From assembly GCA_007695095.1 (NCBI GenBank), contig REEL01000086.1:1-41276 (forward strand): a DNA stretch of 41,276 nucleotides. Direction: 5' to 3'. The DNA comes from Chitinophagaceae bacterium. GTDB lineage: Bacteria > Bacteroidota > Bacteroidia > Chitinophagales > REEL01. The first letter of the stretch is position 1. Every line of letters starts with the position of its first letter. Below the pieces are notes generated by a model. It searched no databases, was not told the DNA's origin, and saw only the letters and a list, made by a program, of their open reading frames with translations. The position numbers were made by a program, and so were the translations under genes. Positions 1 through 41,276 of the stretch are shown here, piece by piece.

Positions 1-18
1 TTGAAAGGTAGATAGGTG

Positions 19-40
19 GCTGAGCGGAGTCGAAGTCAGC
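19..40. repeat. Short inverted repeat (CTGAGCGGAGTCGAAG type)
   Basis: Arms GCTGA (19-23) and TCAGC (36-40) flank GCGGAGTCGAAG. From memory, sequences of the form CTGAGCGGAGTCGAAG occur as dispersed intergenic elements in Bacteroidota genomes; only one copy is seen in this window, so repeat status rests on that recollection. Confidence 0.35.
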
Positions 41-91
41 GGACTTGAAATTATGAAAAATCTAACTTAAGAAATAGCCCTAGAACATTGA

Positions 92-256
92 ATGCCAGCC
101 GGAGGTTCTATTCAGGAGATTATCACACGCGACTCGAGAGCATCTACAAAATCCAACATTTACGGTAGTCGCGTTACCAATGACGGAAATTTTTTAGGTT
201 GTCTCTTTTATGAGCAGGCTAATATAATTGTTGCCTTTGAATTTTTGATTTCTTGA
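92..256 (+). other. Doubtful 54-codon open frame
   Basis: An ATG at 92 opens a frame to TGA at 254-256, encoding a 54-residue peptide beginning MPAGGSIQEIITRDSR. It has no signal peptide, no obvious upstream promoter and no family I recognise. Its GC content is higher than in neighbouring genes. It may be a chance frame, or the remnant of a gene. Listed so that it can be tested, not as a confident gene. Confidence 0.15.
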
Positions 257-300
257 AATTTGGGTCTTGCAAGCATTTTTCATTATAATTTTGACATAAA

Positions 301-327
301 CTGCCTAGTGCCTACTGCCGCTGCCTA
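301..327. repeat. Imperfect 7-bp tandem repeat
   Basis: Four consecutive units CTGCCTA, GTGCCTA, CTGCCG (one base short) and CTGCCTA are read directly. The unit is GC-richer than the surroundings. No coding role is apparent. Confidence 0.5.
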
Positions 328-497
328 CTTTCTTCTTGGGTCTTTCGCCTTGCCTTGCGAAGCATTTCCACATCAGACAAGTTTGAATGTGTGGATTTTA
401 CAACTATTATCCATTATTCTGCAACATAATAACCGCAAATTAGATTTACTTTCGCATGGTAATAAAAATATTAAATTACATAATTATACCATATACA

Positions 498-716
498 ATG
501 AACAAGTTAATTTTAACAATTGCACTTCTTTTACCTATTTTTTCATTCATTTCTTGTAGTGAATCCGAATCTCAAAAAGAAACTATCATTATTAAAGAAA
601 GACAAGTTGAATCTAAAGAAAATAAAGGCGCTTTAGAAAGGGCTGCTGAAAAATTGGATGATGAAGCAAACAAAAAAATTGATAAACAAATCGATAAGAT
701 AGGCGATGATAAATAA
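498..716 (+). CDS. Small lipoprotein, charged C-terminus
   Basis: A 72-residue product. The ATG at 498 is preferred over the in-frame ATG at 456, because from 498 the protein begins directly with a compact lipoprotein signal (MNKLILTIALLLP...) and a lipobox ending at Cys20 (FISC). The mature part, about 52 residues, is very rich in Glu, Lys and Asp, and its second half (ALERAAEKLDDEANKKIDKQ) looks like a single amphipathic helix. It should be lipid-anchored in the envelope. No family is recognised and no function can be assigned. It stands alone, convergent with the acetyltransferase at 796-1365. Confidence 0.65.
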   Translation: MNKLILTIALLLPIFSFISCSESESQKETIIIKERQVESKENKGALERAAEKLDDEANKKIDKQIDKIGDDK

Positions 717-795
717 GTCATTTTAGCCCCCTACTCTTTCACATACTTCTTCTTCTTCTGACAGAATAGATTAGCAGACTAAATAGTATTTCTAT

Positions 796-1365
796 TTAAT
801 TTTCTAAATATTCAGATTTCAGCAGACGGTATTGCAGTAAATCAAAGTATTTATTTTTAATTTTTTCATGCTCTTTTAAATGACCTTCTAAAGTGAAGTT
901 ATTTTTGACAGCAATGGCTTTGCTTGCTTTATTTTCAGGGTTGCACTTAATAATCAATTTGTGTAAGTTTAAGACCTTAAATGAAAATTTCACCAATTCA
1001 GATAGTGATTTGGTCATTATTCCCCGTCCGGACATTTCTTCTGTAATCCAATAGCCAATGTCAGCTCGGTTGTTAAATAAATCTATTTCCAAACCTATAA
1101 GTCCGCAAATCTCTTTATCATACTCTATGAATAAATGCAGTTCTTTATGTGTGAAAAATTGATTGCAGCAGTGCTCTAAAAAGCGCAGGCTATCTTTTTC
1201 CGTTTTATTAAATTCTACCCAGGGCAGAAATCTGTCAAGGTAACTGCGATTTTCGTTTATAAGCTCATATAATTTTTTAGCTTCAGAAACTCTGACAGAC
1301 CTTAAAAAGAGATTTTGATTTACTTGCAGGGCAACTTCACTAAAGTTTATTTGTTTAATAGACAT
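796..1365 (-). CDS. RimJ/RimL-like GNAT N-acetyltransferase
   Basis: A 189-residue single-domain GNAT enzyme, the usual length for RimL/RimJ relatives, which transfer acetyl from acetyl-CoA to N-terminal or other amines. Visible marks are the N-terminal LRSVRVSEAKKLYELI segment, the beta4 strand ICGLIGLEID, the region DIGYWITEEMSGRGIMTKSL (residues about 104-123) that carries the acetyl-CoA pyrophosphate-binding turn, and the C-terminal NPENKASKAIAVKNNFTLEG block typical of this subfamily. The acceptor is unknown: ribosomal proteins, other proteins and small molecules are all possible. It is convergent with the small lipoprotein and divergent from hutI. Confidence 0.85.
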   Translation of the reverse strand: MSIKQINFSEVALQVNQNLFLRSVRVSEAKKLYELINENRSYLDRFLPWVEFNKTEKDSLRFLEHCCNQFFTHKELHLFIEYDKEICGLIGLEIDLFNNRADIGYWITEEMSGRGIMTKSLSELVKFSFKVLNLHKLIIKCNPENKASKAIAVKNNFTLEGHLKEHEKIKNKYFDLLQYRLLKSEYLEN

Positions 1366-1431
1366 TAAAATATTTCTTTTGCTTAATAATTTTGCAATTT
1401 AAAACTATAACATTTTCAAATAGCTTTTAAC

Positions 1432-1439
1432 TAATTTTG
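1432..1439 (+). promoter_or_regulatory. Probable -7 element upstream of hutI
   Basis: TAATTTTG matches the Bacteroidota -7 consensus TAnnTTTG exactly and ends 20 bases before the hutI ATG. No TTG is found at the usual -33 spacing, so this is a partial match only. Confidence 0.4.
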
Positions 1440-1459
1440 AACAAAACTAAAAATATAAT

Positions 1460-2695
1460 ATGTCAGATTTATTATTGAAGAATATCGCTTTTCTGGGCGG
1501 AGTAGATACAGAAGGAAAATCAATTCGAAAAGGTGCAGAAATGAAAGATTTTACAGTGATTGAAAATGCATTTTTATTGGTCAGTAAAGGTAAAATAATA
1601 GATTTTGGTAAAATGGAAAATGCTCCTGAAAGAGCTACAAGGGTGGTGGATGCTTCGGGGAAAACTGTTTTGCCCGGTTGGTGTGACTCTCATACTCACA
1701 TCGTTTTTGCCGGAAGCCGGGAAAAAGAGTTTGTAGATAAAATAAAAGGATTGAGCTATGAAGAAATAGCCAAAAGGGGAGGGGGCATTTTAAATTCTGC
1801 AAAATTGATGGAAACGGCAAGTGAAGAAAGTTTGCTTGAGTCTGCATTTTTAAGACTCGGAGAGATTAAAGATATGGGAACCACATCAGTAGAAATAAAA
1901 TCCGGTTATGGTTTGAGTTTAGAAAGTGAATTAAAGATGCTGAGAGTTATAAAAAAGCTAAAATCCATCAGCCCTGTGCAAATTAAATCTACTTTTTTAG
2001 GCGCACACGCTTTCCCAATGGAGTTTCGGGAAAAGAAAGATGCTTATGTTGATTTGATTATTGATAAAATGTTACCACAAATAGCAGATGAAGGGCTTGC
2101 TGATTATTGCGATGTGTTTTGTGACAGAGGGTTTTTCTCTGTTGAGCAGACAGATCGTATATTACAAGCAGCTGCTAAATATAATATGCCGCCAAAAATT
2201 CATGCAAATGAACTGGATTTTTCAGGGGGTATTCAGGTTGGGGTAAAAAATAATGCCCTTTCTGTCGATCATTTGGAGTGTGTTGGTGAGGAAGAAATAG
2301 CGGTGTTAAAAAACAGCAAAACGATGGCAACTTTACTGCCTTCAACGGCTTTTTATCTGGGAATGGAATATGCTCCGGCCCGAAAAATGATAGATTCGGG
2401 ATTGCCCGTAGCCATTGCTTCTGATTATAATCCCGGCTCTTCTCCATCCGGAAATATGCCTTTTGTAGTTTCTCTTTCATGTATAAAAATGAAAATGCTC
2501 CCGGAAGAAGCTTTAAACGCGGCTACTATTAATGGAGCTTATGCAATGGGCTTTGAAAAAAATGCCGGAAGTATTACTAAAGGCAAAAGAGCTGACTTTT
2601 TTATCACAAAAAAGATTCCTTCTGTTGATTTTATACCCTATGCTTTTGGCAGCTCATTGATTGAGTCTGTTTTTATTGAAGGGCAATTGCAATAA
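1460..2695 (+). CDS. hutI: Imidazolonepropionase
   Basis: Hydrolyses 4-imidazolone-5-propanoate to N-formimidoyl-L-glutamate, the third step of histidine degradation (EC 3.5.2.7). The 411-residue length is normal. It has the amidohydrolase-fold signatures in order: the HxH pair H78/H80 in GWCDSHTHIVFAGSRE, the substrate-loop GGGI at 107-110, H183 (FLGAHAFP), metal ligand H248 followed by E251 (KIHANELDF), H271 (VDHLE) and D322 in ASDYNPGSSPSGNMP, which is diagnostic for HutI. All expected metal and catalytic residues are present. The next gene, 38 bases downstream, is a formimidoylglutamase-like ureohydrolase, so the two steps are adjacent. hutH and hutU are not in this window. Confidence 0.95.
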   Translation: MSDLLLKNIAFLGGVDTEGKSIRKGAEMKDFTVIENAFLLVSKGKIIDFGKMENAPERATRVVDASGKTVLPGWCDSHTHIVFAGSREKEFVDKIKGLSYEEIAKRGGGILNSAKLMETASEESLLESAFLRLGEIKDMGTTSVEIKSGYGLSLESELKMLRVIKKLKSISPVQIKSTFLGAHAFPMEFREKKDAYVDLIIDKMLPQIADEGLADYCDVFCDRGFFSVEQTDRILQAAAKYNMPPKIHANELDFSGGIQVGVKNNALSVDHLECVGEEEIAVLKNSKTMATLLPSTAFYLGMEYAPARKMIDSGLPVAIASDYNPGSSPSGNMPFVVSLSCIKMKMLPEEALNAATINGAYAMGFEKNAGSITKGKRADFFITKKIPSVDFIPYAFGSSLIESVFIEGQLQ

Positions 2696-2733
2696 TAATG
2701 AACATTAAACATTTAAGAAGTTAAAAATACAAG

Positions 2734-3768
2734 ATGGATAAAGCTGAAAAAATAAAGAAGTTCGATGCAGATGGGTTAGCATCCAATGATGCCTTATTTG
2801 GACTCCCGTTTAATTTTGATGAGTCTGAAATCATTATATTGCCTGTCCCCTGGGAAGTTACTGTCTCATATCGTGCGGGAACTGCTAATTCTGTAAAAGG
2901 AATTTTAAATGCTTCTTATCAGGTGGATTTGTATGATTCTGATTATCCGGATTCATGGAAAGCCGGGTTTTTCATGCTGGAGCCATCTGTTGAAATGTTG
3001 CGAAACAGTAATTTGCTGAGACCTAAGGCATTTGAGTTAATAAAATTTCAGGAAAAAGGAGGAGATGTAGATAGCCACCCTCAATTCTCTAATATTTTAA
3101 AAGAAATTAATGCAGCATCTGAGGAGATGAATAACTGGGTTTTTGAACAAACAAATAAGTTACTGAATAACGGAAAGAAGGTTGCTCTTTTGGGAGGCGA
3201 CCACAGTACTCCATTAGGTTTCATAAAAGCTTTATCAACAAAGCATGAAAAATTCGGTGTTTTGCAATTTGATGCGCATGCTGATTTAAGACCGGCTTAT
3301 GAAGGTTTTACCCACTCTCATGCTTCTATTTTTTATAATGCCCTTAAAATTGAAAATTTAGAAAAATTGGTGCAATTTGGTATTAGAGACTTGTCATCAG
3401 GTGAGGCAGATATTATACGCTCAAATCCGGATCGTATAAAGTGTTTTTATGACCGGGACGTAAAAAGGGATTTGTTTGCCGGTAAAAAGTATGAAGAAAT
3501 AGTAGATGAAGTTGTAGAGGCCCTTCCGCAAAAAGTTTACATTTCCTTTGACATAGATGCTTTGGATCCAAAATTATGTCCAAATACAGGCACCCCGGTA
3601 CCGGGAGGTTACGGTTTAGATGAAGCTTTTTATATTATTCAAAAAGTAAAAGCCTCTGGCCGGGAAATTATAGGCTTTGATTTGTCTGAAGTTGCATCTG
3701 AAAAACACGAATGGGACTGCATCGTAGGTGCCCGTACATTATTTAGGTTATGCAATGCATTAGCATAA
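2734..3768 (+). CDS. hutG: Formimidoylglutamase-like ureohydrolase (arginase family)
   Basis: A 344-residue arginase/agmatinase-fold metallohydrolase. The binuclear manganese site is complete: H157 in GGDHS, D180/H182/D184 in FDAHADLR, and D273/D275 in SFDIDALDP; GTPVPGG (286-292) follows. The HSHAS loop (194-198) matches the substrate-side loop of the family. Sequence alone does not separate formimidoylglutamase from agmatinase or arginase. The assignment to the last histidine-degradation step (formimidoylglutamate to glutamate plus formamide, EC 3.5.3.8) comes from the hutI gene 38 bases upstream on the same strand. The stop codon lies two bases from the stop of the convergent helicase gene. 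Confidence 0.82.
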   Translation: MDKAEKIKKFDADGLASNDALFGLPFNFDESEIIILPVPWEVTVSYRAGTANSVKGILNASYQVDLYDSDYPDSWKAGFFMLEPSVEMLRNSNLLRPKAFELIKFQEKGGDVDSHPQFSNILKEINAASEEMNNWVFEQTNKLLNNGKKVALLGGDHSTPLGFIKALSTKHEKFGVLQFDAHADLRPAYEGFTHSHASIFYNALKIENLEKLVQFGIRDLSSGEADIIRSNPDRIKCFYDRDVKRDLFAGKKYEEIVDEVVEALPQKVYISFDIDALDPKLCPNTGTPVPGGYGLDEAFYIIQKVKASGREIIGFDLSEVASEKHEWDCIVGARTLFRLCNALA

Positions 3769-3770
3769 GA

Positions 3771-6710
3771 TTAATTAAATAATTCGGAGATAGTTTCCTT
3801 ATCCAATTGCTTAATTGGATTGGAGCTTCCTGAGAAGTCGGCAGAAAGTAGTTTTTTATTAATCTGCATTTTTCTGATTTTCTCCTCAATAGAATCTTTA
3901 GTAATAAAGCGAAAAACCATTACTTTATTTTTTCTGCCAATTCTATGAGCTCTGTTTAACGCTTGCTCTTCAGCAGCCGGATTCCACCAGGGGTCTAACA
4001 TTAATACATAATCTGCAGCGGTTAAGTTAAGTCCAACACCACCGGCTTTGAGACTAATGAAAAATAATTTTCGATTTTCTTCTTTTTGAAATTGTTCCAC
4101 TTGCTTTTGACGGTCTTTGGTTGCGCCCGTTAGCCATGAAAATTCATAATTCCTCTCATTTGCAACTGCTTTGAAAAGTTCCAGGTGTTTTACAAACTGA
4201 GAGAAAATAAGCACTTTGTGGCCTTCCTGTGTCAAAGTGTCTAAAGTATCTATAACAGCATTGAACTTGCCGGAATCACCTTCATACTCACTAAAAGTCA
4301 TTTGTGGGTGGTTTGCAATCAACCGAAGCTTATTCAAGCCTTCTAAAACGTGGAAGTTAAAATTCCCTGCTTTAGAATCATCACCGCTAATATTTGATAA
4401 AAGCATGTTTCTGTAGCGGGACTTTTCTTCCTCATACAATTCGTTTTGAGTTTCACTCATTTCACAAAAAATCACCTTTTCCGTCAATTCCGGTAAGTCT
4501 TTGGCTACTTCTTGTTTTTTTCGCCTCAATATGAAAGGCCGAATAATAGTTTGTAGTTTCTCCTTAGTAGACTGACAGTTTAGCTTTTCTATAGGGTAAA
4601 TAAAACTTTCTTTAAAAGACTTAAAAGAGCCTAAGATACCCGGATTTACAAAACTCAACTGACTCCATAAATCCGATAGTCCATTTTCAACCGGGGTGCC
4701 GGTAATTGCGTACCTTCTTTTAGCTTTTAGCAGAGACAAACTCATGAAAATCTTCGCATTCGGATTTTTAAAATAATGGCTTTCGTCTGCGATTACCATA
4801 TCAAAGGGATACTCTCTGAATAAATCTATATTATTTCTGAAAAGGCCATAGCTGGTTAAAATAAGGTTAAATTTTTTCCAATTGGAACTATTTTGCGTTT
4901 TTTTCGAACTGTTATAAATCGAATAGTTGATGTCCGGGCAAAACTTTTCTATTTCATCAACCCAGTTAAAAAGCAAAGAAGTAGGTAAAATTACTAAGGC
5001 AGTAAAGTGCTTTTTTTGTTGAATCGGTGTATCAAAAAGGGAAAGCTGTACGTTTGATTCATTTTCTACAGCAATAGTTTTTTTCTCATTATTTTCTGTA
5101 AGCTCTTGTTTTGTTTTCTTTATAAAAGCCAGCATTTGTATAGTTTTCCCAAGCCCCATATCGTCGGCAAGAATACCTCCGTGTTCATGTTTATGTAAAT
5201 GACAAAGCCATTCATAACCTTTAAGTTGGTATGGCCTGAGCTTAGTTTGCCAATTAAGCGGAAGCTCCGTTTTTTCTATTTCAGCATTAAATATTTGTTT
5301 GGTTTTTTCTTTATCAAAGGTTAAAAAGTTACCGATTTTACTGTTTTGGTTGAACCATTGCAGATGAATATTTTTAATCAGAAACTCATCCTCATTTTTT
5401 TTGCCGAATCTATCTAAATCCTTAAATGCTGCCATCCACTCCTCCGGAATTAAGAAAACAGTAGAATCCGGCAATATATATTGTCTGTTATTGTCTTTTA
5501 TGTGTCTTTTAAGCATGTAAAAAGGTATGTCAAATTTCCCTATTTGGATAGAGATTTGAACGTCAAACCAGTCCTCTTTTTTATGTTCGATTTTACTTTT
5601 AATTTGGGGTTTCCCGGTTTGGTAAATCATCCCATTCCAGTTGGCATCAATGCCTATTTCATTTTCATGTAAAAGGGTTTTATGATCTTGTAAAAATTCC
5701 AGATACTTATCGAGTAATTTTTCATTTTCTATGCTGAAATGGAAGTCATCTATTGTTTGTTGAAGACCGGTAGAAACGAGTAAATCAATAGCTTTTTGTT
5801 CTATAGGTTTATCTCTGTAGGTAAAGGTAAAACCATTTTTTACTACATTTTCATTTACTTCAACATTAAAATCTGATTTATGGCTATGATTAATTTTTAA
5901 TTTATTATAAAAAATGTCAAGTTTCAACAAAGGGTTACCATTCCTGATGTCTTCGGTCAAAACCAGCTTAAACTCAGGTTTTGGATATTCTTTTTCAAGT
6001 GGAATGTTGATTAATTTACAAGGGAAAACTTTAAGGGTATTAGCAATATAAGTAGTATAATACTTCTCTTCATTTTCTATACCTATTTGTATGTATGGTT
6101 TTCTGAAAAAAGGAATCAGTTTTTTACCTTTTAAAGGTTTTTTTACCGGATAAATAGTCTCATTATGGAGCACATAACAGGGAGAATTATTTAAAAGCGT
6201 GACATTTTCGTGTAGTTTTACTTCTTCATTGTTCGTGATTTGAATGTAATAGCGAGTGTTTGCCGGTAATCTTTCAAAGTGAAAAACGATATCTAATTCC
6301 TGATTTGAAATGCTTTTGAGTTGTAAACCGGGATGCTGGTCCATTTTGTGTCTGTAACCGATTTTTTTATCTTTTAAGATAGTTAAAAGCCTATGCAAAT
6401 TATTCCCAAAATAGTCTTCCAGTAATTCGGATGTAGCTGATTTTTCGGCTTTAATTTTTACGACCCATTCAATAGGATGCATTTTTACTTTTGGGGCAAA
6501 TTTCTTGTGGAGGGATACCGGGTTTAGCAGTTCACAAATTTTCACACCTTCTTTAATGTATTCTGCTTCGTTTTCTACTTCATCAGGCATAGCTTTTTCA
6601 TACTTGAAAGACATCTCATGCTCATCCAAATAGTTTATCCAAAAGGCTTCCGGCCAAATACCGAGATCGGGATGTTTTGACAAACAAAAAATTACAGAAG
6701 TTTTTTTCAT
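3771..6710 (-). CDS. SNF2-family DNA-dependent ATPase/helicase
   Basis: A 979-residue Swi2/Snf2-type protein. The C-terminal half holds the two RecA-like lobes: motif I ADDMGLGKTIQ (Lys near 521), motif II DESH (near 640), motif III ITGTPVENG (near 673), and in the second lobe LIFSQF, the LKAGGVGLNLT block and motif VI ALNRAHRIGRKN (near 920). About 480 N-terminal residues come before the motor and carry no motif I can name; bacterial SNF2 proteins often have a SWIM zinc finger there, but no clear CxC...CxH is visible. Such proteins translocate on duplex DNA and remodel protein-DNA or RNA polymerase complexes. No restriction or defence partner lies nearby, so a housekeeping role is more likely. 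Confidence 0.9.
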   Translation of the reverse strand: MKKTSVIFCLSKHPDLGIWPEAFWINYLDEHEMSFKYEKAMPDEVENEAEYIKEGVKICELLNPVSLHKKFAPKVKMHPIEWVVKIKAEKSATSELLEDYFGNNLHRLLTILKDKKIGYRHKMDQHPGLQLKSISNQELDIVFHFERLPANTRYYIQITNNEEVKLHENVTLLNNSPCYVLHNETIYPVKKPLKGKKLIPFFRKPYIQIGIENEEKYYTTYIANTLKVFPCKLINIPLEKEYPKPEFKLVLTEDIRNGNPLLKLDIFYNKLKINHSHKSDFNVEVNENVVKNGFTFTYRDKPIEQKAIDLLVSTGLQQTIDDFHFSIENEKLLDKYLEFLQDHKTLLHENEIGIDANWNGMIYQTGKPQIKSKIEHKKEDWFDVQISIQIGKFDIPFYMLKRHIKDNNRQYILPDSTVFLIPEEWMAAFKDLDRFGKKNEDEFLIKNIHLQWFNQNSKIGNFLTFDKEKTKQIFNAEIEKTELPLNWQTKLRPYQLKGYEWLCHLHKHEHGGILADDMGLGKTIQMLAFIKKTKQELTENNEKKTIAVENESNVQLSLFDTPIQQKKHFTALVILPTSLLFNWVDEIEKFCPDINYSIYNSSKKTQNSSNWKKFNLILTSYGLFRNNIDLFREYPFDMVIADESHYFKNPNAKIFMSLSLLKAKRRYAITGTPVENGLSDLWSQLSFVNPGILGSFKSFKESFIYPIEKLNCQSTKEKLQTIIRPFILRRKKQEVAKDLPELTEKVIFCEMSETQNELYEEEKSRYRNMLLSNISGDDSKAGNFNFHVLEGLNKLRLIANHPQMTFSEYEGDSGKFNAVIDTLDTLTQEGHKVLIFSQFVKHLELFKAVANERNYEFSWLTGATKDRQKQVEQFQKEENRKLFFISLKAGGVGLNLTAADYVLMLDPWWNPAAEEQALNRAHRIGRKNKVMVFRFITKDSIEEKIRKMQINKKLLSADFSGSSNPIKQLDKETISELFN

Positions 6711-6839
6711 TAACAGTTTTCTTATTCAACCTGCTAAAATGCAATTTTAGATTTAGATTTCATCACTCCGGCATGAAAAATTAATAACAATCGTTATATT
6801 TTTAAAAATACAGATTGAAAGCTTATGAAAAGCAAAGAC

Positions 6840-7721
6840 TTAAATTTTCAATATTATGGGTAGTGCTGATTCAATAAGTCTTTTAACGGTTTTTCCGGGA
6901 TTGGAGCTGAATTTCCCGTCATGCCTTTGGGCGATGATTCCGTTCAGACTGGTAGAATGGTGACCTAAGAGATTACTGACTCCTATAATCCCGGCAGTTT
7001 CCATTTCAAAATTTGTGATTTGACTTTTTTCAAACTTCCATTTAGTGAGCACTTCCAGAAAGTCTTCAGCAGCAGGTTTCGCTCTAAGAGAGCGCTGCTG
7101 AGGACCATAAAATCCGGTGCAGGTAGCTGTGACGCCTCTTACAAACTGATCCTCCGGAAAGGCTGAGATTAGCTTAGCCGAGGCCTCTCTAAAGTATGGT
7201 CTGAAAATTTGGTTATACTGATTTAAGTATTCGCTTAAATGTTTTTCTGTTTTCTCTTCAGTATCACTTTTGAGGTATTTATAGAAATGTAAAAGACCGT
7301 CTAATCCCAGACCACCGGTAGAAATAACAAATGAATCAAGGGGTATATTTTTTTGTAGTCCTCCTGAAGTTCCAATTCGGATGATATTTAAGGATTTTTT
7401 TATTTTTTTTTCTGTTCGTGTATTAAAGTCAATATTTACGAGAGCGTCTAACTCATTTAACACTATATCTATATTATCGGTACCGATACCGGTAGAAATT
7501 ACGGTTAACCTTTTTCCGTTTAAAGTACCGGTATGAGTTACAAACTCTCTGTTTGCAGCCTTTATCTCGATTTTATCAAAATAATTAGTAATCATTTTCA
7601 CTCTGTCGGGATCGCCAACCGTAATAATTGTGTCAGCAACATCATCAGGGTGTAAGTTTAAGTGATAAATCCTTCCATCCGGATTTATTATCAATTCTGC
7701 TTCTGGAATAACTCTTATCAT
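6840..7721 (-). CDS. Uridine phosphorylase-like nucleoside phosphorylase
   Basis: A 293-residue member of the PNP/UDP phosphorylase superfamily, which cleaves nucleosides with phosphate to a free base and ribose-1-phosphate in the cytoplasm. Visible marks are TVGDPDRVKMI near residue 35 (phosphate-binding GDPxR), STGIGTDNIDIVLNEL near 96-111, IRIGTSGGLQ near 132-141 and the ribose-binding FEMETAGI motif near 238-245. GDPDR plus GIGTDN resembles uridine phosphorylases more than hexameric PurNPs, but base preference cannot be fixed. It is divergent from the universal stress gene, with 52 bases between start codons. Confidence 0.85.
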   Translation of the reverse strand: MIRVIPEAELIINPDGRIYHLNLHPDDVADTIITVGDPDRVKMITNYFDKIEIKAANREFVTHTGTLNGKRLTVISTGIGTDNIDIVLNELDALVNIDFNTRTEKKIKKSLNIIRIGTSGGLQKNIPLDSFVISTGGLGLDGLLHFYKYLKSDTEEKTEKHLSEYLNQYNQIFRPYFREASAKLISAFPEDQFVRGVTATCTGFYGPQQRSLRAKPAAEDFLEVLTKWKFEKSQITNFEMETAGIIGVSNLLGHHSTSLNGIIAQRHDGKFSSNPGKTVKRLIESALPIILKI

Positions 7722-7733
7722 TAGAAATTATGT

Positions 7734-7741
7734 TATATTTG
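7734..7741 (+). promoter_or_regulatory. Probable -7 element for the universal stress gene
   Basis: TATATTTG is an exact match to TAnnTTTG, 32 bases before the ATG at 7774. A -33 TTG at standard spacing is not evident. Confidence 0.45.
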
Positions 7742-7773
7742 TCGCAAATTTCGTAAATAAAATTTTAATTCCT

Positions 7774-8628
7774 ATGAAACTATCTATTAATAAGATATTA
7801 GTACCGACAGATTTTTCTAAACTTTCTTTAGAGGCTCTTGAATATGCAGCTATTATGTGTAAACATTCTGATGCAGAAATATTGCTTTTACATGTTATTG
7901 AGTCTACAGATAACTATAAGCATTTGAATGAAGCGCTTAATATTAATGACGTGATGCAGGAGGCTCTAAATAAGAAGCTGCAACAGATTAAATCTGAAAA
8001 TGTAAGTTTGCATGATATTGAGATTAAAGTAAGGATGACAGAAGGCAAAATTTATGAGCAAATCGAGAAAATCAGAGAAGAAGAATCTGCAGATTTAATT
8101 GTAATGGGAACCCATGGCGCATCCGGAATCACTAATATTCAAAGATACATTTTAGGTTCAAATGCCTATAGAGTTGTACATTTTTCTAACTGCCCGGTAA
8201 TTGTTGTTAGGGGAGCTAAAGTGCCGGTAGATTTTAAAAAGATTGTAGTTCCTTTAGATACGACTAAGCAGACTACTCAAAAAGTGAATCAGGCAATTAA
8301 ATTGGCAAAATCCTTTGATTCTGAAATTCATTTAATTTCTGTGTCAACATTTTTTGAGGAGTTTACGCATAATCTAAAGGAAATGAAAGATAAGCTTGAG
8401 GAAGCAGCTGAAATAGTTGATAAGGCAGGAATACCTGTGAAAATAAAGATGATCAGGCATGATAATATCGCTAATTCAGTAATTGACTATGCTGAAAATG
8501 CAAATGCTGATTTAATACTTATAATGGTAAGGGCGGAAAAGAAAAAAAATGATGTTGCCATTGGTTCCAGTGCAAGAAAAATTATTACCGGAAGTAAAGT
8601 ACCGGTTTATACACTGCGCCCGGAATAA
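7774..8628 (+). CDS. Tandem-domain universal stress protein (UspA family)
   Basis: A 284-residue protein made of two Usp domains, about 1-148 and 153-284. Domain 1 starts with NKILVPTDFSKLSLEALEYA and ends with the ATP-binding signature GTHGASG...GSNAYRVV (G-2x-G-9x-G-S type), so nucleotide binding is expected. Domain 2 starts KIVVPLDTTKQT and ends DVAIGSSARKII, in which the glycine-rich loop is degenerate; it may not bind ATP. Such cytoplasmic proteins help survival under starvation or stress. A recognisable TATATTTG element precedes it and a hairpin-plus-T terminator follows at 8652, so it is probably monocistronic. Confidence 0.92.
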   Translation: MKLSINKILVPTDFSKLSLEALEYAAIMCKHSDAEILLLHVIESTDNYKHLNEALNINDVMQEALNKKLQQIKSENVSLHDIEIKVRMTEGKIYEQIEKIREEESADLIVMGTHGASGITNIQRYILGSNAYRVVHFSNCPVIVVRGAKVPVDFKKIVVPLDTTKQTTQKVNQAIKLAKSFDSEIHLISVSTFFEEFTHNLKEMKDKLEEAAEIVDKAGIPVKIKMIRHDNIANSVIDYAENANADLILIMVRAEKKKNDVAIGSSARKIITGSKVPVYTLRPE

Positions 8629-8651
8629 AATTGAAATCAAATGAAAATTAT

Positions 8652-8686
8652 AAAGCACTCTTGTTATTCAAGGGTGCTTTTTTTTA
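8652..8686 (+). terminator. Rho-independent terminator after the universal stress gene
   Basis: A stem AAAGCACTC (8652-8660) / GGGTGCTTT (8672-8680), with one G-U pair and an 11-base loop, runs straight into a T tract. It lies 23 bases past the stop codon. Confidence 0.85.
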
Positions 8687-8729
8687 TTATAATATTGGTT
8701 GGATAATTTTTTAAAAACAAATAGTTAAG

Positions 8730-10676
8730 CTAAGCATCATCCTTTTTATTAACAAAATACATTGCAACCTTTCCTTTTCCTTTTACTTCAATTTCACCTC
8801 GATATTCACAATTGAAATGTTCTTTTATCAACTTATAGGTAGTTTCAGAAATGTTCACTTTGCCGGTCTCTCCATTACTTTCCATTCGGGCAGCGGTATT
8901 TACCGTATCTCCCCATATATCATATTGGAATTTTTTTATGCCGACTATCCCGGCAACAACAGCTCCTGTATGTAAACCCACTCTGGCTTTTAGTGGCTGA
9001 TTGCCTTTAATTTCCTGTTTTATATTAAATTGATTCAGAAATAATTGAATTTCAATAGCAGCATTTATCATATTGACAGCATGGTTTTCTATGTTTCCAT
9101 GCATTCCTCCAGCCGCCATATAAGCATCCCCGACTGTTTTAATTTTTTCTATTTCGTATTTTTCCATTATTCTGTCAAAAGCACTAAAACACTCATTAAC
9201 TATTTCAACTAACTGATGAGGTTTGAGTTGTTCAGAAACTTTTGTAAAACCAATAAAATCTGTAAATAATACGGTAACCTGATTATACTGCTTTGCAACT
9301 GCGTAACCCTTTTCTTTGAGTTCATTTGCAGTTTCTGCCGGAAGGATATTTAAAAGTAAATCTTCACTTCTATTGCGTTCTTTAGTTATTTTATTTCGTT
9401 GAACAAAGAATAAGCCTGCAAGTAAAATTGTCATGCTAAGACCGGTTAGAGATGCTATAATTTGAAAGTTTTTTCTGCGCATTTCTTCAAAAACCAAAGC
9501 TTCTCTTTTTTCCTGTTCCGATTCAATTAAAGCTTTTTTCTTATCATATTCATGTTCTACATTCATTCGAATGGCTTCTCGCTGATTTTCAATGTTTGCA
9601 ATACTATCCCGCATTTCTATGAAAAGAAGGTGCATTTCAAAGGCATCTTTATATTGCGCCATCTTATGGTATACAGCTGACAGACTTTGGGATGCATTTC
9701 GTAAACTTTCTACATTTTCAATCTCCAATGCTATGTCCATAGACTTTTTAGCATACCTAAGCGCTGAAGGTAAATCTCCGGTATGAATAAACAAATTGCT
9801 TAAAGAATTAAATGCTTTTGCTATTCCAGACTTCATGCTTACGTTCGTATATCTTAATAAAGCTTCTTTATAATACTTTTCAGCCTGAATGTAGTTACCA
9901 TCTTTTAGGTACAGGCTACCTAACTTTTCACTGTTAGCAGCAATTGCATCATCTAATTTTTCAGCTTTTGAAATCGATAAAGACTCATAAAAATTTTTAA
10001 GGGCATTTTCATAGTCTCCCATTTTTTTAAAGAGGTCTCCGATAAAATAATAAGATATAACTATACCTCTAAAGTTTTTGATTTCTGAGTTTATCTCTTT
10101 TGCCTGTCGGTAAAATTTCATAGCAGCATCATAATCGCCCTGTTCGGTATGTATATTTGCGATATTAATTAGATTTGTAGCTATACCTCCTTTATCGCCT
10201 AATTCTTCATTTATTCTGAGAGCGCTGTAAAAATTTTCCAATGCTTTGATTGAATTTCCCTGATCCAGATATATATTGCCAATGTTTAACAGATTTGATG
10301 ACATTCCGCGTTTTCTGTCGTGTTCTTTATTTAACGCATAAGCCCGGTAGTAGTAATCCAATGCTTTTGTATTATCCCCTTTGAAACTACTTAATACCCC
10401 TAAGGTTATTAAAGCATCAGCCTGATATCTAATTACATTCTTTTCTGTAGAATAATCCAGGAGTTTATTGGCAAGTATGTAAGCACTGTCAGCATTCTTA
10501 AAAGCTAATCCATCCCAAGCAACTGTTTTTAGCGCATTTAATCGGACAGTGTCACTTAGAGTTTCATCATCCCAAATTGATAACAAGGAATCTATATTGA
10601 TATTAGCCTTTAATGGATTGATAAAGGATAAAAGAATAAAGAGATTAAAAAGAATATAAAATTTAGTTAAACACAT
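8730..10676 (-). CDS. TPR-sensor transmembrane adenylate cyclase (class III)
   Basis: A 648-residue membrane receptor. Order: an N-terminal signal/anchor (1-25), a run of tetratricopeptide repeats (about 60-350; repeated GDYENALKNFYESLSI-type units), a coiled segment rich in Glu/Lys, a transmembrane helix (about 404-424, IASLTGLSMTILLAGLFFV) and a class III cyclase domain (about 460-640). The metal-binding aspartates lie in VLFTDFIGFT and VGDAYM. The purine-specifying pair reads Lys in IKTVGDAY and Asp in YDIWGDTVN, the adenylate-cyclase rather than guanylate-cyclase combination; NTAARMES supplies the transition-state Asn and Arg. It should therefore make cAMP in the cytoplasm in response to something sensed by the exported TPR domain. 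Signal and effector are unknown. Confidence 0.9.
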   Translation of the reverse strand: MCLTKFYILFNLFILLSFINPLKANINIDSLLSIWDDETLSDTVRLNALKTVAWDGLAFKNADSAYILANKLLDYSTEKNVIRYQADALITLGVLSSFKGDNTKALDYYYRAYALNKEHDRKRGMSSNLLNIGNIYLDQGNSIKALENFYSALRINEELGDKGGIATNLINIANIHTEQGDYDAAMKFYRQAKEINSEIKNFRGIVISYYFIGDLFKKMGDYENALKNFYESLSISKAEKLDDAIAANSEKLGSLYLKDGNYIQAEKYYKEALLRYTNVSMKSGIAKAFNSLSNLFIHTGDLPSALRYAKKSMDIALEIENVESLRNASQSLSAVYHKMAQYKDAFEMHLLFIEMRDSIANIENQREAIRMNVEHEYDKKKALIESEQEKREALVFEEMRRKNFQIIASLTGLSMTILLAGLFFVQRNKITKERNRSEDLLLNILPAETANELKEKGYAVAKQYNQVTVLFTDFIGFTKVSEQLKPHQLVEIVNECFSAFDRIMEKYEIEKIKTVGDAYMAAGGMHGNIENHAVNMINAAIEIQLFLNQFNIKQEIKGNQPLKARVGLHTGAVVAGIVGIKKFQYDIWGDTVNTAARMESNGETGKVNISETTYKLIKEHFNCEYRGEIEVKGKGKVAMYFVNKKDDA

Positions 10677-10732
10677 TTATATTAAGATTAGTAATTTCTT
10701 GATTGCTTATCCTTAAGATTAAACACAATTGA

Positions 10733-10740
10733 CAAATATA
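10733..10740 (-). promoter_or_regulatory. Possible -7 element for the cyclase gene
   Basis: On the minus strand this reads TATATTTG, an exact TAnnTTTG match, 56 bases before the start codon. No TTG at the expected -33 position was found. Confidence 0.35.
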
Positions 10741-10907
10741 GAATATAATTTGAAAAAAGAGAATTTACATCAGTTCGTTTGAAAATATTTGTTCTTTAAA
10801 GCTATAAAATTCCCGTAAATATTTAAACTGAACTGAATTTCTATTTTTTATTTAATTCAAAACATGTGATTATTTAATTGCTGAAATTTAAAGTAGTTTA
10901 CTAAGAA

Positions 10908-11720
10908 TCAATTTTGATTTCTTTCAAGCTTAAAATTTTTAAATCGTTTGATTCGATCCACATTAATTCGGTGTACTCCGGCATCTAATAGTGTTTCCCA
11001 GACTTTTTTTCTATTTGTAGCTCCCCAAAATCTGAGTTCAACTCCAATTGAATCAGCTTGTACTACTATTTCCCTTAATAGGGTTAATTCGCTTTCAGGC
11101 ATACTTGCCCTAATACCTCTCCAATTAAAAAGACTTCTGTAGGCGGCACTAATTCTGGGTACTTCATGAATATTATAGTCGCTGTTTAAATCAGCTAACC
11201 TACCGTCAATTGCAGCAAATCTGGGATTGTCTGAAAGTATCTGTTCATAATTTCTTCTACCGGAAATTAAGATGGTAACCGCATTTTTTTTGGTACTTTC
11301 CGGAGTAAATTCGGTCAGCATAAACCGGTATTTATCAAACAAAACTTTAAGGCTGTCATAAGTTTCTTCGGCATCAGATTTTACATCAATCATGAGAATA
11401 AATCCTTTAGGTCCATTTTTAAACACACTGCCATTATTTTTTCTCACTTTTTCAGCCAAAGGTTTAAAGTACATATCTTCTAATGAGCGCATTCTCAATG
11501 CCCCGATACCGGTATGTGCTACGACTAATTGACCTTTTCGCAAAAATACGTCAGCTTCTACACTGCCAAAACCTTTTTCTAGGGCAGCTTCTAAAGGCTT
11601 GCACTTATTATAATCATTGTGTACATGACCTACATCAAATAATAGAGGAGACTGAGCAGACAAGGAAAAATGAAGAAAAAAGAAAAAAATGAATACAACT
11701 GAAGGCTTACTTAACTGCAT
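10908..11720 (-). CDS. Secreted PI-PLC/glycerophosphodiesterase-like protein
   Basis: A 270-residue protein with a signal peptide ending near SLSAQ (residue 23). The start of a phosphodiesterase TIM barrel is clear: GHVHNDYNKCKPLEAAL (H32 or H34), GSVEADVFL (E55, D57) and LVVAHTG (H69), the His...Glu-x-Asp...His arrangement used by GDPD and bacterial PI-PLC enzymes for catalysis and calcium binding. Later strands (ILMIDVKSDAEETY, VELRFWGATN, GVHRINVDRI) fit the same fold. It should act in the periplasm or outside on phosphodiesters such as glycerophosphodiesters; the true substrate is unknown. Its ATG overlaps the stop codon of the PspC gene by one base, so the two are probably translated together. 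Confidence 0.8.
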   Translation of the reverse strand: MQLSKPSVVFIFFFFLHFSLSAQSPLLFDVGHVHNDYNKCKPLEAALEKGFGSVEADVFLRKGQLVVAHTGIGALRMRSLEDMYFKPLAEKVRKNNGSVFKNGPKGFILMIDVKSDAEETYDSLKVLFDKYRFMLTEFTPESTKKNAVTILISGRRNYEQILSDNPRFAAIDGRLADLNSDYNIHEVPRISAAYRSLFNWRGIRASMPESELTLLREIVVQADSIGVELRFWGATNRKKVWETLLDAGVHRINVDRIKRFKNFKLERNQN

Positions 11721-11938
11721 TAAAAATCAAAACTACTTTGTTTTTTAATCTTGAAAAAGTTTTTTAACCGAATCAGAAATGCTAAGGACAAATACACTAT
11801 GAGTGGGGAACCAATGGTTATAAATGAAGTGTAAATAAAAAATAAACGAATCCAGTTACTTGGGATACCTATCTTTTCACCTAAATAGCTGCATACACCG
11901 AAGGCGTTTACCTCTATAAAGTTCTTTAATTTATTCAT
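11720..11938 (-). CDS. Small PspC-domain membrane protein
   Basis: A 72-residue protein consisting almost only of a PspC domain: an N-terminal GVCSYLGEKIGIPSNWIRLFF motif (the usual 'GVCaGiaeyf...d...vRl.f' form) followed by one or two hydrophobic segments (about 30-58) and a basic tail. PspC proteins sit in the inner membrane and take part in envelope-stress responses; in Bacteroidota stand-alone copies of this size are common and their role is unproven. TAATG overlap with the downstream phosphodiesterase gene indicates coupling. Confidence 0.82.
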   Translation of the reverse strand: MNKLKNFIEVNAFGVCSYLGEKIGIPSNWIRLFFIYTSFITIGSPLIVYLSLAFLIRLKNFFKIKKQSSFDF

Positions 11939-12072
11939 TTTGACAGATTTTTCTGATGATAAATTCAGTATTAAAAGAATTGAATTTTCGTACTTATTTA
12001 TTATAAAGTTAAACAGTTTTCATTAAATGTGAATTTTTTTCCTCTTTTTTTATTTGTTTTGAAAGTGACTTC

Positions 12073-13353
12073 TCAACTTTGAGACTCAAGTATTTTAATA
12101 CCAATGTTACATTTAAGACATTGTTTCGGAGTGCAATAATATTTTTTTAATTCTATAAGTGCCTGACTTTCTAATGCATTTTTAGCTTTTATTCCATTTT
12201 CCAGCCATGTTTTTGTAATTGAGTTGTTTTCTGCCGGAATGTTTTCAAGCCATGAAAGAGCTTTATCTTTTAAACTTTCTTTTCCCCTGAAGCTCCCGTA
12301 TAAAAACATAAAAGGAATCACAACATTTATCAGAATAGAGTTAGCGGTATGTTTACCTAGTTTTTTTTCTTTTTTTCTTGAAGTTTTATTAAAAACATAA
12401 TGTGTATTCCAGTATTCTGAAGCCGAAACATTGAGAATTTGTCTGGCTACCTTAGGAGAGCTGGCCATCAATAAAGTGTGAAACAGTCGTGGAGAGTGAT
12501 GATATAAACTACAAAGCTGGGCTATCCGAATGGTAGGAAAATTTCCCGGTCTCAGCCTTAAAAATTGCCATATTTTATTTTCTATAGGTTTAAGATCTTC
12601 GGTTTTTTTATAATGAAAATATTCCGCTTTTAATGCTTTTATATAGTCATCGTCAGATTCTATCGTATTTAACATTCCTGACTGTCCAAAAAGCAGACTT
12701 TCGAGATGATGAATGCTGTTTTGTTTTTTTTGAAATGTATTATAGGAAATACTTTTGATAAGCAACTCCATTGGTAAACTATTTACCGGCCCTCCTAAAT
12801 ATTTTGATAGAAAAATAAGGAAAACATATTCCCAGTCATTTTTTTCTTTCTGTAAAACATCCTGAATTTCTTTTGTTTTATCTTCAAGTCTTTCGACTAT
12901 CATCCTGTCCAGGCACTGATCAATAATAAACCTGTCAATATCCGGCAAAAAACTGTGGCAGGGTATTTTAGCTTTTGCCTGCTGCAACAATTTGTATTGT
13001 CTTAAAATGCCCAAATCAAGCAGAGGTGAAATGTTCAATGCGGGAACCTTCGTGCCATCTTCACGGAATATGACTTTATCATTTTTAGCAACTACATGTA
13101 AAATCACATTGTTGTATTTTTTGTCAAGATGGTGTCCATGAGCATACCAGTCAGAAGCTTTGATATGGATTTCTACATTTCCAGCCCAGGAAGTCTCGTC
13201 CAGCATTATGCGCGCATCTAAAAAATCCGGTCCGCCGTCATAATTATGAAAACCTGATTTAGTGATTAGCAGCTTTTGTCCGTCATCTGTTTGTAAATTG
13301 ACAGGGTTAAATTTTTTATACTTCCATACAAAATGCAAAAAATCCTCTTTCAT
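12073..13353 (-). CDS. DUF2851 family protein
   Basis: A 426-residue full-length DUF2851 protein, a family largely restricted to Bacteroidota. The signature block HNYDGGPDFLDARIMLDET...WAGNVEIH (about residues 36-62) followed by SDWYAHGHHLDKKYNNVILHVV is intact; the charged HxxDxxYNxVxLHVV stretch is the most conserved part and looks like an active or metal site, but no activity is established. The C-terminus ends in a cysteine cluster (CTPKQCLKCNIG) also typical of the family. It is predicted cytoplasmic. It follows pyrF on the same strand after 87 bases. Confidence 0.9.
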   Translation of the reverse strand: MKEDFLHFVWKYKKFNPVNLQTDDGQKLLITKSGFHNYDGGPDFLDARIMLDETSWAGNVEIHIKASDWYAHGHHLDKKYNNVILHVVAKNDKVIFREDGTKVPALNISPLLDLGILRQYKLLQQAKAKIPCHSFLPDIDRFIIDQCLDRMIVERLEDKTKEIQDVLQKEKNDWEYVFLIFLSKYLGGPVNSLPMELLIKSISYNTFQKKQNSIHHLESLLFGQSGMLNTIESDDDYIKALKAEYFHYKKTEDLKPIENKIWQFLRLRPGNFPTIRIAQLCSLYHHSPRLFHTLLMASSPKVARQILNVSASEYWNTHYVFNKTSRKKEKKLGKHTANSILINVVIPFMFLYGSFRGKESLKDKALSWLENIPAENNSITKTWLENGIKAKNALESQALIELKKYYCTPKQCLKCNIGIKILESQS

Positions 13354-13440
13354 ATCCGGTTTGCTTCTGGTTAAAGAATACTAAAACAGGATAAAAATAA
13401 AAATATATATGAATAAAGTAAAATTTAAAGAAAAAACTTG

Positions 13441-14250
13441 TTAAAATTTTTCGAAAAAAGGAGACATTTGACTTTGATAGTTTTTTGCCGAAAGGGCTGC
13501 TTTTTCAGCAAAACCCTTATCTGATGAGGCAAAAATAATTCCTCTGGATACATTTACCAGCATACCTGCATTTTCTTTGTTTGTAAATGGAATTAAATCT
13601 TCAATTTTGCCGCCTTGAGTGCCGACACCCGGAATTAATAAAAAATGGTTTGGGCTAATTGATCTTATTTTTTCAAGATACTCCTTTTGAGTAGCACCGA
13701 CAACAAACATACATTTATCCGGAGTGAAGCGGGAGGCCATTTTAGATAAGAAAAGCTCATACATTTTACCGGAGTGCATATCTGTTTTTTGAAAATCTTC
13801 ACTACCCGGATTTGATGTCAAAGCAAGAGGGATTATCCATTTATCAGTATAAGCCAAAAAGGGTTCAAAAGTCTCTAAACCCATATAAGGGTGAAGAGTT
13901 ATCGCATCAAAATTCATTTGTTCAAAAAAAGTTTTTGCATATTGAGCAGCTGTGTTACCAATATCTCCTCTTTTTGCATCGGCAATTTTGAAAACATCAT
14001 CGGGCAGATAAGCAACGGTTTTTTGCATTACATTCCAGCCTTCAGCGCCCATAGCTTCGTAAAAAGCCGTATTGATTTTATAAGAAACCGCATAAGGAAG
14101 GGTTGCGTCTATGATTGCTTTATTAAACTCCAGCATACCTTCTGCATTTGCTTTCAGGTGATGTGGTAATTTTGTGACATCAGTATCTAAACCGACACAT
14201 AAAAAACTCTTTTTATTGAAAATTGCAGCTTTTAGTGTTTGTAAGTTCAT
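13441..14250 (-). CDS. pyrF: Orotidine-5'-phosphate decarboxylase (type 2)
   Basis: Last step of de novo UMP synthesis: OMP to UMP plus CO2 (EC 4.1.1.23). The 269-residue length and motif order fit the longer type 2 PyrF: VGLDTD (19-24), SYKIN with K58, the catalytic D-x-K-x-x-D tetrad in IADAKRGDIGNTAAQYA (D91, K93, D96), TLHPYMG, the phosphate-side PGVGTQGG and the C-terminal NVSRGIIFAS with the phosphate-binding Arg. All catalytic residues are present. A cytoplasmic homodimer is expected. It is divergent from the NlpE/META lipoprotein gene and may be co-transcribed with the DUF2851 gene. Confidence 0.95.
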   Translation of the reverse strand: MNLQTLKAAIFNKKSFLCVGLDTDVTKLPHHLKANAEGMLEFNKAIIDATLPYAVSYKINTAFYEAMGAEGWNVMQKTVAYLPDDVFKIADAKRGDIGNTAAQYAKTFFEQMNFDAITLHPYMGLETFEPFLAYTDKWIIPLALTSNPGSEDFQKTDMHSGKMYELFLSKMASRFTPDKCMFVVGATQKEYLEKIRSISPNHFLLIPGVGTQGGKIEDLIPFTNKENAGMLVNVSRGIIFASSDKGFAEKAALSAKNYQSQMSPFFEKF

Positions 14251-14305
14251 TTTTTTCTTTTTAGGAACAGTATTTGTTCATTGTAAAGCGAAACCTAAGA
14301 TTGTA

Positions 14306-14340
14306 TTTTGTAAAAATAACTTTAAGAACAATTATCTTTG
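14306..14340 (+). promoter_or_regulatory. Bacteroidota-type promoter for the NlpE/META lipoprotein
   Basis: TTTTG at 14306-14310 and TATCTTTG at 14333-14340 match both halves of the Bacteroidota consensus (TTTG and TAnnTTTG) with a 22-base spacer. It sits 30 bases before the ATG at 14371 and overlaps the in-frame TTG at 14338, which argues that 14371 is the real start. Confidence 0.65.
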
Positions 14341-14370
14341 AAAGTATTCTTATTGCCGAAAATTAATTTT

Positions 14371-15165
14371 ATGCCAAAACTAAACACCTTTTTTCAATCA
14401 TTCATGCTTTTCGGTATGATGTTTTTTACGTTGATAAGTTGTTCAAACCGAAATTTAGCCTCTGATGATTCCTCAGAAGCATCTTATATAGGAGTTCATA
14501 ATAGTAAAAATTCACTGGATTGGGCTGGAGTTTACAGAGGAGTTTTACCATGTGCAGATTGTGAAGGGATACAAACTGAAGTTAAAATTAATGATAAATC
14601 CGAATTTATCTTAAGTAAGCGATATTTGGGTCGAAGTGCTCAAGTGTTAGTTTCTGAGGGCTTTTTTACATGGGATGAATACGGTGGGAAGATTTTTTTA
14701 GAAAATGAGCAAATGTCTTTTATGGTTGGAGAAAACAGGCTAATCTTGCTCGATAAAGATTCTAAAAGAATTAAGAATGATACAGGTGAAGACTTTAATT
14801 TAGTTAAAAAAACAAATAATATCAGGAATAAGAAATGGTATCTTGTGGAGCTGAATGGTGAAGAAATTCATATAAATGAAACCCTTAAAAAACTTCCCTA
14901 TATTCAGTTTGAAGAAGGTGAAAAGGTAAGTGGACATGCCGGTTGTAATACTTTTCACGGAAGCTATAACCTCAGTGATGGTAACCGGATTTCATTTTCG
15001 CAAATGGGACTAACACGCATGGCCTGTGCGGATATGGAAACAGAACAAAATCTTATGGAAGTATTAGAGCAGGCAGATAATTATCATGTAAGGGCGGATA
15101 CATTTCAATTAAATCAGGCCAGGTTAGTTCCGTTAGCCAGGTTTGAATACAGATTTTTTGATTAG
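14371..15165 (+). CDS. Lipoprotein with NlpE-like and META/HslJ domains
   Basis: A 264-residue lipoprotein. The ATG at 14371 is chosen over an in-frame TTG at 14338 because a full promoter lies over the TTG and because translation from 14371 gives a normal signal with lipobox LISC (Cys24). The NlpE-like half (about 48-145) begins WAGVYRGVLPCADCEGIQTE, with the characteristic CxxC (C61, C64). The META/HslJ half (about 155-258) has KWYLVELNG and the core GHAGCNTFHGSYN...RMACAD. NlpE senses surface contact and lipoprotein or copper stress in Enterobacteria; HslJ is linked to novobiocin resistance. It is anchored in the envelope; a stress-sensing or buffering role is inferred. Confidence 0.88.
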   Translation: MPKLNTFFQSFMLFGMMFFTLISCSNRNLASDDSSEASYIGVHNSKNSLDWAGVYRGVLPCADCEGIQTEVKINDKSEFILSKRYLGRSAQVLVSEGFFTWDEYGGKIFLENEQMSFMVGENRLILLDKDSKRIKNDTGEDFNLVKKTNNIRNKKWYLVELNGEEIHINETLKKLPYIQFEEGEKVSGHAGCNTFHGSYNLSDGNRISFSQMGLTRMACADMETEQNLMEVLEQADNYHVRADTFQLNQARLVPLARFEYRFFD

Positions 15166-15247
15166 CTTAGTCAACTTTTCCAAAAAACGATAACCGTTTG
15201 ACGGGACTTAAATGTTTATCAAACACCAAGTACAAAAATTAAAATTT

Positions 15248-15589
15248 ATGCAATTATTTATTATTTCTTCTCAACGTTACATTTTATATACTCTCTTTCT
15301 GGTTTTATTTGTTTTCATGTTTTCGTCTTGTGCCGGAAGCCGGCAATTGGCAGACGAAGCTGTAGAGGAAGATTTAAGTTCGGAATCTCAATGGACAGAA
15401 TATGAAAAAAATGCATTTTTGGAATCTTGTAAAAGAGATGCTACTCAAATTGAAGGTTTGAATCCGGATCACTACTGTAACTGCTTTTTAGAAAAACTCC
15501 AATATACTTACACCATTGATGAAGTGTTAACATTGCCGGATGAATTAATTTTTGAATTGGCAGAAAAATGCATTGAATCGCAACCTTAA
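15248..15589 (+). CDS. Small Cys-containing lipoprotein
   Basis: A 113-residue protein from the ATG at 15248; an in-frame ATG at 15212 would add 12 basic residues before the signal. The signal ends in the lipobox FSSC (Cys28). The mature domain carries the pattern ESCKRD...YCNCFLEKLQYTYTIDEV, that is C-x(~19)-CxC followed by a helix, seen in many short Bacteroidota lipoproteins, and ends LAEKCIESQP. Disulphide bonding is plausible. No function is known. It lies between the NlpE/META lipoprotein and the polyphosphate operon, 173 bases ahead of the latter. Confidence 0.72.
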   Translation: MQLFIISSQRYILYTLFLVLFVFMFSSCAGSRQLADEAVEEDLSSESQWTEYEKNAFLESCKRDATQIEGLNPDHYCNCFLEKLQYTYTIDEVLTLPDELIFELAEKCIESQP

Positions 15590-15762
15590 GATATGGTAGA
15601 TTATTTTCAAATTAGGATAAAAGTTAACTTTTTGAATGATAAAACTCTATTTATTTATTGTTTTCAATTTGCTAAATACCCTATATTTTTTCATATTTGT
15701 TAACTTTTTATTAGTATAAGGTTAAGGTTTTGTAATTATTTAAGATTCAGTTCGAATAAAGT

Positions 15763-16851
15763 GTGAAAGATAGTCAGTTATTTCCAATAGGTAGTTTAGT
15801 CGTATTAATAGTTATACTTATACTGGTATTAGTGTTACCGGTAAAGATTCCGTATAACATTGACACAAAGGGTTATATTTTGCCTGCAAAAGAGTGGTAC
15901 CTTGAGAGAACCCGGGATGGCAGCTTATTATCAACTTTAAAAGATAATGCTACAGAAAAAGTAAATTCTTTTAGAATAACAGAATTTCAAAGAGGCGATA
16001 TTGCCGGCTTTGAATTAAACCATTTATTGGAACAAAGGGGCGATTTTATATTTCGAGGGGATACTATCGGGTCATTATACTCAAATGACGAACTACGCAG
16101 GGAAGCTGAATTATCTGGATTATTGGCCGAATATAAAGCAGAACTGGAATTTTATTTGGCAGGAAGCAAACAAGAAGAAGTTGAAGCTGCATTAGCTAAA
16201 GTTCAATTAGCTCAGGAGCGTTTGCGAACCGATCAATTAACTTATGACAGAAACTTGCCTTTAATAGAGGATTCCTTAATAGCACCGTCTGAAATAGAAT
16301 TATTAGAGCAACGCTTAAAAACCCATAAAAGTGAAGTTGAAATTGCTCAGGCAAATTACAGAGCCTTGATAACCGGAGCAAAGCCGGAGCAAATTGAGTG
16401 GAGTATAGCCAGAATAAATAATATAGAAAGACAACTGGAAGTATTATCATCTCGTATGGATGCATTTACTATAAAAGCACCTTTTGACGGTGTATTACAT
16501 CCCAAAAGAGTAACCAATGAGCAGCATTATCCGGTAATTGGTCTGGCTGATACTTCTTTTTATATAGTTAAGATGCCGGTTGATATAACGGAAAAAGACT
16601 ACATATTTCCAGGGGCAACTGTTACGGCAAGTATACCGGGTTTCAGCGATAAGCCAATTGGAGAAGTTATTCGTATTGAGCCGGGAGTAAACAGAGTTGA
16701 TGGCAGGCAAGTGTTTTTTGTGAGTGCTAAGTTTCACGCAGGAGAATTCAATCTTATGCCGGGGCTTTTGGCTGATATGCAAATAGAATGTGAGAAAGTA
16801 ACGCCCAGAGAATTTTTATACAGATCGGTTAAATTAATATTTGCACAATGA
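15763..16851 (+). CDS. HlyD/RND-type periplasmic adaptor protein
   Basis: A 362-residue membrane-fusion protein starting at a GTG. It has one N-terminal transmembrane helix (about 8-27), then a split lipoyl/biotinyl-like domain, a helical hairpin coiled coil (about 95-205, rich in Glu, Leu, Arg and Gln), FTIKAPFDGVLHPK (about 236-249) re-entering the lipoyl half and a beta-barrel region with PGATVTASIPGFSDKPIGEVIRIEPG. Such adaptors bridge an inner-membrane pump to a TolC-type channel. No ABC or RND pump is encoded next to it; instead the stop overlaps the start of the VTC polymerase gene (ATGA), and a TolC-like gene follows in the same operon. Confidence 0.88.
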   Translation: MKDSQLFPIGSLVVLIVILILVLVLPVKIPYNIDTKGYILPAKEWYLERTRDGSLLSTLKDNATEKVNSFRITEFQRGDIAGFELNHLLEQRGDFIFRGDTIGSLYSNDELRREAELSGLLAEYKAELEFYLAGSKQEEVEAALAKVQLAQERLRTDQLTYDRNLPLIEDSLIAPSEIELLEQRLKTHKSEVEIAQANYRALITGAKPEQIEWSIARINNIERQLEVLSSRMDAFTIKAPFDGVLHPKRVTNEQHYPVIGLADTSFYIVKMPVDITEKDYIFPGATVTASIPGFSDKPIGEVIRIEPGVNRVDGRQVFFVSAKFHAGEFNLMPGLLADMQIECEKVTPREFLYRSVKLIFAQ

Positions 16852-17654
16852 AACTGAGGTATGAAAGAAAATATTTGGTTCACAATGACCTTCAGGAGGT
16901 TTTGAGGGAGCGTTTTAAACCTTTCCTCAGGCCTGACAAGCATGCAATAGGTCCGTTGGAATATCCTGAATATACAGTCAGAAGTATTTATTTTGATACC
17001 CATGATATGGCGGCTTATTTAGACAAAATAGAAGGCTATAAAAGAAAGAAAAAGCTAAGAATCAGGGGTTATAATGTTCATAGAAATGGCGATAAGGTTG
17101 TTTTTGAAATTAAGCGGAAAATTGGAGACAGAATTTATAAAAACAGAGTTTTCTTAGAGTATGAAGAGCTTCCTAAAGTTATGGATCCTTCGCTTGATTC
17201 AGGTGGTGAATCATTAAGAAATAAGTCATTTTTGAATGACCCGAGTTATAAAAAGTTTAAGTATAATTTGCTTCGCTATCATATGCATCCGGTGATTTTA
17301 ATTTCTTATGAAAGGGAACCTTATCATGGCCAGATTGATAGTGGTGTGCGAGTGACTTTTGACAAAAATATAAGAAGTAAGTTTGCACCTTCTTTAGATG
17401 AGCTTTATAGTGAAACTTTTATGAGGCCATTGTTTAAAGATCATTTTATACTTGAAATTAAGTATTTTACGGATTTTATGCCAAGCTGGGCTAAATCTAT
17501 AGTTGCTGAATACAATCTTCGTAGAGAAGCCTTGTCTAAGTTTTCAATAGGTATAGATGCGCATCATGATGAGAGGATGAAGTTGCCTTCTTCTGCATTT
17601 AGAAGCTATCGTTTGTCCGGATTAAGTAATTTTGTATTTAAGAAAAAACTATGA
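16848..17654 (+). CDS. VTC-domain polyphosphate polymerase-like protein
   Basis: A 268-residue stand-alone VTC domain (triphosphate tunnel metalloenzyme fold), related to the catalytic core of yeast Vtc4, which makes polyphosphate from ATP. The tunnel residues are visible in order: RYERKYLV (R4, E6, K8), RSIYFDT (45-51), KLRIRGY (R71, R73), FEIKRK (E87, K89), SYEREPY (E155, R156), VRVTFD (R168), FILEIKY (E203, K205) and a terminal SKFSIG (K231). All basic and acidic lining residues one would expect are kept, so activity is likely. There is no membrane helix; it would sit at the cytoplasmic face with its DUF4956 partner. ATGA overlaps at both ends show tight coupling to the adaptor and the DUF4956 gene. 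Confidence 0.88.
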   Translation: MKLRYERKYLVHNDLQEVLRERFKPFLRPDKHAIGPLEYPEYTVRSIYFDTHDMAAYLDKIEGYKRKKKLRIRGYNVHRNGDKVVFEIKRKIGDRIYKNRVFLEYEELPKVMDPSLDSGGESLRNKSFLNDPSYKKFKYNLLRYHMHPVILISYEREPYHGQIDSGVRVTFDKNIRSKFAPSLDELYSETFMRPLFKDHFILEIKYFTDFMPSWAKSIVAEYNLRREALSKFSIGIDAHHDERMKLPSSAFRSYRLSGLSNFVFKKKL

Positions 17655-18325
17655 TAGAAGAATTTCAGGATATATTCGTTTTTTCAATTAGTCTGAAACA
17701 AGTTATAGCAAATGTTTTAGTGGCTTTAGTATGTGGTGTTACTATTTCTTTGATTTATCGCTTTTCATACAGAGGTTTAAATTACTCTACTTCATTTGCA
17801 AATTCTATAATTATGCTGACCATGATTACATCTATAGTGATTATGGTAATCGGAAATAACTTAGCTCGTGCATTCGGATTAGTAGGGGCTATGTCAATTA
17901 TTCGATTTAGAACGGCCGTTAAAGACTCTCAGGATATAACTTTTATCTTTTTTGCACTCACTATAGGATTGGCAGCAGGGGTGGGGCTATACGCAGTCGC
18001 CTTTGCCGGTACAGCAATTATCGGCTTTATCATTATGGTATTAAGTGCCATAAACTTCAGCAGTAAAACAAAAAAGGAATATCTCCTTCAGATTTTAACA
18101 GTACCAAGCGGAGAAAAAGAAACTCCCTATCACGACTATATTAAAAAGTATTGTAGACGATATAAGTTAGTGAATGTAAAAGCAGTTGGAGAAGGTGATA
18201 GTGAATTACTTGAGATTTCCTGGTATGTCACTTTAAAAAATGAAGAAGACAATAGCATTTTCATTTCTCAATTAAAAAATATTCCGGGTACTTCTCAGGT
18301 TAATTTATTTTTTGATGAAGAATAA
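17651..18325 (+). CDS. DUF4956 integral membrane protein
   Basis: A 224-residue inner-membrane protein with about four helices (roughly 17-37, 50-70, 97-113, 114-135) and a cytoplasmic C-terminal domain (140-224). The family signature GLVGAMSIIRFRTAVKDSQD (77-96) between helices 2 and 3 is intact. DUF4956 genes are regular neighbours of VTC-domain polymerases in bacteria, and the protein is a plausible channel or anchor for the polymer, by analogy with the membrane subunits of the yeast VTC complex; this role is inferred. The ATG overlaps the VTC stop (ATGA). The TolC-like gene follows after 34 bases. Confidence 0.87.
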   Translation: MIEEFQDIFVFSISLKQVIANVLVALVCGVTISLIYRFSYRGLNYSTSFANSIIMLTMITSIVIMVIGNNLARAFGLVGAMSIIRFRTAVKDSQDITFIFFALTIGLAAGVGLYAVAFAGTAIIGFIIMVLSAINFSSKTKKEYLLQILTVPSGEKETPYHDYIKKYCRRYKLVNVKAVGEGDSELLEISWYVTLKNEEDNSIFISQLKNIPGTSQVNLFFDEE

Positions 18326-18359
18326 GCTTTAGCTTTTCTTTGCAAAAGAATTCTGCATT

Positions 18360-19682
18360 ATGCTCAAATATAAGTTGATTATTTCTTTTCTTTTTTTACT
18401 TTATATTTCTATCGGTATCGGTCGTATGGCTAATGCAGAAGTGAATTTAGAAATTCTTTTGCAGGCTGTTTATGATAACAGTCCGGGTATTAAAGCTTCT
18501 GAAAAGGGAATAGAAAGGTTTATGCTGGAGCAAAATCGTTCAAAATATAATTTTTTCCCCGATTTACAATTTGATTACAGAAATAGAAATAACAGAGGTC
18601 TTTTTGTCGATCCGTCAACCAATATTCTGAGTAGAGATATAGTATTTGGCAATCATGCTTTTTTGTCCAGTGAAATCACCATTTTTAATGGTTTTTATAA
18701 TCATCATTACAGAGAACTTAGCAGGGTTAGAGTAGAAGTGGCAGAATTAAGAACAGAATTAGAAAAACAAAGTATTGCCAGAAAGGTTGCTGTTGCTTAT
18801 TTCACAATTGGTTTGCTGAAAGAGGAAATTAGCAGATTGGAGAAGTTGATTGAGCAGTACTCACTTTTGGAGAGATTTACTTCGGCAAGAGTTGAGAGCG
18901 GACTATTGCATAGCAGAGACATAGCACTTATTCGTGCAGAAGTTGCTGAAATTAATTATAAAATACTCGAGAGCCGGATCATGATAGACAATCAGGTGAT
19001 TTTTTTACAGCAAAACAGTGGCTTATCCGGTTGGGAAGCTGAAGATTTGGAGTTTGATTCATTTTTTGAAATGCTGGAAGAAATTGATGATCTAACGGCT
19101 CCTGTTGACGCTGATGCATCTCAAATTCCAATAGTTTCTTATTATGAAGCACTGGAAAGAGCTGCCGGATATTCATTGAAAATGAGAAGAGCAGAGTCAT
19201 ATCCAAGCTTGAAAGCGGAGGGAATTATAGGTACAAGGACTTCTACACTGGGAGAAGACCCTTTTTCGAGTCAATTTTCTAATAACAATTATCAACAAAT
19301 TGGCTTACTGTTAAATGTTCCTATTTTTAATCGTTTACATTACAAAACTGCGATTGAACAGGCTAAAGTAGATATTGAAGTACTTGCTTATGAGAAGCAG
19401 GCTGTAACAGATGCCTTTCAGTTAGAGCTGACAGCTCTCGGAAGCAGCTTAAATCTGCTCAAGAGGCGACTGGAAGTATATGAGGTGCGGTCTGAGGCAC
19501 TTGAAATGCAATATGAGTTCATTTTTGAAAAGTTTCACAGAGGACTTTCAGATATTTTAGACTTAAGTCAGATAAGACATGACTTAACAGAACTACAATC
19601 TGATAAATTACAAACTCAGATAGAACTGCTTAAGAAAACAATAGACATGAATTTTTTGAAGGGAGAAATATATTTTGATTAA
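18360..19682 (+). CDS. TolC-family outer-membrane factor
   Basis: A 440-residue protein with a signal peptide (cleavage near ANAE, residues 24-27) and the two-fold repeat of outer-membrane efflux proteins. Repeat 1 begins LLQAVYDNSPGIKASEKGIE and contains the beta-strand segment FDYRNRNNRGLF...SSEITIFNGF. Repeat 2 begins ALERAAGYSLKMRRAESYPSL and contains the matching IGLLLNVPIFNRLHYKTAIE. Long helices separate the strands. It should form a trimeric channel spanning the outer membrane and periplasm and dock to the adaptor encoded at 15763. Being in the same operon as a polyphosphate polymerase is unusual. Confidence 0.88.
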   Translation: MLKYKLIISFLFLLYISIGIGRMANAEVNLEILLQAVYDNSPGIKASEKGIERFMLEQNRSKYNFFPDLQFDYRNRNNRGLFVDPSTNILSRDIVFGNHAFLSSEITIFNGFYNHHYRELSRVRVEVAELRTELEKQSIARKVAVAYFTIGLLKEEISRLEKLIEQYSLLERFTSARVESGLLHSRDIALIRAEVAEINYKILESRIMIDNQVIFLQQNSGLSGWEAEDLEFDSFFEMLEEIDDLTAPVDADASQIPIVSYYEALERAAGYSLKMRRAESYPSLKAEGIIGTRTSTLGEDPFSSQFSNNNYQQIGLLLNVPIFNRLHYKTAIEQAKVDIEVLAYEKQAVTDAFQLELTALGSSLNLLKRRLEVYEVRSEALEMQYEFIFEKFHRGLSDILDLSQIRHDLTELQSDKLQTQIELLKKTIDMNFLKGEIYFD

Positions 19683-19690
19683 TTTTAGGT

Positions 19691-20614
19691 ATGAAATCTG
19701 TTAAAAAAGTCTTTTTATTTACTCTTTTAGCTTTCATAATTATAGCATGTAAAGAAAAAGATAAAGAGGAAGAAGATGAATACATAGAGATTGAAATTGT
19801 ACCTGAATTAGTAACCGTATTAAGTATGCAGTTTGAAGAAACTTCAGGTCTTATACACTCAGGTGGGCAATTATGGACGCACAACGACAGAGGGTGGTTT
19901 AATCATATCTATGCAATTGATAAAAATACCGGAAATCCATATATAACCTTAGTTTTAAATAATGCAGGAAGTGTAGATTACGAGGATTTGGCCAAAAGTG
20001 AAATGTTTATTTATGTAGGTGATTTCGGGAATAATACAGGTAATCGAAAAGATTTAAAAATCTATAGAGTACCTAAAATTGAAATAAATTATGAAAACCC
20101 GGGGATACAATACTTACATGTTAATTCCACCCGGTTTTTTTACCCGGAACAAGACGTATTCGAATCAGGTAATCAGCATAATTTTGATTGTGAAGCTTTT
20201 ATTTGGTTTGATAATCATTATTATCTTTTTTTAAAACATCGCTTAGATAATAATACCACACTTTATAAAATACCGGCTCAACCCGGAGAATTTGCTGCAG
20301 AAAAACTGGGAAATTTTGAGAGCAGAGGTCAAATCACCGGAGCTGATATATCTCCTGATAGGGATGAAATAGTTTTATTGGGCTATGATAAAGATGAGGA
20401 TGTATTTATTTGGGTACTTAGTAACTTCGAAGGTGATAATTTTTTTGAAGCAGATTTAATGTATATTAGGCTGGGTACTTTTGATGAGATTGGACAGGCA
20501 GAAGGCATTAGTTATACCGATGATAATAAGTTAATTTATATTAGTGCCGAAAAAACCAACGATACACCTCCTTTATTGTATAAAATTTCAGTTGACTCTT
20601 ATCGCTCAAACTAG
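19691..20614 (+). CDS. Lipoprotein, probable beta-propeller
   Basis: A 307-residue lipoprotein (lipobox IIAC, Cys20), followed by a very acidic linker (KEKDKEEEDEYIEIEIV). The body carries repeated strands that read like a propeller: SGLIHSGGQLWTHNDRG, HIYAIDKNTGN, DYEDLAKSEMFIYVGDFGNN, LKIYRVPKI, GADISPDRDEIVLLGYD and GQAEGISYTDDNKLIYISAE. I do not assign a family; the 'THNDRG...DYEDLA...GDFGNN' pattern is a recurring Bacteroidota surface or periplasmic protein. It starts 8 bases after the TolC stop, so it belongs to the polyphosphate operon. Its stop shares the palindrome CTAG with the stop of the convergent TPR gene. Confidence 0.75.
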   Translation: MKSVKKVFLFTLLAFIIIACKEKDKEEEDEYIEIEIVPELVTVLSMQFEETSGLIHSGGQLWTHNDRGWFNHIYAIDKNTGNPYITLVLNNAGSVDYEDLAKSEMFIYVGDFGNNTGNRKDLKIYRVPKIEINYENPGIQYLHVNSTRFFYPEQDVFESGNQHNFDCEAFIWFDNHYYLFLKHRLDNNTTLYKIPAQPGEFAAEKLGNFESRGQITGADISPDRDEIVLLGYDKDEDVFIWVLSNFEGDNFFEADLMYIRLGTFDEIGQAEGISYTDDNKLIYISAEKTNDTPPLLYKISVDSYRSN

Positions 20615-21726
20615 TTTTTAATACTGTTTTGAATTAATGTAATAGCTTGTTCCAAAGATTGATTATTGGGATTTAAATCTCTGGCTTTTAGAAAGTAGGG
20701 CAGAGCCATTGAATAATATGAATTTCTTTGCTGTAAAAAATTATTTTCTTCTTCCGGATTTAAATTCCTGTTAGTTTTTATTTCATTTATTTCAATGGCT
20801 TTATTATAATACAAAACACCTAAATTATAATTAGCATCAAAAAAATCTTTATCTATTTCTATTGCTTTCTTGTAGTATAAAATGGCATCTTCAAACTTAT
20901 TAAACCCACTTAATAGACTGGCTTTTATAAAATATAAACCCTTTTCATTAGGAAAAGATTTAATTAGTTTTGTAAGGTCTTCAATCAGTTCATTCTCTCT
21001 TCCCAGATAATGAGCTATATTTACAGCTTCAGCTAATAAATCATTATCACTTGGAACTACAGCAGTTCCTTTTCTTACTGTTTCAAAAGCAGCTTCAAAA
21101 TCTCCTTTTATTTTATGAATCTGAACCGCAGCTAAGTAAATTTCAGGATTACGGGTGTTGTTTTTAATGAGCTCATTGTATAGATTTAATGCTCTTTCGG
21201 TTGAGCCCTCCTCCTGAAGTATTTTTCCGTATTGAGCTATCCCTTGATTAGGGGTGTTTCTATAATTCCTTTTTTTAAGAAAGTCATAAATTTCCATATA
21301 TACCTGATACAAAACTAATCTATCGTCTATTTTAGCGCTTAAACCATGTTTTATTGACCATTCATCAATTAACAACATTATTTTTTCTGAATTTGAAAGT
21401 ATCTGAAACAGATATTGATTTGAACGATCTCTCTTAATTGCAGCTTGTAGAGAAAACCATGCATCCTTAAGATTATTTATGTTTGGATTACCAAATCTTT
21501 TGGCATTTTCTTCTTCAAAGGAAGATATAAGAATTAAGCTTTGAATGAGCCAGGGATAAGCCCGGACATTAAAATAAGAATCTGATACAGCCTTATTTAT
21601 TTCAGCTAAAGCCTTATCATTTTGACCTAAAATGTAATGCCTGTATGCTGCTTCTGTAGCATTATTTTGTGCAAATGAATTCAGGAAAAAAATGGTACAA
21701 ATGAGAACCGAAACAGAAAGTTTCAT
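20611..21726 (-). CDS. Exported TPR-repeat protein
   Basis: A 371-residue protein with a signal peptide (cleavage after NSFAQ, residue 20) and tetratricopeptide repeats: AYRHYILGQNDKALAEINKA, QEEGSTERALNLYNELIKNN, IKGDFEAAFETVRKGTAVVP, and GFNKFEDAILYYKKAIEIDKD leading into FDANYNLGVLYYNKAIEI. It is predicted periplasmic, acting as a protein-protein scaffold. Its partner is unknown. A TATATTTG element lies 12 bases before its start. It overlaps the stop of the convergent lipoprotein by four bases, so the two transcripts would be complementary at their 3' ends. Confidence 0.8.
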   Translation of the reverse strand: MKLSVSVLICTIFFLNSFAQNNATEAAYRHYILGQNDKALAEINKAVSDSYFNVRAYPWLIQSLILISSFEEENAKRFGNPNINNLKDAWFSLQAAIKRDRSNQYLFQILSNSEKIMLLIDEWSIKHGLSAKIDDRLVLYQVYMEIYDFLKKRNYRNTPNQGIAQYGKILQEEGSTERALNLYNELIKNNTRNPEIYLAAVQIHKIKGDFEAAFETVRKGTAVVPSDNDLLAEAVNIAHYLGRENELIEDLTKLIKSFPNEKGLYFIKASLLSGFNKFEDAILYYKKAIEIDKDFFDANYNLGVLYYNKAIEINEIKTNRNLNPEEENNFLQQRNSYYSMALPYFLKARDLNPNNQSLEQAITLIQNSIKN

Positions 21727-21738
21727 TATTTTTTATTT

Positions 21739-21746
21739 CAAATATA
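21739..21746 (-). promoter_or_regulatory. Possible -7 element for the TPR gene
   Basis: Minus-strand TATATTTG, an exact TAnnTTTG match, ends 12 bases before the ATG. No -33 TTG is seen at normal spacing. The short leader it implies is common in this phylum. Confidence 0.45.
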
Positions 21747-21752
21747 ATATGT

Positions 21753-21771
21753 AAAAACAGGAAAACCTGTT
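21753..21771 (-). terminator. Probable rho-independent terminator after the CarboxypepD_reg gene
   Basis: Read on the minus strand, AACAGG-TTTT-CCTGTT forms a perfect 6-bp stem with a 4-base loop followed by TTT. It starts 12 bases past the stop of the gene at 21783 and separates it from the TPR gene, which has its own -7 match. Confidence 0.6.
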
Positions 21772-21782
21772 ATTCGAGGAAA

Positions 21783-22412
21783 TTAATCTCTCCGAAAATC
21801 ACCGTTTTGCCATGCTTCTATAAATTTTGCCCATGCAAATGGGTTGAAAATATTCATAGGTGGTCTTTGTCCGGCATAGTAGAATTTTTCAGCTTCTCTT
21901 CTTAAGTAATAGCTTTGATTTTCCCTGGGATCCATTGTCATTGCAGCACCCATTTCTCTCAATATTTCCCTGTCAAGGTTTCTTTTAGCTCTTTCTAAAT
22001 CATCGTCAGGTAAGTCAAGACTCAAAAAAGCTTCTCTAAACTGTTCCTTTGTTGGCCATGGATAAACTATTGTTTCAGATAAATGAACGGTATCTCTGGT
22101 CATAAGCTTTATGATTGAATACCTCTTCTCATCCAAATTCTCCGGAATAACATATTTTTCATCATTATAACCTAACGCACTAAAAATAATAGTATCACCC
22201 GTCTCAGCTACAAAAGAAAATACTCCTTCTGCATTACTGGCTGTACCCCTTAATTTATTTTTAATAATAATGTGGGTGTAAGGTAAGCCAATTAAGCTAT
22301 CACTTGACATAATTACACCACTGAACTGTATTATTTTTCCGGAGTTTGAGCCGGTATTAGCATGAATAATACTCGTACTAAAAAGAAAGAAAAGTAAAAA
22401 AAGGAGTCTCAT
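21783..22412 (-). CDS. Exported protein with CarboxypepD_reg-like domain
   Basis: A 209-residue protein. The ATG at 22412 is preferred over the one at 22433, because a -7 match (22431-22438) overlaps the upstream ATG and because 22412 gives a clean signal peptide (MRLLFLLFFLFSTSIIHA). The N-terminal half (about 26-110) is a CarboxypepD_reg-like beta sandwich: FSGVIMSSDSLIGLPYTHI, RGTASNAEGVFSF, GDTIIFSALGY. This is the module often found at the N-terminus of TonB-dependent receptors. The C-terminal half is helical, rich in Arg, Glu and aromatic residues, and contains NPFAWAKFIEAW. Similar short proteins are frequent in Bacteroidota; their function is not known. Confidence 0.8.
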   Translation of the reverse strand: MRLLFLLFFLFSTSIIHANTGSNSGKIIQFSGVIMSSDSLIGLPYTHIIIKNKLRGTASNAEGVFSFVAETGDTIIFSALGYNDEKYVIPENLDEKRYSIIKLMTRDTVHLSETIVYPWPTKEQFREAFLSLDLPDDDLERAKRNLDREILREMGAAMTMDPRENQSYYLRREAEKFYYAGQRPPMNIFNPFAWAKFIEAWQNGDFRRD

Positions 22413-22430
22413 TAAAATTATTTTTACAAC

Positions 22431-22438
22431 CAAAATTA
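22431..22438 (-). promoter_or_regulatory. Possible -7 element deciding the start at 22412
   Basis: Minus-strand TAATTTTG matches TAnnTTTG. It lies across the upstream in-frame ATG at 22433, so a transcript from it would begin downstream of that codon. Confidence 0.45.
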
Positions 22439-22507
22439 TTAAAACTATTTGAGTATTTAACTTCCTTTAAGCTATTATAATTGTGTAATTAACATTTTAC
22501 CTGAAAT

Positions 22508-23008
22508 TTACTCTTTTAAAAGCTGATCAATTTTAGTTTTTACCCTATTGGCTGTAGGTTTTGTGAAGGTGTAAAAATAGTCTCTTACTTCGCCGTTTTT
22601 ATCAATCAGGTATTTATGAAAATTCCATCTGGGTGTAGAGTTTATTGAACCATTTTGTTTTTTATCTGATAAAAACTTAAAGAGTTCAGACTGATTTTTG
22701 CCTTTCACTTTTGTTTTGTCAAAAATGGGGAAAGTTACCCCATAATTTATTTCACAGAAGGATTGAATATCATAACCTTCCAAAGGTTCTTGTTCTGAAA
22801 AGTCGTTAGATGGAAAGCCAAGTATTTCAAATTCTTTTTCATTGTATTCTTTATAGAGAGACTCTAGCTCTTTGAATTGGGGAGTAAACCCACATTTAGA
22901 GGCAGTATTTACTATCAATAAAACTTTTCCTTTATATTCAGATAAACTTACTTCTGTCCCGTCAATTTTTTTTACCTTAAAGTTGAAAATGTTTTTCTTT
23001 TGACTCAT
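22508..23008 (-). CDS. Cys-type glutathione peroxidase family (probably thioredoxin-dependent)
   Basis: Reduces hydroperoxides in the cytoplasm. From the ATG at 23008 the product has 166 residues and begins directly at the conserved domain (IFNFKVKKIDGTEVSLSEYK); in-frame ATGs at 23023 and 23038 would add 5 or 10 residues. The catalytic tetrad is complete: C39 in NTASKCGFT, Q73 in SEQEP, W128 and N129 in RWNF. The usual FPCNQF reads FPSNDF here, but C85 in IQSFCEINYGVTFP stands at the position of the resolving cysteine of non-selenium, thioredoxin-using GPx enzymes, so a two-Cys mechanism is expected. There is no signal peptide. Confidence 0.92.
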   Translation of the reverse strand: MSQKKNIFNFKVKKIDGTEVSLSEYKGKVLLIVNTASKCGFTPQFKELESLYKEYNEKEFEILGFPSNDFSEQEPLEGYDIQSFCEINYGVTFPIFDKTKVKGKNQSELFKFLSDKKQNGSINSTPRWNFHKYLIDKNGEVRDYFYTFTKPTANRVKTKIDQLLKE

Positions 23009-23113
23009 AAAATTAATTTTCATATTTAACACAAACAACTATAAAATGTTTTTTGAAACCGGAAAGTGAAGGTATTAAATCTCATTCTCTGCATTAAACA
23101 CTTCCAAAAAACT

Positions 23114-24337
23114 TTATTTCAAACTGACTTTATCTTGATTTTCTTTTGTGTGCTTCTGGTTTGAGTTGATTTTTTCTATCTCTGCAAAAATTTTATCCAC
23201 GTCATTTCTTAAGGCATTATAGTCATTTTGTTGCTCTTTAATAGCTTCAATTAATAAAGCAACTAAAACAGAGTATTGAATAGATTTATAGCCTTCATTA
23301 TCAGTATCCACTACTTCGGGGATAATTTTTTCAACTTCCTGAGCAATTAGTCCTATTTTTGAACCGCTTTCAGCAAGTTCATCACCGGCATATTTATTCC
23401 AGGAATAGCTTACACCTCTTAACTCCATTACTTTTGATAAAGCATATTGCAAAGTTTCAATATCCTCTTTAAGTCTTTCATCAGAGGATTCAGTAATACC
23501 ATCCGACTTAATTCTACCACCGACGTGCAGGCGGTATGCGGGGTTATTATTATTAATACCAACATTACCGCCATTATTGTATATGTTGCTGCTGTTAACT
23601 ACCCATTGGCTTCCATTCCAGTATGTAGTGTTACCTGCTGCTGTTCCGTTTGGTAGCAATCCGTCTTGTCCGGCCGGCCCTTGAGGTCCTGTTGAACCTT
23701 GTGGTCCCTGAGGTCCTGTGGCTCCCTGTTGCCCGGTCGGTCCTGTAGCACCTTGCTGTCCGGTTAAATCTATAGTGGTAAAGCTAGAACCATCGGAATA
23801 ATTAATTGTAAAAGTACCGTTTTGATTATCTGTAGTTGAGACAATTCCTACGCCATCAGTGCCATCTTGTCCATCTGAGCCAGAAGTTCCTTGTGGACCT
23901 GCCGGTCCCTGAGGGCCTAAAACCTGACCGGCATTCACTGTAGTATTGTCTGAATAAGTCAGAATTAAATCACCATTAAAATTGACTACAGCATTAATTA
24001 TTCCGACTCCATCTTGTCCGTCATTTCCGTCTTGTCCATCTATTCCGGCAGGACCTGATGGTCCGGCAGGGCCAATAGCTTCTACCCATTGAGTGCCGTC
24101 AAAGTACCAAAACTGATTAAAATCTGTATCATAAACAAATAAACCGGTAGCCGGATTATTTATATTATTTCGTTGCAAAGTTGTTACACGAGGTATTAGT
24201 ACCCCTTTATCGGAAGATTGTATTTCAAGAATAGCAGAAAGGTCAGGGGTAGTTGTTCCAATTCCTACATTATCCTGGGCAAATAAACTGAAATGGGAAA
24301 AAGAAACAAATAAAAAACAAGAAATTAGTTTTTTCAT
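23114..24337 (-). CDS. Collagen-like surface protein with S74 chaperone domain
   Basis: A 407-residue exported protein (signal ends LFAQ, residue 21). Order: the NVGIGTTTPD motif, a 'GLFVYDTDFNQFWYFDGTQW' block (64-84), collagen-like Gly-X-Y repeats at about 89-111 and 140-162, and a longer one at 192-227 (GATGP, GPQGS and GPAGQ units), a trimeric-looking strand region (about 255-285) and a C-terminal S74 intramolecular chaperone domain. The S74 dyad is visible as S285 and K290 in ESSDERLKEDI, with GLIAQEVEKIIPEVV after it. In phage tail spikes this domain helps trimers fold and then cleaves itself off. Downstream of the DUF7948 gene by 26 bases, probably the same transcript. Confidence 0.87.
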   Translation of the reverse strand: MKKLISCFLFVSFSHFSLFAQDNVGIGTTTPDLSAILEIQSSDKGVLIPRVTTLQRNNINNPATGLFVYDTDFNQFWYFDGTQWVEAIGPAGPSGPAGIDGQDGNDGQDGVGIINAVVNFNGDLILTYSDNTTVNAGQVLGPQGPAGPQGTSGSDGQDGTDGVGIVSTTDNQNGTFTINYSDGSSFTTIDLTGQQGATGPTGQQGATGPQGPQGSTGPQGPAGQDGLLPNGTAAGNTTYWNGSQWVVNSSNIYNNGGNVGINNNNPAYRLHVGGRIKSDGITESSDERLKEDIETLQYALSKVMELRGVSYSWNKYAGDELAESGSKIGLIAQEVEKIIPEVVDTDNEGYKSIQYSVLVALLIEAIKEQQNDYNALRNDVDKIFAEIEKINSNQKHTKENQDKVSLK

Positions 24338-24363
24338 AGCATTAAGTGATATTAAGTATGTTA

Positions 24364-27069
24364 TTATTGATGAATTTCAAGAGTAGCACCGGAGGTTGTT
24401 TGAACTTCCAAATGTCCACCATTTGTGGTGTTAATGTCTAAAGTATAACAATTTGCATTATTCCCTGCATGTATAACAGGGTTATTGGGAGTTCCACCCG
24501 GAATAACTACCGGCGAGGAGGATGTTGGGACGCTGACTTTATCCCAATTACAGGCTTCATGCCAATCATCGTTGATACTGCCTGTCCATGTCCAGATACC
24601 CGCAGGACCACCCGGGGTACCTCCGGGAGTGACTGTTACAGCTACACAAGAAGACCAGCAATTATTAGCTCCCAGAGCATTAAAGTAAAAAGTGCCACCG
24701 GATGTTACGTTAAAAGTTCCACTAAGCGGATTAGCCGTGCTGGTTCCGCAGGAAGTTCCCTGATAGTAATATGTAACACCGCTTGGAGGTGTTGGGAATG
24801 TTATTGAAGCTCCACTGCAATCTTCTACTACAGTTGGATCCGGAGGAGCCGGAACTATGCTAAATTCCCAGATTGAAAAGCTACTGGTACTTGAACCATC
24901 GTTCGTCGGGTCAAAGTAAGCACCTCCACCCGGGTCTGTAGCCGGTAAAGTTGTTGACCAGGTTGGAGATGTATAATAAAGTCTGTTTTCAAATGGTGTA
25001 TAAGCTATTTTAGGCCTTGAAGAGTTTTCTCCAATATATGATGACCATATAGCCTGATAGTTTGAGTTAAATCTCATCATGAAATTCGAGCCAAAGCTTG
25101 GAGATGTTTGATTATAAAAACCACTGTATGGAATAGCTATAGCATTATTTGTGCGGGCTGATAAAATAAAGTCTCCGCAATCAGTAAGAATTGGATCCCA
25201 AATAAAGTCTCCACCTCCATCATGCCCCCAATAGGTAGCCCATTGGCGCGCACCACTGTTGTTAAACTTTAAAATATAACTGTTGAAATTATCAAAACTG
25301 CCTCCACCACCTGAAGCATTGGCAGGGGCTGTAGTTTTGTTATAAGCGCCGGACATGCTTTGAGTTGGGAAGTTGATACTGTTTGTACTTCCGGTAATAA
25401 TAATATTGTCACTGTTGTCTGTAATGATTTGCAACCCGTTACCAAATGATGAACGTGTACCATCATTATGTGCTCCTCCATACATGGTATTCCACATCAT
25501 GGCACCATTTTGATTAAAACGGGTTATCATTAAGTCAATTCCACCGGCATTAAACATTTGATTATAAGCACCGGACATGCTCATTAGTCTTTCATTTGTA
25601 GCATTACTGGATGAATTCCATGTTGACTCAGTTACTATATAAATATGATTATTGCTATTAAATGCTATGTTTGAATTGCTTTGAGATCCGGGGCCACCAA
25701 GAAATGTTCCCCAGATTTGATTGTATGAACTATTAAGTAATAAAATAAACACCTCCCAGCCACCTCCACTAGTTGATTGATTATAAGCACCAGACCTAAA
25801 CATTACCGGAGGGTTTCCAAAATCATAGGTATTATATACAATTCCAACCAATCCACTATTGCTGATTGCTATACTGGGATGAGCTGAGGAATGTCCACCA
25901 ATATTTGTAGAGTGAAGTAATGATCCGGTATTTCTGTTAAACCTCAGGTAAAAAGGTCTTTGTTGTGCAGTATTTTCAAAATAACCACCCCCGTTAACCA
26001 GTGGCATTTCAGTACTACCACTACTGCCAACTATGTGTAATATATTACCGTGTATAGCCATCGGACTGGTTCCTAAAGCCCAAACTGTACCTGTTCCTCC
26101 AAAATATGTAGCCCATTCTAAAGCTCTGTTTGCATCAAATTTTGCTATATAAGCATCAATGTTTCCTCCAAATGCTTGCTGATAAGAACCTCCGGGTCCG
26201 ACTACAGGATAGTCTGTTGAAGGTGAAGATATTGCATGAGTACTTGCAAGTAAAAACATATTACCATCTTCATCAGCTACTATATTGTTTCTCTCCATAG
26301 AACCGGCACCGGAAGCTGTTTCAAAATATGTTGCCCAGGTAAGTGTTGGGTCAATTGTCAGTTTTTCAAAATAATCTGCATCAGTTTTGAAACCAATCAC
26401 TCCATCATTTAAAACATATTCAACTGTGACTTGCTGCTCTTTATCTCCATTAATAAACGAAACAGGAATATCCTCAATGATTTCTTCAAAAAGTGTAGAA
26501 ATATATACTTTGCCGTCTCTTAAACTTATACCTTTCGCACCCTCGTAATTAAGTTGCACATCTTCAATATTTGCACCCTTATGGAGAATGATATCATATT
26601 TTATTCCGGATTCTAGTTGATAAAAAACGATATCAATATGGTCATATACATTTTTGTATCTGATTTGATTAAAGGTATTTACTCCTTCAATTAGCTGTTT
26701 ATTAAGGTAAAAGTTCTTATAGTGACTATTTTTCCCTTCACCGATGATCTCAACATTTTTATTTGCATTTAAAAAGCGCAAATCAATTCTATGCATAGTT
26801 GTTTGAAGCAATGGAATCAGACTGTCGATTTTGTCTTGTTGTCCTTCATATTCCGTAAAATCAAAATCTTCCAATTGTCCGAAGTTGTAAACGACTCTAT
26901 CTTTCTCAAAAAATAAAGCGGCATTATTAGTCCCGTATGAAAATGCAACCTGAGGTTGTAATTCCAGTTTTTTATTCATCACTTGCCCTGAATTTTCAAT
27001 AAACTGGGCTTTTGAAGTTAGATTTAGAATAAAAAAAGATATAAAAAGTAAAACTAAATGTTTTGTCAT
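24364..27069 (-). CDS. DUF7948/SBBP-type secreted propeller protein
   Basis: A 901-residue exported protein (signal ends SKAQ, residue 21). It starts with the DUF7948-type domain (FIENSGQVMNKKLELQPQVAF; about 22-245, ending TIDPTLTWATYFETA). A beta-propeller of SBBP-like repeats follows (about 245-740): each repeat pairs a 'WATYFGG/WGTFLGG' strand with a 'SGAYNQ' turn, seen as SGAYNQ, SGAYNQM and SGAYNKT about 74 residues apart. Then come a Cys-containing Ig-like region and a final WTWTGSINDDWHEACNWDKVSVPT module. Proteins of this kind usually end in a T9SS sorting domain; here the product stops at TLEIHQ without one. It is presumed to lie at the cell surface; function unknown. Confidence 0.82.
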   Translation of the reverse strand: MTKHLVLLFISFFILNLTSKAQFIENSGQVMNKKLELQPQVAFSYGTNNAALFFEKDRVVYNFGQLEDFDFTEYEGQQDKIDSLIPLLQTTMHRIDLRFLNANKNVEIIGEGKNSHYKNFYLNKQLIEGVNTFNQIRYKNVYDHIDIVFYQLESGIKYDIILHKGANIEDVQLNYEGAKGISLRDGKVYISTLFEEIIEDIPVSFINGDKEQQVTVEYVLNDGVIGFKTDADYFEKLTIDPTLTWATYFETASGAGSMERNNIVADEDGNMFLLASTHAISSPSTDYPVVGPGGSYQQAFGGNIDAYIAKFDANRALEWATYFGGTGTVWALGTSPMAIHGNILHIVGSSGSTEMPLVNGGGYFENTAQQRPFYLRFNRNTGSLLHSTNIGGHSSAHPSIAISNSGLVGIVYNTYDFGNPPVMFRSGAYNQSTSGGGWEVFILLLNSSYNQIWGTFLGGPGSQSNSNIAFNSNNHIYIVTESTWNSSSNATNERLMSMSGAYNQMFNAGGIDLMITRFNQNGAMMWNTMYGGAHNDGTRSSFGNGLQIITDNSDNIIITGSTNSINFPTQSMSGAYNKTTAPANASGGGGSFDNFNSYILKFNNSGARQWATYWGHDGGGDFIWDPILTDCGDFILSARTNNAIAIPYSGFYNQTSPSFGSNFMMRFNSNYQAIWSSYIGENSSRPKIAYTPFENRLYYTSPTWSTTLPATDPGGGAYFDPTNDGSSTSSFSIWEFSIVPAPPDPTVVEDCSGASITFPTPPSGVTYYYQGTSCGTSTANPLSGTFNVTSGGTFYFNALGANNCWSSCVAVTVTPGGTPGGPAGIWTWTGSINDDWHEACNWDKVSVPTSSSPVVIPGGTPNNPVIHAGNNANCYTLDINTTNGGHLEVQTTSGATLEIHQ

Positions 27070-27125
27070 CTATCTGTTATTTAAAGAAATGTACTATAAA
27101 AATTTTTAAAAAAATCGACAAGCTT

Positions 27126-29021
27126 TTACTCTGTCAATAATGATCTAAACTCAGGATTATCCATCATTATCTCAATCAATTTTCTCTGTAGTTTGATTTC
27201 AGATTGTATTTCAGCTACTACTTCAGTGAGAGCTGCATATTGACTATTGCCGTATTGTATCATTTCCTGCTGCTCTTTTATAGCTTCGATTAATAAGGCC
27301 ACTAAAACAGAATAATGGACAGATTTTATTCCCTCTTCATCTGCATCTACCACTTCAGGAAGAATTTTTTCAACTTCTTGTGCAATTAATCCGATTTGCA
27401 ACCCTTTTTCCTGATTTTCAACAGAAGATTTTTCATTCCATGTATATGAAACGCCTCTTAGAGCCAGCACTTTTGCCAAAGATTCTTTTAGGTCGTTTAT
27501 ATCATCCTTTAGTCTTTCATCTGAGGATTCTGTAATTCCGTCAGAACGAATTCTGCCGTTAACATGTAATCTGTAGGATGGATTGGTGTTGCTGATTCCA
27601 ACATTCCCATTGTCACGTATGGTAATACGTTCATTTAAGGTTCCTGTATTACTTACATAAAAACTTAATCCCGCATTGTATCTTGCAGTTGTTGAGTACC
27701 AGCCTGTTCCGGCAGTATTATAGTTTTTAGTGGCAATTTTCGCATATACATAATCCTGAGAGCTGCCGGTATAGTGAAAGTCAATTGCTTTTATTTCAGT
27801 GCCACCAACAGCCATACCATCAGTGACTCCACCTGCATTTCTATTGTCAGTATGGTCGAATCTGACATTACCGCTGTTACTTCCTCCAACTAAGTGTAAT
27901 GTAGCTTGAGGAGCTGCATTGCCTATACCAATATTACCATTGTTTAAAATGGTCATTACCTCATCACCGTCAGCTGTTATTCTATAAGCAGTACCTTGAA
28001 AATTCCATCTCGGACTTCCGCTTAAAGTAAAAGTAGTGGAAGCCCCACCTAAAGGCTCTATAAGCATACTTCCTGCACTGGTTTGAACTTTAAAATTGCC
28101 CTCTACATGCAATCTTTCATCCGGAGAGCCGGTTCCAATACCAACATTTCCGGAGTTTTTATTATAAATATTATTTCCGTTTTGATTCCACTTACTATCA
28201 TCAAATGGAGGAACACCTGTTAAATCTGACCAAGGTATAGTAGGTGTAACAGATAGAACTCCATTGTTATTAGATCTTACATATCCGCTAGATAATGCTC
28301 TTACCCTTAGATTTCCTTGCACATCTAATCTTTCAGTAGGTGAAGTTACACCTATACCTACATTACTATTTGAGCCTCTCATATATATCCAGCTACCGGA
28401 TTGTGCATTTCTGAATTCTATATCTCTGCTACTTTCGCTGGTTTCAAAATAATACGGACTCCCATAATCATATCCAAGCTCTAAAGTATGTCCTGTGTTA
28501 TAGCCATGCCATCTAAACATAGTATAACTTTGACCGCTACTAATGCTTCCGTCACCACGGTGAATAATAATGTTGCCCGGTTCAATTCTTAGATTCCCAT
28601 CAATATTCGTGTTGCCACTTATATCTAATGGGTAAGAGGGAGACATGTTTCCAATTCCCACGAAACCATTGTTCATTAAGGCAATTCTGTTTTGGTTATT
28701 GGAAGTAAGAAAAAACGAATGATTGGAAAAAGTACCAATTCTTCGATCACTGCCAACCATTCTAATATTTCCACCTATATTAAGCCGTTCACTTAATGTA
28801 GTGGTACCAATACCGGTTCTCTGATCATCCCGAACAATAAACATGGAAGTACCGGAACTGTTAATAATTTCAAAACCTTTACTGGATGCTGTGTTTCCTG
28901 TTGTCCTAATCTCTAATTTTGCATCAGGTGCAGCCGTCCCAACTCCAACATTTTGAGCTGTTGAGTATTTGCAAATAGTAATAAAAATTAAAGAGAGGAA
29001 TAAAAAGTAAATCTTTTTCAT
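27126..29021 (-). CDS. Surface fibre-like protein with S74 chaperone domain
   Basis: A 631-residue exported protein (signal ends YSTAQ). It consists of repeated NVGIGxxxPxxxLxVxG strands (for example NVGIGVTSPTERLDVQG, NVGIGTGSPDERLHVEG, NVGISNTNPSYRLHVNG) that resemble the beta-rich shaft of trimeric fibres, and a C-terminal S74 domain (about 495-600) with the Ser-Lys dyad in ESSDERLKDDI (Ser near 499) and GLIAQEVEKILPEVVDAD, then a coiled-coil tail. Its S74 domain is closely similar to that of the protein at 23114-24337, so the two are paralogues sharing a C-terminal module. No phage structural gene lies nearby, which favours a bacterial surface role. It is 56 bases upstream of the DUF7948 gene. 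Confidence 0.85.
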   Translation of the reverse strand: MKKIYFLFLSLIFITICKYSTAQNVGVGTAAPDAKLEIRTTGNTASSKGFEIINSSGTSMFIVRDDQRTGIGTTTLSERLNIGGNIRMVGSDRRIGTFSNHSFFLTSNNQNRIALMNNGFVGIGNMSPSYPLDISGNTNIDGNLRIEPGNIIIHRGDGSISSGQSYTMFRWHGYNTGHTLELGYDYGSPYYFETSESSRDIEFRNAQSGSWIYMRGSNSNVGIGVTSPTERLDVQGNLRVRALSSGYVRSNNNGVLSVTPTIPWSDLTGVPPFDDSKWNQNGNNIYNKNSGNVGIGTGSPDERLHVEGNFKVQTSAGSMLIEPLGGASTTFTLSGSPRWNFQGTAYRITADGDEVMTILNNGNIGIGNAAPQATLHLVGGSNSGNVRFDHTDNRNAGGVTDGMAVGGTEIKAIDFHYTGSSQDYVYAKIATKNYNTAGTGWYSTTARYNAGLSFYVSNTGTLNERITIRDNGNVGISNTNPSYRLHVNGRIRSDGITESSDERLKDDINDLKESLAKVLALRGVSYTWNEKSSVENQEKGLQIGLIAQEVEKILPEVVDADEEGIKSVHYSVLVALLIEAIKEQQEMIQYGNSQYAALTEVVAEIQSEIKLQRKLIEIMMDNPEFRSLLTE

Positions 29022-29255
29022 ATTAAATTGATTATATGGTGAAGTATATATCCTAGATACTAACTTAATACATTTTTTAAAAAGTGTAAAATTTAATTCG
29101 GCTATATTTACGCTCTGTAAATAATTAATTTTACGATTCTGAAAATAAAAAGGTTCTAATTATTAAGCTTTTATAATTTTTTTGTAAGAAAATTGTAATA
29201 GTTTTTACGCTCTGCTAATTCTAAATTTAAGTAACTTTATACTTAAAGTTTTATA

Positions 29256-30773
29256 ATGAAAAAAAATAGGAACCAGTTTTTAGAGGAATTATTTAATACA
29301 CTATCTAAGCAGGAAAAAAGGTGGATAAGCCACAAAATTAAAGAAGCTAAAACTGAAGATACAAAATTCGTAAATTATTATTTTGACAGTTTTCTGAAGA
29401 ATTCAAAAACTAATGTAAATTTTAATGAGAAGCAAATTCATAATTACAGAAATAAGATTTACAGTTTTGCAATTGATGAACTGCTGATTTACAATCGCAA
29501 AAGTGATTATTTGGATCATCTGCGATCTGAAATTAGTAAAGCTCGTTTGCTGTACCAAAAATCCCTGCTTAGTCAGGCCGAGGTAATTTTATTAAAAACA
29601 TTAAAAAAAGCCAGGCTGAATGAATGGTTTATACAGGAATATGAAATACTGGTTTTATTGGAATCTATTCTGATTAAAAAAGGTGAAAATTCAGGTAAGT
29701 TTATTAACTCTGAAGAGTTTATGATGCGGTTGAATGAATTAGAGAAAGATAAACTTGCAGCTATTGAAAAATGTAAAAGCGAGGCTGAACTTGAAACCTT
29801 AAAAAATAAAATTTTTGTTCAAATACGTATTGACAGGTTTAGTAACAATAATAGGCTAAAAGAGGAGTTTCCTAATATTTCAATATTAGAAAAAGAGCAG
29901 TATCCCCGTACAAAAGAAAGTTTTCGTTTAAATCTCATTTATCACTCAATTTTAGGCATTTATCTTATTTCAATAGGTAAAGAGGAAGAATCAATCAGCC
30001 ATTTTAAAAAGATACTGGATATTTTTGATGAAAATGAGGTGCTGTTTGAACTAATGAAGCCAACTCATGAAATCTACTTGTATAACTATATTTTAAATGC
30101 GCACAGAATCAAAAAGTATGACGATTATTTTCATTTAAAAATGGAGTATTTAAAAGCTTTATCTGATGAAAAACCGGAAATGAAAGTATCTTTTCATTGC
30201 ATGAATTTGATTTGGAAAAGTACGATTGTTGATGTAAATGGTCTTCAAAATGCGATTAAGGAAGCAACCCTAGATTATAAAAATAAAAAGTTTGAATTCC
30301 CCGGCATTTATTTGGAAATGGATTTCTACTTTGATTTATGTACTTCAAACTTACTAATCAATAATATGGAGGAGGCGCTTAATTGGCTGAATCAAATCTT
30401 GAATCATGATAACTGTAAAAAAGTGATGGACTTATATTCAATAGCACGAATAATGCAAATTATTTTACACTATGAAATGGGAAATGTCATCTATCTGCAA
30501 TCACTAATTCCATCTGTACAAAAAAGCTTTCAAAAAAGAGATAAAGTATATGAAGTAGAAAAGCTTATGGCTACTTACATTTTAAAAATTGTAAAAAGCA
30601 AAACAAAGCAACAAAATTCAATGTTTAAAGATTTACATGATAAGCTAAAAATTCTGGAAAACTCAGAAAGTGAGAGTCAAATCATGAATTATTTTAACTT
30701 TACAGATTGGACGGAATCTAAAATAAGCGGGTTAAGTTTTTTGGAAACTGTTAAAAAGCAAACAAACAATTAA
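29256..30773 (+). CDS. Unrecognised cytoplasmic helical-repeat protein
   Basis: A 505-residue protein without a signal peptide or membrane segment. It is Lys/Glu/Asn-rich and almost wholly helical. The start MKKNRNQFLEELFNTLSKQEKRWISHKIKEA recalls Bacteroidota proteins that open with 'L..LSk.EKr.f' and continue with TPR-like helical pairs. TPR-like helices are suggested at AEVILLKTLKKARLNEWF, YLISIGKEEESISHFKKILDIF and NNMEEALNWLNQILNHD. No catalytic motif is seen. A scaffold role is possible, but no function is assigned. The 234-base gap before it has no exact promoter match. Confidence 0.7.
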   Translation: MKKNRNQFLEELFNTLSKQEKRWISHKIKEAKTEDTKFVNYYFDSFLKNSKTNVNFNEKQIHNYRNKIYSFAIDELLIYNRKSDYLDHLRSEISKARLLYQKSLLSQAEVILLKTLKKARLNEWFIQEYEILVLLESILIKKGENSGKFINSEEFMMRLNELEKDKLAAIEKCKSEAELETLKNKIFVQIRIDRFSNNNRLKEEFPNISILEKEQYPRTKESFRLNLIYHSILGIYLISIGKEEESISHFKKILDIFDENEVLFELMKPTHEIYLYNYILNAHRIKKYDDYFHLKMEYLKALSDEKPEMKVSFHCMNLIWKSTIVDVNGLQNAIKEATLDYKNKKFEFPGIYLEMDFYFDLCTSNLLINNMEEALNWLNQILNHDNCKKVMDLYSIARIMQIILHYEMGNVIYLQSLIPSVQKSFQKRDKVYEVEKLMATYILKIVKSKTKQQNSMFKDLHDKLKILENSESESQIMNYFNFTDWTESKISGLSFLETVKKQTNN

Positions 30774-30831
30774 AGTAAAAAATACCTTAAAAGTTATTTA
30801 AACGTTGGATACATTGAAATCTTTATTTTCA

Positions 30832-30860
30832 TTGTAGTTCATACTTTATTAATAAATTTG
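30832..30860 (+). promoter_or_regulatory. Bacteroidota-type promoter for the QCHFCG gene pair
   Basis: TTG at 30832-30834 and TAAATTTG at 30853-30860 fit the consensus, with an 18-base spacer, 25 bases before the ATG at 30886. This is one of the two best promoter matches in the window. Confidence 0.6.
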
Positions 30861-30885
30861 CGATTTCTAAATTTTAATTTTTTCT

Positions 30886-31356
30886 ATGAGCATACTGCGA
30901 TTTAAACTAAATATATTAACTGCATTTATTTTTTCATTTTTAGTTGTTTTGGACTCTGCCATAGCACAGCAATCTCATGACCCTACTCACAGGCGAATTG
31001 ATTCTGAATATTGGCAGGCTTTAGCCGGATTGAATTATGTTTTCAGAGATGGGCAGTGGGTCCCGGAATTTAATGAAACTATGCTTGAGCTTGAAGGGCA
31101 GGAAATAACTTTAAGAGGTTATATCGTTCCTTTTGATCATGGTAATAGATTTGATAATTTTGGTTTGTCAGTTTTGCCAATTGCTCAATGTCATTTTTGT
31201 GGTCGCGGGGATATACCGGAAATAGTGGAAGTAATGGCTAACAAAAGAATTTGGTTTACTACTCGCCCAATTACAATACGCGGTAGACTTCGATTAAATT
31301 ATACTGATGAAGACAGAATGAGTTTTATTCTTTGGGATGCAGATGAATCAGATTAA
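30886..31356 (+). CDS. Exported DUF3299-like protein with QCHFCGxG motif
   Basis: A 156-residue protein with a signal peptide (cleavage near AIAQ, residue 28). The domain (about 65-150) reads LELEGQEITLRGYIVPFD, then VLPIAQCHFCGRGDIPEIVEV and ITIRGRLRLN...FILWDADE. The 'leg..i.l.GYivP.d' opening and central Cys pair resemble the DUF3299 family, thought to have a small beta-barrel fold; the assignment is tentative. The CHFC pair could bind a metal or form a disulphide. The following gene encodes a paralogue with the same core, and its possible upstream start (31337) would overlap this gene by 20 bases, so they form an operon. Confidence 0.72.
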   Translation: MSILRFKLNILTAFIFSFLVVLDSAIAQQSHDPTHRRIDSEYWQALAGLNYVFRDGQWVPEFNETMLELEGQEITLRGYIVPFDHGNRFDNFGLSVLPIAQCHFCGRGDIPEIVEVMANKRIWFTTRPITIRGRLRLNYTDEDRMSFILWDADESD

Positions 31357-31441
31357 ACAGAAACATTCTAAAGTTTTTGAAGCATTTTTTAACTTTGTCC
31401 ACTTAGTTTTTACAAAGTTTTTTCAAAAAATAAAAATCGGT

Positions 31442-32110
31442 ATGTCCGGCCTAAAGGTATTTTCATTGATTTTTCAAAAAATAAAAGTTGCCGGTAATTC
31501 TCCACTTTTTTTGTTAACCCTTTTTGCATTTTCAACATTTTCCTGCTCTGATAGTTCTAAAGATTTTGTTAGTGAAACAGAAACTTTGAGTTACACTAAG
31601 CCCAAAAGATTGACGGACGGACCTGTTTTACAAAGAGATTCAATGGCAATTTTTTTAGACAGATCTTCTACTTTTAATTTTGAAGCCGATACCACTAATC
31701 CATTATGGATTCAGCATGATACATCATTATTGCATCAAGCAGTGATGACACCGGTTTGGGATATTTTAAATTTACTGGAATATGAGAGAGAGTATATAAA
31801 CGGAACACCCTGGTATGTGCCCAGATTTCCCCGTGAAATCAGAGAATTAGAAGGAACAGTAATTGAATTAAAAGGATACATGGTTCCAATGGATCCGGGT
31901 ATCATGCACGATAATTTTTTGATAAGTGTATTGCCTTTGATGCAATGTCATTTCTGTGGACAAGGCGGAATACCTGAAATGGTTGAAGTCTTTTCTAACA
32001 GACAAATTCGATATACAGAAAGTATAATTAGTATAAAAGGCCGGCTACGATTAAATGATTCTGACGAAAAGCATTTTACATTTATTCTTGATGAGGCCTC
32101 TTTACTTTAA
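31442..32110 (+). CDS. Lipoprotein paralogue with QCHFCGxG motif (DUF3299-like)
   Basis: A 222-residue lipoprotein from the ATG at 31442 (lipobox FSC, Cys35). An in-frame ATG at 31337 would give 257 residues, overlapping the previous gene by 20 bases, but would put 69 residues before the Cys, too long for a signal. The C-terminal domain repeats the neighbour's: LEGTVIELKGYMVPMDPG, VLPLMQCHFCGQGGIPEMVEV, ISIKGRLRLN...FILDEA. Compared with its neighbour it has an extra segment of about 80 residues between the lipid anchor and the domain, ending NGTPWYVPRFPREI. The product pair probably works together in the envelope, one lipid-anchored and one soluble. Confidence 0.72.
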   Translation: MSGLKVFSLIFQKIKVAGNSPLFLLTLFAFSTFSCSDSSKDFVSETETLSYTKPKRLTDGPVLQRDSMAIFLDRSSTFNFEADTTNPLWIQHDTSLLHQAVMTPVWDILNLLEYEREYINGTPWYVPRFPREIRELEGTVIELKGYMVPMDPGIMHDNFLISVLPLMQCHFCGQGGIPEMVEVFSNRQIRYTESIISIKGRLRLNDSDEKHFTFILDEASLL

Positions 32111-32132
32111 AAAAACATCTGATTTAAGCTGA

Positions 32133-32828
32133 TTAAGATCTCTTATTGAATTCAGCTTTAATGATGTCTCCAAATTCACTCCAGTAAGAACCTTCCGGTA
32201 ATACTTTAATTATCACTTTTTCCTTTTTTACGGGATGAACAAACTCCAGTTTTAAAGCATGCAGGTAAATTTGATTTTTATCATCAGCTTTTTGACCGCC
32301 ATATTTTACATCACCTAAAATGGAATTTTTATTTTGAGATAATTGAGCTCTTATTTGATGAGATCTGCCAGTTTCAGGGTAAACCGCTAACAGGCTTTTA
32401 CCATGCAAATTACCTAAAAGTTTATATCGCAAAATGGCTTCTTTACTATCTTTTTTTTCTTTGTTGAAGGCTTTTACTGTATTTTTCTCATTATCTTTTA
32501 CTAAAAAATGTTTTAGTGTTCCTTCAGTTTCTTTCGGAAATCCATGCACTATAGCAAGATAAGTTTTTTTTACTTCTTTATTTCTGAATAATTCCTGCAT
32601 CCGGGTAAGTCCTTTGGATGTTCTGGCAAATAAAATAACACCGCTCACAGGGCGATCAAGTCTGTGAACAACACCTAAAAACACATCTCCCGGTTTGTTG
32701 TATTTCTTTTTAATATAGTCTTTAACGTTTTCACCTAAAGGCATATCCCCACTACTGTCTCCTTGTGATAATTCACCTGATTTCTTTTGAATAGCAATGT
32801 AGTGATTGTCCTCATATAAAACTTTCAT
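32133..32828 (-). CDS. RluA-family pseudouridine synthase
   Basis: Isomerises uridine to pseudouridine in RNA. A 231-residue single-domain member lacking the N-terminal S4 domain, so closer in size to RluA/TruC-like enzymes than to RluC/RluD. The catalytic block is GVVHRLDRPVSGVILFART with D58. Later motifs are KTYLAIVHG, GRSHQIRAQLS (RxHQIR) and LHALKLEFVHP. The target site (23S rRNA or tRNA) cannot be told. It lies 55 bases downstream of bioA on the same strand and could share its transcript; the convergent lipoprotein gene ends 22 bases away. Confidence 0.92.
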   Translation of the reverse strand: MKVLYEDNHYIAIQKKSGELSQGDSSGDMPLGENVKDYIKKKYNKPGDVFLGVVHRLDRPVSGVILFARTSKGLTRMQELFRNKEVKKTYLAIVHGFPKETEGTLKHFLVKDNEKNTVKAFNKEKKDSKEAILRYKLLGNLHGKSLLAVYPETGRSHQIRAQLSQNKNSILGDVKYGGQKADDKNQIYLHALKLEFVHPVKKEKVIIKVLPEGSYWSEFGDIIKAEFNKRS

Positions 32829-32883
32829 ATTTCGATTTTTTGAATCTTGCGTTAATTGATAAAATTACTCTAAGTTTTCGAAC

Positions 32884-34155
32884 TTAAACCTTGTCGATGA
32901 GTTCAAGTGTATTTTTTTCTAACTTCTGAAGAGATTTTTCTTCTATTACATAGGGCGGCATAAAATAAATAACATTCCCCAGAGGTCTGACCATCAACCC
33001 CTTTTCTATATAAAAGTTATAAATAAAATCTCTTATATTATTTAAATAGGAAGTTTTGTTATCGGTTTTTATGTCAAAAGCCAGTATTGTACCACATTTT
33101 CTTAAGTTTTCAATTTTGCGGTTATTGGCAATTTTCTTTGAAAATGAATCATAAAAATCCAGAATCTTGCTTTGATATTCAACAAGACTTTTTTCTTCAA
33201 AAATTTCAATGCTGGCTAATGAAGCGGTACAACTGAGAGGATTTGCGGTAAACGAATGTCCGTGAAACAAGGTTTTTTGTTTAGATTCATCTAAAAAAGA
33301 ATCATAAACCTTTTTATTTGAAATTGTAACGCCCAAAGGCATGCAGCCTCCGGTAATTCCTTTTGAAAGACAAATTATGTCGGGTAAAGACTGAGTATGC
33401 TGAAAAGCAAACATTTTACCGGTTCTGCCAAATCCGGTCATAACTTCATCTGCTATACTGAGAGCCCCGTATTTTTTTGAACTATTAATCATAAATTCCA
33501 GCACTTCAGCCGGGTACATTTTCATCCCTCCGGCTCCCTGTACTAAAGGTTCAAATATAAAGGCAGCGACATTACCTTTTTCAAGCTCTTCGATTACTCT
33601 TTTTTTAAAATTTTCAATATTTTTTTGATCCGGGAAAGGCAGAAAATCTACTTCAAAAAGATAGTCATTAAATGACTGCGTAAAAACACTTCTTTGACTT
33701 ACGGACATAGAACCAAAAGTGTCGCCATGATAAGCACCTTCCAAAGCTAATATTCTTTTCTTTTTTGGTTCGCCGGTGTTTTGAAAATATTGTATGGCCA
33801 TTTTTAAGGCAACTTCAACAGCCGTTGAACCATTGTCAGTATAAAAGACTTTCCCATCATTGATTTTAGTCAGTTCAATTAACTTTTCAGCTAAGTTCAC
33901 TGCCGGTTCATGTGTGCAACCGGCAAATATTATGTGCTCTAATTTGAGAAATTGTTCGTAGATTCTTTCAGCTATCAGGGGGTGGCTGTGTCCGTGTACA
34001 TTTACCCACCAGCTACTTACGGCATCTATAAATTCTTTTTCATTTTCATCCCAGAAAAGTGCTCCTTTAGCTCTCTTGACAACAATGTTATCGGGAGCAT
34101 TTTTCATTTGTGTATAAGGATGCCAGACATATTTTTTATCTCTTTCTTTTAGCAT
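32884..34155 (-). CDS. bioA: Adenosylmethionine-8-amino-7-oxononanoate aminotransferase
   Basis: Makes 7,8-diaminopelargonate from 8-amino-7-oxononanoate, with S-adenosylmethionine as amino donor and PLP as cofactor (EC 2.6.1.62). The 423-residue length is normal. Motifs: WHPYTQM (11-17) and SSWWVNVHGHSHP (48-60), diagnostic for BioA; DNGSTAVEVALKMA (cofactor phosphate loop); YHGDTFGSMSVS; IADEVMTGFGRTG (PLP-ring Asp); and LSKGITGG with the Schiff-base Lys K265. The ATG overlaps the bioD stop by one base (TAATG), so the two biotin genes are coupled. bioF and bioB are not in this window. Confidence 0.95.
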   Translation of the reverse strand: MLKERDKKYVWHPYTQMKNAPDNIVVKRAKGALFWDENEKEFIDAVSSWWVNVHGHSHPLIAERIYEQFLKLEHIIFAGCTHEPAVNLAEKLIELTKINDGKVFYTDNGSTAVEVALKMAIQYFQNTGEPKKKRILALEGAYHGDTFGSMSVSQRSVFTQSFNDYLFEVDFLPFPDQKNIENFKKRVIEELEKGNVAAFIFEPLVQGAGGMKMYPAEVLEFMINSSKKYGALSIADEVMTGFGRTGKMFAFQHTQSLPDIICLSKGITGGCMPLGVTISNKKVYDSFLDESKQKTLFHGHSFTANPLSCTASLASIEIFEEKSLVEYQSKILDFYDSFSKKIANNRKIENLRKCGTILAFDIKTDNKTSYLNNIRDFIYNFYIEKGLMVRPLGNVIYFMPPYVIEEKSLQKLEKNTLELIDKV

Positions 34156-34784
34156 TACAATAATATTTTTTCCCAGTTTTTTTGAGTTTTTAAATAGGAT
34201 GCTGCTTTTATAATTTCAACTTTATTGATGTTTTTTATATCAGGAATATCAAAAAATAAAAGGTCATTATATTTATTAATCAGAAAGCTGCTTGCATGAC
34301 TTTTCCACTCTCCATTTAAAATCACAGCGTTTATTTTAACATTACTTTGTTTAATTATTTCAATGCTTAGTAAAGTGTGATTGATTGCTCCCAAATAATA
34401 TCCTGCAACTAAAACAACAGGTAAATTATATAGCTTAATATAATCTAAGAAAGTTTCCGTTTCATTCAGAGGTACTAATATGCCACCGGCTCCTTCAATA
34501 ATTAGTTTTTGATTGGTTATTGGTGGCTGCAGTTTTGAAAGCTCAACCGTCGTATTTTCAAGTTTTGAAGCATAGTGAGGCGATTCCGGTGCTTTGAAGA
34601 TATGCTTTTCGGGTATAAAATCACTTTCGGGAAGCCCGGTATTTAACTTTACCCATTCAGTATCGGTAGATGGTTCTAAGCCTGCCTGCACCGGCTTCCA
34701 GTAATTGCCTTGAGAAGCAACTAATAAAATTGAAGAAATTAGTGTTTTCCCAACACCTGTCCCTGTTCCGGCTATAAAAATCAT
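34155..34784 (-). CDS. bioD: Dethiobiotin synthetase
   Basis: ATP-dependent closure of the ureido ring of 7,8-diaminopelargonate to dethiobiotin (EC 6.3.3.3). A 209-residue P-loop protein: the N-terminal Walker A variant AGTGTGVGKT (K13), KPVQAGLE (substrate Lys and Gln), EGAGGILVPL (Mg/phosphate loop) and VVLVAGYYLGAINHTLLSIE. All hallmark residues are present. A -7 match (34792-34799) ends only 7 bases before the ATG, implying a very short or absent leader. It is the first gene of the bioD-bioA unit. Confidence 0.94.
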   Translation of the reverse strand: MIFIAGTGTGVGKTLISSILLVASQGNYWKPVQAGLEPSTDTEWVKLNTGLPESDFIPEKHIFKAPESPHYASKLENTTVELSKLQPPITNQKLIIEGAGGILVPLNETETFLDYIKLYNLPVVLVAGYYLGAINHTLLSIEIIKQSNVKINAVILNGEWKSHASSFLINKYNDLLFFDIPDIKNINKVEIIKAASYLKTQKNWEKILL

Positions 34785-34791
34785 TTTTGGA

Positions 34792-34799
34792 CAAAGTTA
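34792..34799 (-). promoter_or_regulatory. Possible -7 element for bioD-bioA
   Basis: Minus-strand TAACTTTG is an exact TAnnTTTG match, 7 bases before the bioD ATG. If used, the mRNA would be nearly leaderless. No BirA-type operator was recognised around it. Confidence 0.45.
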
Positions 34800-34912
34800 G
34801 TCAGAATTAAATAAGCAGTAAAGAAGCTCAGCCAATATTTTGAACATTTTAAAAACTGTAGATAATTTAAAAATTAATAGCTTACTTTAGATGTATAAAA
34901 AATACAAGATTT

Positions 34913-35395
34913 ATGGACCGGAGTTTTATTTTAACTTTTGTTTATTTCCTGATAATTAATTTCTCTGCTCTGGCTTTGGGCTCTATTTTAATGGGAGATG
35001 GGGCGAGGGGTGAATGGTATCTCAGTCTAGAGTTGGCGCCATGGACTCCACCGGGTTGGGTATTCGGTTTTGCCTGGTTTACGGTAATGACTCTGTTTAG
35101 CTATTTTATGGCTAGTTTGAAAACAGAAGGCATTTTTAAGTGGAAAGTATATAATACCTTATTTATTTTATTTTCTATACAGTGGATTTTAAATGTCGGA
35201 TGGAATTTATTCTTTTTCAGGATGGAATTAGCTGTACCTGCATTATTGATTATGGTGCTCTTGTTTATAAGTTTGTTTTCTATAATGTTTTATTCGGCTT
35301 CGCTAAGTAAACTCAAACTCTTCTTTATATTACCGTATATTATTTGGCTTTTCATTGCACTTTCATTAAATGCTTACGTTGTTATTAAAAATTAA
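34913..35395 (+). CDS. tspO: TspO/MBR family membrane protein
   Basis: A 160-residue protein with five hydrophobic helices and the tryptophan-rich pattern of the TspO (CrtK/peripheral benzodiazepine receptor) family: WYLSLELAPWTPPGWVFGFAW (positions about 37-57; conserved W-x-x-P-x-W-x-F), SIQWILNVGWNLFFF (about 94-108) and an Asn-containing last helix. Bacterial TspO proteins bind porphyrins and related ligands and modulate tetrapyrrole or stress responses; here the ligand is unknown. It is a single gene followed by a hairpin. Confidence 0.9.
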   Translation: MDRSFILTFVYFLIINFSALALGSILMGDGARGEWYLSLELAPWTPPGWVFGFAWFTVMTLFSYFMASLKTEGIFKWKVYNTLFILFSIQWILNVGWNLFFFRMELAVPALLIMVLLFISLFSIMFYSASLSKLKLFFILPYIIWLFIALSLNAYVVIKN

Positions 35396-35396
35396 A

Positions 35397-35423
35397 AAAG
35401 CTGATCCTATTAGAATCAGCTTT
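35397..35423. terminator. Bidirectional terminator between tspO and a small secreted gene
   Basis: A perfect 9-bp inverted repeat, AAAGCTGAT (35397-35405) / ATCAGCTTT (35415-35423), with a 9-base loop, begins just past the tspO stop and lies between convergent genes. On the minus strand it is followed by a clear T-rich run (TTTTTTAATTTTT); on the plus strand the tail is weaker (TTTCCCTATTTT). Confidence 0.8.
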
Positions 35424-35448
35424 CCCTATTTTAATATTTTAACAAATT

Positions 35449-35697
35449 TTACTCATCTTCTGATTTTGCCTGAGCTACTGCTGTTGAAGATGAACCTGAA
35501 GAGCATTCTTTCTTCTTTGCTTCTGCAGTCTTTTCTTTACCTGCGCAAGAACGAGTAACTTCAGTAGTTGATTCCTGACTAGCGGCTACAGATGTAGTTT
35601 CTTTGTCAGCGCTTGCTTTAGAACCTCCACCGCATGCAACGGCAGTATTAAAAGAGAAAAATCCTACAATTGCGAATGCGAAAAATAATTTCTTCAT
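35449..35697 (-). CDS. Small exported Ser/Ala/Lys-rich protein
   Basis: An 82-residue protein with an N-terminal signal (MKKLFFAFAIVGFFSFNTAVA) followed by CGGGSKAS. The mature part is low-complexity (Ser, Ala, Thr, Lys, Glu) with two more cysteines (SCAGKEK, KECSSGS). The C of AVAC could be a lipid-modified Cys, but the -3 position is Ala, so the lipobox is weak; signal peptidase I cleavage is as likely. Its codons are regular and it has its own terminator, which favours a real, perhaps well-expressed gene. No family or function is recognised. Confidence 0.65.
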   Translation of the reverse strand: MKKLFFAFAIVGFFSFNTAVACGGGSKASADKETTSVAASQESTTEVTRSCAGKEKTAEAKKKECSSGSSSTAVAQAKSEDE

Positions 35698-35969
35698 AAA
35701 AATAATTTTTGGTGATATAATTAATAATAAAACGCAAGTAAATGAAAATAGTTGTTGTTTTCTTTAAATTTCACAATGTTTTTTCTATGTTATAAATCAA
35801 TAAATTTATATGATTTTGAAGCTTAGTTAGATAGTAGTGTTTAATTTTTTTTAAATTTGAAATATTAAGCAATTTTAGAGCTTTTAAAAACAAAATTGAC
35901 TGAAACACCGTTTTTAAATTACATAGCAAGTAAAGCACTAAATTTTACATTTAAAATATTTTCTTAAAT

Positions 35970-38087
35970 ATGAATCAAATATCTTTTAAAAGATTGTTAA
36001 CACTCGGATTAGTTGTTGTTTCAGCTTTTCTACTTTTCAATTTTGTTACGAACACTTCTGCAGAAGCATATAAATTACAAAAAGACAGAACACTTCTGTC
36101 ACTTATTCAGCAAACCATTCATGAAGGACATTACGAGCCCCGAGCTATAGATGATGATTTTTCTGAAAAGGCTTTTGAATTGTATTTAAGAAGACTGGAC
36201 GGTCAAAAGCGTTTTTTTACTCAGTCTGATGTTGAAATATTGAAAACCCATAAGAGATCTTTAGATGACGAATTTACTGCATTGAAATTTGATTTTTTTG
36301 ACCTTTCTGTGAGTTTGATGGAGGACAGAATTAATTTAGTTTCTGAATGGATTGATGATATTTTAAAAGAACCTTTTGATTTTGATAAAGAGGAATGGAT
36401 AGAGTTAAACCCTGATAATTTAGAGTTTGCAAAGGACGAGGAAGAATTGAAAGACAGATGGAGAAGGGTTTTAAAATATCAGGTTTTAACAAGGTTGTAT
36501 AATTCTATGGAAAATGAAGATGAAGATTCAGATTCAGATGAACCTGCTAAGACTTATGAAGAATTAGAAAAAGAAGCACGTGAAGGAGTAAAAACCTCAC
36601 AAAAAAATCTAATCAGAAGGTTGGGGCAGATGGAGCGTTCTGATTGGCAAGCAATGTATATAAACTCATTGACCGGTGTTTTTTGTCCGCACACAGCTTA
36701 TTTCCCGCCGGAAGATAAAGAGGATTTTGACATAAGTATGTCCGGTCAATTAGAGGGAATTGGAGCTCAACTTCAGGATAGAGATGGCGAAATAAGGGTA
36801 ACGAATATTGTTCCGGGTAGTGCATCATCCAGGCAGGGAGAGTTGGAAGTAGGGGATGTAATCCTAAAAGTTGGTCAGGGCTCTGAAGAGCCTGTTGAAA
36901 TTACCGGAATGCGTTTAGACAGAGCAGTTCGATTAATTAGAGGTCCTAAAGGGACAGAAGTAAGGTTGACTGTTAGGAAAGTAGATGGAGGCGGGCAAAC
37001 AGTGATTCCAATTATCAGAGATATAGTAGTCCTTGAGGAGTCGTATGCCAGAAGTTTTATTTTGGAAGATCCGGCGTCGAAAGAAAAATACGGTTACATC
37101 AAACTACCTAGTTTTTATGCAGATTTTCAGGGTAGGGGTGGCCGAAATAGCAGTGATGATATTGAATCGGCAGTCAAGAATTTAAAATCAGAGAATATGG
37201 ATGGAATAATTCTCGATTTAAGAAATAACGGCGGAGGTTCTTTACAGGATGTAGTAGATATAGTAGGTTTGTTTATAGAGTCCGGACCGATCGTTCAGGT
37301 GAAATCCAGAATGGGACCTGCACAGATATTAGCTGACAGGTCTAATGAGTTATTGTTTGACGGAAAATTATTGGTACTTGTAAATCAGTTTAGTGCATCT
37401 GCTTCAGAAATTTTAGCTGCCGCAATTCAGGATTATGAAAGAGGTGTTATTGTTGGAAGTGAAGGTACTTTTGGAAAAGGTACGGTTCAAAGATTTTTTA
37501 ATCTGGATCGTTTTTTAAGTGGAAATAACAGAGCGCTGGCACCACTCGGCTCAATAAAGCTAACAACTCAAAAGTTTTATAGAATTAATGGCGGTGCTAC
37601 TCAGTTAATTGGTGCTGTACCGGATATTATTTTGCCGGATAATTTTATGTTAATTGAGACCGGTGAAAGTGAGCATGATTACCCACTTTCCTGGAGTGAG
37701 ATTGATCCGGTACAGTATAATAAATGGAAAAATCCGCCTCATTTAGATGATTTGAGAGCTTCCAGTACTAAAAGAGTGCAGGAAAATGAATTATTTGGTC
37801 TTATAAAAGATAACGCACAGAGATTGCACAGACAAAATGAAGAAAGACGTTTTCCTTTGAAATATGATTCTTATGTTGAGCATCGCAAAGCACAGAAAGA
37901 AGAATCTGAAAGATTTGATGCTATAAATAAAACAGAGCTTGAAATTAATGTTCTGAATTTATCTGTAGACAAGGCAGATATTAAAGATGATGAATCAAAG
38001 AAGGATAGAAATGAAAGCTGGATAGAAGAGATAGTTAAAGACCCTTATGTTTTTGAATCATTCCAGATTATTAAGGAAATGAATTAA
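35970..38087 (+). CDS. prc: C-terminal (tail-specific) processing protease, Prc type
   Basis: A 705-residue periplasmic serine protease, near the size of E. coli Prc. Order: an N-terminal signal/anchor (about 10-32), a helical N-terminal domain (RDLL-type segments, LRRLDGQKRFFTQSD), a PDZ domain (about 248-335; LEGIGAQLQDRDGEIRVTNIV, VGDVILKVGQG), and an S41 peptidase domain (about 355-560; DLRNNGGGSLQDVVDIVGLF). The catalytic Ser-Lys dyad is S477 in FSASASEILAAAIQDY and K503 in FGKGTVQ. A C-terminal helical domain (DUF3340-like) follows. It degrades or trims proteins by their C-termini in the periplasm. A single gene, convergent with the kinase. Confidence 0.92.
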   Translation: MNQISFKRLLTLGLVVVSAFLLFNFVTNTSAEAYKLQKDRTLLSLIQQTIHEGHYEPRAIDDDFSEKAFELYLRRLDGQKRFFTQSDVEILKTHKRSLDDEFTALKFDFFDLSVSLMEDRINLVSEWIDDILKEPFDFDKEEWIELNPDNLEFAKDEEELKDRWRRVLKYQVLTRLYNSMENEDEDSDSDEPAKTYEELEKEAREGVKTSQKNLIRRLGQMERSDWQAMYINSLTGVFCPHTAYFPPEDKEDFDISMSGQLEGIGAQLQDRDGEIRVTNIVPGSASSRQGELEVGDVILKVGQGSEEPVEITGMRLDRAVRLIRGPKGTEVRLTVRKVDGGGQTVIPIIRDIVVLEESYARSFILEDPASKEKYGYIKLPSFYADFQGRGGRNSSDDIESAVKNLKSENMDGIILDLRNNGGGSLQDVVDIVGLFIESGPIVQVKSRMGPAQILADRSNELLFDGKLLVLVNQFSASASEILAAAIQDYERGVIVGSEGTFGKGTVQRFFNLDRFLSGNNRALAPLGSIKLTTQKFYRINGGATQLIGAVPDIILPDNFMLIETGESEHDYPLSWSEIDPVQYNKWKNPPHLDDLRASSTKRVQENELFGLIKDNAQRLHRQNEERRFPLKYDSYVEHRKAQKEESERFDAINKTELEINVLNLSVDKADIKDDESKKDRNESWIEEIVKDPYVFESFQIIKEMN

Positions 38088-38109
38088 AGGAAGTTTTAGT
38101 CCTCCTTTA
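38085..38109. terminator. Possible hairpin between convergent prc and kinase genes
   Basis: TAAAGGA (38085-38091, starting in the prc stop codon) pairs with TCCTTTA (38103-38109) around an 11-base loop, two bases before the kinase stop. Neither side has a strong T tract directly after the stem, so its terminator function is uncertain. Confidence 0.35.
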
Positions 38110-38111
38110 CT

Positions 38112-40874
38112 TTAGATTTCTTGTTTTTTAGTTTTTACTAATTGAGCTAATAGTATATCAATAGTATGGTTTATTACGGATATTTTATCTGTCAATATTG
38201 CCCAATCAGGCTCTTCTGAGTTGAGGGCAATATTTTCAACTTCTTCAATTTCTTTTTTTGTCTTTTCAACGCCCAGATAAACAGCGGCAGATTTAAGTTT
38301 ATGTGCTGCTTTCCCTAAAGACACCGCGTTTTTTTCTCTTAAATATTTATTAATCATATCCAGTTCTTCCGGTGTTTCTTTGATAAGCAAATCAATTATT
38401 TTTTGCTTAAGAACTTCATTGTTTTTTGAAATTTTGTCTAAATAATTTAAGTCTATGGAAGTATTTATCAATTGATTTGATTTCTCAGCTGTGAAACTAC
38501 TTTCCGACTTTTTCATGATTTTTTTGTTTGCAGGTAGAAGCTCAACAATTTTTTCAAACAAATAATCGGGTTCAAATGGTTTAGAAATATAGGCATTCAT
38601 CCCTGACTGTAAACATTTTTCGGCCTCTCCGGTAGTTGCATATGCCGTTAATGCCAAAATAGAAATATCCTTTATTTCTCTAAACTCATTGTTTGATCTG
38701 ATAGTTTTAGTAGTTTCAAGGCCATCCATTTCAGGCATTTGGACATCCATTATAATAAGATCATATCTGCTTTCTCGCAGCTTTTGCAGCGCTATTTTTC
38801 CATTGTCTGCTATGTCTAAAGAAATATCCGGCCAATGCGTTTTTAATGTTTCTGTCAAAACTACCTGATTTAGTTTTTTATCCTCAGCAATTAATATCCT
38901 TACGTGGGGAGCAGGAGAGTATATGCTGATTTTATCATTTACTTTATCATTGTTTTGGTTTAAGGGTGCATTTTTTCTAACTAAAAACGGAATGTTAAAA
39001 GTAAATTCAGAGCCTATGCCTACCTGACTTTTTACAGATATTTTACCGCCTAATAATTCTATTAGTTTGTTTGTAATGGCTAAGCCTAAACCGGTTCCTT
39101 CAATAACTTGCTTAGCATGCTGATGTATTTGAGTGAAACTATTAAAAATAAATTCAATTTTTTCCTTAGGTATGCCAATTCCGGTATCGGTAATTTTAAA
39201 TTCTAACCAGGCTTTATCTCCTTCAAATTTGGTGGCTTTTACACTAAGTTTAACATATCCTTTATTGGTAAATTTCAAAGCATTACCTAATAAGTTGAAA
39301 AAGATTTGATTGAGCCTGAGAACATCGCCTTTTAGATAAGTTGGGATATCAGAAGATATCTCTTTAATCAGTTTAATCTTTTTTTCCTTTGATTTGAACT
39401 CAATGGTTTGAAAAACTCTGTTAATGGTTTCAACCAAATTAAAATCTTCTTCCTCCAACACTAATTTTCCGGCTTCGATTTTACTGAAATCAAGTATATC
39501 GTTTATCAACTCAAGGAGATGTTCCACTGAAGTGCTTATTGAATCCAGGTATTGTTTTTGACGTTCATTTAACTCGGTATTTCTGAGGAGGTGATTCATT
39601 CCGGAAATAGCATTTAAAGGTGTTCTGATTTCATGACTCATATTTGCCAGAAATTGTTCCTTTAATTTGGCTGAACGCTGTGCGATTTCTTTCTCTCTTT
39701 TTAGGTTTTCGTTCTTTTTTACTTCTGTTATATCTCTTACAATTCCCTGATATCCATAGTGTGAACCGTCATTGGCTTTCCATAGTGTAGATGTTACCAG
39801 ACAATTTAATGGAGTACCTTTTTTCGTATGTAAAATAACTTCAAAGTCTCTTACGTAGCCTTTTAATTCAATTTCTTTTTTAAATTTTTGTCTTTCAAAA
39901 GGGTTTTTATATAAAATCCTTACATCCAGGTTTTTGAGTTCCTCTCTGGTATAGCCAAAAAGTTCTAACATAGAATTATTGAAGTCTATAAAGCGACCGT
40001 CTTTGGTGGTTATATAGATTGGGTCGCGGGAAGCTTCAAATAATGTGTGATATTTTTCCTCACTTTTTATTAATGCTTCCTCAATTTCCTTACGGGAACT
40101 TATGTCTTGTATAGTTCCTATAATCTTTTTGGCTTTATCTTTAACTGATTTAAGCCTGAGGTTGATATACTTTAATTTTCGGGTTTCCTCTCCTGTAACG
40201 ATTCTGAAATCAATATTAAACTCAGATTCATGCTTTAGACTATGATTAATAATTTCATCCAGAAAATCCCTGTCATTGGGATGTGTCAGTTTAAGTAAAG
40301 TCTCTAAGTCAGGTTCAAAGTCTGCTTTGTTTTTTTCAAAAATATTATATATTTCATTTGACCATGCCATGGATAAGTCATCCGTGCGGAGTTCCCAATT
40401 GCCTATTTTTGCGATTTCCTGAGCATCTAAAAGCTTTTCTTCACTTTTTTTTAATCTGGCTGCATAGTTTTGAAGTTCTTTCTGAAGGTTGTGTCTTTCA
40501 ATTGCATAGCGAATAGATTTGGCTAATAGATTTCCGTCATATTCTCCTTTTACCAGATAATCCTGCACACCGGTTTGAAAACCGGAAATACCTTCTTCCG
40601 GATCTTCATATCCGGTTTGTATTATTATTGGGAGATTTAGCTCTAATTCGTTTATTTTACGGATGGCATCAAACCCAACACTATCAGGTAAGTTTAAATC
40701 TAAAACAATTAAATCAAACTTTTCTTTTTTAAGCGTTTCAATGCCGTCAGCCAGATAAATGCAATTAGTGATTTCAAAGAAGCCCGATAAACTGCTTTCA
40801 TTAAGCAGCTCAATCATTAATCTGGCATACTCACGACTATCCTCAATCAATAATATTTTAATTTCTTTTTGCAT
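38112..40874 (-). CDS. Soluble hybrid histidine kinase (REC-PAS-PAS-HisKA-HATPase-REC-Hpt)
   Basis: A 920-residue phosphorelay protein without signal peptide or membrane segment. Order: REC1 (1-125; IEDSR, phospho-acceptor D59 in VLDLNLPD, YLVKG), a linker helix, PAS1 (about 150-265; AWSNEIYNIFEKN), PAS2 (about 270-390; DFNNSMLELFGYTREEL, GIVRDITE), HisKA with H414 in NMSHEIRTPLNAISG, HATPase (about 515-635; NLLGNALKFTNKG, DTGIGIP, GTGLGLAI), REC2 with D710 in IIMDVQMPEMDG, and Hpt with H858 in AAHKLKSAAVYLG. All His and Asp phosphotransfer sites are intact. REC1 at the N-terminus suggests it is switched on by another kinase as well as by PAS ligands. No output regulator lies next to it. Confidence 0.93.
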   Translation of the reverse strand: MQKEIKILLIEDSREYARLMIELLNESSLSGFFEITNCIYLADGIETLKKEKFDLIVLDLNLPDSVGFDAIRKINELELNLPIIIQTGYEDPEEGISGFQTGVQDYLVKGEYDGNLLAKSIRYAIERHNLQKELQNYAARLKKSEEKLLDAQEIAKIGNWELRTDDLSMAWSNEIYNIFEKNKADFEPDLETLLKLTHPNDRDFLDEIINHSLKHESEFNIDFRIVTGEETRKLKYINLRLKSVKDKAKKIIGTIQDISSRKEIEEALIKSEEKYHTLFEASRDPIYITTKDGRFIDFNNSMLELFGYTREELKNLDVRILYKNPFERQKFKKEIELKGYVRDFEVILHTKKGTPLNCLVTSTLWKANDGSHYGYQGIVRDITEVKKNENLKREKEIAQRSAKLKEQFLANMSHEIRTPLNAISGMNHLLRNTELNERQKQYLDSISTSVEHLLELINDILDFSKIEAGKLVLEEEDFNLVETINRVFQTIEFKSKEKKIKLIKEISSDIPTYLKGDVLRLNQIFFNLLGNALKFTNKGYVKLSVKATKFEGDKAWLEFKITDTGIGIPKEKIEFIFNSFTQIHQHAKQVIEGTGLGLAITNKLIELLGGKISVKSQVGIGSEFTFNIPFLVRKNAPLNQNNDKVNDKISIYSPAPHVRILIAEDKKLNQVVLTETLKTHWPDISLDIADNGKIALQKLRESRYDLIIMDVQMPEMDGLETTKTIRSNNEFREIKDISILALTAYATTGEAEKCLQSGMNAYISKPFEPDYLFEKIVELLPANKKIMKKSESSFTAEKSNQLINTSIDLNYLDKISKNNEVLKQKIIDLLIKETPEELDMINKYLREKNAVSLGKAAHKLKSAAVYLGVEKTKKEIEEVENIALNSEEPDWAILTDKISVINHTIDILLAQLVKTKKQEI

Positions 40875-40894
40875 AATATATGTGTGAGCTTATT

Positions 40895-40902
40895 CAAATT
40901 TA
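40895..40902 (-). promoter_or_regulatory. Possible -7 element for the hybrid kinase
   Basis: Minus-strand TAAATTTG matches TAnnTTTG exactly, 20 bases before the ATG at 40874. No -33 TTG at normal spacing. Confidence 0.4.
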
Positions 40903-40961
40903 CATATATTTTATTGAATAATTATGATAATTGATATTTAGCTTAGATTTACAGAACAGTT

Positions 40962-40969
40962 TAATTTTG
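40962..40969 (+). promoter_or_regulatory. Possible -7 element for the YggU-like gene
   Basis: TAATTTTG matches TAnnTTTG, 44 bases before the ATG at 41014. It forms, with the site at 40895, a divergent promoter region between the kinase and this gene. Confidence 0.35.
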
Positions 40970-41013
40970 CTTTTAATTAACAATTCAAAAAAATCATTCT
41001 ATTCACAGAAATT

Positions 41014-41276
41014 ATGATAAAGGTAAAAATATCCACTAAACCGGGAAGTAAAATTGAAATACTTCAATATGATAAGGAAAAAGGCCTTTCTGCCAAGATA
41101 AAAGCATTACCGGTAGAAGGAAAAGCGAATAAATACATTATATCATTTATTTCAGAGAGAATGAACATCCACAAAAGCAAAATTGAATTGGTATCAGGTT
41201 TTAAAAGCAGAAACAAAACATTGTTAATTCATATTGACGAATCGGAATGGTTATCTAAATTGGGGGAGTTAAGTTA
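41014..41276 (+). CDS. YggU/DUF167 family protein (cut by window end)
   Basis: The frame runs from the ATG at 41014 to the end of the window without a full stop codon; the last two bases are TA, so a stop may follow at once (about 87 residues, near the usual length for this family). The product shows the DUF167 pattern: KISTKPGSKIEILQY, LSAKIKALPVEGKANKYIISFI and MNIHKSKIELVSGFKSRNKTL, where 'PveGkAN..li.fls' and 'V.l.sG..sr.K.l.i' are the family marks. It is a small conserved cytoplasmic protein of unknown function. It is partial only because of the window edge. Confidence 0.85.
   Translation, partial: MIKVKISTKPGSKIEILQYDKEKGLSAKIKALPVEGKANKYIISFISERMNIHKSKIELVSGFKSRNKTLLIHIDESEWLSKLGELS

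Follow-up and report, generated by a model that had tools for sequence, protein, structure and literature searches.

Tripartite export systems join a periplasmic adaptor to a TolC-type channel and normally include a pump. In the window (the whole stretch of 41,276 nucleotides that was analysed, from a Chitinophagaceae bacterium), genes for these two parts stand in one operon with a VTC-domain polymerase and a DUF4956 membrane protein. Is this operon a machine for making and exporting polyphosphate, and which component takes the place of the pump?

Components of the operon

The initial annotation had placed five genes here, and the open reading frame calls agree with it:

15763-16851, + strand: HlyD-type periplasmic adaptor of the class-1 VTC-linked family; GTG start, 362 aa, Pfam HlyD_3 E=9e-6
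16848-17654, + strand: predicted polyphosphate polymerase of the cytoplasm, a triphosphate tunnel enzyme with a VTC domain; 268 aa, Pfam VTC 1.2e-34
17651-18325, + strand: DUF4956 inner-membrane protein, probably MgtC/SapB-like; 224 aa, Pfam DUF4956 3.1e-16
18360-19682, + strand: TolC-type outer-membrane channel of an operon-specific clade; 440 aa, OEP/TolC 2.7e-29
19691-20614, + strand: acidic propeller-like lipoprotein, probably surface-exposed, an optional member; 307 aa, lipobox in the sequence

The sequence itself shows the ATGA overlaps (at 16848 and 17651) and the intergenic gaps (34 and 8 bases) that had been claimed, and, again as claimed, no ABC, RND or MFS gene adjoins the operon in the window. 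No inverted repeats were found 5' of the operon. The title of the initial annotation called the polymerase operon "fused" to an export route; the word is figurative, the five genes being separate.

The VTC profile matches yeast Vtc4. All 11 active-site positions of Vtc4 (K200, R264, R266, K281, K294, Y359, R361, R373, E426, K428 and K458), which form the complete tunnel site, are invariant across 114 VTC proteins. The active site of the polymerase is intact, and this conservation suggests that the enzyme synthesizes a polymer, probably polyphosphate.

The adaptor has an N-terminal TM helix, a long alpha-hairpin and lipoyl/barrel domains, the latter bearing an insertion that is conserved (FQRGD motif), and its model (pLDDT 89) matches MacA, EmrA and AcrA in Foldseek. 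The tip of the hairpin is RLS-like, with R163, L167 and A174 in the window adaptor, alanine replacing the serine of the motif. The RLS motif binds TolC, and the S-to-A change is tolerated in MacA (PMC3391258). Across 105 adaptors the tip has R in 102, L in 93 (M in 9 more) and S, A or T in 97. Model and sequence identify a membrane-fusion-protein adaptor with the TolC-docking tip motif, as found in tripartite efflux and type I secretion.

DUF4956 is composed of five predicted TM helices and an ACT-like C-terminal domain. In its model (pLDDT 84) the C-terminal domain matches the MgtC C-terminal domains 2lqj and 7qa5; the fold search matched this ACT-like part only and gave no match for the TM part. 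Matches to the MgtC family were all below the cut-off (Pfam MgtC, 0.012 and 4e-5; NCBIfam MgtC/SapB, 8.9e-6).

Conserved core and optional members

A contig scan with a DUF4956 alignment as query gave matches, while one with a single VTC protein as query gave none. The adaptor-VTC-DUF4956 core was found at 107 loci, spread over Bacteroidota and phyla near it, and its genes almost always form a tight operon: the gap from adaptor to VTC is at most 30 nt in 101 loci and that from VTC to DUF4956 in 92, and VTC lies between the other two genes in at least 105 of the 107 class-1 loci. Named isolates that carry the core belong to Lunatimonas, Belliella, Alkalitalea, Natronoflexus, Alkaliflexus and Geofilum. 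Since the order recurs widely and is not confined to the window genome, the arrangement is beyond chance. The functional interpretation of the initial annotation stands in part, with the conserved unit corrected to these three genes, the channel and the propeller lipoprotein being optional additions.

The adaptor family is specific to this setting. Class-1 adaptors were defined by a score of at least 160 bits, generic adaptors giving only partial matches of at most 134 bits. In a draw of 392 genomes, 28 carried a class-1 adaptor and 27 of these carried VTC (Fisher p = 1e-23), so that the two co-occur beyond chance. The family goes with VTC-DUF4956 and is not paired with an ABC or RND pump elsewhere; this specificity ruled out an adaptor shared with a pump. 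Among 115 loci, neighbour clustering, rather than a full family scan per locus, found no dedicated pump family that keeps a constant position.

The VTC-DUF4956 pair stays constant when adaptors change. Eight loci are ordered VTC-DUF4956-adaptor, their DUF4956 forming a separate clade, and one (L303) is ordered DUF4956-HlyD_D23-OEP-VTC. Pairs without an adaptor also exist, often with DUF2490, which counts against an export function, and Gram-positives carry such pairs as well (PMC7112168, PMC12345266). The pair can thus work without an adaptor.

One genome, G166, retains adaptor, DUF4956 and TolC without VTC; its adaptor was considered as an orphan, and this was rejected because the locus holds all three genes. 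The initial annotation had put the DUF4956-VTC pair in the place of the pump. The trio of G166 upholds DUF4956 in this role but not VTC, suggesting that DUF4956 alone replaces the pump. The conduit in G166 may carry something else or may be a relic.

Six other genomes have TolC directly 3' of DUF4956, and 7 of the 107 core loci have it in place. In these six genomes the window TolC finds its best genome-wide match in the TolC of the operon (e.g., 114.7 bits against 19.5 for the next TolC), and these operon-located orthologues bear out the proposed linkage of TolC to the VTC operon. A first profile search had made this TolC appear near-unique to the window genome, a view given up when the wider set yielded the six operon TolCs. 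The outer-membrane channel is thus encoded in the operon here and is not adjacent in most relatives. The window genome encodes four other TolC proteins; an adaptor adjoins three of these, accompanied in two cases by an RND pump.

For the fifth protein no Pfam match exceeded the cut-off, although some relatives match Phytase-like or SdiA-regulated models, and its profile gave only chance-level matches against the PDB. After its lipobox comes a charged and acidic segment (IIAC-KEKDKEEED). Its homologues adjoin the core in about 21 of the 107 loci, one having a type IX sorting tail, and because the protein is optional the suggested role as an outer component is only tentatively assigned.

A proposed pump-less export machine and its alternatives

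The recurrence of the same gene set in many bacteria suggests a dedicated make-and-export machine. Our best reading, to which we give a probability of roughly 0.6, is a pump-less trans-envelope system for polyphosphate. On the cytoplasmic side of the inner membrane, VTC would build a chain from the phosphate of ATP, and DUF4956, a candidate channel, would take the growing chain and let it cross that membrane, as Vtc1 and the TM domains do in yeast. The adaptor would cap DUF4956 in the periplasm and dock its RLS hairpin tip onto TolC, supplied by the operon here and, in most relatives, presumably by a gene at another place in the genome. Instead of a pump, chain synthesis would be the driving force; in yeast VTC, synthesis and translocation are known to be coupled (PMC9911596). 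The gene set holds candidates for the synthase, inner-membrane path and outer-membrane exit that characterise synthase-dependent secretion, and these may act together in translocation. The PPK1 also encoded in the window genome and the lack of a TolC adjoining most core loci count against export.

The adaptor and TolC could instead be ordinary efflux parts, chance neighbours of a cytosolic polyphosphate enzyme, with their pump encoded elsewhere. TolC proteins are often shared, most core loci have no adjacent TolC, and RND pumps are encoded in the window genome; yet the near-exclusive presence of the adaptor family in VTC genomes, the overlapping genes, the operon-located TolC orthologues and the several distinct adaptor linkages make this very improbable. 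An unlikely but more serious alternative is that adaptor, DUF4956 and TolC export another substrate (an ion, a metabolite or another polymer), with VTC regulating or energising them from the cytoplasm. It would explain the trio without VTC in G166 and a possibly regulatory ACT-like domain, as in MgtC, and it is favoured by related S. intermedius proteins that affect Pel polysaccharide-dependent aggregation (PMC12345266). Against it stand the position of VTC inside the core, its invariant active site and the constancy of the DUF4956-VTC pair.

Polyphosphate export could also have a purpose, one that would complement our best reading and leave its machine unchanged. CotH occurs in 59 of 61 VTC genomes and in 80 of 331 without VTC (p 1.4e-28, a value inflated by shared ancestry of the genomes), as well as in 28 of 28 class-1 adaptor genomes. 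It lies within 9 kb of 37 of the 107 core loci, and in other loci a membrane-anchored CotH-like protein is encoded between DUF4956 and VTC. The window genome has 8 CotH proteins, and CotH homologues bear type IX sorting tails. This co-occurrence with VTC and the adaptor suggests that exported polyphosphate might feed surface phosphorylation, as the phosphate donor of secreted CotH kinases where there is no ATP. However, the 80 genomes with CotH but no VTC speak against it, and we know of no CotH-family kinase that uses polyphosphate. The donor role is accordingly speculative, and it is equally doubtful that the operon is an undescribed machine of this complete form, with DUF4956 as gate, VTC as motor and polyphosphate exported for surface CotH kinases.

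Comparison with known systems

The literature on bacterial VTC, DUF4956, CotH-polyphosphate and polyphosphate export (subscription journals lying outside the search) held no account of this operon system, and to our knowledge no adaptor-TolC conduit without a pump was known before. The operon is a concrete, testable candidate for the route by which bacterial polyphosphate reaches the outside of the cell. It proposes a role for DUF4956, a widespread uncharacterised MgtC-like family, and links VTC to extracellular CotH kinases, the CotH association being new.

In alginate secretion (Alg8-Alg44-AlgK-AlgE), a polymer synthase is likewise coupled to an envelope conduit and Alg44 has a HlyD-like periplasmic part, but the polymer is a sugar, control is by PilZ/c-di-GMP and the exit is a beta-barrel porin instead of TolC. 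MacAB-TolC, EmrAB-TolC and HlyBD-TolC share with the operon a TM-anchored adaptor with hairpin and RLS tip and a TolC channel, whereas the operon has DUF4956 with VTC where they have an ABC, MFS or RND pump. The CotH-polyphosphate polymerase-DUF4956 genes of Gram-positive pel clusters resemble it in the VTC and DUF4956 families, the CotH neighbour and the link to an exported polymer; they differ in having no adaptor or TolC, and polyphosphate export is not demonstrated there (PMC7112168, PMC12345266). In the eukaryotic VTC complex (Vtc1/Vtc3/Vtc4), the polymerase is a homologue that shares the tunnel residues, and here too a membrane partner stands beside the synthase. In the operon, however, this partner is DUF4956/MgtC-like rather than a VTC TM domain, there is no SPX sensor, and an adaptor and TolC accompany it, spanning two membranes.

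Operon and spread of its core

The initial annotation had placed five genes on the forward strand, with ATGA overlaps and gaps of 34 and 8 bases between them. The coordinates, overlaps and gaps were all confirmed in the sequence.

15763-16851, + strand: HlyD-type adaptor (Pfam HlyD_3, 9e-6)
16848-17654, + strand: VTC polymerase (Pfam VTC, 1.2e-34)
17651-18325, + strand: DUF4956 membrane protein (Pfam DUF4956, 3.1e-16)
18360-19682, + strand: TolC-type protein (Pfam OEP, 2.7e-29)
19691-20614, + strand: lipoprotein (no Pfam family above the cut-off)

Some homologues of the lipoprotein match the Phytase-like or SdiA-regulated models. No ABC, RND or MFS gene was found beside the operon in a search within the window. 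Elsewhere in the window, two proteins that end in a Peptidase_S74 domain (an intramolecular chaperone), one of them also with collagen-like repeats, lie on either side of a DUF7948 protein (23114-29021, - strand), and a TPR protein carries an adenylate/guanylate cyclase domain at its C-terminus (8730-10676, - strand).

Draws of 392 genomes from the phylum and 398 from the order had VTC in 61 and 131 genomes, respectively. We collected 120 regions around VTC as a first locus set; the window and 36 of these regions have a HlyD-type adaptor adjoining VTC-DUF4956. There are two arrangements: adaptor-VTC-DUF4956 (class 1, including the window) and VTC-DUF4956-adaptor (class 2, 8 loci). When the class-1 DUF4956 was scanned against one genome per species (84,980 species), at least 540 relatives were found, and in 78 of the best 80 the adaptor lies immediately 5' of VTC. 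As for the two exceptions, L223 is cut by a contig end and L242 is without adaptor. These best 80, many of them from soda-lake metagenomes, belong to Bacteroidota, Ignavibacteria, Calditrichota, Marinimicrobia, Krumholzibacteriota, Latescibacterota and Zixibacteria. The gap is at most 30 nt between adaptor and VTC in 101, and between VTC and DUF4956 in 92, of 107 class-1 loci, a slight overcount of independent loci because a few are in both sets (e.g. L069 and L244, on contigs of equal length and apparently one place). The association of VTC-DUF4956 with an adaptor is far stronger than could be known when it was claimed from the window. Many class-1 carriers among L181-L260 are soda-lake or haloalkaliphilic Bacteroidales and relatives (such as Alkaliflexus, Natronoflexus, Alkalitalea, Lunatimonas and the CSSed/T3Sed metagenomes), which may be a sampling effect.

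Adaptor and outer-membrane partners

The same 392 phylum-draw genomes were searched with a class-1 adaptor profile (A6). Its scores break sharply: 31 places score 160-455 bits, and generic adaptors reach at most 134 bits with partial profile coverage only. The high-scoring adaptor occurs in 28 genomes, namely 27 of the 61 with VTC and one of the 331 without (Fisher p = 1e-23, a guide only since the genomes are non-independent). In that single genome, G166, a search found no VTC, and adaptor, DUF4956 and TolC are consecutive on the same strand (L305:4435-7706). In a further class draw, the remaining high-scoring adaptors are all followed by VTC and DUF4956. This specificity and the G166 trio argue that the adaptor belongs to DUF4956-VTC, and the trio that DUF4956 is the partner retained when VTC is absent.

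The predicted adaptor model (pLDDT 89) has a TM helix, a barrel/lipoyl part and a hairpin whose arms are each about 60 residues long, and its nearest structures are MacA, EmrA and AcrA. Within the first lipoyl half, class-1 adaptors have in common an inserted segment that carries an F-RGD motif. The adaptor tip motif RxxxLxxxxxxS binds TolC (PMC3391258). Among 105 adaptors its first position is R in 102, its second L in 93 and M in 9, and its third S, A or T in 97; the window adaptor has R163, L167 and A174.

TolC lies directly 3' of DUF4956 in the window, L182, L207, L227, L229, L250 and L260. L182 has the window's complete order, lipoprotein included, and a lipoprotein homologue is 5' of the adaptor in L227, L229, L250 and L260. 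When the window TolC was searched in the whole genomes of the six other loci, the top match was the operon TolC in 6/6, with scores against the next TolC of, for example, 114.7 vs 19.5, 79.6 vs 29.4 and 77.2 vs 29.8 bits, and 58.1 vs 43.8 bits at the smallest margin. Five TolC proteins are encoded in the window's genome: the operon one, two that each adjoin an adaptor and an RND (an RND pump in one case, a CusA-like RND in the other), one that adjoins an adaptor, and one with no obvious partner. Most core loci (adaptor-VTC-DUF4956) have no adjacent TolC. Such separation is frequent where adaptor systems draw on a shared TolC, but it is no proof that the core uses TolC. In L303:3482-7400 (G062:C24), DUF4956, an adaptor of a different type (HlyD_D23), OEP and VTC are consecutive; this is a second VTC in one genome, and a separate adaptor-TolC set is joined to VTC-DUF4956.

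The other ARRANGEMENTS include a large group of VTC-DUF4956 pairs without adaptor, followed by a DUF2490 protein; DUF2490 lies near such pairs in 44 of the 120 first-set loci (e.g. L122:7950-8639). Weak matches of DUF2490 lean to outer-membrane beta-barrels, and it is possibly an alternative outer-membrane exit. In another group (L075, L080, L083, L085, L098, L106, L114, L119, L133), a membrane-anchored protein of about 830-1000 aa, CotH-like in L075, the one tested (E 1.5e-5), stands between DUF4956 and a short VTC. In the DUF4956 tree, class 2 is a single clade and the DUF2490 group lies apart from the adaptor groups; the tree is quick with long branches, leaving the number of adaptor gains unsettled.

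Polymerase, membrane protein and CotH

A profile alignment pairs VTC with yeast Vtc4 (3g3q and others), and the active site is intact. By this profile alignment, from which the Vtc4 numbers are derived, K8, R71, R73, K89, K98 and Y154 correspond to K200, R264, R266, K281, K294 and Y359, and R156, R168, E203, K205 and K231 to R361, R373, E426, K428 and K458. All 11 positions are identical in 114/114 VTC proteins. Joint change of R264, R266 and E426 impairs Vtc4 (PMC9911596). DUF4956 is predicted to have five helices and, at its C-terminus, an ACT-like domain, whose structure matches include MgtC C-terminal domains; sequence profiles likewise lean to MgtC/SapB. In Streptococcus, SIR_1592 of the corresponding gene set was described as MgtC plus ACT, and both this protein and the CotH-like SIR_1594 influence aggregation that depends on Pel (PMC12345266).

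CotH, a kinase family, lies within 9 kb in at least 37 of 107 class-1 loci, a lower bound because many loci end early. By genome, it was found in 59/61 with VTC versus 80/331 without (phylum draw of 392, p = 1.4e-28); VTC is nearly confined to CotH genomes, and CotH is frequent without VTC. All 28 adaptor genomes have CotH, and the window's genome encodes eight CotH proteins, all on other contigs. Near VTC, the CotH homologues bear type IX sorting tails and so probably act outside, where ATP is scarce. One hypothesis is that polyphosphate could be the phosphate donor for these outside kinases.

Proposed export route and known systems

Yeast VTC couples cytosolic polyphosphate synthesis to passage via a channel of the complex's TM helices (PMC9911596). 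By analogy, the VTC product would be polyphosphate, fed to DUF4956, which would gate its passage; adaptor and TolC, in complex, would prolong the path from DUF4956 to the outside, where the exported polymer would be used. Of this scheme, gene content, conservation, specificity, the intact active site and the tip motif have been shown; the rest is inferred. The window's genome also encodes PPK1, which is able to supply cytosolic polyphosphate and so may leave VTC free for another role. The initial annotation had proposed that VTC-DUF4956 takes the pump's place and drives a polyanion out via adaptor and TolC. This is the best-supported explanation, with DUF4956 substituting for the pump and with TolC and the lipoprotein reduced to optional parts.

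Compared with the tripartite pump families, the operon has no pump, a defining feature of theirs, in its gene set; because a pump was searched for there and not found, we do not count the operon among them. Compared with VTC-type coupled synthesis on one side and adaptor-TolC export on the other, the operon would be a hybrid of both.
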